Source: Thermoprotei archaeon (GTDB lineage: Archaea; Thermoproteota; Thermoprotei; Gearchaeales; WAQG01). From it: a stretch of DNA of 64,000 nt. The notes below the pieces were generated by a model that searched no databases, was not told the DNA's origin, and saw only the letters and a list, made by a program, of their open reading frames with translations. Both the position numbers and the translations under genes were made by a program. Shown here piece by piece: positions 1-64,000 of this stretch (within the stretch, counting starts at the first letter, position 1; every line of letters starts with the position of its first letter). The stretch lies in contig JAVZOV010000001.1 in NCBI GenBank assembly GCA_038881895.1, positions 248,001 to 312,000 of the forward strand, read 5' to 3'.

Positions 1-627
1 ATGTATTGATACTTTGAAAGCACCCGCTCCTATTCCAAGCATACCTGCAGCTAATCCTGCAATCATCATAGCAGGCCCGCCTAGATATGCCTTAATAATT
101 TTGTAATTGATTTCTTTCTTTAAGTTTTCATCATAGTACGACCCTTCAAGTTGGAGCCATTTAGAAAATTTATCTTGTATCATGTTCTCGTGGACATTGC
201 TGTGAGTCTTTTTTCTGATGCCGTAAAATGATGTGAGAAGAAAAGCAGCGAAGAAGAAGTAAAGGTATTTACTTGGTATTAGAAGTGTTATGATTGCACC
301 TGTGATTGCACCGCTTACGGTAAATATTTCTAAGTACATTGCAACTTTAATGTTAGTTAACTTCTCCCTTACATATGCTGCTGCGGAACCACTAGAAGTT
401 GCTATGATTGTTATCATGCTGTTTGCTATGGCATATTTAAGAGGAACGCCTAAGAGAGTAAGGACAGGAATTACTATTGCACCACCACCTAATCCTGTTA
501 AAGCACCTAAGAAACCTGCAAACAATGATATTAACATAACAGTTATTACATCTAGCATGAGACTAGAACTACGCGGTAACAAATAAATATTATCATTCTT
601 AAATTTAACCTGTACAGGATTGGACAT
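1..627 (-). CDS. TauE/SafE family sulfite/anion exporter, C-terminus cut by window edge
   Basis: The minus-strand reading frame is open from ATG at 627 to the window start, giving 209 residues without a stop. The first membrane segment holds the glycine-rich signature GFLGALTGLGGGAIVIP, and a second copy, GLAAGMLGIGAGAFKV, lies near the window edge after a charged cytosolic loop. This repeated GxGGG-type motif is characteristic of the TauE/SafE (DUF81) family of membrane exporters for sulfite, sulfonates or other small anions. About 60 to 80 residues should be missing at the C-terminus. The substrate cannot be read from sequence. The gene stands alone, next to a minus-strand peptide-binding protein gene. 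Confidence 0.85.
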   Translation of the reverse strand, partial: MSNPVQVKFKNDNIYLLPRSSSLMLDVITVMLISLFAGFLGALTGLGGGAIVIPVLTLLGVPLKYAIANSMITIIATSSGSAAAYVREKLTNIKVAMYLEIFTVSGAITGAIITLLIPSKYLYFFFAAFLLTSFYGIRKKTHSNVHENMIQDKFSKWLQLEGSYYDENLKKEINYKIIKAYLGGPAMMIAGLAAGMLGIGAGAFKVSIH

Positions 628-725
628 TGTATTGCTTCAACTATATATTCATTACTGGATTAGTCTTGCATCTTGATTTAATGTTTATGATATGATAAAA
701 AAATAAAGATTTTTAGTTGGATTGT

Positions 726-2357
726 TTAACCCCATCTTATTAGCCAGTATCTGAACAGCATATCTGGTCCTAAGATAATTCCGGAAATGCCTTTTTTCGT
801 TACTACGGTAAGTTGTCCTTGAACTAATGGTATAAATGGCACATCAGCGGCAAGCATCTTTTGAACTCTTTGATAAATCTGTGTTCGCTGTGAGATATCT
901 GTTAAGCTTTGTGCCTGCGTGAGGAGTTGGTTTACTGTAGCATTGCTATAGTGAGACCCAGTCCATGTGTTGGCTTCACTGTGTAGGAATGGTGTTAAGT
1001 AATCATCTGGATCTAAATAATCTGGATACCAACCGAAGAGGCTCATCATCATTGTTCCGTTCGATGCTTGCCTTACATAAGTACTCCATTCTGCGCTCTT
1101 TATATTAACTGAGATCATTCCAGTGTTCTCCCATTGCTCTTTTAATACTTGAGCTAGACCTGCTTCAGTTGATCCGTAGTGTGATGGAGTATACCACAAA
1201 TCAACGCTTAACTTATTGTAGGTCGAGTATCCAGCTTGTGTAAGTAGTTGTTCTGCGTATGTTATATTACCATCTCCATATTGTTTGAACACTGGAGTGT
1301 AGCTCCACATGCCTATTGGAACTAAGCTATAAAGTGGTGTTACAATACCTGTGTAAACTCTCTGCGCTAAGTCTGTTCTGTTAATTGCTGCAGCTAATGC
1401 TCGCCTAACCAATACATTATTGACGGGGGATGTTTGTGTGTTAAATATTATGTATCTGATGAAAGCGCCTGGGACTTGGATTACGTTAAAGTTAGTGTTA
1501 GATTTCAAGTTCATTATATCTATCGGGTTTAATGTTCTCCATGCAATGTCAATTTCACCGCTTTCCAGGGCAGCTCTTAAAGAGGTTGCATCTTTATAGA
1601 ACCTGATTATCACTTTACTGATATAGGCTGTACCGTTATAGAAGTAAGGGTTAGCTTCGAGGTCGAGTTCTTGGTCCCTTACCCATTTTGTAATTCTGTA
1701 AGCTCCTGCTCCGCCAGCAGTTTGGTCAGGATCGACTGCGTTTGGGTTATATTTTGGACTTACTGCAAAATATGGAGGTGTGGCTAATAATGCTAAGAAA
1801 TAGGAGACTGGCTGTTTAAGGTTAAAGACAACAGTCTTAGGATCTGGAGCAGTTACATTATTTACAAAACTAGTAATGAGCCACACAGGACCTTCAGGAG
1901 CGTTAATCTTTATAACTCTGTTTATTGATCTGACAAAATCTTGTGCTGTGAGGGGTGATCCATCGGAGAACTTTAAATTATCTCGAAGTGTGAATACATA
2001 AGTTAATCCATTATTCTGTATTGTATAACCTGAAGCTAACGCTAATTGAATGTCAGCTGTTCCAGGCCTATATGTTACAAGACCAGCCATTATATTATTC
2101 AATACTTCCCATGTATAAAAGTCATAAGCGCTTGCTGGATCAATATCTGTCACCTTATCAGTAACACCAATTACTAGAGGCTTGGGGGGTGTTGTTGTCG
2201 TGGTTGTCGTAGTTGTTGTGGTTGCAGGTGTGGTTGTTGTAGTTGTCGTAGGGGCGCCTCCATAAAATAACATGTATGTGGCTCCTATAATAATAATGAT
2301 AATTACGACAATTATTCCTATTGTTGCGCTTCTAGAAATTGCTTTTTTCCATGACAT
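726..2357 (-). CDS. ABC transporter substrate-binding protein, family 5 (DppA/OppA-like)
   Basis: 543 residues. One N-terminal membrane segment (about 12-33) is followed by a threonine-only linker (about 36-58), typical of archaeal surface-anchored binding proteins, in which the linker is probably O-glycosylated. The rest is the SBP_bac_5 fold: DPASAYDFYTWEVLNNIMAGLV near the start, DGSPLTAQDFVRSINR, and a C-terminal Y.RVQKMLAADVPFIPL segment. It should capture oligopeptides (or sometimes oligosaccharides) outside the cell for a permease. No permease is adjacent; the matching dppBCDF operon lies about 4.3 kb away on the same strand, so pairing is an inference. The simple-sequence stretch at about 2185-2255 is the linker, not an independent repeat. 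Confidence 0.9.
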   Translation of the reverse strand: MSWKKAISRSATIGIIVVIIIIIIGATYMLFYGGAPTTTTTTTPATTTTTTTTTTTPPKPLVIGVTDKVTDIDPASAYDFYTWEVLNNIMAGLVTYRPGTADIQLALASGYTIQNNGLTYVFTLRDNLKFSDGSPLTAQDFVRSINRVIKINAPEGPVWLITSFVNNVTAPDPKTVVFNLKQPVSYFLALLATPPYFAVSPKYNPNAVDPDQTAGGAGAYRITKWVRDQELDLEANPYFYNGTAYISKVIIRFYKDATSLRAALESGEIDIAWRTLNPIDIMNLKSNTNFNVIQVPGAFIRYIIFNTQTSPVNNVLVRRALAAAINRTDLAQRVYTGIVTPLYSLVPIGMWSYTPVFKQYGDGNITYAEQLLTQAGYSTYNKLSVDLWYTPSHYGSTEAGLAQVLKEQWENTGMISVNIKSAEWSTYVRQASNGTMMMSLFGWYPDYLDPDDYLTPFLHSEANTWTGSHYSNATVNQLLTQAQSLTDISQRTQIYQRVQKMLAADVPFIPLVQGQLTVVTKKGISGIILGPDMLFRYWLIRWG

Positions 2358-2931
2358 GTTTCCTCAAAGCTTACAGTATAAGACAAAACTTATAAACTTT
2401 TTTAAAACAATGTTACATTTATTACTTTATAAGTTACAGATTTTGCAGTTCTATCAATCTTTAAGCTTTAAATGCTCTTATGGCTTTTTGTTTTGTTAGA
2501 GAGCGTTCTGCATTTTTCCATTTTGTCAAATAATCTTGAAAATCTCACATTTTCATTAATCGAATGTTTTCTAGTTAATTCGCAGTTCTTCCATCAAAAA
2601 TTTATTCTTACAGTAATTTAAATCAATGACAAAATTATTGGTGATATACAATCACGCACGATGACTGTTTGAACAACTAAAAGTGTGTAATGTTAAGGAT
2701 TATGAGATTCTAATTTTTTAATAATAATTATTGGACCAAAATTAAAGGATTTGACTGAATATTTAGAAAATAAAAATCATGTTTTACGGATGCGAAAGCA
2801 GGGATATGAACAGAGGTTTTGGGTTGTGAATGAACATGTGTATTTCTTGGGCTTCTCAGAGTTGTCTCTCTCACAAGCACATACACCCTTCTCAATCAAG
2901 ATAAACTCGATCCATACCCTCTAGCTGTTTC
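2358..2931. other. Intergenic region, no gene recognised
   Basis: 574 AT-rich bases between two minus-strand genes. It must hold the promoter of the peptide-binding protein at its left end: A/T-rich TTTATAAG-like sequence lies near 2388-2400 on the minus-strand reading. Short translations in the right part (2760-2930) carry a few cysteines but match nothing I recognise. I see no RNA gene or clear repeat. Confidence 0.5.
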
Positions 2932-3822
2932 TTAAGAGTCATTCATTTTATTCGGATTGGTATAAACGTCTGTGGTTTTTGTGGTAGTTATTGTTGGTGT
3001 GCCCCATGTTACTGGGTTGTATCTCCAGTAAATGGTGTTGTTGTCGCTACTTATTGATATATAATTAGGAACTTGTATGGAACCTATTACAAAGAGCGGA
3101 TGTTTTGTCCAATCCCATCCATCATAAAAGTACCATCCACCTACAACTCTCTTATTGTTTAGGAATAAGGCGTAGAGTGTTATGTTTCCCATGCTCATGA
3201 AGATGTGCTCATTTTTGGTATATGATTCTAGTGCTATTACCTCCTGCTCACCATCCATAAAGGCTTGACTATTATCATTGATTAAGAGACCAATGTAACT
3301 TACGTTCGTAGTAATGTCGTGTATTTTATATGACCAGATATATTTGTTTTGGTGTAAAGATAAGTATATAGAAATAATGATCAGGTCATTATTATTCATG
3401 GATGGTGGACCACGTTCTGTTATCCACGTGTAGTTTGCTCCTGAAGAAATATTTGTAACTATCATTGCATATGTTAGCCATGTAGTACGGTTCGGTTCTA
3501 TACCTATGGCCACTTGAAGGATTGTTTTTGATTGTGTCATTGCAGATAATACTATGTAAATTACTCCGTCGGTCTCAATTATTTGAGGTAATTTAATTAT
3601 GGCTGTAATATTTTTTACTTCTGACCACCTAACAATTGTGCCATCTTCTAATTTAGCTCCATTTGGAATTACTACACCCAAAGCCCATGAACCTTTTAGA
3701 TAAAATTCCCAATCAGAATTTGTATTGTTCAATACGTACATCGTGTATGCTAGGAGTATTATAGATAATATTACTATAAACAAAAATTTAAGTATGAATT
3801 CGTTTGTTTTCATGAATTCCAA
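2932..3822 (-). CDS. Secreted/membrane-anchored protein of unknown function
   Basis: 296 residues. A short charged N-terminus precedes one strong hydrophobic helix (about residues 8-30), consistent with an uncleaved signal anchor. The rest is hydrophilic, rich in Asn, Thr and Tyr with many N-x-S/T sites, as in an extracellular domain, and it ends in a Thr/Pro/Asn tail. I recognise no family. The start overlaps the end of the upstream membrane protein gene by 35 bases, so the two are probably co-transcribed; a second in-frame ATG three codons later is equally possible. It may be the exported partner of the two membrane proteins encoded just upstream. Confidence 0.6.
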   Translation of the reverse strand: MEFMKTNEFILKFLFIVILSIILLAYTMYVLNNTNSDWEFYLKGSWALGVVIPNGAKLEDGTIVRWSEVKNITAIIKLPQIIETDGVIYIVLSAMTQSKTILQVAIGIEPNRTTWLTYAMIVTNISSGANYTWITERGPPSMNNNDLIIISIYLSLHQNKYIWSYKIHDITTNVSYIGLLINDNSQAFMDGEQEVIALESYTKNEHIFMSMGNITLYALFLNNKRVVGGWYFYDGWDWTKHPLFVIGSIQVPNYISISSDNNTIYWRYNPVTWGTPTITTTKTTDVYTNPNKMNDS

Positions 3823-4315
3823 CCATTAAAAATCCGATCATTAATATAAGTGCACCAATAATTGCTATTAATGAGAATATTTGTATCGGAGTCACAAGTG
3901 GTTCGAGTATTGACGCAGTTACGGACGTAGGTTCATGTAAAATTGTAGATGAATAACCCCCCAGCGATCCAGCTATTCCTAAACCTAATGTAGAACCTAA
4001 GGTTCCAACATAGAGCATTACAATTCCGATGCTTAAAAGAAAGTTCATGATCCTTGTTGGTTGGTTTATATTTAACGTAATAACTGCAAGTCCTATGAAA
4101 CCTAGACATCCAATAGCTATAAAAAGTATATACCCAATGATAAGCCAGACACCAGGTCCTCCACCTACTAAAATTCTTTGTAAAGTTTGAGATAAATTAA
4201 TCGGTAATATGAAAAGTAAAGTCCAAAAAACAGCTATTATTGAGTTAATAATAGCTAACGTTGTAAACCTTTTGTATAACAAAGAATTCACATTTTTGTT
4301 AACTGAATTGCTCAT
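3788..4315 (-). CDS. Membrane protein, five predicted helices, paralogue of the upstream gene
   Basis: 175 residues with about five transmembrane segments. It aligns end to end with the neighbouring 175-residue protein encoded at 4356-4883: both begin with an (I/N)SI(I)NG-like helix containing W-T-L, then R(I/V)L(V)GG.(P/A)G.WL..GY, then a final helix ahead of a basic tail. The pair therefore arose by tandem duplication. The loops facing outside differ (this copy has EPTSVTASILEPLVTP where the other has VHELVLAPYPYMIEP). No named family is recognised. It resembles a small electron-transport or chaperone membrane subunit only in topology, so I assign no function. Confidence 0.6.
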   Translation of the reverse strand: MSNSVNKNVNSLLYKRFTTLAIINSIIAVFWTLLFILPINLSQTLQRILVGGGPGVWLIIGYILFIAIGCLGFIGLAVITLNINQPTRIMNFLLSIGIVMLYVGTLGSTLGLGIAGSLGGYSSTILHEPTSVTASILEPLVTPIQIFSLIAIIGALILMIGFLMVGIHENKRIHT

Positions 4316-4355
4316 TCAAATCACGTAAAAATAATAAAAAAAGTTAAATAAATTT

Positions 4356-4883
4356 TTATTTAGTTTTTCCTTTCCAATTGATTACGTATGCTAGTCCTCC
4401 CAGTAAGGCTCCGGCAGCTACCATTAATATGAAGGGTTCTATCATGTATGGGTATGGCGCTAGCACAAGTTCATGAACTTGTGCAATAGTTAAACCGCCA
4501 CCGCCAACTGCTGTAGGTAAGAGCGCTGCGCCTCCTTGGTATCCAGCTATCATCATAAGCCATGTTGCTCCGATAACACCGATGTTCCCTAAAATCAAAT
4601 GAAGCCATGCGAATATGCTAGTAATTCCTGAAAACGGTTTATTGAGAATAACTTCTATGTAATAGTAGAATAATGCAGTAATCGCTGTTGCTAAAACCCC
4701 TACAACTATGTAACTAATGTAACCAACAAATAACCATGTACCAGCGCTGCCGCCTGCAATAACCCTACTAGGTGATGGTGTTGGTTGTACTGGTCCAAAG
4801 AAGTATAAGGTCCAAATTGTTGCGAACAGTCCATTAATTATGGATGCCCATATCCATCTATTAGCCCATTTACTTTCTGTCAT
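4356..4883 (-). CDS. Membrane protein, five predicted helices, tandem paralogue
   Basis: 175 residues, about five transmembrane helices, with histidines in helix 3 (AWLHLILGNIGVIG) and in an outer loop (AQVHELVLAPYPYM) and a lysine-rich C-terminus (INWKGKTK). The H..L.N.G..G pattern is reminiscent of helices of haem-copper oxidase-type proteins, but the protein is far too short and lacks the remaining haem ligands, so this is only a hint. It is the first gene of a three-gene minus-strand group (4883 to 2932) with its paralogue and a secreted protein. The group is unrecognised. Confidence 0.6.
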   Translation of the reverse strand: MTESKWANRWIWASIINGLFATIWTLYFFGPVQPTPSPSRVIAGGSAGTWLFVGYISYIVVGVLATAITALFYYYIEVILNKPFSGITSIFAWLHLILGNIGVIGATWLMMIAGYQGGAALLPTAVGGGGLTIAQVHELVLAPYPYMIEPFILMVAAGALLGGLAYVINWKGKTK

Positions 4884-5189
4884 TTTATTATCACCACTAA
4901 TATAGATAAAATTTGTTGAATATAAACTTTTCTAAGATTTTTAAGTTATATATTAATTTAAATTACATGATTTATATACAAATCTCTGTGATCTAAAATA
5001 TAAAGCTATTTTACTATCGATTTTTGAGTTTTTGTACAAAGACCTGAGATCTAACTAAGTTTTGTGGAATATTTTTGAGACATGTCTAATTCTTAGTTAA
5101 GATAAAAATAAAATTTGTTTTGAGATAGTTATGATTTAGATTATCATAAAACACAAAGATTTATATTCATCGTTGTATAGCTGTTTATT
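4884..5189. promoter_or_regulatory. Divergent promoter region
   Basis: 306 bases between the minus-strand membrane gene cluster and the plus-strand rubrerythrin gene. A TATA-like TTTATA at about 5160-5165 is placed some 30 bases before the rubrerythrin start, giving a leaderless or near-leaderless transcript. A/T-rich elements near 4900-4930 could serve the minus-strand cluster. A divergent region of this size in front of an oxidative-stress gene is a plausible place for a redox-responsive operator, but no palindromic operator was identified. Confidence 0.5.
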
Positions 5190-5666
5190 GTGAGACTTAT
5201 GGTTGAGAAGTCACTTAAGAATAGCAAAACTTATGAAAATCTTAAAGCAGGTTTTCAGGGAGAATCAATGGCTAATAGGAGATACCTTTACTATGCTAGG
5301 CTTGCAGAAAATTTGGGTCTAAAGGATATTGCTGAAGTTTTTAAGAAGACAGCTGATGCTGAAACTGGTCATGCTTTTGGTCACATGAATTTTCTTAAAT
5401 CCGATCCAGTAGTTGGTACAGATATTAATACTATTGAGGACGCGTTGAGGGCTGCTATACAGGGTGAAACTTATGAGTGGACTCAGATGTATCCAGGTTT
5501 TGCGAAGGTTGCTAGGGATGAGGGGTTCGATGATATTTCTGAATGGTTCGAGACACTGGCTAAGGTTGAACGATATCATTCCCGACGATTCGATGAGGCT
5601 TTAGAAGAATTACAGAAATCGAAGGGTGTTAAGACTGAGATAGAAGATGAAGTGTTGGTTCATTAA
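5190..5666 (+). CDS. Rubrerythrin (ferritin-like diiron peroxidase), short form
   Basis: 158 residues from a GTG, or 155 from ATG at 5199, the likelier start. It forms the four-helix diiron bundle of rubrerythrin. Helix motifs are visible: GFQGESMANRRYLYYA, then the first ExxH in TADAETGHAFGH, then GETYEWTQMYPGF, and the second ExxH in AKVERYHSRRF. It reduces hydrogen peroxide in the cytosol of anaerobes. The C-terminal rubredoxin (CxxC) domain of classical rubrerythrins is absent, so electrons must come from a separate carrier. The next gene, 12 bases on, is DUF3501, a partner often found beside this rubrerythrin type. Confidence 0.93.
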   Translation: MRLMVEKSLKNSKTYENLKAGFQGESMANRRYLYYARLAENLGLKDIAEVFKKTADAETGHAFGHMNFLKSDPVVGTDINTIEDALRAAIQGETYEWTQMYPGFAKVARDEGFDDISEWFETLAKVERYHSRRFDEALEELQKSKGVKTEIEDEVLVH

Positions 5667-5678
5667 CTGGTGTAACTG

Positions 5679-6254
5679 ATGAATATCTACAGTGTTGATG
5701 AGTTTCTTACTCCTGAAAAATATGAAAAAGTAAGAATCAAGAGAATAAAAGATATCGCTGAATTAAAAAAATCAAGACGAATTGATTATGGAGAACGTCT
5801 CAGTTTTTTGTTCGAGAATAGAGAAACAGTAAAGCATCAGATTCAAGAAACGATTTATTTAGATTATCTTCAACGTCCTGAGGATATTATGAAGGTAATT
5901 AATACTTATGAACCAATAGTTCCTAATTCTAATGAAATAAGCTTAACTGTTTTCATAAATATTTATAATGAAGAAGAAATGAGGACCTTACTACCCAAAT
6001 TCAAGGGAATAGAGAATTCTATAGGTTTGAAGGTAGATGAGAAGAAGATAAACGGTGAACCTATATATCCTGAAAAAAGTAAAGAAACTACAAGAAGCAT
6101 TCATTATTTAAAATTTAAGTTTAATCCAAGTGATCTAAATATTATAAAAAGTGCGAAGAGAATGAGTATTATCATAGAGCATCCAGAAATGCACAGTGAG
6201 ATTGAAATCCCTCAAAAAGTTTTATTATCTGTGATTAGGGATCTTAATCTATAA
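5679..6254 (+). CDS. DUF3501 family protein
   Basis: 191 residues, ATG start 12 bases after rubrerythrin, evidently the same operon. The N-terminal third carries the family pattern: YEKVRIKRIKDIAELKKSRR, GERLSFLFENRETVKHQIQE. The function is not established. DUF3501 genes commonly sit beside short rubrerythrins and, in bacteria, beside Fe-S oxidoreductases, which supports a role in peroxide protection or electron delivery, but this is inference from context. No cysteine motif or membrane segment is present, so if it takes part in electron transfer it is not through its own Fe-S cluster. Confidence 0.8.
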   Translation: MNIYSVDEFLTPEKYEKVRIKRIKDIAELKKSRRIDYGERLSFLFENRETVKHQIQETIYLDYLQRPEDIMKVINTYEPIVPNSNEISLTVFINIYNEEEMRTLLPKFKGIENSIGLKVDEKKINGEPIYPEKSKETTRSIHYLKFKFNPSDLNIIKSAKRMSIIIEHPEMHSEIEIPQKVLLSVIRDLNL

Positions 6255-6384
6255 TTCTATTTTTATTATCATTCATTAATGGTAATAAATTTCAAAATAA
6301 TTGTATATGCTAACAATTTGTACTTTGTATATATATTGTGTTATCTTTGTTCTTAGTTATTGGTTAGACCATATGTAATTGGTA

Positions 6385-6562
6385 TTACTCCCTGTTGAAG
6401 TAGGAGATTCTTTGTTTCTCTGCTTAAGGTTTTCATTGTACCGAGTCCGAGCTGTATCAATCTAGTCCATGGCCTGCGTGAGAGTGACTTGCTTAAAATA
6501 TGGACAGCATTTATTTAAGCTTCTCAACAATTCATCCCACGGTTTAAACCGTAGACTTTCTT
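6385..6562 (-). mobile_element. Decayed IS200/IS605-like element, tnpB-less ends (copy A)
   Basis: Read on the minus strand, a terminal hairpin (ACGGTTT/AAACCGT at 6539-6552, followed by GGGATGAA) is linked by a short stretch to a sequence matching the 3' end of tnpB and the right end of the element (6385-6445, ARTRYNE-like peptide then an imperfect CTCC/GGAG stem). Copies B and C, at about 33.1 and 42.1 kb, share this arrangement. Nearly all of tnpB, and all of tnpA, are missing. The right-end segment is the part from which omega RNAs are normally made. Decay is clear from stops in the peptide frame. Confidence 0.6.
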
Positions 6563-6626
6563 ACAAAGCTCATGTAATTATATTTAAGCTCATTGATAAT
6601 TCATGGTTAAAACCGTATGCTTTTCT
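6512..6626. repeat. Imperfect tandem copy of a terminal hairpin
   Basis: Two related units of about 48 bases lie 69 bases apart (6512-6561 and 6581-6626). Both read TATTTAAGCT, then ATTCAT, then a GGTTTAAACC or GGTTAAAACC core, then GTA(G/T)(A/G)C and a TTTCT tail. The first has the complete palindromic stem ACGGTTTAAACCGT. They look like two generations of the same insertion-element end. Confidence 0.5.
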
Positions 6627-6685
6627 GCTGAATTTATGATGAAGTTATTAAGATTGATAGAATATTGAAAGAATTACTAAAATAA

Positions 6686-7684
6686 TTATGGTGAATATTG
6701 TTGCATTATTTCTAATGAATAATGGCAAGCAGAGAAATGGTTTTCATTAACTTTTATGAGTGGTGGTTCTTCTTTTTTGCATTTGCCGGTTGCGAAGGGG
6801 CATCTAGGGTGAAATCTACAGCCGCTAGGTGGATTTTTTGGGTCTGCTATTTCACCTGTTATTGTTAACTTCTTTATACGTTTTCTCAGTGATGGTATTG
6901 ATGATAATAATCCAATAGTGTATGGGTGTGCCGGCTTGCTTATTATTTCTTTAGTTGGTCCAATTTCCATAATTTTTCCTAGGTACATTACTGCTGTGCG
7001 TTCTGCTATTATTGAGGCAATTCCGAGGTCGTGTGTGATTAGTAATAGTGATGTCTTGTATTCTTTCTTAAAGCTGATTAATAATTCAAGGATTGATATT
7101 CTTAATGATACATCTATCATCGATACTGGTTCGTCTGCAACTACAAATTTTGGTTTTAGTATCATGGCTCGTGCAATCGCAACTCTTTGTCTCTGTCCTC
7201 CACTCAATTGATGCGGATATTTTACATAAAAAACTTCTGGAGGTATAAGACCAACCCGTTTTAGCATGCTCATTGTAGTTTGTTTTGCTTCGCTCCATTT
7301 GCTTAAACCATGTTCGATTAAAGGTTCTGCAATTATATCACCTATTTTCATTCTAGGATTAAGTGATGCATAAGGATCTTGAAATATGATTTGCAGGTCC
7401 TTTCTAAGTTCCCTTATTTTTCCTCCTTTAATGAAAGTTATGTCATTATTATTGAAGAAGATTTTACCTTTCGTTGGTTCGATTAATCTAATCACTAGTC
7501 TACCTGTAGTAGTTTTTCCGCAGCCAGATTCACCTACGAGGGCTAGTATTTCACTTGTGTTAACTGAAAAGTTTATTCCATCGACGGCTTTTACGAAGAC
7601 GTTTTGTCTGCGCAATTTCTCTATGAGTGTTTGTTCGACTGGAAAGTATTTTGTTAAGTTTTCAACCTTTATTACTTCACTCAT
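6686..7684 (-). CDS. dppF: Peptide ABC transporter ATPase (DppF/OppF-like)
   Basis: 332 residues. Walker A GESGCGKTT (51-59), signature LSGGQRQR, Walker B FVVADEP and the H-loop LLITHD are all intact. The C-terminal oligopeptide-transporter domain with its cysteine cluster CRFHPRCPFATGKC is present. It energises import of peptides by the DppBC channel together with DppD. Last gene of the minus-strand dppBCDF operon; its start overlaps the end of dppD by 8 bases, indicating translational coupling. The operon's periplasmic-type binding protein is not adjacent; the one at 726-2357 is the best candidate. Confidence 0.93.
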   Translation of the reverse strand: MSEVIKVENLTKYFPVEQTLIEKLRRQNVFVKAVDGINFSVNTSEILALVGESGCGKTTTGRLVIRLIEPTKGKIFFNNNDITFIKGGKIRELRKDLQIIFQDPYASLNPRMKIGDIIAEPLIEHGLSKWSEAKQTTMSMLKRVGLIPPEVFYVKYPHQLSGGQRQRVAIARAMILKPKFVVADEPVSMIDVSLRISILELLISFKKEYKTSLLLITHDLGIASIIAERTAVMYLGKIMEIGPTKEIISKPAHPYTIGLLSSIPSLRKRIKKLTITGEIADPKNPPSGCRFHPRCPFATGKCKKEEPPLIKVNENHFSACHYSLEIMQQYSP

Positions 7685-8642
7685 GTTGTTTTCCTCCTGA
7701 ATAAAGCCAGCATGCTACTTCTCTTCCATCAACATTAATTTTAGGAGGACTTTTCTCTTTGCATAAAGGCATAACGTATGGGCACCTTGGATGGAATCTG
7801 CAACCACTGGGTGGTACTATAAGGTCTGGAGGGTTTCCTGGTATTGATTTTACTTCTTTTTCGCTCCATAAATCCGGTACCGAGGATAATAATCCGGAAG
7901 TGTATGGATGTAGTGGTTCGTTTGTTATCTTTTTAGTCTCTCCTAACTCAACAACTTCACCTGCATACATAATAGCTATTTTGTTACTTCTCTCTGCTGC
8001 TAATGCAATATCGTGTGTTATTAACATTATTGACATACCTTTGTTTATGAGGCTTTGCATGAGATCCATGATAAGGTCTTGTACGATAACATCTAATGCA
8101 GTAGTTGGTTCATCCGCAATTAACAATACTGGGTTTAATGCTATTGCAATAGCTATTGCGGCTCTTTGTCTCTGTCCTCCACTCAATTGATGCGGATAAT
8201 ATTTATATCTATCAGGAGGCATCCCTACTTCCTCAAGAAGTTTCATAGCTTTTTCTTTAGCATCATCTTTATTAGTTATACCATGTTCAACAAATACTTC
8301 AGTGATTTGATCACCAATACGGACAAGAGGATCCAATGATGTGAAAGGATCTTGAAAAACAAAACCTATTTTTCTTCCCCTTACTTTGCGTATTTTTTCC
8401 TCATTCATTTTTGTTAAATTCTCGTTTTCTAAAATGATGTCACCATCTACTATTTTACCTGGTGGTCGTAAGAGTCTAGGAATAGCGTGTGCAAGTGTAC
8501 TTTTTCCACATCCAGATTCACCGACAATACTCATGAATTCATTTCTGTTTAACGCTAGTGAGATTCCATCTACGGCCTTGACTATGCCTCTTAGTGTATA
8601 ATAATATGCTCTTAGGTTATTGATTTTAAGTAATTCTGGCAT
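7677..8642 (-). CDS. dppD: Peptide ABC transporter ATPase (DppD/OppD-like)
   Basis: 321 residues. Walker A GESGCGKST (41-49), signature LSGGQRQR, Walker B LLIADEPTTALD and H-loop MLITHD are present, with the C-terminal domain CRFHPRCPYVMPLC typical of di/oligopeptide importer ATPases. It forms the heterodimeric motor with DppF. It starts 3 bases after dppC. Distinguished from DppF by the TTALD Walker B extension and by gene order B-C-D-F. Confidence 0.93.
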   Translation of the reverse strand: MPELLKINNLRAYYYTLRGIVKAVDGISLALNRNEFMSIVGESGCGKSTLAHAIPRLLRPPGKIVDGDIILENENLTKMNEEKIRKVRGRKIGFVFQDPFTSLDPLVRIGDQITEVFVEHGITNKDDAKEKAMKLLEEVGMPPDRYKYYPHQLSGGQRQRAAIAIAIALNPVLLIADEPTTALDVIVQDLIMDLMQSLINKGMSIMLITHDIALAAERSNKIAIMYAGEVVELGETKKITNEPLHPYTSGLLSSVPDLWSEKEVKSIPGNPPDLIVPPSGCRFHPRCPYVMPLCKEKSPPKINVDGREVACWLYSGGKQHE

Positions 8643-8645
8643 GTG

Positions 8646-9539
8646 TCATCTCCTCGGATTGTATATATCACTTAATGCTTCACCAATTAAGGCGAATCCA
8701 ACTGAAAGTAATACTACCATCAAACCAGGAAAGAAACTAAGCCACCAGTAACCAGATAATACATATTCGCGCCCAACGTAAAGATCATACCCCCAGTCAG
8801 GAGTTGGAGGTACTACTGAATAACCTAAATAGCTGAGTCCTGCTTCTGTTAGAATAGCATCTGCTGCGCTTAAAGAAAAAATTACTACAAGTGTGGGTAG
8901 AAGGTTAGGAAGTATATGTTTTAGTAAGATTCTTCTTGTTCTAATTCCGGACGCTAATGCTGCTTCAATGTAAAGTTGTGCTTTTATTGATAGTGTTTGT
9001 CCTCTAATCATTCTATAATAAGTAGGAATGTAGACAAAAGCGATAGAAATTGCTGTATTTAAAGGACTAGGCCCAAGCATTAGTGCAACTACTATAGCTA
9101 GTAATAAACTAGGAAATGCATAAATACTATCCATGACTATTGAAAGCATACGATCCACAATACCACTAAGGAAACCTGAAATTAATCCTAATGGCATACC
9201 TATTGTCATTGAGATCATTGTCGATAATAGAAGTATTGATAAGATTGTGCGGGCTCCATAAACAATCCTAGAGAATATATCACGACCTAGGTTATCCGTA
9301 CCTAATATGTGTGGATAATATGGTGATTGAAGAACATCAGATGATCCTTTAGTGGGATCATATGATGTTAATAGTGGAGCTGTAACAGCCATAATGGTAA
9401 ACATTAGGATTATTATAAGGCCACTTATCATAAAACCTGTACGCCATCCTGTAAAACGTTTAACAATTCGTGAAAGAAGACCTCCCATAATTCCATGCCT
9501 AATAGTTACAGTCTGTGTATCATTCTTGCTGGAGTTCAT
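8646..9539 (-). CDS. dppC: Peptide ABC transporter permease (DppC-like)
   Basis: 297 residues with six predicted helices. The N-terminal helix is followed by the DppC family motif LTSYDPTKGSSDVLQSPY and HILGTDNLGRDIFSRIVYGARTIL, and the cytoplasmic EAA loop reads EAALASGIRTRRILLKHILPN. The last segment, LSYLGYSVVPPTPDWGYDL, is also diagnostic. It makes half of the membrane channel with DppB. The gene begins 11 bases after dppB. Confidence 0.93.
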   Translation of the reverse strand: MNSSKNDTQTVTIRHGIMGGLLSRIVKRFTGWRTGFMISGLIIILMFTIMAVTAPLLTSYDPTKGSSDVLQSPYYPHILGTDNLGRDIFSRIVYGARTILSILLLSTMISMTIGMPLGLISGFLSGIVDRMLSIVMDSIYAFPSLLLAIVVALMLGPSPLNTAISIAFVYIPTYYRMIRGQTLSIKAQLYIEAALASGIRTRRILLKHILPNLLPTLVVIFSLSAADAILTEAGLSYLGYSVVPPTPDWGYDLYVGREYVLSGYWWLSFFPGLMVVLLSVGFALIGEALSDIYNPRR

Positions 9540-9550
9540 ACTTGATCACC

Positions 9551-10552
9551 TTAATAGCTTATTCTGGGATCTAAAAAGGCATAAATGATGTCTATTACTA
9601 CATTAGTAACTGCTACAAATAATGCGAAAAATACTACGGCACCTTGGACAGCTGTATAATCAGTATATTGTATTCTTTCAACAATCATCGTGCCTAATCC
9701 AGGCCATGAAAATGTTGTCTCAGTAAGTATCGCACCCGTTAATAGTATAGCAAACTGTAACCCCATCATCGTCACAAGCGGAATAAATGCATTCTTTAAG
9801 CTATGAACCAAGACTTTTCTATCCCTAATTCCACGTGCAAAATATGCTAAAATAAAATCTTGACCCATTACATCTATCATATTATTTCGTAAAAGACGTG
9901 TGTATACACCAGAGAGTACAACACCCAAAGTAATCGCTGGTAAAATGAGATGTCTTAGTGTACTTATCAACATATCGAATCTTCCTGCCATAACACTATC
10001 AATAATATAGAGGCCAGTGTAATGCGGTGGTGCTAAACCAGGATCAGCCCTCTGACCAATCGGTAATATTCTGAAATATACTCCAAAAATAAGTTGTAAC
10101 ATAAGCCCAAACCATGGTATAAAAAGTGCATACGAAACAATGCTATAAAGTCGCATTGTAGTATCAAGGAGACCACGTTTCCATGCAGCAACAGTCCCTG
10201 TAATCAAACCTATAGTAACACTAACTAAAAAAGCAGCTACCGTTAACTCAAGGGTTGCAGGGAAGCGTTCCATTATGACACTTATTACTGGCCTATGATC
10301 AACAGACATCGTAGTCCCAAAATCACCTCTCAATATACCAAAGATGTAATCTACATATTGCTGGTATAACGGTTTGTTAAGGCCTGCTTGTTCTCTCATT
10401 GCAGCTACAACACTAGGTGGAGCGCGCATGCCTATCATAGCTATTATTGGATCTCCTATCATACGAAGAAGAACAAACACAATTGATAAAAGAATAAAAA
10501 GCGTAGGTATGATAAGCAAAACCCGCAATACTATATACTGCCACAGTTTCAC
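9551..10552 (-). CDS. dppB: Peptide ABC transporter permease (DppB-like)
   Basis: 333 residues, six helices, starting with the short MKLWQYIVLRVLLIIPTLF helix usual for DppB. The family features PLYQQYVDYIFGILRGDFG and the final FSWPGLGTMIVERIQYTDYTAVQGAV are present. It is the first gene of the dppBCDF operon. The upstream deoC gene is on the same strand 77 bases away, with an A/T-rich stretch between them that could be the operon promoter (about 10575-10605). Confidence 0.93.
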   Translation of the reverse strand: MKLWQYIVLRVLLIIPTLFILLSIVFVLLRMIGDPIIAMIGMRAPPSVVAAMREQAGLNKPLYQQYVDYIFGILRGDFGTTMSVDHRPVISVIMERFPATLELTVAAFLVSVTIGLITGTVAAWKRGLLDTTMRLYSIVSYALFIPWFGLMLQLIFGVYFRILPIGQRADPGLAPPHYTGLYIIDSVMAGRFDMLISTLRHLILPAITLGVVLSGVYTRLLRNNMIDVMGQDFILAYFARGIRDRKVLVHSLKNAFIPLVTMMGLQFAILLTGAILTETTFSWPGLGTMIVERIQYTDYTAVQGAVVFFALFVAVTNVVIDIIYAFLDPRISY

Positions 10553-10629
10553 GTTTTCTCCCTTTATCTAATAAGACCAGTAAATAAATATTTTTATTTA
10601 ATAAATGAAATCTTCCAAATTAAAGTTCA

Positions 10630-11328
10630 TCAAGTTCTCTGTTCTCTTAGACTGTTAATGATCTCTACACTTCTGCTAGCACCTATTCTTGTAGCTCCTG
10701 CTTTTATCATCGCTAATGCTTGTTCTGCTGTACGTATTCCTCCTGCAGCTTTTATTCCAATATGTTTGCTGATAGATTTTCTCATTAGCTCTACATCATG
10801 AATTGTTGCTCCGCCAGTTCCAAAGCCAGTGCTAGTTTTAACAAAATCTGCTCCGGCCTCTTCTGCAATTTTACAGGCAATTACTTTTTCTTCATCAGTT
10901 AGATAACATGTTTCGATTATGACTTTGACAAGTGCATTATATTTGCGGGCAACTTTTATTACTCCTTCAATATCTTTTTTAACTAATTCATAATTATGAT
11001 CCTTCAAAGCGCCTATATTAATTACCATGTCTATTTCACTAGCTCCTAGTTTTAATACTTGTTCTGCTTCAAATGCTTTTACCTTTGGTAATGTTGAGCC
11101 AAAAGGAAATCCAACCACACTTACAACTCTAACTTCAGTATTCTTTAATAGTGATACAGCTAAGCTAACATAAGATGGATTTACGACTACTGAATAAAAA
11201 CCATGTTCCACTGCATCCCTGCATAATTTTTCAATATCTGATCTGGTAGCGTCCGGTCTTAATAATGTGTGTTCAATCATTTTAGCTAGTTGTTCACGAG
11301 TTATTTTAATATTAGATTGTGTGTTCAT
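10630..11328 (-). CDS. deoC: Deoxyribose-phosphate aldolase
   Basis: 232 residues, the usual archaeal length. Catalytic features are visible: Asp100 in GASEIDMVIN, the Schiff-base Lys164 in ADFVKTSTGFG and Lys193 in GIKAAGGIRT. The enzyme cleaves 2-deoxyribose 5-phosphate into glyceraldehyde 3-phosphate and acetaldehyde, feeding deoxynucleoside sugar into central metabolism. ATG start with a TATA-like stretch at about 11341-11364 on the minus-strand reading. No other deoxynucleoside-degradation gene is adjacent, though a ribose-1,5-bisphosphate isomerase is at 52800. Confidence 0.96.
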   Translation of the reverse strand: MNTQSNIKITREQLAKMIEHTLLRPDATRSDIEKLCRDAVEHGFYSVVVNPSYVSLAVSLLKNTEVRVVSVVGFPFGSTLPKVKAFEAEQVLKLGASEIDMVINIGALKDHNYELVKKDIEGVIKVARKYNALVKVIIETCYLTDEEKVIACKIAEEAGADFVKTSTGFGTGGATIHDVELMRKSISKHIGIKAAGGIRTAEQALAMIKAGATRIGASRSVEIINSLREQRT

Positions 11329-11369
11329 GATAGCTCGATAACTATATTATGTTCATGTATATTTAAACA

Positions 11370-12068
11370 CTAATGTTTTATTTTCAATATTTCTTTTTCT
11401 ACTTCCTCAATATCCTTCTGAGTATCTATGGATCTCCAAAATACGTTTTTGAATGTTACTGCATTTAATTTGTTAATCTTTGCTAGTTCTGGAAACGTTA
11501 TTCTTTCTATATCCCCCTTTTCGGGAAGATAGTTGAAGACATCTGGCTTGAAATAGTATACACCCGCATTAATCCAATAATCTAATTGCGGTTTTTCTAT
11601 AAAGTTTTTAATAAAATTTCCATCTGTAATTTCAACTATACCATAGGGGCTTCTCAATGGAACTAACGCCATTGTTCCGGTATTTTCATTATTATTTCTT
11701 GCCAATTCTAGGGGATTAAGGTTTGTTATTATATCTCCGTTAATTGTAAGAAAACCATTCTCATTCTTTAATAAGGCTTCAGTATTTTTCAGAGCTCCAC
11801 CTGTACCCAATGGTTCATCCTCTATAGAATAATATATTTTCACACCATATTTTGAACCACTTCCTATGGTTTCAAGAAATTTCTCTTTCATATAACCTGC
11901 ACATACTATAAATTCTCTAATATCATAAGAAATAAGCCAATCAATTTGCCACTCAATAATAGATTTACCACTAATTTCTATTAGTGCTTTTGGACGACTA
12001 TCAGTGAGGGGGCGCAATCTTTTACCATAACCACCAGCAAGTATAACAGCCTTCAAAACGTTCACCAC
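11370..12068 (-). CDS. Sugar-phosphate nucleotidyltransferase
   Basis: 232 residues. The N-terminal nucleotide-binding motif reads AVILAGGYGKRLRPLTDSRPKAL, followed by INGDIITNLNP (metal-binding Asp) and FIEKPQLDYWINAGVYYF, so it is a complete single-domain NTP_transferase of the GlmU/RmlA/mannose-1-phosphate guanylyltransferase type. No C-terminal left-handed beta-helix or isomerase domain is present. It activates a sugar 1-phosphate to an NDP-sugar; the sugar cannot be read. The glycosyltransferase gene upstream on the same strand suggests a role in surface glycan or glycolipid synthesis. Confidence 0.88.
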   Translation of the reverse strand: MVNVLKAVILAGGYGKRLRPLTDSRPKALIEISGKSIIEWQIDWLISYDIREFIVCAGYMKEKFLETIGSGSKYGVKIYYSIEDEPLGTGGALKNTEALLKNENGFLTINGDIITNLNPLELARNNNENTGTMALVPLRSPYGIVEITDGNFIKNFIEKPQLDYWINAGVYYFKPDVFNYLPEKGDIERITFPELAKINKLNAVTFKNVFWRSIDTQKDIEEVEKEILKIKH

Positions 12069-12228
12069 TTAACAAAAGTTTTAAACATCTATAAATTTAC
12101 CGCCCAACAATCATAAACATATATTATATCAGAAATACTTTATGATTGAAGACCTTTTGCTTTTAGATGAAAAACCTTGACAATTTAAGTATCTCTTATA
12201 GAAAAGATTTTCAATAAGTTATGACTCA

Positions 12229-13317
12229 TTATTTGATCAGTCGCTTCCACACAAAATGTTCACTGAATAAGTAATTACTTATGAACCCTAGAAAAATACC
12301 TAGAATGTTTGAGAGTAAATAATGAAATCCTAAACTAGTAAGTAACACTAAGGATGCAAAATTTACAATGGCACCTAATAATACACTTACATGATACTTA
12401 GCAAGACTGTCCAAGTATGTATTAATTTTTTTAGTGCTACGTGTCTTAAATGTCCATATGTTATTTAATAAGTGATTACTTATTATTGATGTTTCTATTG
12501 CTAATGGACTTGCGTAAATAAGCTTCAAACTGTTCTCAACTAAATAGTAAAGTACTCCTTCGTTAACCAAGATGCCTATCACGCCTACCATCATGAATTT
12601 TATTATTCTGTATTCGTTTAGTTTAAGTATTAAATTTAGATAACGTAGCATCTCGCTAAGGCTAAGTTTACTTTTACCTCGTTTTCTTGTAATAAAGGTA
12701 TATGGAATCTCGGCAATTTTAATGTTCTCAACTTTTGATTGGTACAAGAGTTCCAAGAGGATCTTATATCCGTGTGTGCTTGGTATAAAATTATTTATAG
12801 AAGTTCTTTTAAACGCAAAGAAACCTGATAATGGATCTTTAATAGCCTTTGTCTCAGGAAGTAACAGATGAGCTAACAATGTTGCTCCCTTACTTACTAT
12901 TTTTCTATAAAAACTCCAACCTTTGATGATGCCACCTTCTACATATCTTGAAGCTATTACTATGTCGGAACCATTCTCAAGTGTTTTATAAATCTCCAAA
13001 AGCTTTTCAGGTGGATGTTGTAGATCAGCGTCCATTACTGCTATGTAATCTCCCGAGGCAATCTTCATGCCATCAGCTATAGCAGACCCAAGACCTAGTT
13101 TTCCGGGTCTTTTAAGAACCTTGATATTATTATACTTATCAGCGAGTTTCATAGCTTCTTCAGCAGTATTATCAGGACTATTATCGTCAACTATGATGAT
13201 TTCTAGATTAAGCTCTAACGATTCTAGCTTCTTAATAAGCTCGCTAATATTCTCTCTTTCATTGTAAGTTGGTATTACTACACTAATTTTACGCAGCCTA
13301 ACCACCAATTCTATCAT
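12229..13317 (-). CDS. GT2 glycosyltransferase fused to GtrA-like membrane domain (dolichol-phosphate sugar synthase type)
   Basis: 362 residues. The N-terminal GT-A domain begins VVIPTYNERENISELI, with DDNSPD at about 44-49 and the metal-binding DAD at 96-98 (VMDADLQHPPE). The domain resembles DPM1, which moves mannose or glucose from NDP-sugar to a polyprenyl phosphate. From about residue 235 the protein becomes a four-helix GtrA module that anchors it and may flip the product. This DPM1-GtrA fusion is common in archaea and serves protein N-glycosylation or surface polysaccharide synthesis. The upstream nucleotidyltransferase is a plausible donor supplier. Confidence 0.88.
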   Translation of the reverse strand: MIELVVRLRKISVVIPTYNERENISELIKKLESLELNLEIIIVDDNSPDNTAEEAMKLADKYNNIKVLKRPGKLGLGSAIADGMKIASGDYIAVMDADLQHPPEKLLEIYKTLENGSDIVIASRYVEGGIIKGWSFYRKIVSKGATLLAHLLLPETKAIKDPLSGFFAFKRTSINNFIPSTHGYKILLELLYQSKVENIKIAEIPYTFITRKRGKSKLSLSEMLRYLNLILKLNEYRIIKFMMVGVIGILVNEGVLYYLVENSLKLIYASPLAIETSIISNHLLNNIWTFKTRSTKKINTYLDSLAKYHVSVLLGAIVNFASLVLLTSLGFHYLLSNILGIFLGFISNYLFSEHFVWKRLIK

Positions 13318-13436
13318 AAAATAGTCCTTTAAAACAATAACTACTCTAGATCTTATGCTCCGATGATCCCGATTTTTTAGAATGATAACTTCGATAAAGT
13401 TTTATAGATGTTTTAGTAAGTGTTTTGTGAGTAACT

Positions 13437-13601
13437 ATGCCCATATCAGATCCCGAAAAATTAATGCTTGCGCAAATGTATAAACTAAGTTACAAAATCT
13501 GTAGAAAATGCGGAGCACACAATCCAATGGATGCCACGCGTTGCAGAAAATGTAAAAGCAAAAATCTAAGACTGAAACATAGAGAAATCAAGAAAGTATA
13601 G
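13437..13601 (+). CDS. rpl40e: Large ribosomal subunit protein eL40
   Basis: A 54-residue gene found by reading the plus strand. It begins MPISDPEKLMLAQMYKLSYK and contains the zinc site CRKCGAHN and CRKCKSKNLRLK: C-x2-C, then C-x2-C, as in archaeal L40e, which lacks the fused ubiquitin of eukaryotes. It binds the large subunit near the factor-binding region. It has its own promoter, with a TTTATAG element at about 13400-13406, and a short leader. Confidence 0.95.
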   Translation: MPISDPEKLMLAQMYKLSYKICRKCGAHNPMDATRCRKCKSKNLRLKHREIKKV

Positions 13602-13698
13602 TTATCCTATTTTGAATAAACTCTTTACTTAAACCTTAAATTTACTGTTAGAGCTTCTATGCATAAAATATTTATGTGAAGATTAATAGTGTATTCAT

Positions 13699-14268
13699 AT
13701 GCCAAAGTTTCACGACTTTATTGAATTTATAGGTGTTTTGAAGAACATTCCTAGAATTGGATGGATTCAGCGTGGTGTTCCATTACAGTTATGTGAGACT
13801 GTTGCTGAACATATTTTTGAAGTTTCAAGTCTTGCGCTCATGTTTTCTCAAAGAGTTATATATTCTGGTGTTCAGGTCGACTTATCAAAGGTGCTTTCGA
13901 TGAGTATAATTCATGATTGGGCTGAGGCGATAACTGGAGATATTCCTAGATCACTAAGCAAATACTTTTCAATAAGCATGAAAGAAAACATAGAAATGAT
14001 GATCCTCTCTGATATGTTTAAAGACGAGATGGATATTATAAAGAAATTTTTTGCAGAATATTTGGAAAGAAAGAGCACCGAGGCACAGTTAGTGAAGTTG
14101 GCTGATCATGTATCCACAGTGTTGCAGGGTAGAAGGTACTTGTCATCCGGCTATAATGTAAATGACATTGTAAACAACAGCACATCTGAAGCTTTAAAAC
14201 TTGTTGAAAAAGGGGAACTAAGTGTATTAAAACATTTAATAGAAGAATTGTTGAGCAATTCAAGATAG
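13699..14268 (+). CDS. HD-domain phosphohydrolase (YfbR-like)
   Basis: 189 residues. HD metal-binding pattern: His38 in VAEHIFEVSS, His72-Asp73 in IIHDWAEAITGD, with Glu76, and a late Asp in VKLADHVS. The N-terminal FIEFIGVLKNIPRIGWIQRGV segment is typical of the archaeal HD family related to bacterial 5'-deoxynucleotidase YfbR, which dephosphorylates dNMPs. The substrate here is inferred only from similarity. Start ATG, with a TATA-like TATTTATG about 30 bases upstream. Confidence 0.85.
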   Translation: MPKFHDFIEFIGVLKNIPRIGWIQRGVPLQLCETVAEHIFEVSSLALMFSQRVIYSGVQVDLSKVLSMSIIHDWAEAITGDIPRSLSKYFSISMKENIEMMILSDMFKDEMDIIKKFFAEYLERKSTEAQLVKLADHVSTVLQGRRYLSSGYNVNDIVNNSTSEALKLVEKGELSVLKHLIEELLSNSR

Positions 14269-14359
14269 AACATTCCATTTATATTTATTAAATGTACCTT
14301 TAAACAACTATATTAACAAGATAAAAATAAGATTAAGTATAATTTATCTTGGATTAGCA

Positions 14360-14932
14360 GTGAGCAGTATGTATCCCTCAAGGATCGTTATTAGCATTCC
14401 TGAAGCTCGCCTTAAATCTATACTAGATAAGGACTCATGGTTTATTTCTGAGGTAGAAAAAACTACTGGAACAAAAATTACTGTAAAAAAGGAAACTGGT
14501 GAAATTACAATCGATGTCAGTAAAAATTCTAAGCAAAGCGATATAATAAGGGCGAGAGAAATGATCCAAGCCTATGGACACGGATTCGATCCAAATGATG
14601 CATTAAGATTACGTAATTCTGATGTTTTTATGGAAATAATAAACCTTAAAGACTACTTATCATCATCTAATGATATCATCAGAGTGAAAGGAAGAATCAT
14701 TGGAGCTGGTGGTAAAACTAAATCTACAATAATCGAGTTGACTGGTGCTAGTATCAGTATCAGTGATAATGAAATAGTCATAATAGGTGATTTCGAACAA
14801 CTTCAAGTAGCTAAAAGAGCCATAGAAATGTTAATTAACGGTTCTCCGCATACCGTAGTTTATAGATTTTTAGAACGCTTTAAGTCAGCTCAAAAAATAA
14901 AATCACTAAAAAGTTTAGGAGGTGACACCTGA
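14360..14932 (+). CDS. KH-domain RNA-binding protein (archaeal Dim2/Pno1-like)
   Basis: 190 residues from GTG, or 187 from ATG at 14369. Two KH modules are visible: the first about residues 5-75, and the second at about 100-160 with the GxxG loop GRIIGAGGKTKSTI. This architecture is the archaeal counterpart of eukaryotic Pno1/Dim2, which acts in maturation of the small-subunit rRNA 3' end with Nob1. It stops one base before the start of top6B and sits in the same transcription unit. The pairing with topoisomerase VI genes seems to be conserved gene order rather than shared function. Confidence 0.88.
   Translation: MSSMYPSRIVISIPEARLKSILDKDSWFISEVEKTTGTKITVKKETGEITIDVSKNSKQSDIIRAREMIQAYGHGFDPNDALRLRNSDVFMEIINLKDYLSSSNDIIRVKGRIIGAGGKTKSTIIELTGASISISDNEIVIIGDFEQLQVAKRAIEMLINGSPHTVVYRFLERFKSAQKIKSLKSLGGDT
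14917..14925 (+). promoter_or_regulatory. Strong Shine-Dalgarno supporting the TTG start of top6B
   Basis: AGGAGGTGA lies at 14917-14925 inside the end of the KH gene, 7 bases before TTG at 14933. The strength and spacing of this site, together with the N-terminal SPADFFYRNKEIAG that follows, decide a rare TTG start for topoisomerase VI subunit B. Confidence 0.8.
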
Positions 14933-16486
14933 TTGATAGAAGAGAAATACGAATCCATCTCTCCCGCTGATTTTTTCTATAGAAATAAGGAAATAGCAGG
15001 TTTTGATAATCCTGCCAGAGCTACATACACAATACTCAGGGAGCTCGTTGAGAATTCTTTAGATTCGTGCGAGAATAACGGAATAACACCAGATGTTGAG
15101 ATACGTATGATAAGAATTAACGATACTAACGGAGTGCTTACCAGTAAAATATCAGAGAATGGAGACTTATTCAAAATACGTGTTATAGATAATGGTGGTG
15201 GTGTTCCTCAAGAACACATACCCTTAGCCTTCGGGCAGGTTTTCTATGGTTCTAAATATAGATTGAAACAAGCTAGAGGATTATTTGGTCTAGGTGGCAA
15301 GATGGCCATACTTTATGGGCAGATCACAGCCAATACTACAGTAGAAGTTGCATCTGCAACATTGGGATCACGGTTTGTTCATTATTATGAGTTAATGATA
15401 GATATAACAAAAAACAAACCTTTACAACTTAAAAGAAAAATTCTAGAAAATACTGACGGTTGGCATGGAACTATGATAAGTTTCTCCTTTATAGGCGACT
15501 ATTATAAAGCCAAAAGTCGTATAATAGAATATTTGTGGCAAACATCCATAATACTACCCTACGCATCAATCAAGTTTATTGATCCAGATGGTGTAATGTA
15601 TGCGTTTGAAAGAAAGACGGAAAGTATGCCAAAGAGACCACGTGAGATTTTACCGCACCCACATGGCGTAGATGTAGAATTATTAAAAAGACTAATAATT
15701 AAGTCTAAAGGTATGACATTAAAAGAGTTTTTGATAGAAAATTTTCAACGCGTGGGTCCCAAGAAAGCAGAAAAGTTCTTAGGGTATGCAGGTTTTCAAC
15801 CAGACTTACGTGTTGAGAAATTAAATCAAGATATGATAGCAAAACTTTCCGCTGCAATGAAAAATTTTAGTGAATTTTTACCTCCTGATGCATCTGGTCT
15901 TTCACCCATAGGTAAGGAACTGTTAAAAATTGGCATTGAAGAATCTACAGACGCGGAATTCGTGCATGTTGTTCAAAGGCCTCCCTCATCCTATGAAGGT
16001 CATCCATTTATTGTTGAAACTGCAATTGCTTATGGAGGAAAAATACAACCCGCGGGTGAGGGTGAAGTGAATCTTTACAGGTTTGCTAATAAAATTCCAC
16101 TTCTCTATGATGTATATAATGATGTATCAATGAAAGTTATTAAAAAGATTGATTGGAATAATTATAAGCTTAAAATCTACAACGAACCTATAGCATTCTT
16201 CGTCCACATTTGCTCTACAAAAATACCCTATAAGACTGTAGGAAAAGAGTATATTGCGGAGCAGCCTGAAGTAGCAAGAGAAATAGAGCTTGGATTAAGA
16301 GAGAATGCAAGATATTTATCTGCATATCTAAGTAGGAAACGTGTTGAAGAAATGAGCCGTACAAGACTCAATGTCTTGAGTAAATATTTAAAGCTCATCG
16401 CTAAGTATTCCTCTGAACTTACAGGATTACCTGAACTGGTAAACCTTCCTACTGAGACACAAATAGAGGAGGTGGTAAAACAATGA
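14933..16486 (+). CDS. top6B: DNA topoisomerase VI subunit B
   Basis: 517 residues. GHKL ATPase motifs are intact: the N-box RELVENSLDSCEN near residue 37-50, DNGGGVPQEHI near 84, and the G2 box GLFGLGGKMA near 118. They are followed by the transducer domain with its lysine-containing switch region. With Top6A it forms the A2B2 type IIB topoisomerase that relaxes supercoils and decatenates chromosomes. The TTG start follows a strong Shine-Dalgarno. Its last four bases overlap the start of top6A (ATGA), indicating translational coupling. Confidence 0.97.
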   Translation: MIEEKYESISPADFFYRNKEIAGFDNPARATYTILRELVENSLDSCENNGITPDVEIRMIRINDTNGVLTSKISENGDLFKIRVIDNGGGVPQEHIPLAFGQVFYGSKYRLKQARGLFGLGGKMAILYGQITANTTVEVASATLGSRFVHYYELMIDITKNKPLQLKRKILENTDGWHGTMISFSFIGDYYKAKSRIIEYLWQTSIILPYASIKFIDPDGVMYAFERKTESMPKRPREILPHPHGVDVELLKRLIIKSKGMTLKEFLIENFQRVGPKKAEKFLGYAGFQPDLRVEKLNQDMIAKLSAAMKNFSEFLPPDASGLSPIGKELLKIGIEESTDAEFVHVVQRPPSSYEGHPFIVETAIAYGGKIQPAGEGEVNLYRFANKIPLLYDVYNDVSMKVIKKIDWNNYKLKIYNEPIAFFVHICSTKIPYKTVGKEYIAEQPEVAREIELGLRENARYLSAYLSRKRVEEMSRTRLNVLSKYLKLIAKYSSELTGLPELVNLPTETQIEEVVKQ

Positions 16487-17571
16487 GTATGAACGAAGAT
16501 AGAATTCATGTGTCAGAACGATTAAAACTTCTTGGTCTTGAAGTATATAAACAATTAGAATCTGGCATGTATCCTAAAATAAAATTGCCTGTAAGAAGTG
16601 TTTCGAACATCATATATGATCAAGAAAAAGGAGTCGTGAAATTAGGAGAAAAAATGTCAATAAGAAGTAGCTCAAACATAAAGCAATCGAAAGCATTCGC
16701 AAGATTAATGTGGGTTGCAGCATTTGCAAAAACTAACCTGGTGGATAAAGGCAAATCATGCAGCCTCAGAGATCTGTATTATCACTCGTTCAACGATGAA
16801 GTGATCAAATTTGATGAACAAGATGAATCAGATAATGTAGTCATTGAACTAGAAAGTATATTAGGCGTACCACGTGAAACATTTAACATTTTACCTGAAG
16901 AGAAAAGTTCAATCTTCGGTGATTTAATGATTGAGTACACAACGCCTGAGAGTCACGCAGGACTAAGAGTAAATCTAATGTCAGATCCAGATGGCAAAAA
17001 CATAGGACTTTCTATAGCAACAGCAAAATTCATTGAAACAAGCGCAAAAATGGTTATAGCTGTAGAGAAAGGAGCCATGTTTAGAAGATTCATAGAAGAA
17101 GGACTCTACAATAGATTGAATGCGATTCTTATAGATACTGGAGGACAAGCACCAAGGTTTACTAGAATTGTCATAAGAAGATTACATGAGGAATTAGGAC
17201 TACCAGTTTATATTCTTACAGATGCGGATCCGTGGGGAATGCACATTGCTAGAGTTATCACATCAGGTTCAGCACAAGCAGCTCATATACCATTTCTGGC
17301 AACACCTAATGCTAAGTGGATAGGAATTTGGGCAACAGATATTAAAAAGTATGAGCTACCCGCACTTAAACTGAATGCTATTGACACACAACGTTTGACA
17401 ACATTAGAAAGAGATCCTAGATACAATGATGGTATATGGGCAGAGCAACTTAAGTCATTCAAGAAGATAGGACTAAAAGCTGAACTTGAAGCCTTCAGTA
17501 AATATGGCTTAACAGCAATAATAGATCGTTACATATTAAAGAAAATAAAGAATATAGAGAAGGATATTTAA
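16483..17571 (+). CDS. top6A: DNA topoisomerase VI subunit A (Spo11-like)
   Basis: 362 residues. The winged-helix (CAP-like) domain holds the catalytic tyrosine in SLRDLYYHSFNDE, and the Toprim domain carries the Glu of VIAVEKGAMF and the DxD of ILTDADPWGMH. This subunit makes the double-strand cut and is related to Spo11. A GGAGGTGG Shine-Dalgarno lies 8 bases before the start, inside top6B. It is the last gene of the KH-top6B-top6A unit and faces the convergent permease gene 10 bases away. Confidence 0.97.
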   Translation: MSMNEDRIHVSERLKLLGLEVYKQLESGMYPKIKLPVRSVSNIIYDQEKGVVKLGEKMSIRSSSNIKQSKAFARLMWVAAFAKTNLVDKGKSCSLRDLYYHSFNDEVIKFDEQDESDNVVIELESILGVPRETFNILPEEKSSIFGDLMIEYTTPESHAGLRVNLMSDPDGKNIGLSIATAKFIETSAKMVIAVEKGAMFRRFIEEGLYNRLNAILIDTGGQAPRFTRIVIRRLHEELGLPVYILTDADPWGMHIARVITSGSAQAAHIPFLATPNAKWIGIWATDIKKYELPALKLNAIDTQRLTTLERDPRYNDGIWAEQLKSFKKIGLKAELEAFSKYGLTAIIDRYILKKIKNIEKDI

Positions 17572-17581
17572 ATATTAACTA

Positions 17582-18805
17582 CTACTCATATTTAAGTGCG
17601 ATAGCTGGTTGTATTTTTGATGCTCTATAAGCTGGTATAAAACCTCCAACTACACCAACAACTATAGCCATACCTATGGATCTCAATATTAGATCAGTAG
17701 TTATTAAAGGTCCCGCTTTTATTGTTATTGATTCACTTACTCCTCTAATTACAAATGAGCCTGTTGAAGAAAGAACATTAGCTCCAATGGTTCCGATTAT
17801 CACACCTACTATACCTCCCAGTAGACTCATTAAAAGTGCTTCAGTTGTGATTAACAGTAGCACAAGCGCATTGGAATAACCCATTGCCTTAAGTACACCT
17901 ATTTCTTTGCTTCTTTCTATCACAGATGTAAACATAGTAGCCATCGTACCAGTAATCGCCACACTAAATGCTGATGAAGACAAAGCAAAAAGAAGAAAAT
18001 TTAATGTATCCACAACCGAATTAATTATATTAGCAATCTGCTGAAATGCAAACGTGGTTACCAGATCTTTATATTTATTTTTTATTCCATCAACCACATT
18101 CACTACATGTGCACTATCAATTGCAACAACGAGTATACCGCTATAATTATTCATTGAGAATAAGGAACGACCAGCCTGAAGAGGTAAAAACAATGTAGAA
18201 TCAGGGTTAAGGACTAACGCATTACCGTACTTACCCAGTATGCCAGAAATTCTTACATTAATATTCTTTATTTCTAAATTACTACCTTTTGAAATAGCAA
18301 TTTTTATTCCCACAGAATCACCCACATTAATCAGCCTATTGTTATCCTTATATGCTATATCGTGACCTAGTATACCCGACGTATATGATGTGGGACTGGG
18401 AATAACACCACTTTCAAATTCTAAACTAGGAACAACTTTAAATAATTCACTTAGATTTGTTGCATAAATTGAAATAGTGAGTTGAGATCCATCGGATCTT
18501 TTTATCACACCCTGAGAAGTATAAAACGGTATTGCTGTTTTCACGTAACTTAATGATTTAAGAGCATTAACTGTATTATCAGTAAAACTATAACCTTTCT
18601 CAGGAAAAACTACTATAACATTCTGACCCAATGACGTGAGACTGCTTACTATAGTTAACGAATACCCTTGAGTTGTACCTATTATTGTAACCATAGCAGC
18701 AGGACCTATAGCTATTCCTATTATGGTTAGAATGGCTCTTAGTTTCTTCTCAGTCAGTGTAGAGAAAGCAAATCTAAAAATATCAGTAATCCTTATCATA
18801 AACAC
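17582..18805 (-). CDS. ABC transporter permease, FtsX/MacB family
   Basis: 407 residues. Architecture: one N-terminal helix (LTIIGIAIGPAAMVTIIG), a large extracellular MacB-type core domain (about 45-245), then three C-terminal helices with the conserved cytoplasmic link SVIERSKEIGVLKAMGYSN and the end motif GGFIPAYRASKIQPAIALKYE. Such proteins are mechanotransmitters rather than channels. It is the last gene of an operon with an ATPase at 22460 and a giant extracellular repeat protein at 18810, so it likely couples ATP hydrolysis to events at the outer face, such as export or surface remodelling. Confidence 0.92.
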   Translation of the reverse strand: MFMIRITDIFRFAFSTLTEKKLRAILTIIGIAIGPAAMVTIIGTTQGYSLTIVSSLTSLGQNVIVVFPEKGYSFTDNTVNALKSLSYVKTAIPFYTSQGVIKRSDGSQLTISIYATNLSELFKVVPSLEFESGVIPSPTSYTSGILGHDIAYKDNNRLINVGDSVGIKIAISKGSNLEIKNINVRISGILGKYGNALVLNPDSTLFLPLQAGRSLFSMNNYSGILVVAIDSAHVVNVVDGIKNKYKDLVTTFAFQQIANIINSVVDTLNFLLFALSSSAFSVAITGTMATMFTSVIERSKEIGVLKAMGYSNALVLLLITTEALLMSLLGGIVGVIIGTIGANVLSSTGSFVIRGVSESITIKAGPLITTDLILRSIGMAIVVGVVGGFIPAYRASKIQPAIALKYE

Positions 18806-18809
18806 TCAC

Positions 18810-21800
18810 TCAATGTTTTGTTTTCTTGTACAAGATATAGATCATGTACCCGCTTACTGATAGAAATATAACGGTAGCTACAATTATTAAAAGCTCATAC
18901 ATATTTGGTAAAATAAGACTTGGCGTCTGCGTCTGTATCTGTGAAGGTTTATGCGTAATATTTAGGGTTATTGGATAACGTTCAGTAGTTATTTCATTAA
19001 AGACATTCCTAAATCTAATTACAATATACACAGTTATTTTATTTACAGTTATATTATTTATATTGGCTGATAAACTTATTGGTACTTGTGAACCAACGTC
19101 TACATCGCCCACAAATGTATATGAACTAGGAAGCGTGACTATATCACTACCTTCCAACCATGCTTCAACATTTCCAGCCTTATAAGTTCCTAAGTTAATT
19201 AATGTTGTCGATACTGTTACCATGGCACCTGAATAAACAGGTTCTGGTTCGACTGTGACATCGATGAGTTTTATTTTAGCAAGACCCTCTATAAAAAGAA
19301 TAGCTGTCTGAGTAAAATTATGCCTGAAACCTGCAGGATCAACAAAAGTAATCGAAAGCACTATTGGTACTGATCCTAGATAATTGATTGATGGATTTAC
19401 GGACACAATCCATGACACAGGTACTTCTGAGTTAGGCCCAATTACAGGTATGTATTTTACAGTTGATGATATTGAGATTGGTGCCTCTGTGTTGGTTATC
19501 GCAACATATACATTATAAACTGACGATGAACCATTATTCTTAAAGTATATATTAATTTCTGCAGTTCTATTACCAACTAATAGTTTAGATTTTCCTTCAA
19601 CAACTTGAATAATATTTGATGAACCCGGTAACCAAAAGATTCCATTAACTATGACATTCCTAACAACATTCCACTGATCCAAAAAATTAAGCTTTATGAT
19701 TATCGGATAATAACCTGGAACCACATTTTTGCTAATAGATACTGAAACAGGTATTGCAAGAAAATCTCCAATACTTGCCTGTGTTACCTGCTGAGGAACC
19801 GCAAGCTGTAAACTAGGAACGGGTGTACGCTGTAATAAATTCTGAACCTGATTTATAGAAGTAAATATATAAGGTGTCGCATTTAAAATTCTCATTCCAG
19901 TTGTTGTGGAGTTAAAACCTTCTGGTAGCTGAACCTCTGCAATAATTCCCTTCAAAGTTGGCACCTCTGTATTTCTGACAAGAACAATTAATGTAGCTCC
20001 TACATCACCTGGATTAGGGGCATATCCAACCCAGTTATATGTGATATATTCAAAACCTTCCAATGAATTCACACGTAATGTTACCTCTTTTTCTTCACTA
20101 ACTTTTAAATTATTTCCTCCACTCAATAAAACATAATCAATCCTTAAAGATGCAGCATATAATCCGGGCATCATGTTTGGATCAACATTTATATTAAAAC
20201 TTGCAGATGCAGTCTGCCATTGTTGTATTGGGCCTGCTATGTATGATTCTATCCCATTAACTCCTGGTGTAAATCCCTTAGGCAGAACGAGCTTTAAGTG
20301 AACACCTGCGATCGAAAACGGTGCTTCATTGTTTATAACTAAATTAAATGTAGCGTTCTGAGTTCCAGGATATACAGGATAATTATTAAGCCAACCTGAG
20401 CTAACTATACTAACATATGGAGGCCCTGAAGGTGGTTGAGATACGTATAACATAGAAGCAGACTTAACATTTCTGTATATTGTAGCACCATAAATACTTA
20501 TAAAATATTTTATACTTACCGAGAACATATAAGATCCTGGAATTGTTTGTGGTGATATATCAAAATATAGAACAGCAGAAGCAAACGAACCTGAAGGTAA
20601 TGTAGATGCAACGCCAGTTGAATTAATTATTGGTATGAAAATTTCAGGAGCGGAAACACCTATTTGAACAGCCTGCGCTGTATAAAGTCCAACATTAGCA
20701 ATTTCAATTGTTAGAGGCACATTTTTAGACCCTGGATAAACTGGATTAGGAACACCTGTCCCCCAATAGGCATTTACCATGTGGATTCTAGTATCAAAAC
20801 CTTTAGGATCCATTATGTAGAGTGGTATTGAGAAATTCATTGACCCAACAGTATTTGTGCCTGAGGGGTTTACGCTAAAACTTAAGGTCAAATTCGCAAC
20901 ATAATTCCTTGGCAATATGGCATCACTAATGTTCATATAAAACCTAATTGTAAACATTGAGCCTGGTGTAACAGGTCCGGAGTCTACACTAATTCCAAAG
21001 ACTGTAAATCCTTGAGGTAGGAGTAACTTAGGTTGAAAACCTGAATATGTGTCTTCTCCCCTATTTACAAAAGTAATTAAAAGCACTATATATTGTGATC
21101 CTGGTAGAGCAGGTGCCGGGTTTCCATTATAAGACCATTCTACGCTCACTAGATCTATAGGGGTTATTAAGTCATTAACATAAATCGGTATAATAAAATT
21201 ATCCATTGCTATCAAATCTGTGTTATCTATTGAAACTACTGATATGATAATAAGTCTAGCATAATAGATGCCAGGCTTTGTAGAATTGCTCACATATATC
21301 GGGCTAAAGTTTAAAGTAATACTATTTCCATAATTTAAGATAGCAGTAGATGTCTCATTAATTACGTTTAGAGCATAGGCATTAGTGAAACCATTCGGGA
21401 GAATTATTTGTGCCAACATATTACTTATTGTGTAACTTCCCATGTTTTGTACCGTTACATCTAGTGAAACTCTCCTGGATCCAGAATAAACTTTTATGCC
21501 ACCATCCCATTGAACGTTAACAATCTGTATTCCTGCGCTTGAATAGTTTCCTATCACTAATGATAAATTGATCACGTTTGTGTATACGTTGGTGGCTCCT
21601 CCATACCCGACAAAAGTAGAATTAATCATTAGTTGTTCTACATAATTACCAGGCATACTAGCAAAATCAATTGAAATACCGGTAAACGTTAATGTAAACA
21701 TGCTACCTTTATTTACTTGCTGTGCACTGCTCATGACTTTATTGGGACTAAATGGCTTTTTTAGAGTGAGCTGAGCCGATATACTATTTATATTGTCAGT

Positions 21801-22388
21801 ACCAATATTTCTAAGAACAACATTAAGCCCAATGTTTCTTGCACCAGGTGTTGCGTTAACTACAGTACCTCCAGTTGTTGACCAGTAAACACTAATAATT
21901 TGAAAGCTAAATGTTGGAAAACTACTAACAGTCATCGGGGCTTTCATAGTAAAATTACCACTCGAAAATGTAGAGTTAGTGAAATTTAATGTTAAGTTAC
22001 CATAATAAGTACCAGGAATCAAAGAGCTAGCTATATTTAAGAAATAGTCAAGTTCGAAGACCTCTCCCTTGTTTATATTATACCTTATAGTATTGTTTGT
22101 TGATATGTAACCAACAGCACTTAAAATCTTTTCACCGTTTATGCCAGAAAATCCATAAGGTAAACTAAGATATCCAACAACATTAACTAAGTTTGAATAA
22201 TTATTTCTAATGAGAACAATAAACTTCACGTTACTACTTCCAGGGTAAACTTTTTGGGGATTAGATTGAGAACCCCATAATGCAGACACTAATGTAAAGT
22301 TACTCGAAGCAAATACAGCTTGAAAGTATAGCGGAACCTCTAACAGAATAAAAATCATTAAAAATGTAATAATAAATTGACTTTTCAC
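18810..22388 (-). CDS. Giant surface protein with about nine Ig-like (COG1361-type) repeats
   Basis: 1192 residues: signal peptide (about 1-27), a long extracellular part, one C-terminal helix (about 1160-1183) and a short basic tail. The extracellular part is built from about nine degenerate repeats of 110-140 residues. Each opens with a V-x-W strand then a (V/A)YPGS(K/R/Q)NV-like turn and a hydrophobic strand ending N.G. Examples are VSALWGSQSNPQKVYPGSS, VNVQWDGGIKVYSGSRR and VNAYWGTGVPNPVYPGSKN. This matches COG1361/NPCBM-associated beta-sandwich domains in archaeal surface proteins. It lies between the ATPase and permease genes, which suggests it is the extracellular part of that machine. 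Confidence 0.85.
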   Translation of the reverse strand: MKSQFIITFLMIFILLEVPLYFQAVFASSNFTLVSALWGSQSNPQKVYPGSSNVKFIVLIRNNYSNLVNVVGYLSLPYGFSGINGEKILSAVGYISTNNTIRYNINKGEVFELDYFLNIASSLIPGTYYGNLTLNFTNSTFSSGNFTMKAPMTVSSFPTFSFQIISVYWSTTGGTVVNATPGARNIGLNVVLRNIGTDNINSISAQLTLKKPFSPNKVMSSAQQVNKGSMFTLTFTGISIDFASMPGNYVEQLMINSTFVGYGGATNVYTNVINLSLVIGNYSSAGIQIVNVQWDGGIKVYSGSRRVSLDVTVQNMGSYTISNMLAQIILPNGFTNAYALNVINETSTAILNYGNSITLNFSPIYVSNSTKPGIYYARLIIISVVSIDNTDLIAMDNFIIPIYVNDLITPIDLVSVEWSYNGNPAPALPGSQYIVLLITFVNRGEDTYSGFQPKLLLPQGFTVFGISVDSGPVTPGSMFTIRFYMNISDAILPRNYVANLTLSFSVNPSGTNTVGSMNFSIPLYIMDPKGFDTRIHMVNAYWGTGVPNPVYPGSKNVPLTIEIANVGLYTAQAVQIGVSAPEIFIPIINSTGVASTLPSGSFASAVLYFDISPQTIPGSYMFSVSIKYFISIYGATIYRNVKSASMLYVSQPPSGPPYVSIVSSGWLNNYPVYPGTQNATFNLVINNEAPFSIAGVHLKLVLPKGFTPGVNGIESYIAGPIQQWQTASASFNINVDPNMMPGLYAASLRIDYVLLSGGNNLKVSEEKEVTLRVNSLEGFEYITYNWVGYAPNPGDVGATLIVLVRNTEVPTLKGIIAEVQLPEGFNSTTTGMRILNATPYIFTSINQVQNLLQRTPVPSLQLAVPQQVTQASIGDFLAIPVSVSISKNVVPGYYPIIIKLNFLDQWNVVRNVIVNGIFWLPGSSNIIQVVEGKSKLLVGNRTAEINIYFKNNGSSSVYNVYVAITNTEAPISISSTVKYIPVIGPNSEVPVSWIVSVNPSINYLGSVPIVLSITFVDPAGFRHNFTQTAILFIEGLAKIKLIDVTVEPEPVYSGAMVTVSTTLINLGTYKAGNVEAWLEGSDIVTLPSSYTFVGDVDVGSQVPISLSANINNITVNKITVYIVIRFRNVFNEITTERYPITLNITHKPSQIQTQTPSLILPNMYELLIIVATVIFLSVSGYMIYILYKKTKH

Positions 22389-22459
22389 TTTTACTCAGAT
22401 TAATAACTTCCGGATAAATTTAAATTTTTATGTTTGTTTTCATAAAATATAATAGAAGA

Positions 22460-23179
22460 TTAACGTTTACTGTAAAGAATGCTTTTAGTGGGGTCTGGTT
22501 TCTCTTCACCAACGATTATACCATCTCTGATCAATACTATCCTTTCACTACACATGGCAATTTCAGGATTATGTGTAACCATGATTATTGTTTTACCAGT
22601 TTTATTAAGTTTTATAAATGTCTCCATTATTATCCTAGAATATCCCGAATCAAGATTACCAGTTGGCTCATCTGCCAATATTATTTCTGGATTACCCACG
22701 ATAGCTCTTGCTATTGCCACTCTTTGTTGCTGACCACCTGATAATTGTGTAGGCTTTTTGGTAAGCCATGTGAGATCCCCACCAACCATAATTAATGCTT
22801 CTTTTACCATCTCAATCCTCTTACTTCTAGGAATCCCTCTTATTATTAATGGTATTTCTACATTTTCTAGAACAGTCATTCTGTTAATCAGATTATATTG
22901 TTGAAAAACGAACCCTAATACTCTGTTTCTAAATCTAGCAAGCTCATTAGCATTAAGACTATCCACTTCAACACCATTTATAATAACAGTTCCAGATGTT
23001 GGCTTATCAAGCAATCCTATAATCTGAAGTAGCGTGGTTTTCCCATGACCTGAGGGCCCCATTATAGATAGAAATTCCCCCCTTCTTACCTTAAGGTTTA
23101 TATTTCTTAATGCCCAAACCTCTGGTGCTTTGGGTAATCTATAAACCTTTGCTACATTCCTTAACTCCACAATGTTCAT
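22460..23179 (-). CDS. ABC transporter ATPase, LolD/MacB family
   Basis: 239 residues. Walker A reads GPSGHGKTT, with His in place of the usual Ser/Cys; the signature is LSGGQQQR, Walker B IILADEPTGNLDSG and the H-loop IMVTHNPE. The FQQYNLI Q-loop and ADEPTGNLD are typical of the LolD/FtsE/MacB class that works with FtsX-type permeases. First gene of the minus-strand operon with the repeat protein and the permease; a 71-base gap precedes the repeat protein. The promoter is probably the A/T-rich stretch near 23195-23220. Confidence 0.93.
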   Translation of the reverse strand: MNIVELRNVAKVYRLPKAPEVWALRNINLKVRRGEFLSIMGPSGHGKTTLLQIIGLLDKPTSGTVIINGVEVDSLNANELARFRNRVLGFVFQQYNLINRMTVLENVEIPLIIRGIPRSKRIEMVKEALIMVGGDLTWLTKKPTQLSGGQQQRVAIARAIVGNPEIILADEPTGNLDSGYSRIIMETFIKLNKTGKTIIMVTHNPEIAMCSERIVLIRDGIIVGEEKPDPTKSILYSKR

Positions 23180-23284
23180 TTCAGCATATCTTGAAATAAA
23201 TATCGGTTAATATATTTTTTAACCGCAGAGAAAAATGATCCTAAACAAGTTTTAATCCCGTAATAAGATAAGTATTAAAAGTTT

Positions 23285-24214
23285 TCACTTCTTAAAGAAA
23301 TTTATAATGATTCTAGCAGCTTCTACTGATTCTGCTTCCTGTGTTTCTATCGTTTGAGCTCCTATGTGCGGAGTAGCTATTATATTTGGGAGAGAAAGTA
23401 ATTCAAGCTCCACAGGTTCTTTAGGAGGTTCAACTGAAAACACATCTAAGGCGGCACCAGATAGTTGACCATTCTTTAATGCCTCGAGTAAAGCTTTCTC
23501 ATCAACAACTTCACCGCGTGCTGCATTAATTAAATATGCTCCACGTTTCATAATTTTTATCGTATTAGCATTAATTAAGTGTCTAGTCTCAGGCAATAAA
23601 GGTACATGAAGTGTGACTATATCACCAACCGAAAGAGCTTCTTCTAAACTGTTAGCAAAATCAACGCCAAGACTTTTCGCAAAAGTTTCTCTACTTCTAT
23701 CTACATCATAAACCACAACCTTTGCATCAAACGCCTTAAGACGTTTAGCAACTTCATAACCTATCCTTCCAAACCCTATAATACTTACCACCTTACCACG
23801 AACCTCATGACCCATAAGTTCACTCTTACTCCATTTACCATTCCTAAGATCATAATAACCCTTACCAATACCCCTCAAGATGCATATAATCAAACCAATA
23901 GTTAACTCAGCAGCAGCAACAGAAGGAGCTGCAGGAGTATTAAATACAGAAATGCCTCTTTCCTTCGCAGTATTCAAATCTATATTATCAAGTCCTACAC
24001 CCGCACGCACTATAATCCTAAGTTTACCAGAATTTTCTAAAACTTTTTTAGTAACCTTAGTCCTTCCTCTTACGATTAATCCATCATAATTACCAATAAT
24101 TTTAGCAAGACTGCTTTCATCAATTCCCAATAAAACATCAACGTCAAAACCATTCTCTCTAAGCAATTTCAGACCACTTTCATAAACCTGGTCAGTAACC
24201 AGAATTTTAACCAT
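23285..24214 (-). CDS. serA: D-3-phosphoglycerate dehydrogenase, short form
   Basis: 309 residues from ATG at 24214, which I prefer to an upstream in-frame start because MVKILVTDQ is the family N-terminus. The D-2-hydroxyacid dehydrogenase motifs are clear: RAGVGLDNID, the NAD loop VSIIGFGRIGYEVAKRL, INAARGEVVDEKAL with the catalytic Arg, DVFSVEPP (Glu) and PHIGAQTIE (His). It oxidises 3-phosphoglycerate in serine synthesis. The C-terminal ACT regulatory domain of many SerA proteins is absent. A glyoxylate/hydroxypyruvate reductase is the alternative assignment. Confidence 0.88.
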   Translation of the reverse strand: MVKILVTDQVYESGLKLLRENGFDVDVLLGIDESSLAKIIGNYDGLIVRGRTKVTKKVLENSGKLRIIVRAGVGLDNIDLNTAKERGISVFNTPAAPSVAAAELTIGLIICILRGIGKGYYDLRNGKWSKSELMGHEVRGKVVSIIGFGRIGYEVAKRLKAFDAKVVVYDVDRSRETFAKSLGVDFANSLEEALSVGDIVTLHVPLLPETRHLINANTIKIMKRGAYLINAARGEVVDEKALLEALKNGQLSGAALDVFSVEPPKEPVELELLSLPNIIATPHIGAQTIETQEAESVEAARIIINFFKK

Positions 24215-24623
24215 TTTCAACACCACGTAATACAAAAACACAAATAAATATAAAATAAACGCGCTACATTCATCAGAATAAGGTTTTCATTCCACGGCCT
24301 CAAAGATAAACCACAGGAGTATCTTAAAATTGACTTCAGTATCTTACGATCACGACGATAAGAAAATAAACTTTAGTTCTGTAATGCACAAGTATTACAA
24401 TGTTTCTCTACATGGAAATTAGTTCTTTAAAAGATGAAATTTCTAAAGCGCGTAATGACATAATCAGTACTTAGCTCGGACTGAACCTGGATTAACAGGA
24501 GTCATTTTAATCAAAACACTGAGAGCATGTTCATAAAATAAAGGATTTATTCGATTTTTCATTATTATTTAATTATTTGCGTTAATTTTAAAATATAAGT
24601 TTTATAAAGTATTGTGATAAAAA
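24215..24623. other. Intergenic region, no gene recognised
   Basis: About 410 bases between divergently transcribed serA and an aldo-keto reductase gene. A TATA-like TTTATAAAG at about 24601-24608 lies close in front of the reductase start. A 20-residue open frame at 24412-24474 has no recognisable homologue. The rest shows no hairpin or repeat that I can support. Confidence 0.45.
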
Positions 24624-25430
24624 ATGTGGTATTTGGATGTCTCAGATCGTAAACCTTTAGGTAGAACAAGAGAAACAGTACCTGCAGTTGGTATTGGGAC
24701 ATGGGGTATAAGAGATTTTAATAAAGCAGAAGAGGCTTTAACTAAAGCTATAGAGTTCGGGCTTAATATGATAGACACTGCAGAGATGTACCATACAGAA
24801 GAACTTGTAGGCAAGGTTATCAAAAGAGTTGGTAAAGAAAATGTCTTCATAACTACTAAACTTTTACCTGAACATTTTTCAGATGTTAATGATGCATTAA
24901 ATGCTGCACGCTCGAGTCTTTCAAGGTTAGGAATTAACACTGTCGATCTAATCTTAATACACTGGCCTAGAGCCTTTACACCAATCGGAAAACAAATCAG
25001 AATACTAGAGGCTATAGCTAACGCAGGATATACTAGGTACATAGGTGTGAGCAATTTTAACGTCAGTCAGCTTGCAAAAGCAATACAATCAACCAAAAAA
25101 CATGAAATAGTAGTAAACCAAGTTAAATATAGCGTGTTAGATCGAACGATAGAAGATAACCTATTACCATACGCTATAGAGCATAGTATAACAATACAAG
25201 CATACACACCATTAGAGAGAGGTAAAGTTTCTAACAATAAAATCTTATCCGAAATAGGTAAAAAATACAATAAAACGCCAGTACAAATAGCGTTGAATTA
25301 TCTTATCTCTAACCCCATGGTGACTGCAATACCAAAAACAGAAAAAATTGAGAGAGTATTAGAATTTGAAGGATCATTAAGATGGAGACTTACGAAAGAG
25401 GACATAGAATCCATCAGAAGCAAAATATAG
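24624..25430 (+). CDS. Aldo/keto reductase
   Basis: 268 residues, a full-length AKR (beta/alpha)8 barrel. The catalytic tetrad is visible: Asp in NMIDTAEMY, the Tyr of that same segment, Lys in FITTKLLPEHF and His in LILIHWPRAF. NADPH-binding features AIPKTEKIERV follow near the C-terminus. It reduces aldehydes or ketones with NADPH in the cytosol; the physiological substrate cannot be assigned. The gene is leaderless or nearly so, and stands alone. Confidence 0.92.
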   Translation: MWYLDVSDRKPLGRTRETVPAVGIGTWGIRDFNKAEEALTKAIEFGLNMIDTAEMYHTEELVGKVIKRVGKENVFITTKLLPEHFSDVNDALNAARSSLSRLGINTVDLILIHWPRAFTPIGKQIRILEAIANAGYTRYIGVSNFNVSQLAKAIQSTKKHEIVVNQVKYSVLDRTIEDNLLPYAIEHSITIQAYTPLERGKVSNNKILSEIGKKYNKTPVQIALNYLISNPMVTAIPKTEKIERVLEFEGSLRWRLTKEDIESIRSKI

Positions 25431-25532
25431 TAACGCTCAATCAGCTAAATACAGGAAAAAAGCTTTCTTGTTGAGCTTTTTGTAATGTTTTCTTTTTTAG
25501 AAAAATTTTTGTAGCATTTTTATTTTTAATGT

Positions 25533-26486
25533 TTATTCAATGACTTTTAGAGCTTCACTTATTTTATTAAGAACATAGTTTTGCCAAATGTTTCTTTCAT
25601 ATTTATTTCGTAAATCTTTTGGTAATATTCCTCCGGCTATGAACAGATGCCCCCCGCCTTCAAAGAATTCGGCAATTTTGTTACATTTTATAATAGTGTT
25701 TTCTTTTCTTCTTAATATCAGTGATCCATCAGGGAAAACCACAACCCCTAGATCACTGTTATCTCTTTCCATTATAATATCCAGTGCTTCTGAATAAGAG
25801 ATCAGCTTACTTGAAAATCCAACTGAAACAATGTAATTGTTAATTTTCTTACTAACGATTGTTGGTTTTAGTTCATTAATTGCTTTCTTTTTCATAATCA
25901 TATAATCTTTCCAATCTCTGTTCATTTCATAATCCCACAGAATTCCTTGAGCAAATTTATAAACTAACTTTTTAAGTTTCTCTTCATTTTGTGAATAGTT
26001 ATAGAATGTTATTATATCAGTTAGTAACAATGAGATCGGATAAAGGTTTAAGTGAAAATCTGTATCTTTGCCAATCTCTGCGAGAATATCGTAAATTTTA
26101 TCATCATTACCAAACTTTTTTCTCATCAGCTCAGATGCACAGTACGATGTATTTATATAAATCTCAGCGACATCTGATATAGATTTTTTCACATTCTCAC
26201 GCCATTGATGATGGTCTATCCACACAATTCTCCAACCTTTATCTTTAAGCCTACTAAATGCACTGATTATTAATTGACTGACACTTTCCATTGGCATGAA
26301 ATCTGTTATCACGATAGTACCTCTGTCCTCCTTTAACATAATCTCATTAAAAATATTCAGCATGTTGGCTATTTCATGTTCATAGTAATCAATTAAAAGG
26401 ATTTGCGCACTAGGGTTTGCTCTTAAATATATTGCTGCACTCATTAACCCATCGCAATCTCTTTTATGTGAAAAGATATAATCCAT
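25533..26486 (-). CDS. DHH-family phosphoesterase
   Basis: 317 residues. DHH motifs: the N-terminal SHKRDCDGLMSAA (Asp10, Asp12), a mid-domain Asp in IVITDFMP, the DHH triad in VWIDHHQW and EIGKDTDF. A C-terminal DHHA1-type domain ends with EFFEGGGHLFIAGG. The family hydrolyses phosphodiesters such as oligoribonucleotides or cyclic dinucleotides (RecJ/NrnA-like). This archaeal subgroup is short and lacks an OB-fold, so a nanoRNase-type or bis-pNPP-type activity is more likely than a RecJ exonuclease. Isolated on the minus strand. Confidence 0.85.
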   Translation of the reverse strand: MDYIFSHKRDCDGLMSAAIYLRANPSAQILLIDYYEHEIANMLNIFNEIMLKEDRGTIVITDFMPMESVSQLIISAFSRLKDKGWRIVWIDHHQWRENVKKSISDVAEIYINTSYCASELMRKKFGNDDKIYDILAEIGKDTDFHLNLYPISLLLTDIITFYNYSQNEEKLKKLVYKFAQGILWDYEMNRDWKDYMIMKKKAINELKPTIVSKKINNYIVSVGFSSKLISYSEALDIIMERDNSDLGVVVFPDGSLILRRKENTIIKCNKIAEFFEGGGHLFIAGGILPKDLRNKYERNIWQNYVLNKISEALKVIE

Positions 26487-26653
26487 TTAGATCTAAGTAA
26501 AAATCATACGACTTATTTAAAACTTTACTGCTAACACTTTAATTGAGAGATTGAAGGTTTGTTATCCAGTGTGAACGACGAGATATTGTTAAAAATTTAA
26601 ACCGATTTAATTATTTAATCATTAACTTTAAATCTATATGAAACTTTAAGGCT

Positions 26654-27472
26654 TTGAGAAATATGACCAGCGAAAGAACTGAATCTAAAGCCTTAATGGT
26701 AGCGCTGACCTCTATGAACGCTGTTTTATATTTTGCTGGATCTTATGTAACGTCATATATTGAAAGTCCTTATGGAATAGGGCAATTTAGACCTGCAGTA
26801 GTGATACCATTCTATTTTGCAGTTGTGTTTGGACCTTATGTGGGTGGCGTAGGAGCTGCCATAGGTACTTTACTTGCCAGCATCTTAAGGTATGGCCAAC
26901 CATGGTTAAGTCTTGTATCGGGTACGCCTGCCAATTTTATTAGCTTTTATTTAGTTGGTCTACTCCTCCATAAAAAATTCTCATGGACTAGGTTCATATT
27001 AGTGGCAATCGTGACATCTTTAATAGGGAATTCCATAGCTGCTCTAGGAGTTTTATTAGCAGCATATATTGGATTATATCCACCAATTCAGTTTGTTACC
27101 ATGCTTCCTTTTTATTCACAACTTGGCTTTGTAATAGGTTTAACATTGTTTTGGTTCATTACAATGTCACCTTTTACTCTATTTCTTATACCGATTTTAT
27201 TAAAATCAACAACTGTATTCTTGCCAGAGAACCTTGCAAAACAATTATCGTCTATTAACATCGAAAAAGAGTATAAAACATTAAGCATAACACTATTAAT
27301 TATAGGCTTTCTCTCTTTAACGACCAGTTATGCAGCAACTTCATACCCAAGCATTTTAGGAGCTGCCAGCAGAACCACTATGGAGGCTATAAAAACACTT
27401 TTCCTAATTATAGGAGTGGCATTCGTTATTACGAGTATAATACTTCTAATAGTTGCAAAAATTAGAAGGTAG
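26654..27472 (+). CDS. ECF transporter S-component
   Basis: 272 residues (269 from ATG at 26663, the likelier start). About six to seven helices. The N-terminal ALMVALTSMNAVLYFAGSYV and following YGIGQFRPAVVIPFYFAVVFGPYVGGVGAAIGT match the substrate-binding S-component fold of energy-coupling factor importers, which carry vitamins or their precursors. A C-terminal helix extension of about 60 residues is additional. No EcfT or EcfA is adjacent, so it presumably shares a general module encoded elsewhere. The substrate cannot be read from sequence and no riboswitch was seen upstream. Confidence 0.8.
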   Translation: MRNMTSERTESKALMVALTSMNAVLYFAGSYVTSYIESPYGIGQFRPAVVIPFYFAVVFGPYVGGVGAAIGTLLASILRYGQPWLSLVSGTPANFISFYLVGLLLHKKFSWTRFILVAIVTSLIGNSIAALGVLLAAYIGLYPPIQFVTMLPFYSQLGFVIGLTLFWFITMSPFTLFLIPILLKSTTVFLPENLAKQLSSINIEKEYKTLSITLLIIGFLSLTTSYAATSYPSILGAASRTTMEAIKTLFLIIGVAFVITSIILLIVAKIRR

Positions 27473-27515
27473 ATCATAATCCTGAAGCATTTTTGCACTT
27501 TTTTAGTTTTTGTTC

Positions 27516-28412
27516 TTATTTAGTTTTAGCTAGTTGCGCATAAGTCTCCCACTGTTCATCAACCCATTTTTGTAATATTTTTATATCATCGTCGGTCATG
27601 CTTGAAAATCTACCCTGTACTTTTATGTACTGCTCTACTGGTTTTCTTCTCTTTTTATCCAGGAGCATCTTGCTTATTCCTGTTAATCTAAATTCTCCAT
27701 TTTCTATCTCATATAATGGCCATAATCCTGTTTCTACTGCTAATTTTGCTATTTCGACTGTTTTGTCTGTAGGAATTTTCCATCCTGGTGGACAGGGTGC
27801 ATGTAGATGTAAGTACTTTAATCCTCTATACGTTTTTGCCTTTTTCAATTTATCATAAAAGTCTATAGGATATGCTATTGATGCTGTTGCAACATAAGGT
27901 ATTCTGTGTGCTGCCATTATCATTGGAACGTCTTTTTTGAACTCTCTTTTTCCAGTCCATGTGGTTGTCGTCCATGCTCCGAAGGGTGTTGCTCCACTCC
28001 TCTGAATACCTGTATTCATGTATGCTTCATTATCATAACATACGTAGATGAAATCATCACCTCTTTCTGCTGCTCCACTAAGTGCTTGTATTCCTATGTC
28101 TGCTGTTCCCCCATCTCCTGCCCATACAAGGACTGTAGTTTCTTTATCTCCTTTATATTCTAATGCCGCTGCTATTCCCGATGCTGTTGAAGCGGCTGCA
28201 GCAAATGCAATGTTTAATAATGGTACTCCTATTGAAACATACGGGTATGGACTTTGTATTATTGATGTACATCCTGCTGGTACAACCATTATTACTTTTG
28301 GTCCCAATGCTTTTAGTGCCATTCTTAATCCTATTGTAAAACCACATCCTGGACATGCTGCGGTGCCCGGTAGTAGGTATTCTTCTCTAGGAATTTCTCT
28401 TATTGATGTCAT
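27516..28412 (-). CDS. porB: Pyruvate:ferredoxin oxidoreductase, beta subunit
   Basis: 298 residues. Cluster cysteines CPGCG near the N-terminus, the thiamine-diphosphate motif GDGGTADIGIQALSGAAERG with later NEAYMNTGIQRS, and the LHLHAPCPPGWK cysteine are all present; these are typical of the pyruvate-type enzyme rather than 2-oxoglutarate or indolepyruvate forms. It binds TPP and one 4Fe-4S cluster and oxidatively decarboxylates pyruvate to acetyl-CoA. It begins the base after porA ends, with a GGAGGTG Shine-Dalgarno. Last gene of porGDAB. Confidence 0.95.
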   Translation of the reverse strand: MTSIREIPREEYLLPGTAACPGCGFTIGLRMALKALGPKVIMVVPAGCTSIIQSPYPYVSIGVPLLNIAFAAAASTASGIAAALEYKGDKETTVLVWAGDGGTADIGIQALSGAAERGDDFIYVCYDNEAYMNTGIQRSGATPFGAWTTTTWTGKREFKKDVPMIMAAHRIPYVATASIAYPIDFYDKLKKAKTYRGLKYLHLHAPCPPGWKIPTDKTVEIAKLAVETGLWPLYEIENGEFRLTGISKMLLDKKRRKPVEQYIKVQGRFSSMTDDDIKILQKWVDEQWETYAQLAKTK

Positions 28413-29600
28413 TCAGAGCACCTCCCTTCTAAGGTTGATCCATTCTATACCTGGCTCTTCATCTTTTTCTAATATTTCATAACCTCTCTTGAACATTGAT
28501 ATGAAATTTTGGAGTGTTATGTCACGTCCTCCTAGTCCTGCTATAAACCCGTGCACTAGGGGTTGTTTTTTCATTGTTTGAAATACCCCCTTTACTTCGT
28601 TCAATAATATTCCACCTATTCCTGGTGATAAGTTTCTATCTACTACTATGAGAACTTTTGAATTGTGTGCTGCTTGTCTGAGTTCTTCTGATGGGAACGG
28701 TCTTATTACACGTAATCTTATCACACCGGTTTTGTATCCTTCTGCTCTAAGTATATCAGCTGCCTCTTTTGCATCACCAGACGGTGATCCTATTGTTATC
28801 ATGTTTACATCCGCATCTGTGCACTTATAACAGTCTATCAGATCTCCGTGGTATTTTCCTGTGAGTTTTGCCCATTGATTCGCTGCATCTTTTATTACTG
28901 ATTTTGCGTCTGTCATTGCTTTATAAAGAAGATACCTGAACTCCATATACCATTCTGGATATGTAAGGCTTCCATGCGTTATTGGGTTGTTTGGATCTAG
29001 GATAAATGATCTTTTGCTTTCTTGCGCAAGAAAATTGTCCACAAGCTCTTGGTCCGGTATCTCAACTGGTGTTGTTGTGTGTGAGAGTATGAATGCGTCC
29101 ATTCCTATCATAACCGGTAATAGAACGTTTTCGTTTTCTGCGATTCTGTATGCCTGTATTATTGTATCAAGGACTTCTTGATTATTTTCAGCCATGAATA
29201 CTATCCATCCAGTATCTCTCTCTAATAGTATATCCGTATGTTCATCCCAAATACTCCATGGTGGTGCAAAGGCTCGAGTCACTACTGGCATTACTATTGG
29301 CAATCGTGCTCCTGAAGCCCAAATAACCATTTCATGCATGTATGCTAATCCGTGTGATGATGTTGCTGTGAATGCTCGAAGTCCTGTGGATGCCGCACCT
29401 ATGCATGCTGCGAGTGCGCTATGTTCTGATTCAACCCTAATAAATTTTGCGTTTAATTCACCGATTTCTACCATTTGTGCTAATCGTTCTACTATAACAG
29501 TTTGTGGTGTTATAGGGTATGCTGATATGAACTGAACTTTTGAAAGTTTTGCACCATAGGCTGCTGCATGATTACCATTTATAACTAATGTTTGCGCCAT
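28413..29600 (-). CDS. porA: Pyruvate:ferredoxin oxidoreductase, alpha subunit
   Basis: 395 residues, the usual length for the archaeal four-subunit enzyme. NGNHAAAYGAKLSKVQFISAYPITPQT at the N-terminus and the substrate-proximal ESEHSALAACIGAASTGLRAFTATSSHGL are diagnostic, and the C-terminal domain has LIVVDRNLSPGIGGILLNEVKG. It shapes the active site with PorB. The gene starts 2 bases after porD and is translationally coupled to it. Confidence 0.96.
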   Translation of the reverse strand: MAQTLVINGNHAAAYGAKLSKVQFISAYPITPQTVIVERLAQMVEIGELNAKFIRVESEHSALAACIGAASTGLRAFTATSSHGLAYMHEMVIWASGARLPIVMPVVTRAFAPPWSIWDEHTDILLERDTGWIVFMAENNQEVLDTIIQAYRIAENENVLLPVMIGMDAFILSHTTTPVEIPDQELVDNFLAQESKRSFILDPNNPITHGSLTYPEWYMEFRYLLYKAMTDAKSVIKDAANQWAKLTGKYHGDLIDCYKCTDADVNMITIGSPSGDAKEAADILRAEGYKTGVIRLRVIRPFPSEELRQAAHNSKVLIVVDRNLSPGIGGILLNEVKGVFQTMKKQPLVHGFIAGLGGRDITLQNFISMFKRGYEILEKDEEPGIEWINLRREVL

Positions 29601-29602
29601 TC

Positions 29603-29866
29603 TTATTCCTCCTCAACCATATCAATAGCTTTAAAGGGACAAACGTTAGCACATATTCCACAACCTTTACAATACTCATATTCTATTAGTACTTTATCTT
29701 TTTCAGTTCTTGCTATAGAACTTTCTGGGCAGTACATCCAACATATGAGACAATCTTTACATTTGTCATAATTAATTATGGGTTTCGCTGTCCTCCATGA
29801 ACCAGTTTTACCTGATGCACCTATGGCAGGGCGTGAGATTGGTGTTAACGGTATTTTAATGCTCAT
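29603..29866 (-). CDS. porD: Pyruvate:ferredoxin oxidoreductase, delta (ferredoxin-like) subunit
   Basis: 87 residues with two 4Fe-4S sites: CKDCLICWMYCPES and CKGCGICANVCPFKA. The N-terminal PLTPISRPAIGASGKTGSWRT segment is the standard delta-subunit leader. It passes electrons from the TPP centre to ferredoxin. It overlaps porG by 4 bases (ATGA). Confidence 0.96.
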   Translation of the reverse strand: MSIKIPLTPISRPAIGASGKTGSWRTAKPIINYDKCKDCLICWMYCPESSIARTEKDKVLIEYEYCKGCGICANVCPFKAIDMVEEE

Positions 29867-30420
29867 AGTTTTATCACATCCTCATATGCCATTAATGCTG
29901 CTTTAGCGTTTGATTCGCCTATGTTTCCTTTCCATGTATCTTTAATTGCTCTTACTAATGATTCGATTTTTATTATATTCGTTGCTTTTACTACAGCGCC
30001 CAGGATCCCTGTATTTACTGTTGGCCATCCAGCAGCTACTAGATTTAGTTTTATTGCTATCTTTGTTGCATTCACTGTATATACTGTTCCATGTTCTAGT
30101 TTTAGTGGTTCGATTTCTTTTCCTCCGGTGTTTATTATGATAGCGCCGTTTTTTCTAAGTCCGCTTGTTACATTTATCAGCTTAAGTATTGAAGGATCTA
30201 AGACGACTACCACATCGGATTCATAAATTTGATAGTGAACCTTTAATGGTCTATCTGAAATTCTTGCATACGCAGCTACAGGTGCGCCCCTACGTTCAGC
30301 GCCGAAGAATGGGTATGATTGACCCCATTTGTCTTCCAAATAAGCAGCCTTTACGAGAAGATCTGCAGCAGTCACGACGCCTTGACCGCCTCTTCCATGA
30401 AACCTAAACTCAACTAGCAT
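29863..30420 (-). CDS. porG: Pyruvate:ferredoxin oxidoreductase, gamma subunit
   Basis: 185 residues from ATG at 30420. The longer frame upstream is rejected because MLVEFRFHGRGGQGVVTAA is the family N-terminus and a GAGGGTAAGG ribosome site sits just before this ATG. GAERRGAPVAAYARIS and DVVVVLDPSIL are further family marks. First gene of the porGDAB operon; gene order gamma-delta-alpha-beta is the archaeal arrangement. An A/T-rich TTAAATATTTA element at 30457-30466 (minus strand) is well placed as the TATA box. Confidence 0.95.
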   Translation of the reverse strand: MLVEFRFHGRGGQGVVTAADLLVKAAYLEDKWGQSYPFFGAERRGAPVAAYARISDRPLKVHYQIYESDVVVVLDPSILKLINVTSGLRKNGAIIINTGGKEIEPLKLEHGTVYTVNATKIAIKLNLVAAGWPTVNTGILGAVVKATNIIKIESLVRAIKDTWKGNIGESNAKAALMAYEDVIKL

Positions 30421-30455
30421 TACCTTACCCTCAAGGTATATAAAAAAATGGTGAA

Positions 30456-30467
30456 ATAAATATTTAA
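30456..30467 (-). promoter_or_regulatory. Probable TATA box of the porGDAB operon
   Basis: The palindromic A/T stretch AAATATTTA lies about 27 bases before the predicted transcript start, which leaves a leader of about a dozen bases holding the GAGGG ribosome site of porG. Placement fits archaeal TBP/TFB promoters; no experimental start is known here. Confidence 0.5.
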
Positions 30468-30576
30468 CGTGATGATGTATTAAAATTAATATTAAAATGT
30501 CATACAATATTAATAAAATTAATTCTAAATATCTGATATTGCAAAACAAAAAGTTTTACAAAAATTTTGTAGACTG

Positions 30577-30879
30577 TTAGAATGTTGGTTGATGTACTGA
30601 TCGTTCCACTGCAAAACTTACTACCATTGAGACTGCGAATAACAATATTGAAATGAACCATGAAGGTATTATTAAAGCTTCAGCTGCTGGAAATGGGAAA
30701 TAGTCGAGTATTGTTGGGCCTGCGTTTACTGCATCTTGTACCGCTGATAGGAGTGTATACATTACACCACCTAAGCCTAATGTTATTCCAAACGCTTTGG
30801 TTTTCATCTGTAGGATTGCTCCTATTACAGCGAATGCTGTTATCCAAAACACCATGTTTATCAGATACGTATCGATCAT
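30577..30879 (-). CDS. Small membrane protein, three predicted helices
   Basis: 100 residues with three hydrophobic helices (about 5-25, 30-50, 67-90) and short loops. A GGTG ribosome site sits just before the ATG. I recognise no family. The gene lies 156 bases upstream of porG on the same strand; the por operon seems to have its own promoter, so a functional link is not implied. Its hydrophobic composition and good codon pattern support a real gene. Confidence 0.6.
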   Translation of the reverse strand: MIDTYLINMVFWITAFAVIGAILQMKTKAFGITLGLGGVMYTLLSAVQDAVNAGPTILDYFPFPAAEALIIPSWFISILLFAVSMVVSFAVERSVHQPTF

Positions 30880-31079
30880 TTTTTACACCAAAGTTTATTT
30901 GCCCGATGAAGTTATATATTCTAGTGTATCTAATAATTAGCAAAAATGTGCAACGATGCGATCTTTAAATGTTTATTGTTTTCTCATGTTTCATTTCTAG
31001 AATTCATAATGAAAGTTAATTTTCCGATAAGTTTTTTAGACTATTGCACTAAATATTTGTTAAGGAGAGGATACAGCGC

Positions 31080-32105
31080 GTGTATAGGCTTAAATATGGT
31101 GGAGGATTGCTATTAGAATTAAATAATAAGAGGATTATTTTTGATCCAGTACAAGGTTTTAGTGGTGATTTGATTTTAATTTCACATGCACACTCTGATC
31201 ATATTAGAGGTATTAATGACAATGATAATTCTGTGTTAGTGTTGTCTCCCCCAACTATGGATATAATATTCCAAAGGAATAGGAAATTGCATAGAAGTGT
31301 TGATATTATTCAACCAAACGATTTTAAAAGTTATAATGATGTTATCATAGAAGCTTATAATGCTGGTCATGTTCTAGGTTCGTTGGAATTTTTATTAGAG
31401 TTTTATGATCTAAGAATTGGTTATACTGGTGATTTTAATATTTATGGTTCTATTGTTGATGATCCTGCTTATATAATGAGAGATCTAGATGTACTGGTAA
31501 TTGAGAGTACTTATGGTCGTCCGGATTATAACTTTCCTCCACGTTCTTTTATTTATGAGAAAATATTATCATGGATTGCCACTAACATTAAAGATGGACG
31601 CACAGTAGTTATTGGCGTATATCCACTAGGTAAAGCTCAGGAACTTACATACCTCCTTAATAAGGAATTTGGCAAAGTATTTGTTAGTGAAAAAATCCAC
31701 AATATTAATAAAGTGTTTGATAGACATAAGTTTAAGCTCAATTATAAGCTAATTGAACAGGGAATGAATTCAATTTTTGATGGCAGTGAACTTGTCATCG
31801 CAACAACATCAGAAGTATCTAAAATCGTTAATATGATAAATTTACAGAGTGCTAATAAAGCTGTGGGGTCAATATGTACTGGTTGGTCTTTAAACTATCA
31901 TAATTCTAACAATGGTGTTCAGTATTTTCCACTGAGTTCTCACTCTGATTTTAAGGGATTGTTGAAGTATGTTGAAATGTCTAGACCAAAGATGGTTTAC
32001 ACATTATATGGTTTTTCCTATGAGTTAGCAGAATATATAAATAGGAAACTTAATATAAAAGCGAAATCCTTAGACAGTAAAATTGAGGATTTTAGCTATT
32101 TCTGA
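31080..32105 (+). CDS. MBL-fold nuclease-like protein (COG1236-type exonuclease family)
   Basis: 341 residues from a GTG with an AAGGAGAGG ribosome site 9 bases upstream. Metallo-beta-lactamase motifs: motif 2 HAHSDHIRG (His36, His38, Asp40, His41), motif 3 GHVLGSLEF, motif 4 TGDFN and a later ESTYGRP. A C-terminal LSSHSDFKGLL contributes a further His. This is the pattern of the short beta-CASP relatives that process RNA or DNA ends. Compared with archaeal CPSF (about 640 residues with KH domains) it is short. It overlaps the convergent ATPase gene by 36 bases. Confidence 0.8.
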   Translation: MYRLKYGGGLLLELNNKRIIFDPVQGFSGDLILISHAHSDHIRGINDNDNSVLVLSPPTMDIIFQRNRKLHRSVDIIQPNDFKSYNDVIIEAYNAGHVLGSLEFLLEFYDLRIGYTGDFNIYGSIVDDPAYIMRDLDVLVIESTYGRPDYNFPPRSFIYEKILSWIATNIKDGRTVVIGVYPLGKAQELTYLLNKEFGKVFVSEKIHNINKVFDRHKFKLNYKLIEQGMNSIFDGSELVIATTSEVSKIVNMINLQSANKAVGSICTGWSLNYHNSNNGVQYFPLSSHSDFKGLLKYVEMSRPKMVYTLYGFSYELAEYINRKLNIKAKSLDSKIEDFSYF

Positions 32106-33011
32106 TTGTGTTTCTTCTGGTGTCTTTCTTGTATTGACTATGTACACATCAGTCATATTAAGTAATTTTTTAAAGAACGCTTCCCTTATGCGCTGTTTTC
32201 TTTCATCGTTAACTAAGAAATGAGGATTGCCATATCCTTGAGCTTTTAATAATTGTAATGCATCATCTAGTAAAGGTCTTATGATTATCCTTGGTTCATT
32301 TTGATCTCTGATTAAGATAATTGTTTTCTTAAGCGTTGTGAAGGGTAATATTCGGTACTTACCAACAACCCATCGAAGATCTACTATTGCTCTTCCTTTA
32401 TTGTCTAATTGAGCTTTTTCAACCAACATCTTATATTCGGGCCATATTGAAGCAACATCAGCCCTTATATAGAAGTTCTTTTCACTACTGAATGCTAAAA
32501 GGTTCTCTTCACCCCTCACAAAGAACCAGTCATCAGCTATTACTCTAACTTTTTCTCTTCTCATTAGACCATAGGTATGTGTCGTCTTACCTGCACCAGG
32601 AGCACCGAGTATTACTGTCCCTAACCCATCTATATCTACGCATGCACCATGTATTGAATATATTCCATGCTCATCCTCTAATACATCACCCGCTAAGCTT
32701 AACGCTATTGATTTAATCCAACCATAATAATCGAAGTTAAAAAGGAAAGCTGTCTTTGTGAAAGGATCATAGTATACACTATTTTCTGGATACTTGCTGT
32801 TGAATGTGACATAAAGTCTTGCATGACTACGTATTCTATCTGACATTGCATAGAAATTACGTCTCCAATTTTCATCAACCCAATCTAAATCTGTGAGAAG
32901 CTTTACTGCCACACCATATATATCAGCTTTTTCTTCATAAAGGATTTTAGACGAATAATTTTGAATCATCTCATCTTTTTCATTAACACTAATTATTTTC
33001 ACCTGATACAT
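32070..33011 (-). CDS. HprK-like P-loop ATPase/kinase
   Basis: 313 residues. A P-loop LGAPGAGKTTH at about 136-143 is followed by VIADDWFFVRGEE, the layout of HPr kinase-like proteins (Walker A, then a capturing Asp-Asp). A leading domain of about 130 residues has no recognised fold. Archaea lack HPr and the PTS, so a different protein or small-molecule substrate is likely. Both catalytic features are intact. It is convergent with the MBL-fold gene and shares its last 36 bases. Confidence 0.72.
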   Translation of the reverse strand: MYQVKIISVNEKDEMIQNYSSKILYEEKADIYGVAVKLLTDLDWVDENWRRNFYAMSDRIRSHARLYVTFNSKYPENSVYYDPFTKTAFLFNFDYYGWIKSIALSLAGDVLEDEHGIYSIHGACVDIDGLGTVILGAPGAGKTTHTYGLMRREKVRVIADDWFFVRGEENLLAFSSEKNFYIRADVASIWPEYKMLVEKAQLDNKGRAIVDLRWVVGKYRILPFTTLKKTIILIRDQNEPRIIIRPLLDDALQLLKAQGYGNPHFLVNDERKQRIREAFFKKLLNMTDVYIVNTRKTPEETQSEIAKILNFTV

Positions 33012-33069
33012 TAGCCAATCACAATAATATTATCACGCACTATAATAAATTAATATTGATGAATCAATT

Positions 33070-33247
33070 GACACTCTCCTCGACTGAAGTCGAGAGATTC
33101 TCGGTTCTTTAGGACTAATCCCTTCATCATACCGAGTTCTGGAATTTGCAAAACCAGCCCCTGCCATGGACATGTAGCCCATAGCCCGCTTGAGAACGAC
33201 TCGCTCAAAAATTAGGCGTTCATCCCATGATTAAAATCATGGGCTTT
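33070..33247 (-). mobile_element. Decayed IS200/IS605-like element, internally deleted (copy B)
   Basis: The clearest copy. On the minus strand: a terminal hairpin CCCATGATT/AATCATGGG (33224-33243) then GATGAA; about 20 bases later an open frame for the last about 45 residues of a TnpB-like protein (GYMSMAGAGFANSRTRYDE and EPRISRLQSRR); then the right end with a perfect stem CTCGAC/GTCGAG (33079-33094) and GAGAGTGTCAATTG. LE, deleted middle and RE match an IS605-derived non-autonomous element. The omega-RNA-bearing right end is intact. The LE hairpin also encodes the end of the adjacent nuclease gene. Confidence 0.7.
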
Positions 33248-33859
33248 CTGCAATGTCTTAGGTAATTTTATTGGTATGTGTTCGATTTCATCCATGTAAT
33301 CCTCAAATTTATCTATAAAGTCTTGTAGTTGATATAATGTTACAATCGGAATTCCTGCAACATATTCTGGTACACTCTTTGGTGGTATAACTATTACTGG
33401 TATTAATATTATTATTGATTTGTTTGATATTAGTGGTGCTAAGATCTTTCCTGCGATATTTTTGAAGAGTAACATTTTTGATAAATGATTATTCACGATA
33501 CGTGATATATTGCCTGATATTCTAGTTTTTATCCAATGTTTGCATTCTATTACGTGTACATATTTATCCCTAATTGCAATAATATCAATCTCATTTCTTT
33601 TATTTTGTAATGTAAAGTGAAGGTTTCTTATGGTAAAGAAATTGTTTAATTCATAAACTCCAGCTACTATGAGTTCAAAATTCTGCCATGTTAGTATTTC
33701 TAATATTTCGTTAAGCTGAAATCCATTCCGTAATGCAGTACTTACTATCAATGCTGGATTGCTTTCATCAGTTATTCCTAATATTTCTAGGTCATTTTTA
33801 TTTAAAGTTCTTTTTAATGCTAAATCCCAGAGTACTTTTCTAATTAAATCATTTAGCAT
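33212..33859 (-). CDS. PD-(D/E)XK nuclease-like protein with a C-terminus supplied by an insertion element
   Basis: 215 residues from ATG at 33859 (MLNDLIRKVLW); an upstream in-frame ATG at 33961 is less likely. The nuclease core reads NEIDIIAIRDKYVHVIECKHW: Asp, then E-x-K, as in archaeal Holliday-junction/Mrr-type restriction-like folds. The leading helical domain is unrecognised. The final eleven or so residues (KAHDFNHGMNA) and the stop codon are read from the terminal hairpin of the IS-like copy B, so the native end of the gene was displaced. Function cannot be assigned beyond nucleic-acid cleavage. Confidence 0.65.
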   Translation of the reverse strand: MLNDLIRKVLWDLALKRTLNKNDLEILGITDESNPALIVSTALRNGFQLNEILEILTWQNFELIVAGVYELNNFFTIRNLHFTLQNKRNEIDIIAIRDKYVHVIECKHWIKTRISGNISRIVNNHLSKMLLFKNIAGKILAPLISNKSIIILIPVIVIPPKSVPEYVAGIPIVTLYQLQDFIDKFEDYMDEIEHIPIKLPKTLQKAHDFNHGMNA

Positions 33860-34127
33860 TGTTTTGAATATGTTTTTATAAAATAAAAAATTATTTCTCG
33901 TTCCTCTTTTTGCAATAGATAGCGGTTTTGGGGTAGTTAGGTTAAATGGAGACTTGTTCATGTTTGGACTGACTTCTTCTCTGCTCTAAATAAAGGCTTT
34001 CAGTTGTAAACTCTGTTGGTCGTGTGGCGACCTATAAATATAAATTGATAGAGATTTCTCTCACACAAACTGATCCTAGTTAAAGAAAGGGTATGCAAAA
34101 GAATTTGTCAAGAAGACTGATGAATCC

Positions 34128-37100
34128 CTAAGAGCTGCTTAATTCATGATCGCTTAAACTTTTGAGTACAGGATTTTCTCTTACAAGCGAAACACCGACG
34201 ATATATGTATCGTTCTCTATTTCCCATTCTTGTATTAGGTTCATTTTTTTGCTTGGTTTTCTCAGTGAGATTCTGAGACTTTGTGCTCGGGCTTCACTTG
34301 TTATGTATTTTCTTGTTTTGCGGAGTAATTCGGCTTCATCTTGGCTTGGAACTGCTATATGAACTTTAATGAAAGCGTCTACTGGCAGATTAAGTTGTTT
34401 TCGCATTGTTTGTATTCTTCTCACTATTTCTCTTGCTAAGGCTTCAGCTTCAAGTTCTTTTGGTATTATTAAATCAATATATACCCATCCTCCATAGAAT
34501 TGCCCTACTGCAAAGTTGCCAGAAACTTTCTCCTCAAATATAAGCATTTCTTTATCAAGTTTAACGATTCCTTTTTTGGTATTAATTTCTATGAACCCAT
34601 TTTTGTTTATAGTGTCCAATATTTCCCATCCGTTCATGCTCTTTAGTGCTTCGATTACTTGGTTTACATCTTCTCTAAGTATAGGTCCGGCCTTTGAAAG
34701 GTTAAGCTTAGCCTCTATTATTTTTAATTCTTTCTCAACCTCTTCACTCTGTGCTAGGAGGATGTTTTTAGTATTCACCTGTGTTTTTAGCATGTTCTCA
34801 TAGGTTTTTATAGTATCCAATACTTCGCTCTGTTTAGAGACTATTATAATTCTTTGGACTGGTTTTCTTAATTTCATGCCCTTCATTTGTCTTGCCATAC
34901 TTGATGCTGTTACAATTTGTTTTGCTATATCCATTAATTTTTCAAGTTTCTCATCTATCAAATCTTCACGAGCGGAAGGCCAATCTAACATATGGACACT
35001 GAGTGGTAATTGTGCATTTTTGAACATTGATTGATAGATCTTCTCTGTTATAAATGGCACATAAGGTGCAAGTAATCTCAATGATCCTTCTAATGCTGTA
35101 TATAGTGTTGCATATGCGGCAAGTTTGTCAGGATCGTTAGGTTCTATCCAAACTCTTCTTCGTATTAATTTCACGTACCATCGGCTGACATCTTCTACTA
35201 GGAAGTTTATTATTGTTCTAACAGCATCATGTATTCTACCCTCCTCCATACTCTCTGTCATGTATTTTATGACTCTCTGATACTTTGATAATAACCATTT
35301 ATCCTCATTACGTAGATATTCCCTTAAGCGATCTATATTGTTGGTTGTTGGGTCAAATTTATCAAGATTCATGTATAATGATGCGAAATAGAATGTGTTC
35401 CATATTATGCTCAATGTTCTGAATGCTTCTTTTACACCATTTATCGAAAACCTTAGGTCTTCCCATATGACATTTGATAGTTCGAATAATCGTAATGCAT
35501 CACGACCATATTTTGGAATCACATCATCAGGATTGATTACATTACCCAAGCTTTTGTGCATTGCTCTGCCAGTCTCATCGAGTCCAAATCCGTGCATTAC
35601 TACTTGACGATAGATCGGCACATCCCATGTGATGTATCCAGATGTGAAAAGGGAATAAAACCATCCCCTGATTTGATCTTGACCCTCTATTATTAAATCA
35701 ACTGGTTTCAGATATTCCCAGTCTTCCTTTTTTGATGGATACTTTAAACTAGCCCATGGAGCCACGCCTGAATCTATCCATACATCGATAACATCAGGTA
35801 CTCTCTTTGCTGGATTGCCGCATCTTGGGCATTTCAATACTACCTTATCAACCCATGGTCTATGTAAGTCTATTGGTTCATCTGGTATTGATATGGCCAG
35901 ACTCTTTAGTTCATCAAGTGAACCTATTACTGTACTATATCCGCACGTTTCACACTTCCATATTGGTAATGGGATTCCCCAATATCTTTGTCTTGAGATA
36001 GCCCAATCGTGTGCATTTCTTAACCATGGTTTGAATCTAGTTTCAAGAGCCCATTGTGGAATCCATGCTGGTTGATCTGACAACTTAACTAATTCATCCT
36101 TAATTTTGCTCACGGTAATAAACCACTGTTTAGATAATCTTTGTATCAATGGTGTTTTGCATCGCCAACAGTGTGGATATCTGTGAACTATTTTACCGGT
36201 ATACAGTAATGCTCCTCTCTCTTTCAAATCCTCAATTATTATCTTATCAGCATCTTTAACGTACATTCCAGAATAACGTCCAGCCTCAGGTGTGAATAAC
36301 CCGGCATCATCAACAGGGCTCAATGCAGGAAGCTTATATTTCATACCGACTTCAAAGTCTTCTCTACCGTGACCAGGTGCAGAGTGAACAAGTCCTGTTC
36401 CTTCCTCCATACTTACATATTCTTCGCTTAATACAACTTTATGAATAAGATCTGATTGTATTGGAATAAGATCTCTAAGTGGATGTTCATATGAAACACC
36501 TTCAAGTTTTGAACCTGGGAACTCCTCAATTATTTCCAGAGTTATTCCAGTTTCTTTTTCAACAGGTTCAAGTCTCTTCTTTGCAAGGATTAGTGTTTCT
36601 CCTGTTTTTTTATCTTTGACTTTTACGTATGTTTCTTTTGGATGAACCATTACTGCTACATTACCTGGTAATGTCCATGGTGTAGTTGTCCATATAAGGA
36701 GATCTGCATTCATTTCTTTTGCTTTAAATTTTACGTATATTGATGGGTCTTCTACTTCTCTGTACTCTTCTGTTACTTCATATCCAGAAAGCACTGTTTG
36801 GCATCTCGGGCACCAGAAGACAACTTTTTCACCATGCTCTAGTAATCCTTTTTCTGAGCTTCTTTTTATAAAAAGCCATGCAGCTTCTATGTATTCATTT
36901 TCTATTGTTCTATAAGGATGTTCCCAATCCATCCAAACCCCTAATTCCTTGAACTGTTTTTCCTGTATCTTTAGATTTTTTAAAGCCCATTCTCTACATT
37001 CATTAACAAACTTTTCTACACCAAGTTTTAAAATATCACGCTTAGTTTTTAGTCCCAGGTTCTTTTCAACTTGCACTTCTATGGGTAACCCGTGCATATC

Positions 37101-37361
37101 ATAGCCAGGCCTATCCCAAACCATGTAGCCTCTCATTCTATAAAACCTGAGAAATGCATCCTTGATGATCTTGTTCCATGCTGTCCCTACGTGTATAGGG
37201 TTTGTAACATATGGTGGACCATCAAGAAAGTAGAATTTTGGTTTATTCTTTCTTAATTCTACTACTTTATGATAGACGTTGTTTTTATCCCAAAAGTCAA
37301 AGATTTCTAGCTCATAATTGACTGGCATATATTTTTGGGGTAGTTGATTTATCTTACTCAT
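34128..37361 (-). CDS. ileS: Isoleucyl-tRNA synthetase
   Basis: 1077 residues. Class I motifs: the HIGH counterpart is HVGT in PYVTNPIHVGTAWNK (about 53-67) and the KMSKS counterpart is HKSLGN in ETGRAMHKSLGNVINP. The CP1 editing domain holds WTTTPWTLPGNVAV and the metal-binding cysteine pairs CPRCQ, CWRC, CETCG and CPRCGNP. The C-terminal anticodon and MetG-like extension extend to the end. The ratio of size to motif order fits archaeal/eukaryotic-type IleRS. Single gene with a promoter near 37380-37400. Confidence 0.98.
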   Translation of the reverse strand: MSKINQLPQKYMPVNYELEIFDFWDKNNVYHKVVELRKNKPKFYFLDGPPYVTNPIHVGTAWNKIIKDAFLRFYRMRGYMVWDRPGYDMHGLPIEVQVEKNLGLKTKRDILKLGVEKFVNECREWALKNLKIQEKQFKELGVWMDWEHPYRTIENEYIEAAWLFIKRSSEKGLLEHGEKVVFWCPRCQTVLSGYEVTEEYREVEDPSIYVKFKAKEMNADLLIWTTTPWTLPGNVAVMVHPKETYVKVKDKKTGETLILAKKRLEPVEKETGITLEIIEEFPGSKLEGVSYEHPLRDLIPIQSDLIHKVVLSEEYVSMEEGTGLVHSAPGHGREDFEVGMKYKLPALSPVDDAGLFTPEAGRYSGMYVKDADKIIIEDLKERGALLYTGKIVHRYPHCWRCKTPLIQRLSKQWFITVSKIKDELVKLSDQPAWIPQWALETRFKPWLRNAHDWAISRQRYWGIPLPIWKCETCGYSTVIGSLDELKSLAISIPDEPIDLHRPWVDKVVLKCPRCGNPAKRVPDVIDVWIDSGVAPWASLKYPSKKEDWEYLKPVDLIIEGQDQIRGWFYSLFTSGYITWDVPIYRQVVMHGFGLDETGRAMHKSLGNVINPDDVIPKYGRDALRLFELSNVIWEDLRFSINGVKEAFRTLSIIWNTFYFASLYMNLDKFDPTTNNIDRLREYLRNEDKWLLSKYQRVIKYMTESMEEGRIHDAVRTIINFLVEDVSRWYVKLIRRRVWIEPNDPDKLAAYATLYTALEGSLRLLAPYVPFITEKIYQSMFKNAQLPLSVHMLDWPSAREDLIDEKLEKLMDIAKQIVTASSMARQMKGMKLRKPVQRIIIVSKQSEVLDTIKTYENMLKTQVNTKNILLAQSEEVEKELKIIEAKLNLSKAGPILREDVNQVIEALKSMNGWEILDTINKNGFIEINTKKGIVKLDKEMLIFEEKVSGNFAVGQFYGGWVYIDLIIPKELEAEALAREIVRRIQTMRKQLNLPVDAFIKVHIAVPSQDEAELLRKTRKYITSEARAQSLRISLRKPSKKMNLIQEWEIENDTYIVGVSLVRENPVLKSLSDHELSSS

Positions 37362-37441
37362 AGAGCATCTAACCTAATCTAGTTTATTTTTGAAAAACAA
37401 AGAATATATAAGCTTAAGCATTATTTAATCATAGTACTAAC

Positions 37442-37858
37442 ATGAAAGAGAAGAATCAAAAGAAAGTGAGTGGAAGATATAAAGGTAAGCGTGGAGAACG
37501 TGACCTGTTTCGATATCTTTCAAAATTTGGTTGGAAAGGGCGTAGAATACCAGCTTCTATTGTTGATGGTTTTGCTACAAAAAATAACAGAATAGTATTT
37601 TTTGAAGTTAAGACCACCAAAAATAATAATGTCAAGATACCTAAAGAACAAGTTAAAAGACTTTATGATTGGTTAGAATATTTTTCCTATTATCCAATAA
37701 GAGAAGCTGTGAGTGCCGTAAGATTTACTAAAGCACGTAAATGGGTCTTTATTAAAATGGACGAGATACGAGATTATACAATAAATCTAAGTACAAAAAG
37801 TACATGGGCGCCTCTTTCCGACCAAGAAATAAACTTATTTACATGGTCGTCTAAATAA
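37442..37858 (+). CDS. hjc: Archaeal Holliday junction resolvase Hjc
   Basis: 138 residues. The catalytic PD-(D/E)XK core is intact: Glu in KGKRGERDLFRYL, Asp in IPASIVDGFATKN and FFEVKTTK (E-x-K). The C-terminal KARKWVFIKMDE strand is standard. It resolves four-way junctions in recombination and fork repair as a homodimer. Next gene, eS25, starts 13 bases on and shares the transcript. A TATATAAG element at about 37405-37412 is placed as the promoter. Confidence 0.95.
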   Translation: MKEKNQKKVSGRYKGKRGERDLFRYLSKFGWKGRRIPASIVDGFATKNNRIVFFEVKTTKNNNVKIPKEQVKRLYDWLEYFSYYPIREAVSAVRFTKARKWVFIKMDEIRDYTINLSTKSTWAPLSDQEINLFTWSSK

Positions 37859-37871
37859 TTAAGGGAGTGCT

Positions 37872-38192
37872 ATGGGAGGAAAAGGAAAGAAAAGCATAAA
37901 ACAACTCGAGAAAGAGCAATTAAAACAACAAATGAAGGAGAAAAAAAGTAAAGAAGTTAAGGAAACAAAGAGGGAAAGTAAGACTACTACAGCAATAGTT
38001 GACACATCGTTAATGGGCAGGGTAAAAGCAGAACTAAAGAATTTTAAATACTTATCTCCATGGGTGATTTCCAGTCAATTTAGTGTAAAAATGGGGGAGG
38101 CAAAAAGGTTACTTAAGAGACTTGAAAGCGAAGGTATAGTAGAGCTTGTAGCGCACGATGATAGGAATCCTATTTATAAACCAAAAACTTAA
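37872..38192 (+). CDS. rps25e: Small ribosomal subunit protein eS25
   Basis: 106 residues. The lysine-rich N-terminus (about 1-45) precedes the winged-helix domain VKAELKNFKYLSPWVISSQFSV and AKRLLKRLESEGIVELV typical of S25e. Among archaea this protein is found in Thermoproteota and related lineages and is missing from most Euryarchaeota, supporting the lineage. It follows hjc by 13 bases. Confidence 0.95.
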   Translation: MGGKGKKSIKQLEKEQLKQQMKEKKSKEVKETKRESKTTTAIVDTSLMGRVKAELKNFKYLSPWVISSQFSVKMGEAKRLLKRLESEGIVELVAHDDRNPIYKPKT

Positions 38193-38234
38193 AAAACAAT
38201 CAATTTTAATTGTAACGATTAGAAATATTATTCC

Positions 38235-39608
38235 TTAGAGAGAGGATACCAATTTTGCTTTTTTGACTTTTTTAGCTATCCATTGTTTTATTATAGAGCT
38301 AAAGTTTGGTTCTCCTACATCAACCATCTCATATTTTACATGGACGACAGGCTTATTTAACTTGAGGTATCGGCTTATATCTGATGGTGTTCCTAGTACC
38401 ACTGTGTCTCCAGGTATTTTATTAATAAATTCCTGCAGTTGTTTCATTTGTTCTGTACCATAACCTATTGTTGGCACTACATCGGCTGTATGCTTATACA
38501 TTTCATAGATTTCTTTAAATATGCCTTGTGCATATGGTTTGGGATTAATAATTTCTGATGCACCATACCGTTTTGCAGCAATATAACCGGCTCCGAACGG
38601 CATGTGTCCATGTGTTACAGAGGGGCCGTCCTCAACAACTATGACTTTTTTACCTTCTATCATTTGAGGATTATCAATCGAAATTTCGAATTCTGCTTTA
38701 ACTATCGTAGCCTTAGGATTAAGTTTATGCGCATTCTTTTCCACAGTATCTATGTCATCAGGTTTTGCTGTGTTAACTTTACTGATCACTATTAAATCAG
38801 CCATCATGACATTTATTTCTCCAGGATAGGAACCCACTTCATGACCTGGTCTAGTAGGGTCAACCACTGTTATATAAAGATCTGGTTTATAAAATGGTGT
38901 ATCATTGTTTCCTCCATCCCAAATAATTATGTCAGCCTCATGCTCAGCATTCTTAAGTATTTTTTCGTAATCAACACCTTCATACGCCACGATGCCCATT
39001 TTCATGTAGGATTCGAACTCTTCCTTTTCTTCTATCGTTAGATTTAATCTATCTAGATCCTCAAGCTTTTCAAGCCTTATAACAATGCTATTTAAAAGGT
39101 CTCCATAAGGCATGGGATGCCTAACAACCACAACATGTACTCCCTCTTCTCTAAGCAACGATACAAGCTTACGGGAAACCGTACTTTTCCCAGCACCAGT
39201 ACGTGAGGCAGTAACTGCTATGACAGGTTTATTCGATTTTATCATGGTTTTTTCTGGAGCTATTAGCTTAAAGTCTGCTCCAGAACTCAGTACTATTGAA
39301 GATTTGTGCATTATATCGTTATAAAGCACATCACTATACGAAAACACAACTTCGTCAACATTATACTTTTTTATTATTTGAGGCAGTTCATATTCACTCG
39401 TAATAGGTATTCCCTGTGGATAAAGCGGCCCAGCTAATTCAGGCGGATACTTGCGATCGGCAATACCAGGTATCTGTGCTGCAGTGAACGCAACAATCTC
39501 ATACTCTGTATTATTACGATAAAGAATATTATAATTATGAAAATCTCGACCGGCAGCACCCATTATTACTATTCGTTTTTTATCATGAGTATCCAAGATT
39601 CTCACCAA
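38235..39608 (-). CDS. cpgS: Cyclic 2,3-diphosphoglycerate synthetase-like GTPase/ATPase
   Basis: 457 residues. The start RIVIMGAAGRDFHNYN, the P-loop VTASRTGAGKSTVSRKL and the later DGGNNDTPFYKPDLYITVVDPTRPGHE fit the COG2403 family, whose characterised member makes cyclic 2,3-diphosphoglycerate, a thermoprotective solute of some hyperthermophilic archaea. Many annotations assign this name by similarity alone, so the product is likely but unproven. No 2-phosphoglycerate kinase gene, the usual partner, lies nearby. Confidence 0.82.
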   Translation of the reverse strand: MVRILDTHDKKRIVIMGAAGRDFHNYNILYRNNTEYEIVAFTAAQIPGIADRKYPPELAGPLYPQGIPITSEYELPQIIKKYNVDEVVFSYSDVLYNDIMHKSSIVLSSGADFKLIAPEKTMIKSNKPVIAVTASRTGAGKSTVSRKLVSLLREEGVHVVVVRHPMPYGDLLNSIVIRLEKLEDLDRLNLTIEEKEEFESYMKMGIVAYEGVDYEKILKNAEHEADIIIWDGGNNDTPFYKPDLYITVVDPTRPGHEVGSYPGEINVMMADLIVISKVNTAKPDDIDTVEKNAHKLNPKATIVKAEFEISIDNPQMIEGKKVIVVEDGPSVTHGHMPFGAGYIAAKRYGASEIINPKPYAQGIFKEIYEMYKHTADVVPTIGYGTEQMKQLQEFINKIPGDTVVLGTPSDISRYLKLNKPVVHVKYEMVDVGEPNFSSIIKQWIAKKVKKAKLVSSL

Positions 39609-39753
39609 TGATAACTAAATATGATGTACTACTTAAATATTTTTCAAAACATGAATAAAATAAAACAGGATAAATATATTAAATTTTTACTAATTAATAA
39701 TAACTTTTATAAGTTAATTTTTATAAAATTTTTCATAATTTTAATAGAATATT

Positions 39754-41964
<2,211 letters not shown>

Positions 41965-42290
41965 TTATTCTCACTAACCACTTATTTTTATTCTACTCTG
42001 TAAAATAAAGTTTACTTTAGAATAAGAAAGAGAATGATACATTTACTCCTTAATATTTGATTAAACAATCTTCACTGAAGCTGAAAGATCTTCAGTTCCT
42101 TAAAACCAACCTCTTATTATATTGAGTTCTGATATGAGTGATTCACTCAAAAAGCTTATGGCTAACTTAAGCTTATCAGCAATCATAGGACTGAAGTTCT
42201 AGATTCCCTTGTCTAATTTTTCTGTAAGGAAGGGTTATTTTTATTAAATAAATTTATTTACATCTCAATAATTACAATTAAAGAGAATGG
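41965..42290. other. Intergenic region holding a decayed IS-like end
   Basis: 326 bases between divergent cdc48 and the Yip1-like gene. It contains the copy C element end listed next. The first 40 bases next to cdc48 are A/T-rich and probably hold its promoter; the last 60 before 42291 are likewise A/T-rich. Confidence 0.5.
42065..42170 (-). mobile_element. Decayed IS200/IS605-like right end (copy C)
   Basis: Minus-strand sequence matches the right end of copy B: an ATTGAGTTCTGATA-like stretch, then AAGGAACTGAAGATCTTTCAGCTTCAGTGAAG, in place of AAAGAACCGAGAATCTCTCGACTTCAGTCGAGGAG, with a degenerate stem TTCACTGAAG. TGAGTGATTCACTCAAAAA corresponds to the TTTTTGAGCGAGTCGTTCTC part of copy B. 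No hairpin at the left end is preserved and the frame has several stops. Confidence 0.5.
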
Positions 42291-42974
42291 GTGCTATTGA
42301 TCACTATTAAACGAACAACAAGACGATTGATTAGGATTATTCACAGTCCACACGCATTAATAGAGGAAGTACTGGTAGCCCCAGATCTATTGAGTCCAAT
42401 GATGGCTTTCATAATGTTTCTGCTCTTTTCCATGTTTAAATCGTATGCTTTTGCATCGAAGATTATAGAGGTTAATGGGGTTTTTGGAAATACTTTTCAA
42501 TATTATTCTTCTGAGCTTACCATATATTTTATAGAAGGATCCGGTTTAATATTGTTCTCGACTATGCTTCTTGTTCTCGTTTCTGTAAGGCATGAATATT
42601 ATAAAGTATTTGTGTTGTTCTCGTTTTATTTGTTACTACTGCTTGGTCTTGGACGATTAATTTCTGGGATTACAATGCTTTTTCTTCCAAGAATGCAATA
42701 TAGCTACGAGCTTGGCATTCCGTTATCTGTTCAATTTCAAGAGGCATTAATCAAATGGTCACAATCTAATAGCATTTATTATATTCTGAATGTTTTCATT
42801 GCCGATGTAGTACCTATAACCTGGTGTATTATTCTTCAATCTTATGCTGCAAGTGAGCTTTTGCGCGCTAATAGATTAGCTGCTACGTTTATGCTAATTT
42901 CAGCATGGATTGGTGTAAGGATTATAATAGTCAGAGCGTTAATGACAATATTATATGGTGTTCCTTTTGTTTGA
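42291..42974 (+). CDS. Yip1-like integral membrane protein
   Basis: 227 residues from GTG, with about five helices. The N-terminal cytosolic stretch and following motif HSPHALIEEVLVAPDLLSPMMAFIMFLLF resemble archaeal members of the YIP1/DUF1282 family. The role is unknown in archaea. Its stop overlaps the ribosome site of the PiT gene downstream (translational coupling), which hints at a role around phosphate transport, by context only. Confidence 0.6.
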   Translation: MLLITIKRTTRRLIRIIHSPHALIEEVLVAPDLLSPMMAFIMFLLFSMFKSYAFASKIIEVNGVFGNTFQYYSSELTIYFIEGSGLILFSTMLLVLVSVRHEYYKVFVLFSFYLLLLLGLGRLISGITMLFLPRMQYSYELGIPLSVQFQEALIKWSQSNSIYYILNVFIADVVPITWCIILQSYAASELLRANRLAATFMLISAWIGVRIIIVRALMTILYGVPFV

Positions 42975-42988
42975 GGTGAGCAGAAATT
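42973..42988 (+). promoter_or_regulatory. Shine-Dalgarno and putative ATT start of the PiT gene
   Basis: GAGGTGA (42973-42979) overlaps the TGA stop of the preceding gene. No ATG, GTG or TTG follows at a proper spacing. ATT codons at 42986 and 42989 lie 6-9 bases after it, in frame with the transporter and directly ahead of a hydrophobic run (ELIILSVGIILSLTSGGNN) needed for helix 1. The next standard start, TTG at 43025, would cut helix 1. Confidence 0.4.
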
Positions 42989-43936
42989 ATTAGAGAGCTT
43001 ATAATTTTATCTGTTGGTATCATTTTGAGTTTGACGAGTGGTGGAAATAATTCTGCTATTGGTCCAGCCATTCTCATGGGTTCAGGTATTTTTAAGAGAA
43101 AAAGTGCAATATTTTCTTGTGCTATAGGAATACTTGCTGGTGTTATAATAAATGCAACGTTGATGATTAATTATGGTAGTACATTGATTGTTAATAGCAA
43201 ATCTAGCGAGCTCTTACCTGTAATGATTTCATCGATAATCACTCTTGTATTATTGAGTGCATTCGGTGTTCCTACATCAGTATCTCAGTTGGTGATAGTT
43301 TCTATAGCAGGATTCGCTGCTGCAGGAATATTTATAATCAATTGGGACTATTTTTTATTCACTGTTGTATCATGGATAGTTAGTGTTGTATTATCAGTAT
43401 TTTTGTCAGCATTTTTTTATAATATTTTTTATCAATATTCGTTTTCAAAGCCTTATGTAGGTTTGAGTTTTAAGGTAAAACTTCTAATTATGTTTATGAG
43501 TTTGTATAATTCGTACCTGGTTGGAGCAAATGTGATCGGTTTTGTTATATCTATTATTAGGGTTTCTTTGACACAGATTGGTCATACTGAACTTTTGTTA
43601 ATTAATGGTATTGCTGGTGCATTAGGATTACTCGTAATAAGCAAAAAAATATTTATTGAAGTTGGTTTTCGTCTTAGCAGACTGGGTCGTATAGCAACTT
43701 TGTCAGCCCTTCTTTCATCTAATATTATAATACAATTTTTCACAGTAATGGGTATGCCAATATCAGTAACTCAAACAGTAACAGGGAGCTTAATTGGTAT
43801 AAGTCTTGCTAAAGGAAGTTTACGTATTGGTAGTTCTATGAAAATGTTTAAGAATTGGATAATAACACCAGTTATTGGGGTTGTCATTTCCCTGTTTGTA
43901 TATTTTGTGCTTTTAACTTTTTACGGCAAAATATAA
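42986..43936 (+). CDS. PiT-family inorganic phosphate transporter
   Basis: About 316 residues if started at ATT 42986, or 303 from TTG 43025. Two inverted repeats of the PHO4/PiT fold are visible: first SGGNNSAIGPAI with FGVPTSVSQLVIVS, and second VIGFVISIIRVS with MGMPISVTQTVTGSLIG. The signature GANDVANA is replaced by GGNNSAIG, as in archaeal PiT members. It imports phosphate with H+ or Na+. A DUF47/PhoU-like gene lies convergent and overlapping, a partner typical for PiT transporters. Confidence 0.85.
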   Translation: MIRELIILSVGIILSLTSGGNNSAIGPAILMGSGIFKRKSAIFSCAIGILAGVIINATLMINYGSTLIVNSKSSELLPVMISSIITLVLLSAFGVPTSVSQLVIVSIAGFAAAGIFIINWDYFLFTVVSWIVSVVLSVFLSAFFYNIFYQYSFSKPYVGLSFKVKLLIMFMSLYNSYLVGANVIGFVISIIRVSLTQIGHTELLLINGIAGALGLLVISKKIFIEVGFRLSRLGRIATLSALLSSNIIIQFFTVMGMPISVTQTVTGSLIGISLAKGSLRIGSSMKMFKNWIITPVIGVVISLFVYFVLLTFYGKI

Positions 43937-44584
43937 GAGTTGTAAAACATCACCAACATCCTCAGCATTATCGACAATATTATCCATAAAGAGAATGATA
44001 TCCTTAATTTGAAGTAGTGTTAATACGCTAATTACTTTTTCATCCATGTTATATATACGTTTCATCAATAACATTTTCATTTCATCAACCTGGACTTCCA
44101 GCGACTTAATTTCATCTATAAGTTTTATTGATTCGTCGATGTTAGCAATAAGCTTGCTTACTGAAAAATACATCGTTTCAATAGCCTTCACACATAATTT
44201 CACATAAGCACTAAGCTCTGGTTCTAAAATACTCAGTATTTTTTCATCAAACTTTCTCTGAGTCATAATTCTAGACGTATCCTTTATTGAATCCATTACC
44301 TCATCTATTTTCTCAGTTAACATCAATATTGTTTCTCTGAAATCCGGCATGTATGCTTCTTTAAAGATTTTTGTAGCGATCTCTTCCCGCTTAACATCAG
44401 TTTTATGTTCTTCTCTAGCAATTTCTAAACTCTTTTCTATTGCATATCCCCAATCTCCACTCTTTAATTTCTGAAATAAATCATCAAGTAAAAAGATAGA
44501 ATCACGTACAATAATGGCTTGTTCCACTATCATTCGTAAAATATCATACTCCTTACTCTGTAATAGGCTTCTAATACTTTTCAT
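43913..44584 (-). CDS. DUF47/PhoU-like putative phosphate transport regulator
   Basis: 223 residues from ATG at 44584 (MKSIRSLLQSKEYDIL). A longer frame to 44635 is rejected because TATATAAA at 44614-44621 (minus strand) is placed as its TATA box, so transcription starts next to 44590. All-helical, with a heptad pattern and E-x3-D metal-type sites (REEIATKIFKEAYMPDFRETI, DNIVDNAEDVGDVLQ). DUF47 proteins accompany PiT transporters and are thought to control them. Its end overlaps the PiT gene by 24 bases. Confidence 0.85.
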   Translation of the reverse strand: MKSIRSLLQSKEYDILRMIVEQAIIVRDSIFLLDDLFQKLKSGDWGYAIEKSLEIAREEHKTDVKREEIATKIFKEAYMPDFRETILMLTEKIDEVMDSIKDTSRIMTQRKFDEKILSILEPELSAYVKLCVKAIETMYFSVSKLIANIDESIKLIDEIKSLEVQVDEMKMLLMKRIYNMDEKVISVLTLLQIKDIILFMDNIVDNAEDVGDVLQLLYFAVKS

Positions 44585-45106
44585 TACAACGCAATCTTTT
44601 TTATAGAACAACGTATATAAATACTTTTTATTCATCCTTCAATGGAGTTAGGTTGCAGTTTCTGAATAGCTAGCTTTTTTGCATTATCTTTTCACTTATG
44701 CGCGACGTTCAGTGGGTAAGTTAATAAACCGAATGAGCATCCATGAAACTCTAGAATGTGGAGCGCTTCACTGTTGTTCCCGAAAGCCTGCTCATGAAAC
44801 TTTTAAGACTGAGACAGATAATAATAAAACGTTACGTTAACTATCCAACAACAGAACTCGCATGTACTGTTCTTAAATTTTTATGCAAGAATTAAACATT
44901 CTTAAGAGTGAAAGCTAACATTTTTTACTGAAAGTCTTGTTCTTTCAGTAAAAAGTTATGAAAACTTCATGAATTGTTCGTCTGATCTTTCAACTTGATT
45001 AATCTTTGCTTAAATTATTCAACATCTTTATTTTGTATGTAGATATGTAAAGATGTTTTTAAAGCGATAAATATTTTTGTTTGTGTCAGATAAAATGAGC
45101 TGAGTA
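44585..45106. other. Intergenic region with a long perfect hairpin, no gene
   Basis: About 520 bases between the DUF47 gene and asnS. TATATAAA at 44614-44621 is the promoter of DUF47. A perfect 13-base stem lies at 44922-44954. ATAAATATTTTTG at 45066-45078 is a candidate TATA box for asnS. Parts around 44735-44830 look slightly more GC-rich, with a broken frame, and could be mobile-element debris, but I cannot place it in the family of copies A-C. Confidence 0.5.
44922..44954. repeat. Perfect 13-bp inverted repeat
   Basis: TTTTTACTGAAAG (44922-44934) and CTTTCAGTAAAAA (44942-44954) are exact reverse complements around a 7-base loop TCTTGTT. The stem is A/T-rich and palindromic, so on either strand it begins with A-run or ends with T-run sequence, as in intrinsic terminators or mobile-element ends. 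It sits isolated, 110-150 bases before asnS. Confidence 0.7.
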
Positions 45107-46435
45107 GTGGAGTGGTCAGGTGTGACAAATAATGTAAGAAAGATTGTACTGGGTAAGAAGATGTTTATATCAGATATAATTCTTAAGGATGAGGGTTCAG
45201 AGGTTGAGTTATTAGGTTGGGCTGAAAATTTAAGAGTTCACGGTGGTTTAACTTTTATTAATTTAAGGGATAGCACCGGGTCAATACAAGTTGCTATTAG
45301 AAAGAATATTGTTGGTGAAGATGTTTATAACATGATAACACAATTGGATAGGGAGGCATCTTTAAGGATTATTGGTACATTAAGGAAGGACCCTAGGGCT
45401 CCTGGTGGTGTTGAGATTAGTGCCAAGTTTGTTGAGATTATAGGTGTTTCCCGTGATTTCCCTATAAGGAGGGGTGTGGGTAAAAAGTTTTTGCTTGATC
45501 ATAGACATTTACAACTTCGAAGGCCTAAAACTATTGCTGTTCTAAGGATAAGGGAATCAGCCATAAAAGGTTTTAGAGAGTGGCTTGATGCGAATGGGTT
45601 TGTAGAAGTGCAGGCTCCTATATTTATCACTGCAGCAGTTGAGGGTGGAGCAACATTATTTCCTGTGAGGTATTTTGGTAAAACAGCTTATTTAACACAG
45701 AGCTCGCAATTTTATTTAGAAGCTGCTATTTTCGCATTTGAGAAAGTTTACTCATTAGAACCTTCATTTAGAGCTGAAAAATCAAGAACGCCTAAGCATC
45801 TTACTGAGTTTTGGCATCTAGAGGCTGAAGTGGCTTTTGCTAATCATGATGATATAATGCGTGTAGAAGAAGAGTTGGTATACCATGCTGCAAAGAAGGT
45901 TATTGAAGAGAGAAAACGTGAGCTAGCAATTTTAGGAAGAGATAAGATAAAGATTCCTGAACCATCATATCCAAGAATTACTTATGATGAAGCTTTGGAT
46001 CTGCTTTCTTCTAAGGGGATTTCCATGAAATGGGGTGAAGACTTTGGTGCCGAAGCCGAAAAAGTTCTAGCGAATAGTTTTGATACCCCGTTTTTTGTAA
46101 CGAAATTCCCAGTCTCTACTAGGTCATTTTATCATATGCCCGATCCCCAAAGGCCAGAAGTTACTCTTTCATCAGATTTCTATGCTCCTGAGTTAGGAGA
46201 AATAACCAGCGGTGGTCAAAGGATACATGACCTAGATCTACTGCTTAGGAGGATTAAAGATTTTGGTCTTAAACCAGAAGATTATGAATGGTATCTTGAT
46301 CTTCGCAGGTATGGGTCTGTTCCGCATGCTGGATTCGGTCTTGGAATAGAAAGATTTATAAAATGGATAGCAGGACTTCCACATATTAGAGATTCCGTTA
46401 TGTTTCCAAGAACACCAACACGAATATATCCTTAA
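45107..46435 (+). CDS. asnS: Asparaginyl-tRNA synthetase (class IIb)
   Basis: 442 residues. An N-terminal OB-fold (GWAENLRVHGGLTFINLRD) is followed by the class II core: motif 1 around FREWLDANGFVEVQAP, motif 2 SLEPSFRAEKSRTPKHLTEFWHLEAE and motif 3 HAGFGLGIERFIKWIAGL. The ending PRTPTRIYP and WYLDLRRYG favour AsnRS over AspRS, whose end is usually PRDPxRLxP. Some archaea form Asn-tRNA by a GatCAB route from AspRS, so the AspRS possibility cannot be wholly excluded. GTG at 45107, GTG at 45122 or ATG at 45161 could each be the start. Confidence 0.88.
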   Translation: MEWSGVTNNVRKIVLGKKMFISDIILKDEGSEVELLGWAENLRVHGGLTFINLRDSTGSIQVAIRKNIVGEDVYNMITQLDREASLRIIGTLRKDPRAPGGVEISAKFVEIIGVSRDFPIRRGVGKKFLLDHRHLQLRRPKTIAVLRIRESAIKGFREWLDANGFVEVQAPIFITAAVEGGATLFPVRYFGKTAYLTQSSQFYLEAAIFAFEKVYSLEPSFRAEKSRTPKHLTEFWHLEAEVAFANHDDIMRVEEELVYHAAKKVIEERKRELAILGRDKIKIPEPSYPRITYDEALDLLSSKGISMKWGEDFGAEAEKVLANSFDTPFFVTKFPVSTRSFYHMPDPQRPEVTLSSDFYAPELGEITSGGQRIHDLDLLLRRIKDFGLKPEDYEWYLDLRRYGSVPHAGFGLGIERFIKWIAGLPHIRDSVMFPRTPTRIYP

Positions 46436-46447
46436 AGCGTGAGAAGA

Positions 46448-46729
46448 ATGACATTTTGGTACTACTTCATCAAAGATATCGAGAAGCTTATAAAGCACGA
46501 GGCTCGCATGATGGGATTAAAGATAAATAGTGAATCAGCACGGTATTTAGGTTTAAAAGCATACTACCACACAGTTCAAAATGAGAGTTCAGCCGATGAT
46601 GTAGAGAGACAACTCATAGAAAACTTTAATGAACTAATCTCATACATACAATCACAATTACTAACAATTTATGGTCAAGTCAGTATTTCAAGAAGATTAA
46701 ACTACTTAGGTGACTTTGATGTTGGCTAA
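46448..46729 (+). CDS. Small uncharacterised protein
   Basis: 93 residues from ATG at 46448, or 96 from GTG at 46439; a GTGAGAAGA ribosome-like site precedes the ATG. Mostly helical and charged, no membrane segment or cysteine motif; IEKLIKHEARMMGLKINSESARYLGLKAYYH is its most regular part. No family is recognised. It follows asnS by 4 to 12 bases and overlaps the M48 protease gene start by up to 20 bases, so it is expressed in a three-gene unit. Confidence 0.5.
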   Translation: MTFWYYFIKDIEKLIKHEARMMGLKINSESARYLGLKAYYHTVQNESSADDVERQLIENFNELISYIQSQLLTIYGQVSISRRLNYLGDFDVG

Positions 46730-48101
46730 TCCGGGGTATAACAACATACCATTCATATACCGACTACCAGAATCTTTAAATAAAAATGATGTAAAGAAAA
46801 GAATTGAGGAAAAAAATATACCATTCACAGAAACAACATTCCAGAATCACAGCGCAATAGAAATATTTTTACAACAAATAAATGCGCGAGTAATAATAGT
46901 TCCTGACGAAGAGCCAATGGTAGTAATTTGGTCGAATGGAGATATTAAAACCGCTAATAAAGCATATGAGATAATAAAGGGCTTACTTTATCCAGTTATA
47001 ACGTTACAACAACCGGCAAAATCTATTGCTTTCCTTTTTACAGATAAATATTACTTAACAGAAAAATCGAGGATGGAAAATATTTTACTAAAACTTTTTT
47101 TAGGAAATCCAATCGCCATGGTTGGTATATTGATTATAATTGCCACAATTGGTTTTTACTTTTTAGGATATTATTTACCGATAGTATTAGTTCTGGGTCA
47201 ATATATAATCTTGCTATTTTCAGATAAAATAATGTTAAAGATTAGTGATTATAAAATCACAGAAGATGATCGTCACGCGCACATAGTTGAATGTTGGATA
47301 ACGGATAATGAATACGCAAAAAGTATTAATATAATATCTAAAAATAAAGCCCAGATTAAAAAAGAAATTTATGAACAAACCATAAAAATGAACAATTCTG
47401 TGGATGCTCTGACAGTAACAAGCATATTAAATAAATATGGTATAAATGTTTTGAACGTTAAGATAACCAGTATAGATATATATAAACTAGTTGATGAAGT
47501 AAGAAAAAACTTTCGCATTAGTATACCTAGGATCACTCTAATAAACACAACAATATCAAACGCTGCAGCAACAGGCATCTCAAAAAAATATGCCACAATA
47601 GCAATAACAATCGGCTTACTGATGACATTAAAAGAAAATGAAATTAAAGCCGTCATTGCTCACGAGTTTAGCCACATAGTTAATCATGATCCTATAGTAG
47701 TATCAACATTATTCTCCATCGAATACACTGTAAGAATATTCATAACGTTAAATCTACCAATCATATTAGCTTATTTATACCTAATGTTCTCCTTCACCAC
47801 AGTATTCTTCATAGCAAAATTTTTTGAAGAAAGAGCAGATTTAATGGGAGCATTTTATACAAATAGTGCTGATTCTCTCACAGAAGCATTAAAGAGAATT
47901 GGATATAGAAGACTTAAGTATGAACAAGACTATTCTACTAGGGCTTATTCATGGTTAAAATGGTTCGATGCTCATCCACCAATATCATATAGAATAGAGC
48001 GATTATCTAAGAAAATCAGCGAAAAAGACCTATCAATAACAAACATTGCTCGCGAATGTTTTTCAGATTTACTCAGAAGCATCAAACTAATGTTAGGATA
48101 A
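46710..48101 (+). CDS. M48-family zinc metalloprotease with an N-terminal extension
   Basis: 463 residues (460 from ATG at 46719). Membrane helices at about 133-171 are followed by a soluble domain and the zinc site HEFSHIVNHD (318-327) with the third ligand Glu in FFEERADLMGAFY. Two more helices surround it. This matches the HtpX/Ste24 group, membrane proteases that remove damaged membrane proteins. The first about 120 residues are not part of the usual HtpX fold and are unrecognised; they might bind a regulator or substrate. Confidence 0.85.
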   Translation: MTLMLANPGYNNIPFIYRLPESLNKNDVKKRIEEKNIPFTETTFQNHSAIEIFLQQINARVIIVPDEEPMVVIWSNGDIKTANKAYEIIKGLLYPVITLQQPAKSIAFLFTDKYYLTEKSRMENILLKLFLGNPIAMVGILIIIATIGFYFLGYYLPIVLVLGQYIILLFSDKIMLKISDYKITEDDRHAHIVECWITDNEYAKSINIISKNKAQIKKEIYEQTIKMNNSVDALTVTSILNKYGINVLNVKITSIDIYKLVDEVRKNFRISIPRITLINTTISNAAATGISKKYATIAITIGLLMTLKENEIKAVIAHEFSHIVNHDPIVVSTLFSIEYTVRIFITLNLPIILAYLYLMFSFTTVFFIAKFFEERADLMGAFYTNSADSLTEALKRIGYRRLKYEQDYSTRAYSWLKWFDAHPPISYRIERLSKKISEKDLSITNIARECFSDLLRSIKLMLG

Positions 48102-48529
48102 AATATTTTACTTCTCCTTTAAAGTACATGTTTAAACTACATTTAAAATTCTCATGCAATAAATCTTTCTTTCATTTCTTAGTTAATAATGTAGGATTTT
48201 TGGTTAAAATTCCTTTTAAGGGTTTTCTCACATTTCTCCTCTGCATCATTAATTATTTTTTTAATATGACCTTCAGTTTCGCTTTAGACTTTTTAGCTTC
48301 TAAATATTTTTAAAGAAACTTCATTATTGGTTCTCTCTTTTTGAGACCTGTCTATTTCTTCTATTATTTTTGTCATAGTGCTTTAATTTCTATTTTATAA
48401 TTCTTACATGAAATGTTTTGCTATCATCTAATAAACATTTTATAATGTTTTTTCATTTGTGCTTTGATACACGCAAAATACTTCTCTTTTATTTTAGTAT
48501 TTTGTTATCACAGATTTGGTGATAAATAA
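48102..48529. other. Intergenic region upstream of the ESCRT-III cluster
   Basis: 428 bases, very T-rich on the plus strand, with no recognisable gene. It should hold the promoter of the cdv genes. GGTGAT (48516-48521) is a ribosome site 8 bases before the first ESCRT-III start. Cell-cycle regulation of cdv genes is usual in Sulfolobales, but no conserved box was identified here. Confidence 0.45.
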
Positions 48530-49168
48530 ATGGCAAACTTCGCAAGAAGATGGGAAAGAGAGCCAAAAGAGCCTCTTTCAGGAAGAATAAGGGATGCGGT
48601 ATACCCATCACCACCGCTAAAGAATAAGATCGACCAGGTGACAAGAAAACTTGAAACTCAGACCATGAAGCTTGATCAGCTTTATCACCGTTTACAAGAA
48701 CGAGACCGCAGACTTTTTGAACAATTGGTTAATGCATATATAAAGAATGATACTGATCGTGCATACATGTACGCCAATGAGGTAGCTGGAGTAAGAAAAG
48801 TTGCCAAAGTTGTACTTCAAAGTAAAATAGCACTAGAATCTGTAATATTAAGACTTGGCACAATTAAGGAGATAGGTGATGTTGTAGCTGCAATCGAACC
48901 TGCAATAGGTGTTGTGAATGCTGTTAAGAGACAATTAATAGGTATATTACCTGAAGCTGAGAGAGAATTAGGTGACATAGGTGAAGCACTAACATCTGTA
49001 CTCACTGAAGCTGGAGAGATCTCAGGTGTTCACTTTGGAGCTTTCGGACCACAGAGTGAAGAAGCCGAAAAGATACTCAAGGAAGCACAGGTTGTTGCTG
49101 AAAGCAGGAGTAAAGAGTTTTCAGAGCTTCCAAGTCCAGAAAAAGAGAAGGGCCCCGCAACCACATAA
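48530..49168 (+). CDS. ESCRT-III protein (CdvB paralogue, no winged helix)
   Basis: 212 residues. The charged helical Snf7-like core is visible: KIDQVTRKLETQTMKLDQLYHRLQERDRRLF, then YIKNDTDRAYMYANEVAGVRKVAK, the family's basic and acidic first helices, followed by GEALTSVLTEAGEISG. The tail is short and ends in KEFSELPSPEKEKGPATT, a proline-rich stretch that may bind the MIT domain of the Vps4-like ATPase. It lacks the winged helix that ties CdvB to CdvA, so it resembles CdvB1/CdvB2. It occupies the position where cdvA stands in the classical cdvABC locus. Confidence 0.9.
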   Translation: MANFARRWEREPKEPLSGRIRDAVYPSPPLKNKIDQVTRKLETQTMKLDQLYHRLQERDRRLFEQLVNAYIKNDTDRAYMYANEVAGVRKVAKVVLQSKIALESVILRLGTIKEIGDVVAAIEPAIGVVNAVKRQLIGILPEAERELGDIGEALTSVLTEAGEISGVHFGAFGPQSEEAEKILKEAQVVAESRSKEFSELPSPEKEKGPATT

Positions 49169-49183
49169 AACTAGGTGTATAAT

Positions 49184-49222
49184 ATGGACGCCGCAGGCTA
49201 CGCACATGCCTTAGCGGCGGAT
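49184..49222 (+). ncRNA. Strong GC-rich hairpin between the two ESCRT-III genes
   Basis: CGCCGC (49189-49194) pairs exactly with GCGGCG (49214-49219), and inside it AGGC (49195-49198) can pair with GCCT (49208-49211) to make a helix of 9-10 bp. GGATGATG follows, then T-rich sequence (from about 49240). The local GC content is far above the surrounding intergenic DNA. It could be a terminator or attenuator, an RNA processing site, or a small RNA. An open frame of 50 codons also crosses it but looks incidental. Confidence 0.35.
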
Positions 49223-49342
49223 GATGCAAATAGTCTAAATAATTTTTTATTTTCATATTATTTTTTCTTTTTTATTGGTAATCGGTTTTTCTCACACTTC
49301 TTTCATTCATCTCCCTTAATTATGGGAGGAGGTTGATCTATC

Positions 49343-50191
49343 ATGGTTAGAATAAATCTTTTAAAGAGAAGACGTGCCCTTAAAGACATAATCAATGATA
49401 CTATGATAAAACTTAGAAATTATGTTTCACGTTTAGAGTTAGCCAAGTACAGGTTGAAGAAAAAAGAGAAAGAGATGTTCGACAAGATTGTAACAGCCCA
49501 GGTATCAGGGAAATCTCAATATGCTACTATGTATGCTAACGAGGTAGCTGAACTAAGAAAGTTAGTTAGATCTGTTGAAAGTGCAAGTATCTCATTAGAA
49601 CAATTGTTATTAAGGCTAGAGACAATTGTTGAGCTTGGTGATGCAGCAAGCCTACTCTCATCATTACAAGGTCTTATAAGTGATATTCGTACTGTAATAC
49701 CTCAGGTTGCACCAGAACTTGAAAATGACATTGAAGTTTTATCAAATGCAGTGCTTGAGCAGTTAGGTGCAAAATATCCAAGCACATTTGAATCATTACC
49801 TTTAGATACGAGTGACGTAGATATAAATAAAATCTTAAAAGAAGCTGCTGATGCTGCAGGTGCTATGATAAAAGAAAAGTCCTTATTACCAGAACCTCCT
49901 ACAGCATCCAAAGAGAAGATTACTGATAAAGTTCAGAAAATTGTTGAGTCTATTAGCATAGGAGAAAGCCAATTATCAAGGTCTGATAAAAGTTCAAGTA
50001 CTCAAAATAAAGTCATAAACGTGAGAACTGAAAAACTTCTCTCTCTAGAAGACAAAGTCTATTTATGGGTTATAGAACACAATGGCGAACTTAATGTGAT
50101 GGATTGCGCTAGATATTTGGGTGTCTCTCCTGATGATATAAGGAAAGCTGTAGACAATTTAAGTCGTGCTGGTAAATTAAAACCTGAGTAA
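49343..50191 (+). CDS. cdvB: ESCRT-III protein with C-terminal winged helix (CdvB)
   Basis: 282 residues. The Snf7-like core is similar to the first paralogue: RNYVSRLELAKYRLKKKEKEMFDKIVTAQ and YATMYANEVAELRKLVR. After it comes a linker with the MIM2-like proline stretch LPEPPTASKEK (about 190-200), which should bind the MIT domain of CdvC, and a C-terminal winged helix KVYLWVIEHNGELNVMDCARYLGVSPDDIRKAVDNL, the domain that binds CdvA in Sulfolobus. Ribosome site GGGAGGAGG 10 bases upstream. It drives membrane constriction at division. Confidence 0.94.
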   Translation: MVRINLLKRRRALKDIINDTMIKLRNYVSRLELAKYRLKKKEKEMFDKIVTAQVSGKSQYATMYANEVAELRKLVRSVESASISLEQLLLRLETIVELGDAASLLSSLQGLISDIRTVIPQVAPELENDIEVLSNAVLEQLGAKYPSTFESLPLDTSDVDINKILKEAADAAGAMIKEKSLLPEPPTASKEKITDKVQKIVESISIGESQLSRSDKSSSTQNKVINVRTEKLLSLEDKVYLWVIEHNGELNVMDCARYLGVSPDDIRKAVDNLSRAGKLKPE

Positions 50192-50213
50192 ATCATCCGG
50201 GAGTAGGTAGCAG

Positions 50214-51356
50214 ATGTATGCAAGTAAAGAATTATTAGACAATGCAAGAGAAAACGCCATCAAAGCTATCCAATATGAAAATAACAAACAATATAGTGAA
50301 GCAATTAGATATTATAGGAGAGCCATAGATGCATTATCGAAATTAATCGAATTGTATCCATATAGTATAATGAACAGGAATTATGCACGTTACATAATGA
50401 TGTATAGAAACAAGGTCGAAGAACTCGAAAAATTATTAGAAGATCAAGCCGAAGAAATTGGTAACTATTATGGTACTAATGAAAAAGAAAAATCTAACAT
50501 TGATACAGAGTATGTTTTAGAAGGAAGACCAAATGTTAGATGGGAAGATATTATCGATCTTGAGGATGCAAAAAGAGCAATAGTCCATTCAGTGGTATAT
50601 CCAATAAAAAGACGCGATCTTTTCCCATTGGGTTGGCCAAGAGGTATTCTTCTTTTTGGGCCGCCTGGTTGTGGTAAGACCATGTTAATGGCGGCTGTTG
50701 CAAATGAAATCAATGCCACAGTAATGCTTATTGATAGTTCTAATGTTATGTCAAAATGGCTTGGTGAATCGGAAAAAAATATTGCTAAAGTATTTAGAGA
50801 GGCAAGAAGATTAGAATCTCAGAACAGGCCAGTAATAATTCTTATGGATGAGATTGACGCATTAGCATCAATACATTTTCAGGAAGTCGGTGGTGAGACT
50901 AGAATGCGCACTCAACTACTTAAAGAAATGGATGGATTGATGGAAAAAGAGAGAGATCGTCTTATATTTGTCATCGGAACTACTAATAAACCTTGGATGT
51001 TAGATGAAGCTTTTATAAGGCGTTTCCAAAAAAGAATACTCGTGCCACCCCCAGATTTTAAGTCAAGAGTTGGGTTGTTTAAATTCTATACATCAAAGCT
51101 TAAACTAGATCCCTCTGTAGATCTCGAAGAATTAGCTAAAATAACTGACGGTTATTCAGCCAGTGATATTCTAGATGTGTGTAGAGATGCGTACATAAGA
51201 GTTATTGAGGAGTTCTTTGAATATAACGATAAAAGTGAACCTAGAAGAATTACGATGGAAGATTTTAGGATTGTGATCAAAAATAGAAAACCAAGTATAA
51301 CCAAAGATATGATAGAACGTTATCAAAAATGGTTTGAACAACATAAAGCACTTTGA
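50214..51356 (+). CDS. cdvC: Vps4-like AAA+ ATPase (CdvC)
   Basis: 380 residues. An N-terminal MIT domain (about 1-78, YSEAIRYYRRAIDALSKLIELYP) is followed by AAA+ motifs: Walker A GPPGCGKT (149-156), pore loop KWLGESEKN, Walker B IILMDEIDAL, and sensor elements TTNKPWML and RRFQKRILVPPP. It remodels and recycles ESCRT-III filaments during cell division. The gene follows cdvB by 22 bases and continues the operon. Confidence 0.97.
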   Translation: MYASKELLDNARENAIKAIQYENNKQYSEAIRYYRRAIDALSKLIELYPYSIMNRNYARYIMMYRNKVEELEKLLEDQAEEIGNYYGTNEKEKSNIDTEYVLEGRPNVRWEDIIDLEDAKRAIVHSVVYPIKRRDLFPLGWPRGILLFGPPGCGKTMLMAAVANEINATVMLIDSSNVMSKWLGESEKNIAKVFREARRLESQNRPVIILMDEIDALASIHFQEVGGETRMRTQLLKEMDGLMEKERDRLIFVIGTTNKPWMLDEAFIRRFQKRILVPPPDFKSRVGLFKFYTSKLKLDPSVDLEELAKITDGYSASDILDVCRDAYIRVIEEFFEYNDKSEPRRITMEDFRIVIKNRKPSITKDMIERYQKWFEQHKAL

Positions 51357-51451
51357 TCACAATCATACTATGATTTCAAAATCTGAAGTTAAGATCACAA
51401 TTTTTAGGAAGGTTTATATTTAGATTTGATGTATTTCTTACAGATAAAGAA

Positions 51452-52354
51452 ATGATTAACGTTAAAAGTGTATCTATCGATTATCTTAGAGAAAGATTGT
51501 ACGAGTTAAACGAAAGGAATAATGATAGAATAGAGAAACGAATGAGTAAAATAGGTATTAACAAAATTTCTTTATCAAAAGAATCTTTAATCTTTGGGAT
51601 AATGCTTGTAGGCATTCTAGACCAGCAAAACAACATTACTAAAGCCAGAACACTTCACCTCGCATGGAAACTAATAAACAAAATAGGTGATATCGCAACA
51701 TCAATCAAATCATATACAGATGAAGAACATGTATTCTTAGCATTCTCAACAATCAAGCAAGCAAAAAGCATGAGTGAAGCACAAATCAGAAAAATATCCA
51801 AAACAGTAAGTATAATTGCTAAGTGGATAATAAACAGTAACACCGAGGATTTAACAGATCTTTCATGGAGTCTTGTAAATATAATAAAAGACGAAACCGA
51901 TCAATACACAAGTCCAGAGTATGATGAAAAAAGGCAAACAATAAACGATATTATTTCAAATGGTAAACCAAAAAATCAAAAAGATGCATTCAATATTCTT
52001 CGCCAAGCACTAAGTGCACTACCTGGTTGTAATCTAGAATTTGCAGATATAGTAATCTGGCAGATAACAATGGTCTATGGATTATGGGAGAGTGTTCATA
52101 ATGAAATCAGAATACCAATCACTAATTCTCTATTAAGACCATTAACAGAATTAGGATTCATAACACAAGAAGATGCAAAAATACCGGATAAAGAAAGGAT
52201 ATCAATGATAGTTAAAAAAATAAGCGTTGAACTTTTTCCCGAAAATCCAAAAATACTCTCTGCATTAGAACTTGTTGGAAAGTACTGGTGCGGTAATAAA
52301 GTTAAATATTGCTCATCATGTCCACTATATATTGTGTGCCCTAGACTAGTATAA
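51452..52354 (+). CDS. Endonuclease III-like [4Fe-4S] protein, divergent
   Basis: 300 residues. The C-terminus carries cysteines 280, 287, 290 and 296, spacing C-x6-C-x2-C-x5-C, exactly the iron-sulfur cluster loop of the Nth/MutY DNA glycosylases. Before it, ALSALPGCNLEFADIVIW has the shape of a helix-hairpin-helix (LPGVGxKTADVVL in Nth), but the Lys and the catalytic Asp of VDTHV are not apparent. So it is probably a non-catalytic or altered relative, able to bind DNA. The first 150 residues are not recognised. TATA-like TTTATATTTAG at about 51413-51423; the gene lies 95 bases after cdvC. Confidence 0.6.
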   Translation: MINVKSVSIDYLRERLYELNERNNDRIEKRMSKIGINKISLSKESLIFGIMLVGILDQQNNITKARTLHLAWKLINKIGDIATSIKSYTDEEHVFLAFSTIKQAKSMSEAQIRKISKTVSIIAKWIINSNTEDLTDLSWSLVNIIKDETDQYTSPEYDEKRQTINDIISNGKPKNQKDAFNILRQALSALPGCNLEFADIVIWQITMVYGLWESVHNEIRIPITNSLLRPLTELGFITQEDAKIPDKERISMIVKKISVELFPENPKILSALELVGKYWCGNKVKYCSSCPLYIVCPRLV

Positions 52355-52537
52355 TTGCTATAAAAAAATTTAGTAAATAGCTAAACATTATTTGAATAAA
52401 AACAATTCAATCTGTATCAAAATTTTATTAGAGTAAACCGAATATGCAAAACTTTCATCATAAAAAGTCATACTATTTCATGCAATAAGCTATAAATACT
52501 TTATTCTGAAATTTTATAATGCTCAAAGGTGTGTTAA

Positions 52538-52822
52538 ATGCCGATGACTGTGGTGTGTGGAGCCTGTGGTTATATTCTGTATTATGATAACGAGGAGTCT
52601 ATCGGGCCTGTCGATGTGATCAGGAGATACAGCACTAACGGTCGCTGTCCCAGGTGCAGAACAAGACTTTCACCAGAAATACCAAGGAAATTAATCGTAG
52701 AACCAGCAAAAACAATGAAGAGCAGAAAAGCAATAGCTCTGAGATACTGGTACCTTACAAAACACAGAACACTCACAGCACAGAAAACAAAAGCAAAACT
52801 CAAACGTCCTCCACCACCCTAG
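52538..52822 (+). CDS. Small zinc-ribbon protein
   Basis: 94 residues. CGAC (Cys7, Cys10) and CPRC (Cys37, Cys40) make a four-cysteine zinc site like those of archaeal transcription or translation accessory proteins; a basic, lysine-rich tail ends in four prolines. No named family is recognised. A TATA-like ATAAATACTTT lies about 30 bases upstream. Its last 23 bases overlap the convergent gene. Confidence 0.65.
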   Translation: MPMTVVCGACGYILYYDNEESIGPVDVIRRYSTNGRCPRCRTRLSPEIPRKLIVEPAKTMKSRKAIALRYWYLTKHRTLTAQKTKAKLKRPPPP

Positions 52823-53774
52823 ACGGAAACTCTTCCCCTAATGTCCAGCCATATTCTTCTACGAGAATTAGTGCTACACCTATTGGAGGAATTATACCTT
52901 TTTCCGTTATTATAGCGCTTATATATTGTGGTGGTGTAATGTCAAATGCGGGGTTTCTCACGTTAATTTTGTACTTTTCAATAAAACTTTTATCAACAAC
53001 CTCAGTATGATCTCTTTCCTCAATTTCGATCATTTCTCCTATCATAGTATTTGGACTGAATTTGTAAGTCTCTGCTGCACTATAGAATGGGACATTCATA
53101 GTTTTCGCTAATAGTGCTAGCTGTGAAGTACCGATTTTATTAACCAAAGCACCATGTGATGATATAGCATCTGCTCCTACTAATACTAAATCAGCATTTC
53201 TAAGAAAATAGCCTGCGGCTGAGTCTATAACAAGTGTAACGTCTATGCCTTCACGACTTAACTCAAACGCAGTAATATATCCTTGATATTTTGGTCGTGT
53301 TTCATTGACGTACACTTTAATGTTTTTTCCCATTTTATGAGCAGTTACTAATATTGATGTGACCACGGAACTATTACAATGAGTATATACAGTATAATCA
53401 CCATCTATTAATCTAGACCCAAACTCACTTATCAATTTCACAGCCTCGTATGATCGTGAAATAAATGAATTACCAGCCATTATAACGACATTTCGTAAGT
53501 ATTCAGCATCATGAGATTTTTTCATAGCATCATATAATTTTTTGAGTATAAATCTGACACTATTGGGTAACGTTACCGCTGTAGGTCTTGTGCTTAACAG
53601 TATTTTAGATACCTCGTTTATATACTTTACAAAATCACCATGTTCCTGTGGATCGTATAATTGTGCAGCATTGATCAGCGCTTCTGCAGCATAACGTCCT
53701 ATTTTCACTGCACCTCTAACTTTCATTGTTCTAATATTATCAGCCATTAGTATTACTTTCTCAGGAATTTGCAT
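52800..53774 (-). CDS. Ribose-1,5-bisphosphate isomerase (eIF2B-alpha related)
   Basis: 324 residues. The N-terminal DNIRTMKVRGAVKIGRYAAEAL is the R15P isomerase mark that separates it from methylthioribose-phosphate isomerase. The catalytic Cys133 (TVYTHCNSS) and Asp202 (LVGADAI) fall at the same numbers as in the characterised Thermococcus enzyme. It converts ribose 1,5-bisphosphate to ribulose 1,5-bisphosphate in the archaeal AMP/nucleoside degradation pathway. No AMP phosphorylase or RuBisCO gene is in the window. The 3' end overlaps the zinc-ribbon gene. Confidence 0.9.
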   Translation of the reverse strand: MQIPEKVILMADNIRTMKVRGAVKIGRYAAEALINAAQLYDPQEHGDFVKYINEVSKILLSTRPTAVTLPNSVRFILKKLYDAMKKSHDAEYLRNVVIMAGNSFISRSYEAVKLISEFGSRLIDGDYTVYTHCNSSVVTSILVTAHKMGKNIKVYVNETRPKYQGYITAFELSREGIDVTLVIDSAAGYFLRNADLVLVGADAISSHGALVNKIGTSQLALLAKTMNVPFYSAAETYKFSPNTMIGEMIEIEERDHTEVVDKSFIEKYKINVRNPAFDITPPQYISAIITEKGIIPPIGVALILVEEYGWTLGEEFPSRVVEDV

Positions 53775-53839
53775 AACATATTAATTATCAAAGAAGCTAA
53801 TAAAGATATATAGCAACTTAAAAAACACTTCTTTCTGAC

Positions 53840-54062
53840 CTCACAACTGAAAGTCTCTTATAACTGTTGTTATTTCTTAATTCGAACAAGCTGCTGGAGA
53901 TGGTTCTAGAGTTTTCTAGACTGAGGATAGTGAAGTGGGTTGTTATGCTTGCTTCCCTAGCAGGAGCTGGTTTGACATACCACAAACTCAATACAATGAA
54001 ACCTCAAACAAAGAAGCAGAAAATCTCCCACTTTAGCCGTAAAAAACAGTTTCAAAATAGAT
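53840..54062 (+). mobile_element. Decayed IS200/IS605-like right end with a TnpB C-terminal fragment
   Basis: The plus strand encodes a short frame with VVMLASLAGAGLTYHKLN and KQKISHFSRKK, aligning with GYMSMAGAGFANSRTRYDE and EPRISRLQSRR of copy B. DNA similarity includes GCAGGAGCTGGTTT against GCAGGGGCTGGTTT. AATCTCCCACTTTAGCCGTAAAA (54022-54044) corresponds to the AATCTCTCGACTTCAGTCGAGGA right end. The open frame 53867-54064 is thus a remnant, not a gene. It faces the opposite way from copies A-C. Confidence 0.5.
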
Positions 54063-54096
54063 AGACTTAAATAGACGTAAGTCGTAATATCTCTTG

Positions 54097-54705
54097 ATGG
54101 AGAAGCTTTACACTCTCAAAGAGGCTAAGAGGCTTCTGGGCGTTACAACTAGGACTATTCAGAGGTGGGATAAGGGGGGCAAGATTAGGTGTGTTAGGAC
54201 TGTTGGTGGCAGGAGGAGGGTTCCTGAAAGCGAGATTAAGCGCATTCTAGGCTTAAGGGAAGAGAGGATTGTTATTGGGTATGCAAGGGTTTCATCTTCA
54301 ACACAAAAGGATGATTTGGAAAGACAGAAACAACTTATTTCAAGTTACGCTAAAGAGAAAGGTTACGGTGAAGTTCAGGTTCTTTCAGATGTAGGCTCTG
54401 GGCTTAATGAGAATAGAAGGAATTTTCTAAAGCTCTTAGACATGGTTTTTGAGAGAAAGATCTCAAAGGTTATAGTTGCTTACGAGGATAGGCTTACAAG
54501 GTTTGGGATTGAAACTCTAAGGAGAGTGTTCTCAGTTTTTGGGACGGAGATAGAGGTGATAAACCATGAAGAGAGGACACCCCATGAAGAGCTTGTTGAA
54601 GACTTAATCACTATAGTCTCGAGCTTTGCTGGAAGGATCTACGGCTTGAGATCCCATGAGTATGAGAAGGTTGTTGAAGGTGTCAAACAGCTCATATCAG
54701 GTTAG
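54097..54705 (+). CDS. tnpA: IS607-family serine recombinase TnpA
   Basis: About 202 residues from ATG at 54097 (TTG at 54094 possible). An N-terminal MerR-like helix-turn-helix ([24 protein letters not shown]) binds DNA; the catalytic domain starts [20 protein letters not shown], with the nucleophilic Ser near position 66. Arg-rich FGIETLRRV and YEDRLTRFG are intact. IS607 TnpA moves the element through a circular intermediate without target duplication. The gene looks complete. Base composition is GC-richer than its neighbours and favours AGG/CTC-type codons, which fits acquisition. Confidence 0.93.
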
Positions 54706-55174
54706 AGCATATAACATTAAGCATGGCTACGAAGTTTCAGGCTTCTTAGAAATGTATAGGCTGATGCTTCAGAGGGCGATAGACGAAATATGGGCTAGGA
54801 TTAGGTGGGTTGAGAAACTCGATAGATTTGGGAGGCGCAGGATCATCCCAATCATACCTAAAGATGGAGCGTTCAAGAACCATTACCTAAGGGATTTGTT
54901 GATGAAGGATTGGCCCTACTCAAAGCACTACGTCGACTCAGCTATTAAGCAGGCATACAGCATCGTGAAATCTTGGAGGAGAAATTATATTAGAGGCGAG
55001 AGGAGTGGGGAGGAGCCTACCGTCAAGAAAAGGTTTGTCAGAATCAAGGAGACATTATATAGCTTTAGGGATGGAAAGATAAGGGTGAGCGTTAAACCTT
55101 ACAGGGAGTATCTGGAGTTCGACATCTCAAAGGCATGGTTTTTAAAGAGGGTAAGGGGAGAGTTAGGGTTCTGA
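54680..55174 (+). pseudogene. tnpB: TnpB of the IS607 element, N-terminal part, truncated
   Basis: About 164 residues from GTG at 54680, overlapping tnpA. The sequence is the N-terminal domain of the IS607-type TnpB: HGYEVSGFLEMYRLMLQRAIDEIW, LRDLLMKDWPYSKHYVDSAI, then SWRRNYIRGERSGEEP and VSVKPYREYLEFDIS. It stops at 55174, well before the RuvC-like catalytic parts. A later fragment (55390-55593) is out of frame. Not functional as a nuclease. Confidence 0.85.
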
Positions 55175-55389
55175 GTTAAGTAGAGATTCATAGTGTTTTA
55201 TCACCTCTACTCAACCCTTCCCTCTCGATTAGCTCATCGAGGGCTTTCGGGGTAAACCCGACATCCCCACATCCGAAGGTCAACCCCCCAGCTCACCCAT
55301 CCCCATAGGAAGTCATGCTTCCAGAGTAGAGGGGACACTAAAACGTATGAGCAAACCATATTTAAACCTATCTGCTCTGAAAATACTGA
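55175..55389. other. GC-rich rearranged segment inside the IS607 remnant
   Basis: About 215 bases replace the middle of tnpB. GC-rich for this genome, with no intact frame. The inverse strand of 55200-55290 reads as a short peptide with no family I recognise. Probably insertion or inversion debris. Sequence AGTAGAGG occurs in both orientations near its ends (CCTCTACT at 55206 and AGAGTAGAGG at 55322), suggesting an inverted-repeat bounded insertion. Confidence 0.35.
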
Positions 55390-55593
55390 CAAAGACAGCT
55401 AAACGCTGCCATAAACTTATACCTTCAGATGGAGGGGCTTTCTCCAAGCAAATGGCTCTTTAATGAGCTGATGAAGGCTTGGAGCGTGTTCACCCTGACA
55501 GGGGGAGAGGCCGATGAGGGCTCCTATGAACTCGTGAGGAGTCCTAGGCTGGTGAAACCCAAGAGTTACGCAAGTCTATCTAAGACTACGTAG
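55390..55593 (+). pseudogene. tnpB: TnpB C-terminal fragment (RuvC-III region)
   Basis: The plus frame reads NAAINLYLQMEGLSPSKWLF, with GGEADEGSYELVRSPRLVKP and then a stop at 55591. DNA just before it, read in a neighbouring frame, gives Asp-Lys-Asp, so the DxD-x-NAAIN catalytic motif of RuvC-III is present but split by a frameshift near 55397-55400. This is the true end of the tnpB gene begun at 54680. The element's right end should follow shortly after 55593. Confidence 0.65.
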
Positions 55594-55689
55594 CTCAGAA
55601 CCCATGGAAAGTGTTAAAACTGAAAAATTTATCAGGAGAAGAAAGAGGTGAATGTTAACTTAATATGTTAGTGAGCAAATATTTGATTT

Positions 55690-56661
55690 GTGACTGAAGT
55701 CAGATTTGATAAACTGCTTAATAGGGTAGTAATAGTTTCACCAAAAAGAGCTTTGAGACCTCATGATACGTCAAAAGAACGTGAGCAATATTCGACAGTA
55801 TTATGTCCGTTCTGTCCAGGTAATGAAAAAATGACACCGCAAGCAATTTTCTATTATCATAAAGTTAATAATGAAATTGTGCTTGACTCTGATAAAAATG
55901 GTGAACGTTCATCAAATTGGCTTACTAGGGTCTTTCCAAATCTATATCCCATATTTTCTATTGAAGATAGTCCTATAAATTATCATTATGTTATCGTCGA
56001 TACACCTAATCATGATGACACATTAGCCTCCATGAGTGAAGAGCAAATAAGTTTATTACTATTAAGCATAATTGAGCTGATAGAAAGACTTTATAAAGAG
56101 CAATTAATAAAGTATGTTCACATATTTAAAAATTATGGAAAAGATGCTGGTGCTTCATTACTGCATTCTCATAGTCAAGTCATTGCACTTACATTCGTCC
56201 CACCATTGATATCAGACGAGCTAAAACGATTCCATGAGGAATGTTTTTTATGCAAGACAATAGAACGTGAACGAAAGGAGGGAAGGGTAATTTATGAAAA
56301 TAATTCATTCACAGTGTTTGCTCCTTGGTCCACTATACAACCATACGAATTCTGGATAGCACCATTAAAACATGAACCAATTATTACCAAAAACAGTGTT
56401 AATACATTATCCCACATAATTTCATTGATGTTTAAAGCGTTAAATGAAGTTATTGGTGATGTAAGCTATAATATGTGGTTTCACATTTCACCAAAGATAA
56501 ACTCTGACTTTATTAGAGACTTTCATTGGCATATTGAAGTCCAACCAAAAATTTCAACATGGGCCTCATTAGAATTAGGTGCAAACGTATATGTAAATAC
56601 GTTATCACCAGAAGATGCTACAAAAAATTTAAAAAACATTATAAACAAATCAACTTTATAG
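55690..56661 (+). CDS. galT: Galactose-1-phosphate uridylyltransferase
   Basis: 323 residues from GTG at 55690. GalT motifs: zinc cysteines CPFCPGNE, active-site LLHSHSQVIA (H-x-H-x-Q), second zinc pair CFLCKTIE and the C-terminal HWHIEVQPK. The reaction exchanges UMP between UDP-glucose and galactose 1-phosphate (Leloir pathway); archaeal members may use other sugars. The region directly upstream is IS607 debris, so the native promoter may have been lost or replaced. Confidence 0.92.
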   Translation: MTEVRFDKLLNRVVIVSPKRALRPHDTSKEREQYSTVLCPFCPGNEKMTPQAIFYYHKVNNEIVLDSDKNGERSSNWLTRVFPNLYPIFSIEDSPINYHYVIVDTPNHDDTLASMSEEQISLLLLSIIELIERLYKEQLIKYVHIFKNYGKDAGASLLHSHSQVIALTFVPPLISDELKRFHEECFLCKTIERERKEGRVIYENNSFTVFAPWSTIQPYEFWIAPLKHEPIITKNSVNTLSHIISLMFKALNEVIGDVSYNMWFHISPKINSDFIRDFHWHIEVQPKISTWASLELGANVYVNTLSPEDATKNLKNIINKSTL

Positions 56662-56686
56662 GTTAGAGGTTTCATACGCATTTTAG

Positions 56687-57550
56687 GTGGTTCACATTAA
56701 GATCTACAATCCTGAAGTGGGATACGTTGATGTTCCTGAAAAACCTGAAAGAATAATAAGCTTCTCTGAATCAATTACTGAAACTATTTTCATGCTAGGA
56801 GCAGGTGATAGAATCGTAGGTGTAGATTCATGGTCACAAAGACCGAGAGAAGCCATGAGAAAACGTAAAGTTGGTGATTATGTGCATCTCAAGTTAGATG
56901 TTGTTGAAGAATTAAAACCTGACCTCATATTAACAGCAACAGGTGTACAAAGAACCATTATAGAACAATTAAAAAGCAAGGGCTATCCAGTATATCCCAT
57001 ACCAATACCTATAAGCGTCTATGAAATCATTAACAATGTACTCATCATCGGAGGATTAATAGGAGAACAGGAACAGGCACTTAAACTAGCTGATGACCTC
57101 ATGAACAATATCGAAAAATTTAAAAAGAGAGCTCTAAAAAATTCTTTGAAAGCTTATATAGAAATTGATCTAGGAGGACCAACAATCCCAGCCTATTTCT
57201 CGCACATCACGAGCGCATTAAGATTACTCAACATAATCAACGTATATGGTCATGAGAAACAATCATACTTATACGGTATGCAAATACCAGGATTCCCAGT
57301 GTTCGATCTATCAGATGTAATAAGAAAAGACCCAGATTTAATTATATATGAATCAAAAAATAAATTCCCAACTAAAGATGAACTCGCAGAAATTATAAAA
57401 AAGAGAAATTGGGAAAGCATAAAAGCAGTAAGAGAGAACAAAATGATAACAATACCAAACGATACATTAGCCCATTATGGACCCAGCTTCTTCAACGAAC
57501 TAGAAAAAGTTATTCAAGAGCTTAAACTCCAAGCAAACATAACGATTTAA
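56687..57550 (+). CDS. BtuF/FhuD-like metal-complex binding protein lacking a signal peptide
   Basis: 287 residues from GTG. The helical-backbone metal receptor fold is evident: PERIISFSESITETIFMLGAGDRIVGVDSW, PDLILTATGVQRTIIEQL and the C-terminal RNWESIKAVRENKMITIPND. There is no signal peptide or lipobox, so unlike transporter-type binding proteins it is cytoplasmic. No ABC transporter is adjacent. It may bind a corrinoid or iron complex in the cytosol. Follows galT by 25 bases and overlaps the thioredoxin-like gene's end by 4 bases. Confidence 0.8.
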   Translation: MVHIKIYNPEVGYVDVPEKPERIISFSESITETIFMLGAGDRIVGVDSWSQRPREAMRKRKVGDYVHLKLDVVEELKPDLILTATGVQRTIIEQLKSKGYPVYPIPIPISVYEIINNVLIIGGLIGEQEQALKLADDLMNNIEKFKKRALKNSLKAYIEIDLGGPTIPAYFSHITSALRLLNIINVYGHEKQSYLYGMQIPGFPVFDLSDVIRKDPDLIIYESKNKFPTKDELAEIIKKRNWESIKAVRENKMITIPNDTLAHYGPSFFNELEKVIQELKLQANITI

Positions 57551-57999
57551 TCCTTAAACCTTAAAGATACTATTTTCTCAAGATCCATCTCAATGCTGCC
57601 AGTCGAAGGATTCTCTATAATTCTCCCTAACTCTGTCCAATTCTCATCATAAATTATCATCGTAGGTATTTTCACTAAACCAAACTTAGTACTTAACTCA
57701 TCACCCTTATTAACTTCATGTATAGAAAGACGAATTAAACCTAGATGATCAGCTATTCTCACCAACGCAGGTACATTCCTCCTACTGTCCGGGCACCATT
57801 CCGCAGCCAGCACAAGGATATTAACCATCCTACCATTAAGGAGCTTTTCTATATGTCTTACAACCTTTTTATTGATCTTATATTCATCATAAGCAGCTTT
57901 AAAAAGTAACTTATAAATCTCAGACATGTCCTCTACATATTTCTTAAAATTCTTACCTCTCATGAATACATCCTTAATAATTTCTGTAGTAAGAGACAT
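57547..57999 (-). CDS. Thioredoxin-fold protein with CxxS motif
   Basis: 150 residues. The active-site region is LAAEWCPDSRRNVPAL: Cys69 is kept but the second cysteine of CxxC is Ser72. The following KIPTMIIYDENWTELGRI gives the cis-Pro region (Pro after Ile-Pro). Proteins of this group are called thioredoxin-family but cannot perform normal two-cysteine disulfide exchange; a monothiol or isomerase-like activity is possible. It is convergent to the BtuF-like gene, overlapping by 4 bases. Confidence 0.75.
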   Translation of the reverse strand: MSLTTEIIKDVFMRGKNFKKYVEDMSEIYKLLFKAAYDEYKINKKVVRHIEKLLNGRMVNILVLAAEWCPDSRRNVPALVRIADHLGLIRLSIHEVNKGDELSTKFGLVKIPTMIIYDENWTELGRIIENPSTGSIEMDLEKIVSLRFKD

Positions 58000-58204
58000 A
58001 CCAATCTTTATAATAATTTTTGATCTAATATTTTTTATTAAACATGTATATTCTTGATTAGATTTGTTTCATGATCTTTTTAATGCAAATTCTCCTTTTT
58101 AGTTTCTATAATAATTTAGAAAATTTAATTCATTTTTCACTGACCATTAAATTCTTACTGAATAATTTCTTAGAGTTAGTTAAAAATATTATGCGGATTG
58201 TTTT

Positions 58205-58993
58205 ATGAAAGCGTTGAGGAGTATGAGACCTTTCATAGGTATTACAAGTTATACTGTAAATGGGGCTTCAATAGACAGACCAAAGAGACCAAACGCATAC
58301 GAATATACTTTTCAAATCTTATCGATGGACTATGTGCTAGCTGTTATTAGAGCAGGAGGCGTTCCAGTAGTTATACCTCCAACAACTGATGAAGCATTGC
58401 TGGAATCTTATGTTGAAAAACTTGACGGTTTCATATTTACTGGTGGTGATGACATTTCGCCTTACTTTTACGGTGAGAGTCCTGTTAGAGGATTAGGTAC
58501 TGTGGATGTTGAAAGAGATATTTATGAGTTAAATCTTATCAAAATGATACTGAAAAGAAATAAGCCATTACTAGCAATCTGCAGAGGTATTCAAGTACTG
58601 AACGTTGCTTTAGGAGGTACGCTTTACCAAGACTTGCCCACTGAACATCCGAGCAAAATTAACCATAGCTATACGATTTCATCAAAAAGTTATCCTTCAC
58701 ATTATGTAAGAATTGATGAAAAATCAAAGCTTGCAAAAATTACAGGTATGCTTAGACTTGCTGTTAATAGTTTTCACCACCAAGCTATTAAAATGCTCGG
58801 TAAAGGATTGCGAGCCACGGCATGGTCTGATGACGACATAATAGAAGCTGTAGAACTTGAAGGAGAAAATTTAATATTAGGCGTACAATGGCATCCTGAA
58901 ACAATGGCAGAAAAAGATATATATTCACAAAAAATATTCAACGCACTGATCAATGAGATCATAATAAAAAGAACAACAAATACTGTCTCTTAA
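58205..58993 (+). CDS. Class I glutamine amidotransferase-like gamma-glutamyl hydrolase (peptidase C26)
   Basis: 262 residues. Nucleophile Cys126 in LLAICRGIQVLNV, His in VQWHPETMAEKD, and the oxyanion GGDDISP are intact; the PuuD-like start RPFIGITSY fits. It hydrolyses gamma-glutamyl bonds, for example gamma-glutamyl-GABA, or acts on another gamma-glutamyl compound. Isolated plus-strand gene with a 205-base A/T-rich upstream region lacking other features. Confidence 0.88.
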   Translation: MKALRSMRPFIGITSYTVNGASIDRPKRPNAYEYTFQILSMDYVLAVIRAGGVPVVIPPTTDEALLESYVEKLDGFIFTGGDDISPYFYGESPVRGLGTVDVERDIYELNLIKMILKRNKPLLAICRGIQVLNVALGGTLYQDLPTEHPSKINHSYTISSKSYPSHYVRIDEKSKLAKITGMLRLAVNSFHHQAIKMLGKGLRATAWSDDDIIEAVELEGENLILGVQWHPETMAEKDIYSQKIFNALINEIIIKRTTNTVS

Positions 58994-58994
58994 G

Positions 58995-59055
58995 ACATTA
59001 GCACTCCTCACGACTATTGAGAGCATCTCATAAACGTAGTACTCCCTCTCATATA
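58995..59055 (-). mobile_element. Decayed IS200/IS605-like right end (copy G)
   Basis: Minus-strand bases include CTCTCAATAGTCGTGAGGAGTGCTAA, corresponding to CTCTCGACTTCAGTCGAGGAGAGTGTCAA of copy B, with GAGGGAGTACTACG in place of GAAGGGATTAGTCCTAAAG just before. It sits exactly where the C-terminal half of the SFM1-like pseudogene should be, so it may have truncated that gene. Confidence 0.35.
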
Positions 59056-59126
59056 CAGTTGATTCACATTTTCCATGACACTAGTAGTCCACAAGCTTTG
59101 GGAACAACCTTTTGTTTATCATTCTT

Positions 59127-59416
59127 CTACATTCTCACGTACTTCATCAAGAATGCCTCATGCGGAGTTAGTGTCTGCTGTGCTATAGGGTCTAAAACTA
59201 TGATCTTGGAATGTAAATCATATATTTCAGTAATACTCTTCTCATTAACACATCCAAGCTCACTCAATGCTTTTCGTTCTCTCTCATTTTTTACGTTAGT
59301 GAAAAGCAAATCATTTTTCCTGCTATTTCAGAAGCATGCTCGTATTCTATCCACAACCATCTACTCAAAACAGGTTCACAATGTTCAATAATGATCTTAA
59401 AGGATTTGCACGTCAT
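59127..59416 (-). pseudogene. SFM1-like (PF04252/DUF431, SPOUT fold) methyltransferase, broken
   Basis: From ATG at 59416 the frame gives FKIIIEHCEPVLSRWLWIEYEHASEIAGK, which fits the N-terminus of Sfm1/COG2428 proteins (IIEHxE...W...EY). After the GK there is a frameshift at a run of five T (59314-59318); one extra base would restore NDLLFTNVKNERERKALSELG, ...EKSITEI and IIVLDPIAQQTLTPHEA. A stop at 59127 then cuts the protein before its SAM-binding GGILGDHP region. Yeast Sfm1 methylates ribosomal protein S3; archaeal targets are unknown. Confidence 0.7.
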
Positions 59417-59486
59417 AATTATGTGATACTGTTAAAGATTATAAAGTTTCTGAGAATTCTAAGAACAAACAATTAAACGTAAAGTT

Positions 59487-59498
59487 AATATTTAAATA
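59487..59498 (+). promoter_or_regulatory. TATA box of the tRNA-Glu gene
   Basis: AATATTTAAATA at 59487-59498 is centred about 31 bases before the mature 5' end of the tRNA, the spacing expected for an archaeal promoter starting a few bases upstream of the tRNA. Confidence 0.6.
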
Positions 59499-59523
59499 GT
59501 CCTTTTTATCCATGAGTAAATGT

Positions 59524-59636
59524 GCCCCGGTCGTATAGAGGGCATGGGAACCCGTAAAATCCGGACAAGTATTCCGGCCTTTCGAGCACACTGCGTGGAG
59601 AGCCGGAGATCCCGGGTTCAAATCCCGGCCGGGGCA
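59524..59636 (+). tRNA. tRNA-Glu (UUC) with two introns
   Basis: The acceptor stem GCCCCGG/CCGGGGC (59524-59530 with 59629-59635) and T-stem CCGGG/CCCGG (612-616 with 624-628) with loop TTCAAAT are perfect. Anticodon stem CCGGC (59574-59578) pairs GCCGG (59602-59606). The anticodon is TTC at 59581-59583. A canonical intron of 16 nt, about 59585-59600, follows position 37. A second intron of about 21 nt, about 59539-59559, interrupts the D-loop between A14-G15 and the T-C-C-G-G segment. Removing both leaves 76 nt plus normal D-arm. It ends one base before the stop of convergent tdk. Confidence 0.88.
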
Positions 59637-60209
59637 CTATTCTGGCTTACCTGGAACAATGTGATGGAGTCTACATCTTGCTTCATATAGTTCTTTACCA
59701 CCAACCATAATTCGTGGGCTATCATACGGTGCAGGATTTCCATCGATGAGACGTTGGGTCCTCGTTGCCTCCTTACCACAAATAGTACACACAGCTGTTA
59801 AATAGTATATTGAGTCTGCTCTGACAAGAAAGTCAGCCATGATTTCAAAAGGTTCTCCTCTAAAATCAAGGTTTAAACCTGATATTATCACTCTTTTACC
59901 CTCATTCACAAAATCTTCACATAATTTTACAATTGTTCGAGGAAAAAATTGTACTTCATCAATACCTATGACATCTAAATTATTAGAAATCTGACGCATA
60001 ATTAACATACCTTCTTCATTAGTAGGAATGACGTATGCTTGATATCTTAAACCGTTATGTGTAACAACCTCACTTTCACTGTATCTTCTATCTAAAGCAG
60101 GTTTAAAGATTGCAACTCGTTTTTTGGCATATACTGCTCTTTCAATAAGACGTATTAATTCGGAGGTCTTGCCAGCAAACATAGGTCCAGTGATCACTTC
60201 AAGACTCAT
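59637..60209 (-). CDS. tdk: Thymidine kinase (type II)
   Basis: 190 residues from ATG at 60209 (MSLEVITGPMFAGKT); a start 24 bases upstream is less likely. P-loop GPMFAGKTSE, the DE of DVIGIDEVQFF, lasso region and C-terminal zinc cysteines CTICGKEA and CRLHH. It phosphorylates thymidine with ATP in the salvage pathway. Presence suggests use of external thymidine. Its stop codon touches the end of the tRNA gene with no gap. Confidence 0.95.
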   Translation of the reverse strand: MSLEVITGPMFAGKTSELIRLIERAVYAKKRVAIFKPALDRRYSESEVVTHNGLRYQAYVIPTNEEGMLIMRQISNNLDVIGIDEVQFFPRTIVKLCEDFVNEGKRVIISGLNLDFRGEPFEIMADFLVRADSIYYLTAVCTICGKEATRTQRLIDGNPAPYDSPRIMVGGKELYEARCRLHHIVPGKPE

Positions 60210-60288
60210 ATCACTTAAAATTACACAATACAAAATAAAACTTTATCTTTCCAACTGAAACTTTAAATTTATGTAAATATTTCTCAGC

Positions 60289-62976
60289 TTGGTGTTTATA
60301 GTGCCAAAACGCGTATACACATTCGAAGAAGCTGATTACGAAAATGTGAAACTCTTTGGCGGTAAGGGAGCAGGCTTAGCTATGATGGCTCATTTAGGTT
60401 TACCAGTTCCACCAGGTATTATAATTACAACTGACGTATGTAAAGAGTATTATGCAAACGGAAGACAGTTACCAAACGACTTAATGAGAGAGATAAGAGA
60501 AGGCATTAAGTATATTGAGGCAAAATCAGGACGAAAATTCGGAGACCCAGAAAATCCGCTTTTAGTTTCTGTGCGATCAGGAGCGCCAGTTTCAATGCCA
60601 GGCATGATGGATACAGTACTTAACTTGGGCATTAATGATAAGACTATCAACGGTTTAACCAGACAACTTGGTAGTGAGAGGGCTGCCTACGATGCTTATA
60701 GGCGATTTCTTCAAATGTATGGCAAGATAGTTTTAGGTATTGATGAGAAATTATTTAACGATCATTTCGAAAGCATAAAAAGGAAATATAATGCAAAATA
60801 CGATGCAGATTTAGATGTGGACGCATTAAAAGAAATTGTAGATGGGTTTAAGAGGATTATAATGAGAGAACGAGGTAATAAATGGGCTGATGATCCATGG
60901 AAACAATTAGAACTAGCAATAGCAGCAGTTTTTGATTCTTGGGAAAGTCCTAGAGCAGTATTTTACAGAAAGGTTAACAACATAACACCTGATGTGGCGG
61001 ATGGAAGTGCTGTTAACGTTGTGATGATGGTATTCGGTAATGCAGGATATGATTCAGCAACCGGTGTAGTATTCAGTAGAAATCCAGCAACGGGTGAAAA
61101 TGAGCTTTACGGTGAATATTTGCCATTAGCGCAAGGAGAGGACGTTGTAGCAGGCATAAGAACACCTCGTTCTATTAAAGAGCTCAAAGAAACAATGCCT
61201 GAAGTATACAATCAACTTTATGAAGGTTCAAAGAAACTTGAACAATTCAAAAAAGAAATACAGGACATCGAATTCACCATTGAGCACGGAAAACTTTACT
61301 TCTTACAGACGCGCAACGGAAAAATTGGTCCAATAGCAATGGTTAAAACATCAGTAGACATGTATAAGGAAGGTTTCCTCACAAAAGAGGAAGCTGTATT
61401 AAGAGTTAAACCAGAACACATACAACAACTGCTATATCCAAGAATTGATCCCAAGGAAAAAACAGTGTCAATAGCACAGGGTTTAGCTTCATCACCAGGT
61501 GCAGTATCAGGTATGGCAGTATTTGATGCGGACTCCGCTGTTGCATGGGCTGCAAAAGGTAAAAGTGTAATACTGGTCAGAGAGGAGACAAAACCAGACG
61601 ATGTTCATGGAATGTACGCATCAATAGGTATACTTACATCTAGAGGAGGGATGACAAGTCACGCAGCAGTTGTAGCTAGAGCTATTGGAAAACCATGCAT
61701 TGTTGGATGTGAGGCCTTAGAAGTAGATCATGAAAAAAGGTTATTCAAAGTCAAGAATACTGATATAATTGTAAAGGAGGGTGATTGGTTAACGATCGAT
61801 GGTTTTACAGGAAACGTATACCTTGGTCAAATAAAAACTGTACAGCCTGAACCAATACCCGAATTTTATGAATTACTAGGATGGGCAAACGAACTCAAAC
61901 GTTTAGGTGTGTGGGCAAATGCTGACCAACCAGATGATGCAAAAATTGCTAGAAAATTTGGTGCAGAAGGAATTGGTTTATTAAGGACTGAAAGAATGTT
62001 CAGAAAACCTGAAAGATTAGCAATATTTAGGAAAGTGATACTTAGTGATAATCCTGAAGAAAGAAGAGAGGGAATCAAAGAACTCATACCTTTGATGAAA
62101 AAAGATTTCTTAGAAATCTTTGAAATAATGGAAGGATTACCAGTCATAGTTAGACTCTTTGATCCCCCAATACACGAGTTCCTCCCAAGTGAAGACGAAC
62201 TGGTAAACCAGATCGCAGAACTAAAAGCGAAAGGTGCTGATAAGACAAAAATCGCTGAGTTAGAAAGAGAACTCAGAAAAATTAGATTATTCAAAGAAGC
62301 AAATCCGATGATGGGACACAGAGGGGTAAGATTAGGTGTCACAAATCCAGAGATTTATGAAGCACAAGTGACAGCAATACTAAGTGCAGCAGCTGAATTA
62401 ATTAAAAGTGGTAAAAACATATTAGTCGAGATCATGGTACCACAGGTGGCAATAGCAACTGAACTCGCATACATAAAAGAGAAAGTCGTAGAACCAGTAG
62501 CGAAACAAATAGAAACACAATACGGTATTAAAGTTCCATTCAAATACGGAACCATGATAGAAGTTGTTCGTGCATGCTTAACAGCAGATGAAATAGCAAA
62601 AGTTGCTGATTTCTTTAGCTTTGGAACAAACGATCTTACACAAGGAGTATTCAGTTTTAGCAGGGATGATGTAGAGAACAAATTTATGCCGAAATACCTT
62701 GAGGCAAAAATACTAGAAAGTGACCCATTCGAAAACATAGATGTAAGCGGTGTTGGAAAGTTAGTTGAAATTGCAGTAAAACTTGGTAGAAGTTCAAGAC
62801 CAGACCTGGAAATAGGTGTCTGTGGGGAACATGGTGGTGATCCAAAAAGCATTGAATTCTTCCATAAAGCTGGATTAACGTATGTGAGCGCATCACCATA
62901 CAGAATACCTGTAGCAAGATTAGTGGCAGCACACGCGGCTATAAAAGAGAAAGGCATTAAATTATCAAAATACTAA
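60289..62976 (+). CDS. ppdK: Pyruvate, phosphate dikinase
   Basis: 895 residues. The N-terminal ATP-grasp domain shows LFGGKGAGLAMMA and VSVRSGAPVSMPGMMDTVLNLG; the swivelling phosphohistidine domain TSRGGMTSHAAVVARAIGKPCIVG; the C-terminal PEP/pyruvate barrel GLLRTERMF and ICGEHGGDP-like GVCGEHGGDP. It interconverts pyruvate plus ATP plus Pi with PEP plus AMP plus PPi, serving gluconeogenesis or, in reverse, glycolysis with PPi use. Start TTG 60289, GTG 60292 or GTG 60301 cannot be separated. It stands next to tdk in divergent orientation. Confidence 0.97.
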   Translation: MVFIVPKRVYTFEEADYENVKLFGGKGAGLAMMAHLGLPVPPGIIITTDVCKEYYANGRQLPNDLMREIREGIKYIEAKSGRKFGDPENPLLVSVRSGAPVSMPGMMDTVLNLGINDKTINGLTRQLGSERAAYDAYRRFLQMYGKIVLGIDEKLFNDHFESIKRKYNAKYDADLDVDALKEIVDGFKRIIMRERGNKWADDPWKQLELAIAAVFDSWESPRAVFYRKVNNITPDVADGSAVNVVMMVFGNAGYDSATGVVFSRNPATGENELYGEYLPLAQGEDVVAGIRTPRSIKELKETMPEVYNQLYEGSKKLEQFKKEIQDIEFTIEHGKLYFLQTRNGKIGPIAMVKTSVDMYKEGFLTKEEAVLRVKPEHIQQLLYPRIDPKEKTVSIAQGLASSPGAVSGMAVFDADSAVAWAAKGKSVILVREETKPDDVHGMYASIGILTSRGGMTSHAAVVARAIGKPCIVGCEALEVDHEKRLFKVKNTDIIVKEGDWLTIDGFTGNVYLGQIKTVQPEPIPEFYELLGWANELKRLGVWANADQPDDAKIARKFGAEGIGLLRTERMFRKPERLAIFRKVILSDNPEERREGIKELIPLMKKDFLEIFEIMEGLPVIVRLFDPPIHEFLPSEDELVNQIAELKAKGADKTKIAELERELRKIRLFKEANPMMGHRGVRLGVTNPEIYEAQVTAILSAAAELIKSGKNILVEIMVPQVAIATELAYIKEKVVEPVAKQIETQYGIKVPFKYGTMIEVVRACLTADEIAKVADFFSFGTNDLTQGVFSFSRDDVENKFMPKYLEAKILESDPFENIDVSGVGKLVEIAVKLGRSSRPDLEIGVCGEHGGDPKSIEFFHKAGLTYVSASPYRIPVARLVAAHAAIKEKGIKLSKY

Positions 62977-63061
62977 ACATTGCTAATTTATATCCAAAAT
63001 TTTGCTTTTAAAAAATATAAAGATATATTCTTGTTAAACAATCTAATCATAGGTGAATTTT

Positions 63062-63670
63062 ATGGTAGAAGCTGGGATAGCAAATAGAGCACTTATTCTT
63101 ATCGATGAAGGATTTGAAGAAGTTGAATTCTTTTATCCCTATTATAGGCTTATCGAGGCAGATTTTCAGGTAGATGTAGCATCAACCGAGGCAGGAAAAA
63201 TTAAAGGTAAGCATGGTTTAGAATTTGAGGCAAAATGTCCTGCAAAAAATCTTAAAGGAATAGCGTACGATATAATAGTGATACCAGGTGGTTGGGGACC
63301 GGATCGGTTAAGACGAGACGCTGAAGTACTTAGGATAATTAAGGAGGCGTTCGAAGAATATAGAGTAATAGCAGCAATCTGCCATGGACCCCAAGTACTA
63401 ATCTCTGTAGGAATCTTAAAAAATAAAAAAGTTACCGGAGCTAGGGCAATATGGGATGATTTAAAGAATGCTGGAGCCGAAGTCGTGAATGAAGCAGTAG
63501 TCGTTGATGGGAATATAGTTACATCACGTACACCATCAGATCTTCCTTATTTCATGAAAAAAATATTGGAATTAGTAGGTAAGTATCCTAAAGTCATCGA
63601 AACCATAGAGACAGGCAAAAGAACAGCAATAGTAAGAAAACGAAAAATAACGGAACAGGTTAGCAAGTAA
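63062..63670 (+). CDS. DJ-1/PfpI-family protein
   Basis: 202 residues from ATG at 63062 after an AGGTGA ribosome site (63052-63057). Nucleophile Cys in IAAICHGPQVL and DIIVIPGGWGPD, followed by TSRTPSDLPYFMKKI. A Glu near IDEGFEEVEF supports a DJ-1 class active site. Family members act as proteases, glyoxalases or deglycases; which applies is uncertain. A promoter stretch AAAAAATATAAAG at 63010-63022 precedes. Confidence 0.9.
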   Translation: MVEAGIANRALILIDEGFEEVEFFYPYYRLIEADFQVDVASTEAGKIKGKHGLEFEAKCPAKNLKGIAYDIIVIPGGWGPDRLRRDAEVLRIIKEAFEEYRVIAAICHGPQVLISVGILKNKKVTGARAIWDDLKNAGAEVVNEAVVVDGNIVTSRTPSDLPYFMKKILELVGKYPKVIETIETGKRTAIVRKRKITEQVSK

Positions 63671-63756
63671 TTGTTGGCTCTTATCTGAAAAATCTTTTTA
63701 AATGCCAATGGTCAATGTAAACTTTTATAACTACCAAATTACATATATTATTGTGA

Positions 63757-64000
63757 GTGAGGTACTTGAAGGAAGCTGTTCTTTATAAGCCAATTGACAA
63801 TGGGATAGTTGTGTGTACTGCATGTGCTAGATACTGTAGGGTACCAAAAAACAGTGTGGGATTTTGTGGTGTTCGTTGGAATATCGATGGAAAGCTCTAC
63901 TTAATGGTTTACGGAAAAATAATAACCGCTCATATAGATCCCATAGAAAAAAAGCCTTTAGTTCATTACATGCCAGGTAGTATGGTATTCTCTATAGCTA
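63757..64000 (+). CDS. AmmeMemoRadiSam system radical-SAM enzyme, truncated at window edge
   Basis: Start GTG at 63757 or TTG at 63766; only the first about 80 residues are visible. [12 protein letters not shown] then [21 protein letters not shown] and [18 protein letters not shown] match the N-terminal leader of the AmmeMemoRadiSam system radical-SAM protein. The radical-SAM CxxxCxxC motif would lie just beyond the window edge. The AMMECR1 and Memo partners would be expected downstream; they cannot be checked here. Confidence 0.8.

Follow-up and report, generated by a model that had tools for sequence, protein, structure and literature searches.

Short elements that have the ends of IS200/IS605-type transposons and no tnpB gene raise the question of whether they are inert deletion products or sources of a guide (omega) RNA that a TnpB encoded elsewhere, or the host, could use. 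We addressed this question for a 64,000-nucleotide stretch of DNA (G000:C1:248001-312000, here called the window) from an archaeal genome of 1.75 Mb in seven contigs (G000), in which the original prediction had placed five such copies, at 6.4, 33.1, 42.1, 53.9 and 59.0 kb. The search used R2, a covariance model of the omega-RNA scaffold built from 27 sequences (alignment A3) that included the 33.1 kb copy and excluded the other four reported copies. Run across the whole window with filters off, R2 gave 14 hits, and its top four stood above noise: 33068-33193 on the minus strand (E=1.6e-27, a training row of the model), 6379-6481 on the minus strand (E=3.8e-5), 53943-54055 on the plus strand (E=1.9e-4) and 42062-42176 on the minus strand (E=0.0036); the fifth hit had E=0.5. 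These hits bear out the copies at 6.4, 33.1, 42.1 and 53.9 kb. The copy at 59.0 kb was rejected, the nearest R2 hit, at 59845, being at noise level (E=6.5, filters off), and the supported copies comprise three on the minus strand and one on the plus strand rather than four and one. Two motifs said to be common to the copies did not hold up as such: the tail motif GAGTGTCAA occurs once in the window, which is the chance level, and the stem CTCGACTGAAGTCGAG, searched with up to three mismatches allowed, was found in the window at 33079-33094 alone. Because R2 detects four copies, yet this stem is confined to one of them, we regard the window copies as homologous but diverged.

The copy at 33.1 kb was dissected in detail. 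An element is present where 33070-33247 had been proposed, but it is larger, spanning 194 bp (33068..33261, minus strand) from just after a TTAC to a terminal TCAA, as delimited from the sequence, own-genome copies and R2; it represents a short, tnpB-less form like the palindrome-associated transposable elements (PATEs) described from Haloquadratum walsbyi (PMC3119063). The TTAC on its left flank (33262..33265, minus strand) is the target site and presumed TAM that the original prediction suggested looking for at the junctions. A left-end hairpin, CCCATGATTTTAATCATGGG, occupies 33224..33243 (minus strand), and the left end around it is the same or nearly the same in the TnpB-bearing loci L001, L003 and L005. 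By-eye comparison with L001-L005 and L041 identified a 5' hairpin remnant, GAGCGAGTCGTTC, at 33194..33206 (minus strand). This remnant abuts the scaffold in the 33.1 kb copy, whereas in TnpB-bearing copies the same short hairpin immediately precedes the tnpB ATG, which indicates that the 33.1 kb copy lost its ORF by internal deletion. The omega-RNA scaffold and right end fill 33068..33193 (minus strand), including the right-end hairpin CTCGAC/GTCGAG (33079..33094), located by the mismatch-tolerant stem search. The third stem and its loop are damaged: two pairs of the stem are non-standard in the R2 alignment, and the loop meant to pair with the 3' end reads TTTTGCAAA in place of the TTTGACAC of other copies, and therefore the omega-RNA of this copy, judged from its sequence, is probably not functional. 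A would-be guide, placed by analogy with known omega-RNAs, would be the flank directly after TCAA (33048..33067, minus strand).

The 33.1 kb element is inserted in the 3' end of an ORF with a NERD domain (33212..33961, minus strand; Pfam NERD), with the junction at codon 233/234, and the last 16 codons of this ORF are element-derived, except for the first base of the first one. Matches to the ORF occur in 36 of 40 relatives at 21-31% identity, and 34 of these 36 end by query residue 236.

The three other supported copies are diverged or decayed. The 6.4 kb copy is a decayed short form (6379..6573, minus strand) and the 42.1 kb copy a strongly decayed one (42062..42223, minus strand); their left ends and the TTAC beside each (6574-6577 and 42224-42227, minus strand) were assigned by eye. 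The 53.9 kb copy (53943..54055, plus strand) is a decayed scaffold with an unrecognised left end, and sits just before an IS607-type remnant. That remnant (54094-55174, plus strand) encodes a 203-residue serine recombinase with a MerR-type helix-turn-helix, followed by a 172-residue frame that has no Pfam match and may be a cut TnpB start. Elsewhere in the window, 59524-59636 (plus strand) resembles an intron-containing tRNA gene (GCCCCGG ... CCGGGGC) and is absent from the ARAGORN and Rfam gathering-scan listings. As part of our best explanation, we read the window copies as decayed IS200/IS605-type elements with internal deletions, or PATEs, whose TnpB-bearing family members lie elsewhere in the genome. 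PATEs cover these copies. By itself, the finding in the window is ordinary, and the proposal that they supply orphan guide RNAs is weak for them, three being diverged or decayed and the 33.1 kb loop changed. The same proposal is far stronger for a second class of element found outside the window, to which we return below.

The statement that no intact tnpB accompanies these ends is correct for the window and incorrect for the genome, where full-length TnpBs with the same 3' end are encoded at L002, L003 and L005. BLAST of the 33.1 kb element against its own genome gave 40 matches. One is the element itself, six are right ends that adjoin TnpB domains and three are left ends of copies with a TnpB; 30 belong to none of these groups. 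The TnpB profile PF07282 matches the genome 63 times, with six of these matches joined directly to a 3' end of the 33.1 kb type. The open frames comprise 379 codons in L002, 367 in L003 and 386 in L005, and shorter frames of 229 and 213 codons in L001 and L004; L002 and L003 match both PF07282 and PF01385. Many of the TnpBs in this genome are encoded by frames of precisely 410 or 386 codons, with other tails. The assignment to IS200/IS605-type ends with an omega-RNA is well supported, by the TTAC flank, the TCAA end, the subterminal hairpins, the 3' end matching TnpB genes and the complementarity between a loop and the 3' end.

Catalytic residues were read in seven TnpB rows, five of them from the own genome. 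L002, L003 and L005 have the RuvC residues DMG, an alternative glutamate in SERNTSKLC (SERNTSKLCHKC) and NADYNG, with glycine at the canonical RuvC-II glutamate position. The alternative glutamate is present in six of nine loci from named genomes, and the other three are partial frames only. An alternative glutamate position of this kind has been described for Ealt TnpB and the Fanzor-type active site (PMC10711439); as far as the available text of that paper describes it, the glutamate there likewise precedes the first CxxC cysteine by seven positions, with six residues in between, and the canonical RuvC-II position is glycine, whereas the TnpBs studied here are archaeal and have DMG rather than DPG in RuvC-I. 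With D-E-D positions completed by the alternative glutamate, the L002, L003 and L005 TnpBs are predicted to be nuclease-competent. The genome has a single Y1 transposase, despite its 63 PF07282 matches. On contig C6 lies one IS605 element with a Y1 TnpA and a TnpB, its left end built like that of the small elements, and because of this shared design the Y1 TnpA could move the small elements in trans; by eye, the right end of the C6 element seems to be TGTCAG, not TCAA.

A second tnpB-less form, more numerous than the first, accounts for many orphans of ~300 bp, which contain a segment missing from the tnpB-bearing elements compared. This segment, here called the module, consists of a 5' hairpin, TTGAGCGGGTCGCTC, followed by an H-type pseudoknot (stem order A5', B5', A3', B3') that leads into the omega-RNA scaffold. 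In the tnpB-bearing comparison set (L001-L030 and L061) the module was not found, the sole match being a separate orphan near the L004 gene. A covariance model of the module (R1), applied to the own genome with a cut-off of E<=0.001, placed it at 31 sites or more, a lower bound because 150 of 233 candidates were scored. None of the 31 lies in the window, where the best R1 match with filters off had E=0.085. Most of the module places (27 of 31) are separated from every one of the 63 TnpB domain hits by over 1500 nt; the closest begins 15 nt beyond a TnpB frame, on the opposite strand. Some module copies are decayed. In L042 (G000:C2:353123-353340), the first 26 bases, which form the 5' hairpin, are inverted beside the rest of the orphan. 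L054 and L058 lie, by eye, shortly downstream of apparent tRNA 3' ends.

Strong covariation marks the module and also the scaffold. Alignment A2 holds 42 modules from eight genomes, 18 of them own copies, with L165 re-anchored by hand and with L167, L051, L046 and later-fetched places left out. Among its cells 88.3% are paired, although these cells are not independent, since a genome often contains many closely related copies; in 12 of 19 pairs both partners have changed, covariation scores 0.299 where shuffled alignments score 0.154, and pairing falls to 17-45% when the partners are slid by 1-3 columns. Whole-pair switches occur in both pseudoknot stems, with GC, CG, AU and UA all represented in stem A and with UA replaced by CG in 10 cases and GC by CG in seven in stem B, the stem that A2 favours because L051, L167 and L046 are outside it. 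The halves of stem A are mismatched in three of the 18 own copies in A2 (L036, L040 and L060), as if recombined, and L051, L167 and L205 have no 5' strand of stem B.

A protein-coding reading of the module was considered and rejected. Many modules share an ATG and a run of about 12 similar codons, a similarity that the conserved RNA motif explains, and several of the 42 modules contain frame shifts or early stops, such as the stop directly after M in L043 and L047. Known RNA families fared no better as an identification: across the window and 15 loci, no Rfam family reached its gathering cut-off on module or scaffold. In the scans of the 15 loci, which listed matches with E up to 1 or 3, the hits above cut-off were tRNA and 5S rRNA only, elsewhere in the loci. 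Below cut-off, scaffolds matched HgcC (E=0.018) and sot0042 (E=1.4), a tmRNA match (E=0.00047) lay downstream of the module in L130, and the others had E near or above 1 and fell outside the elements. The HgcC match is at the right end of L002 (L002:1725-1830), and HgcC may itself be an omega-RNA.

The module might alternatively be a self-cleaving or processing ribozyme that would trim the 5' end of the omega-RNA. The pseudoknot stem order A5', B5', A3', B3' and the conserved unpaired stretches GUCC.AA and UAAGGC fit such an activity, but the module appears to lack the third stem of HDV-like ribozymes and is matched by no Rfam family in the 15 loci, and we consider a ribozyme highly improbable.

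The module-bearing elements have a promoter-like box and defined ends. Upstream, 21 of 30 own elements carry a TATA-like 8-mer (at least seven of eight positions matching), and in 18 it starts exactly at -28 from the 5' hairpin; shuffled sequences contain such an 8-mer at any of 40 positions in 12% of cases. In other genomes the box was found in 12 of 32 elements. Of the module-bearing elements, 48 of 63 have TTAC at the left end (23 of 30 in the own genome and 25 of 33 in others), compared to 16% of shuffles. Both sets of counts cover 30 of the 31 own places (L207 is out) and score misanchored rows, such as L046, L206 and L208, as misses. By eye, the TTAC-flanked elements have no target duplication, and they have subterminal hairpins at both ends with no inverted terminal repeat; the right-end helix (helix 5) covaries.

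The scaffolds of module-bearing copies were aligned in A4, with 49 rows from 47 of the 49 loci searched (L155 and L194 gave no row), including second rows from L039 and L054 and some rows related through a shared genome. In A4, 90.6% of cells are paired, a value that leans towards the structure because the alignment was fitted to it, and double changes occur in 26 of 29 pairs. The 3' end of the scaffold is shared with TnpB genes and its stems are conserved, as in an omega-RNA. A loop, UUGACA, is complementary to the 3' end, UGUCAA, with six of six pairs formed in 27 of the 49 rows, and 85.9% of cells are paired in register compared to 10-37% when slid. Covariation between loop and 3' end did not exceed that of shuffles (0.126 vs 0.124; 49 rows), so this pairing is argued from conserved complementarity and not from compensatory change.

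An internal loop of the scaffold, UGA opposite GA (for example, in L034 and L039), resembles by eye a box C/D kink-turn, and this resemblance makes binding of L7Ae to the scaffold conceivable. The orphan RNA might serve the host or regulate TnpB, for example as a decoy that titrates the nuclease or as an L7Ae-bound RNA, with no guiding on behalf of the element. The tandem-GA loop is consistent with such a role, as are the sRkB and sRkC RNAs of Pyrococcus abyssi, which according to the available text of PMC3124441 are L7Ae-binding transcripts of repeats related to tnpB. Element ends, differing flanks and patchiness across relatives, however, are more in keeping with selfish spread than with a fixed role in the host, and a host or regulatory function strikes us as unlikely.

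A simpler account is that all copies are deletion products moved by TnpA, with RNA folds inherited from a TnpB-bearing parent and left unused. Such an origin is described for PATEs in the part of PMC3119063 available to us, and the window copies and some copies elsewhere in the genome are indeed decayed. The module speaks against this account: comparison with TnpB-bearing elements did not reveal it there, yet its covariation extends over eight genomes; own-genome modules keep the promoter-like box at a fixed spacing; and a new, covarying module is not made by deletion alone. We regard inertness of the whole family as doubtful.

The phylum-wide distribution of the module is patchy. R1 matched 16 of 398 genomes, the own genome included, in 13 of 163 genera, and did not match the other 382 in a survey that scored ten candidates per genome with strict filters; in two of the 16 (G109 and G210) the hits are weak and looked chance-like when read. 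None of 40 relatives matched the long orphan by BLAST. Carriage by phages or plasmids was rejected, as BLAST against plasmids and phages gave no match and viral contigs contained no exact 23-mer.

In three genomes a different scaffold follows the module: G085 (L129, L168 and L169), G215 (L178, L215 and L217) and G091 (L161). This second scaffold reads like a TnpB tail in one frame in L178, and in G085 and G091 it ends open frames of 420 and 466 codons (L221 and L224) that match PF07282 and PF01385. The module is thus joined to the scaffolds of two or more types of TnpB and, because the second scaffold is the 3' end of another type of TnpB, travels independently of any one TnpB partner. Further kinds of scaffold were also seen after the module, and in L164, L165 and L209 (G091 and G069) the module lies beside other ends, GTTAACTATCCGACAAC, perhaps of IS607 type. 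We tentatively suggest that the pseudoknot could be a portable module that frees any omega-RNA downstream of it from the need for a tnpB of its own, such that the elements would hijack whichever TnpB is resident and would have changed partners at least once in this phylum, and perhaps repeatedly.

A TnpB guide RNA usually derives in cis from the transcript of its tnpB gene. Our main reading, to which we assign a probability of roughly 55%, is that the module-bearing orphans are elements that yield a guide RNA only, are transcribed on their own and rely in trans on a resident TnpB, and that the window copies are decayed PATEs of the same family. It builds on the computed anatomy, the TTAC and TCAA ends, the promoter-like box at fixed spacing, the covariation of both RNA parts, the fusion to at least two scaffold types and the matching full-length TnpBs, and from these we infer transcription, loading in trans, cleavage, transposition and a role for the pseudoknot. 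The proposed element would comprise, in order, the left-end hairpin, an archaeal TATA-like box, the 5' hairpin, the H-type pseudoknot module, the omega-RNA scaffold and a right end terminating in TCAA, with the flank as guide. Its own promoter would produce an RNA of ~205 nt plus guide, which would be loaded in trans into a resident TnpB. As TTAC plus the guide sequence corresponds to the empty insertion site, TnpB would cut unoccupied copies, which would favour retention of the small element, and the Y1 TnpA would move it in trans. TnpB has been reported to trim its own mRNA into omega-RNA (PMC10278001, in the text available). The orphans are without that mRNA, and we suggest that the pseudoknot may replace its 5' part, standing in for tnpB mRNA as a stable, scaffold-independent 5' leader.

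If small elements do make guide RNA alone and borrow the nuclease, then RNA-guided transposon retention has parasites of its own, and the conserved 5' pseudoknot would show what an omega-RNA needs once it is separated from tnpB. The case bears on how guide RNAs became independent of nuclease genes.

Several known systems resemble these elements in part, the nearest being the Haloquadratum PATEs and the sRkB and sRkC RNAs of P. abyssi. A search of the open-access literature, with most subscription journals outside its scope, turned up no report of tnpB-less omega-RNA elements that have a 5' pseudoknot module. The SMN1 MITE of Sulfolobus islandicus, likened here by its description, is a 320-bp, transposase-free archaeal element that needs the ISC1733 transposase in trans, and the available text of PMC3718332 reports no RNA function for it. 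In archaeal omega-RNAs and sotRNAs a hairpin loop pairs with the 3' end as a pseudoknot; in the accessible part of PMC12558985 they are tied to a tnpB gene, whereas the orphans described here have no tnpB and carry an added 5' pseudoknot module. The sRkB and sRkC RNAs of P. abyssi are expressed non-coding RNAs whose main forms include ~209-218 nt. They stem from repeats scattered in the genome, among them the 3' end of an IS605/IS200 OrfB gene, and promoter sequences lie 24 nt before their 5' end (PMC3124441). They differ in that two of six loci are expressed and that they are described as particular to P. abyssi, and the text available to us does not call them guide RNAs; by analogy, they provide a strong precedent for expression of such orphans. 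The Haloquadratum PATEs are like the window copies in being transposase-free, with near-terminal palindromes and without inverted terminal repeats, and some are apparently core deletions of IS605-type elements (PMC3119063). The available part of that description mentions no omega-RNA, promoter or covarying 5' module. The module-bearing elements go beyond this class: what they add to known PATEs is a covarying, promoter-linked and portable 5' RNA module on guide-only elements.
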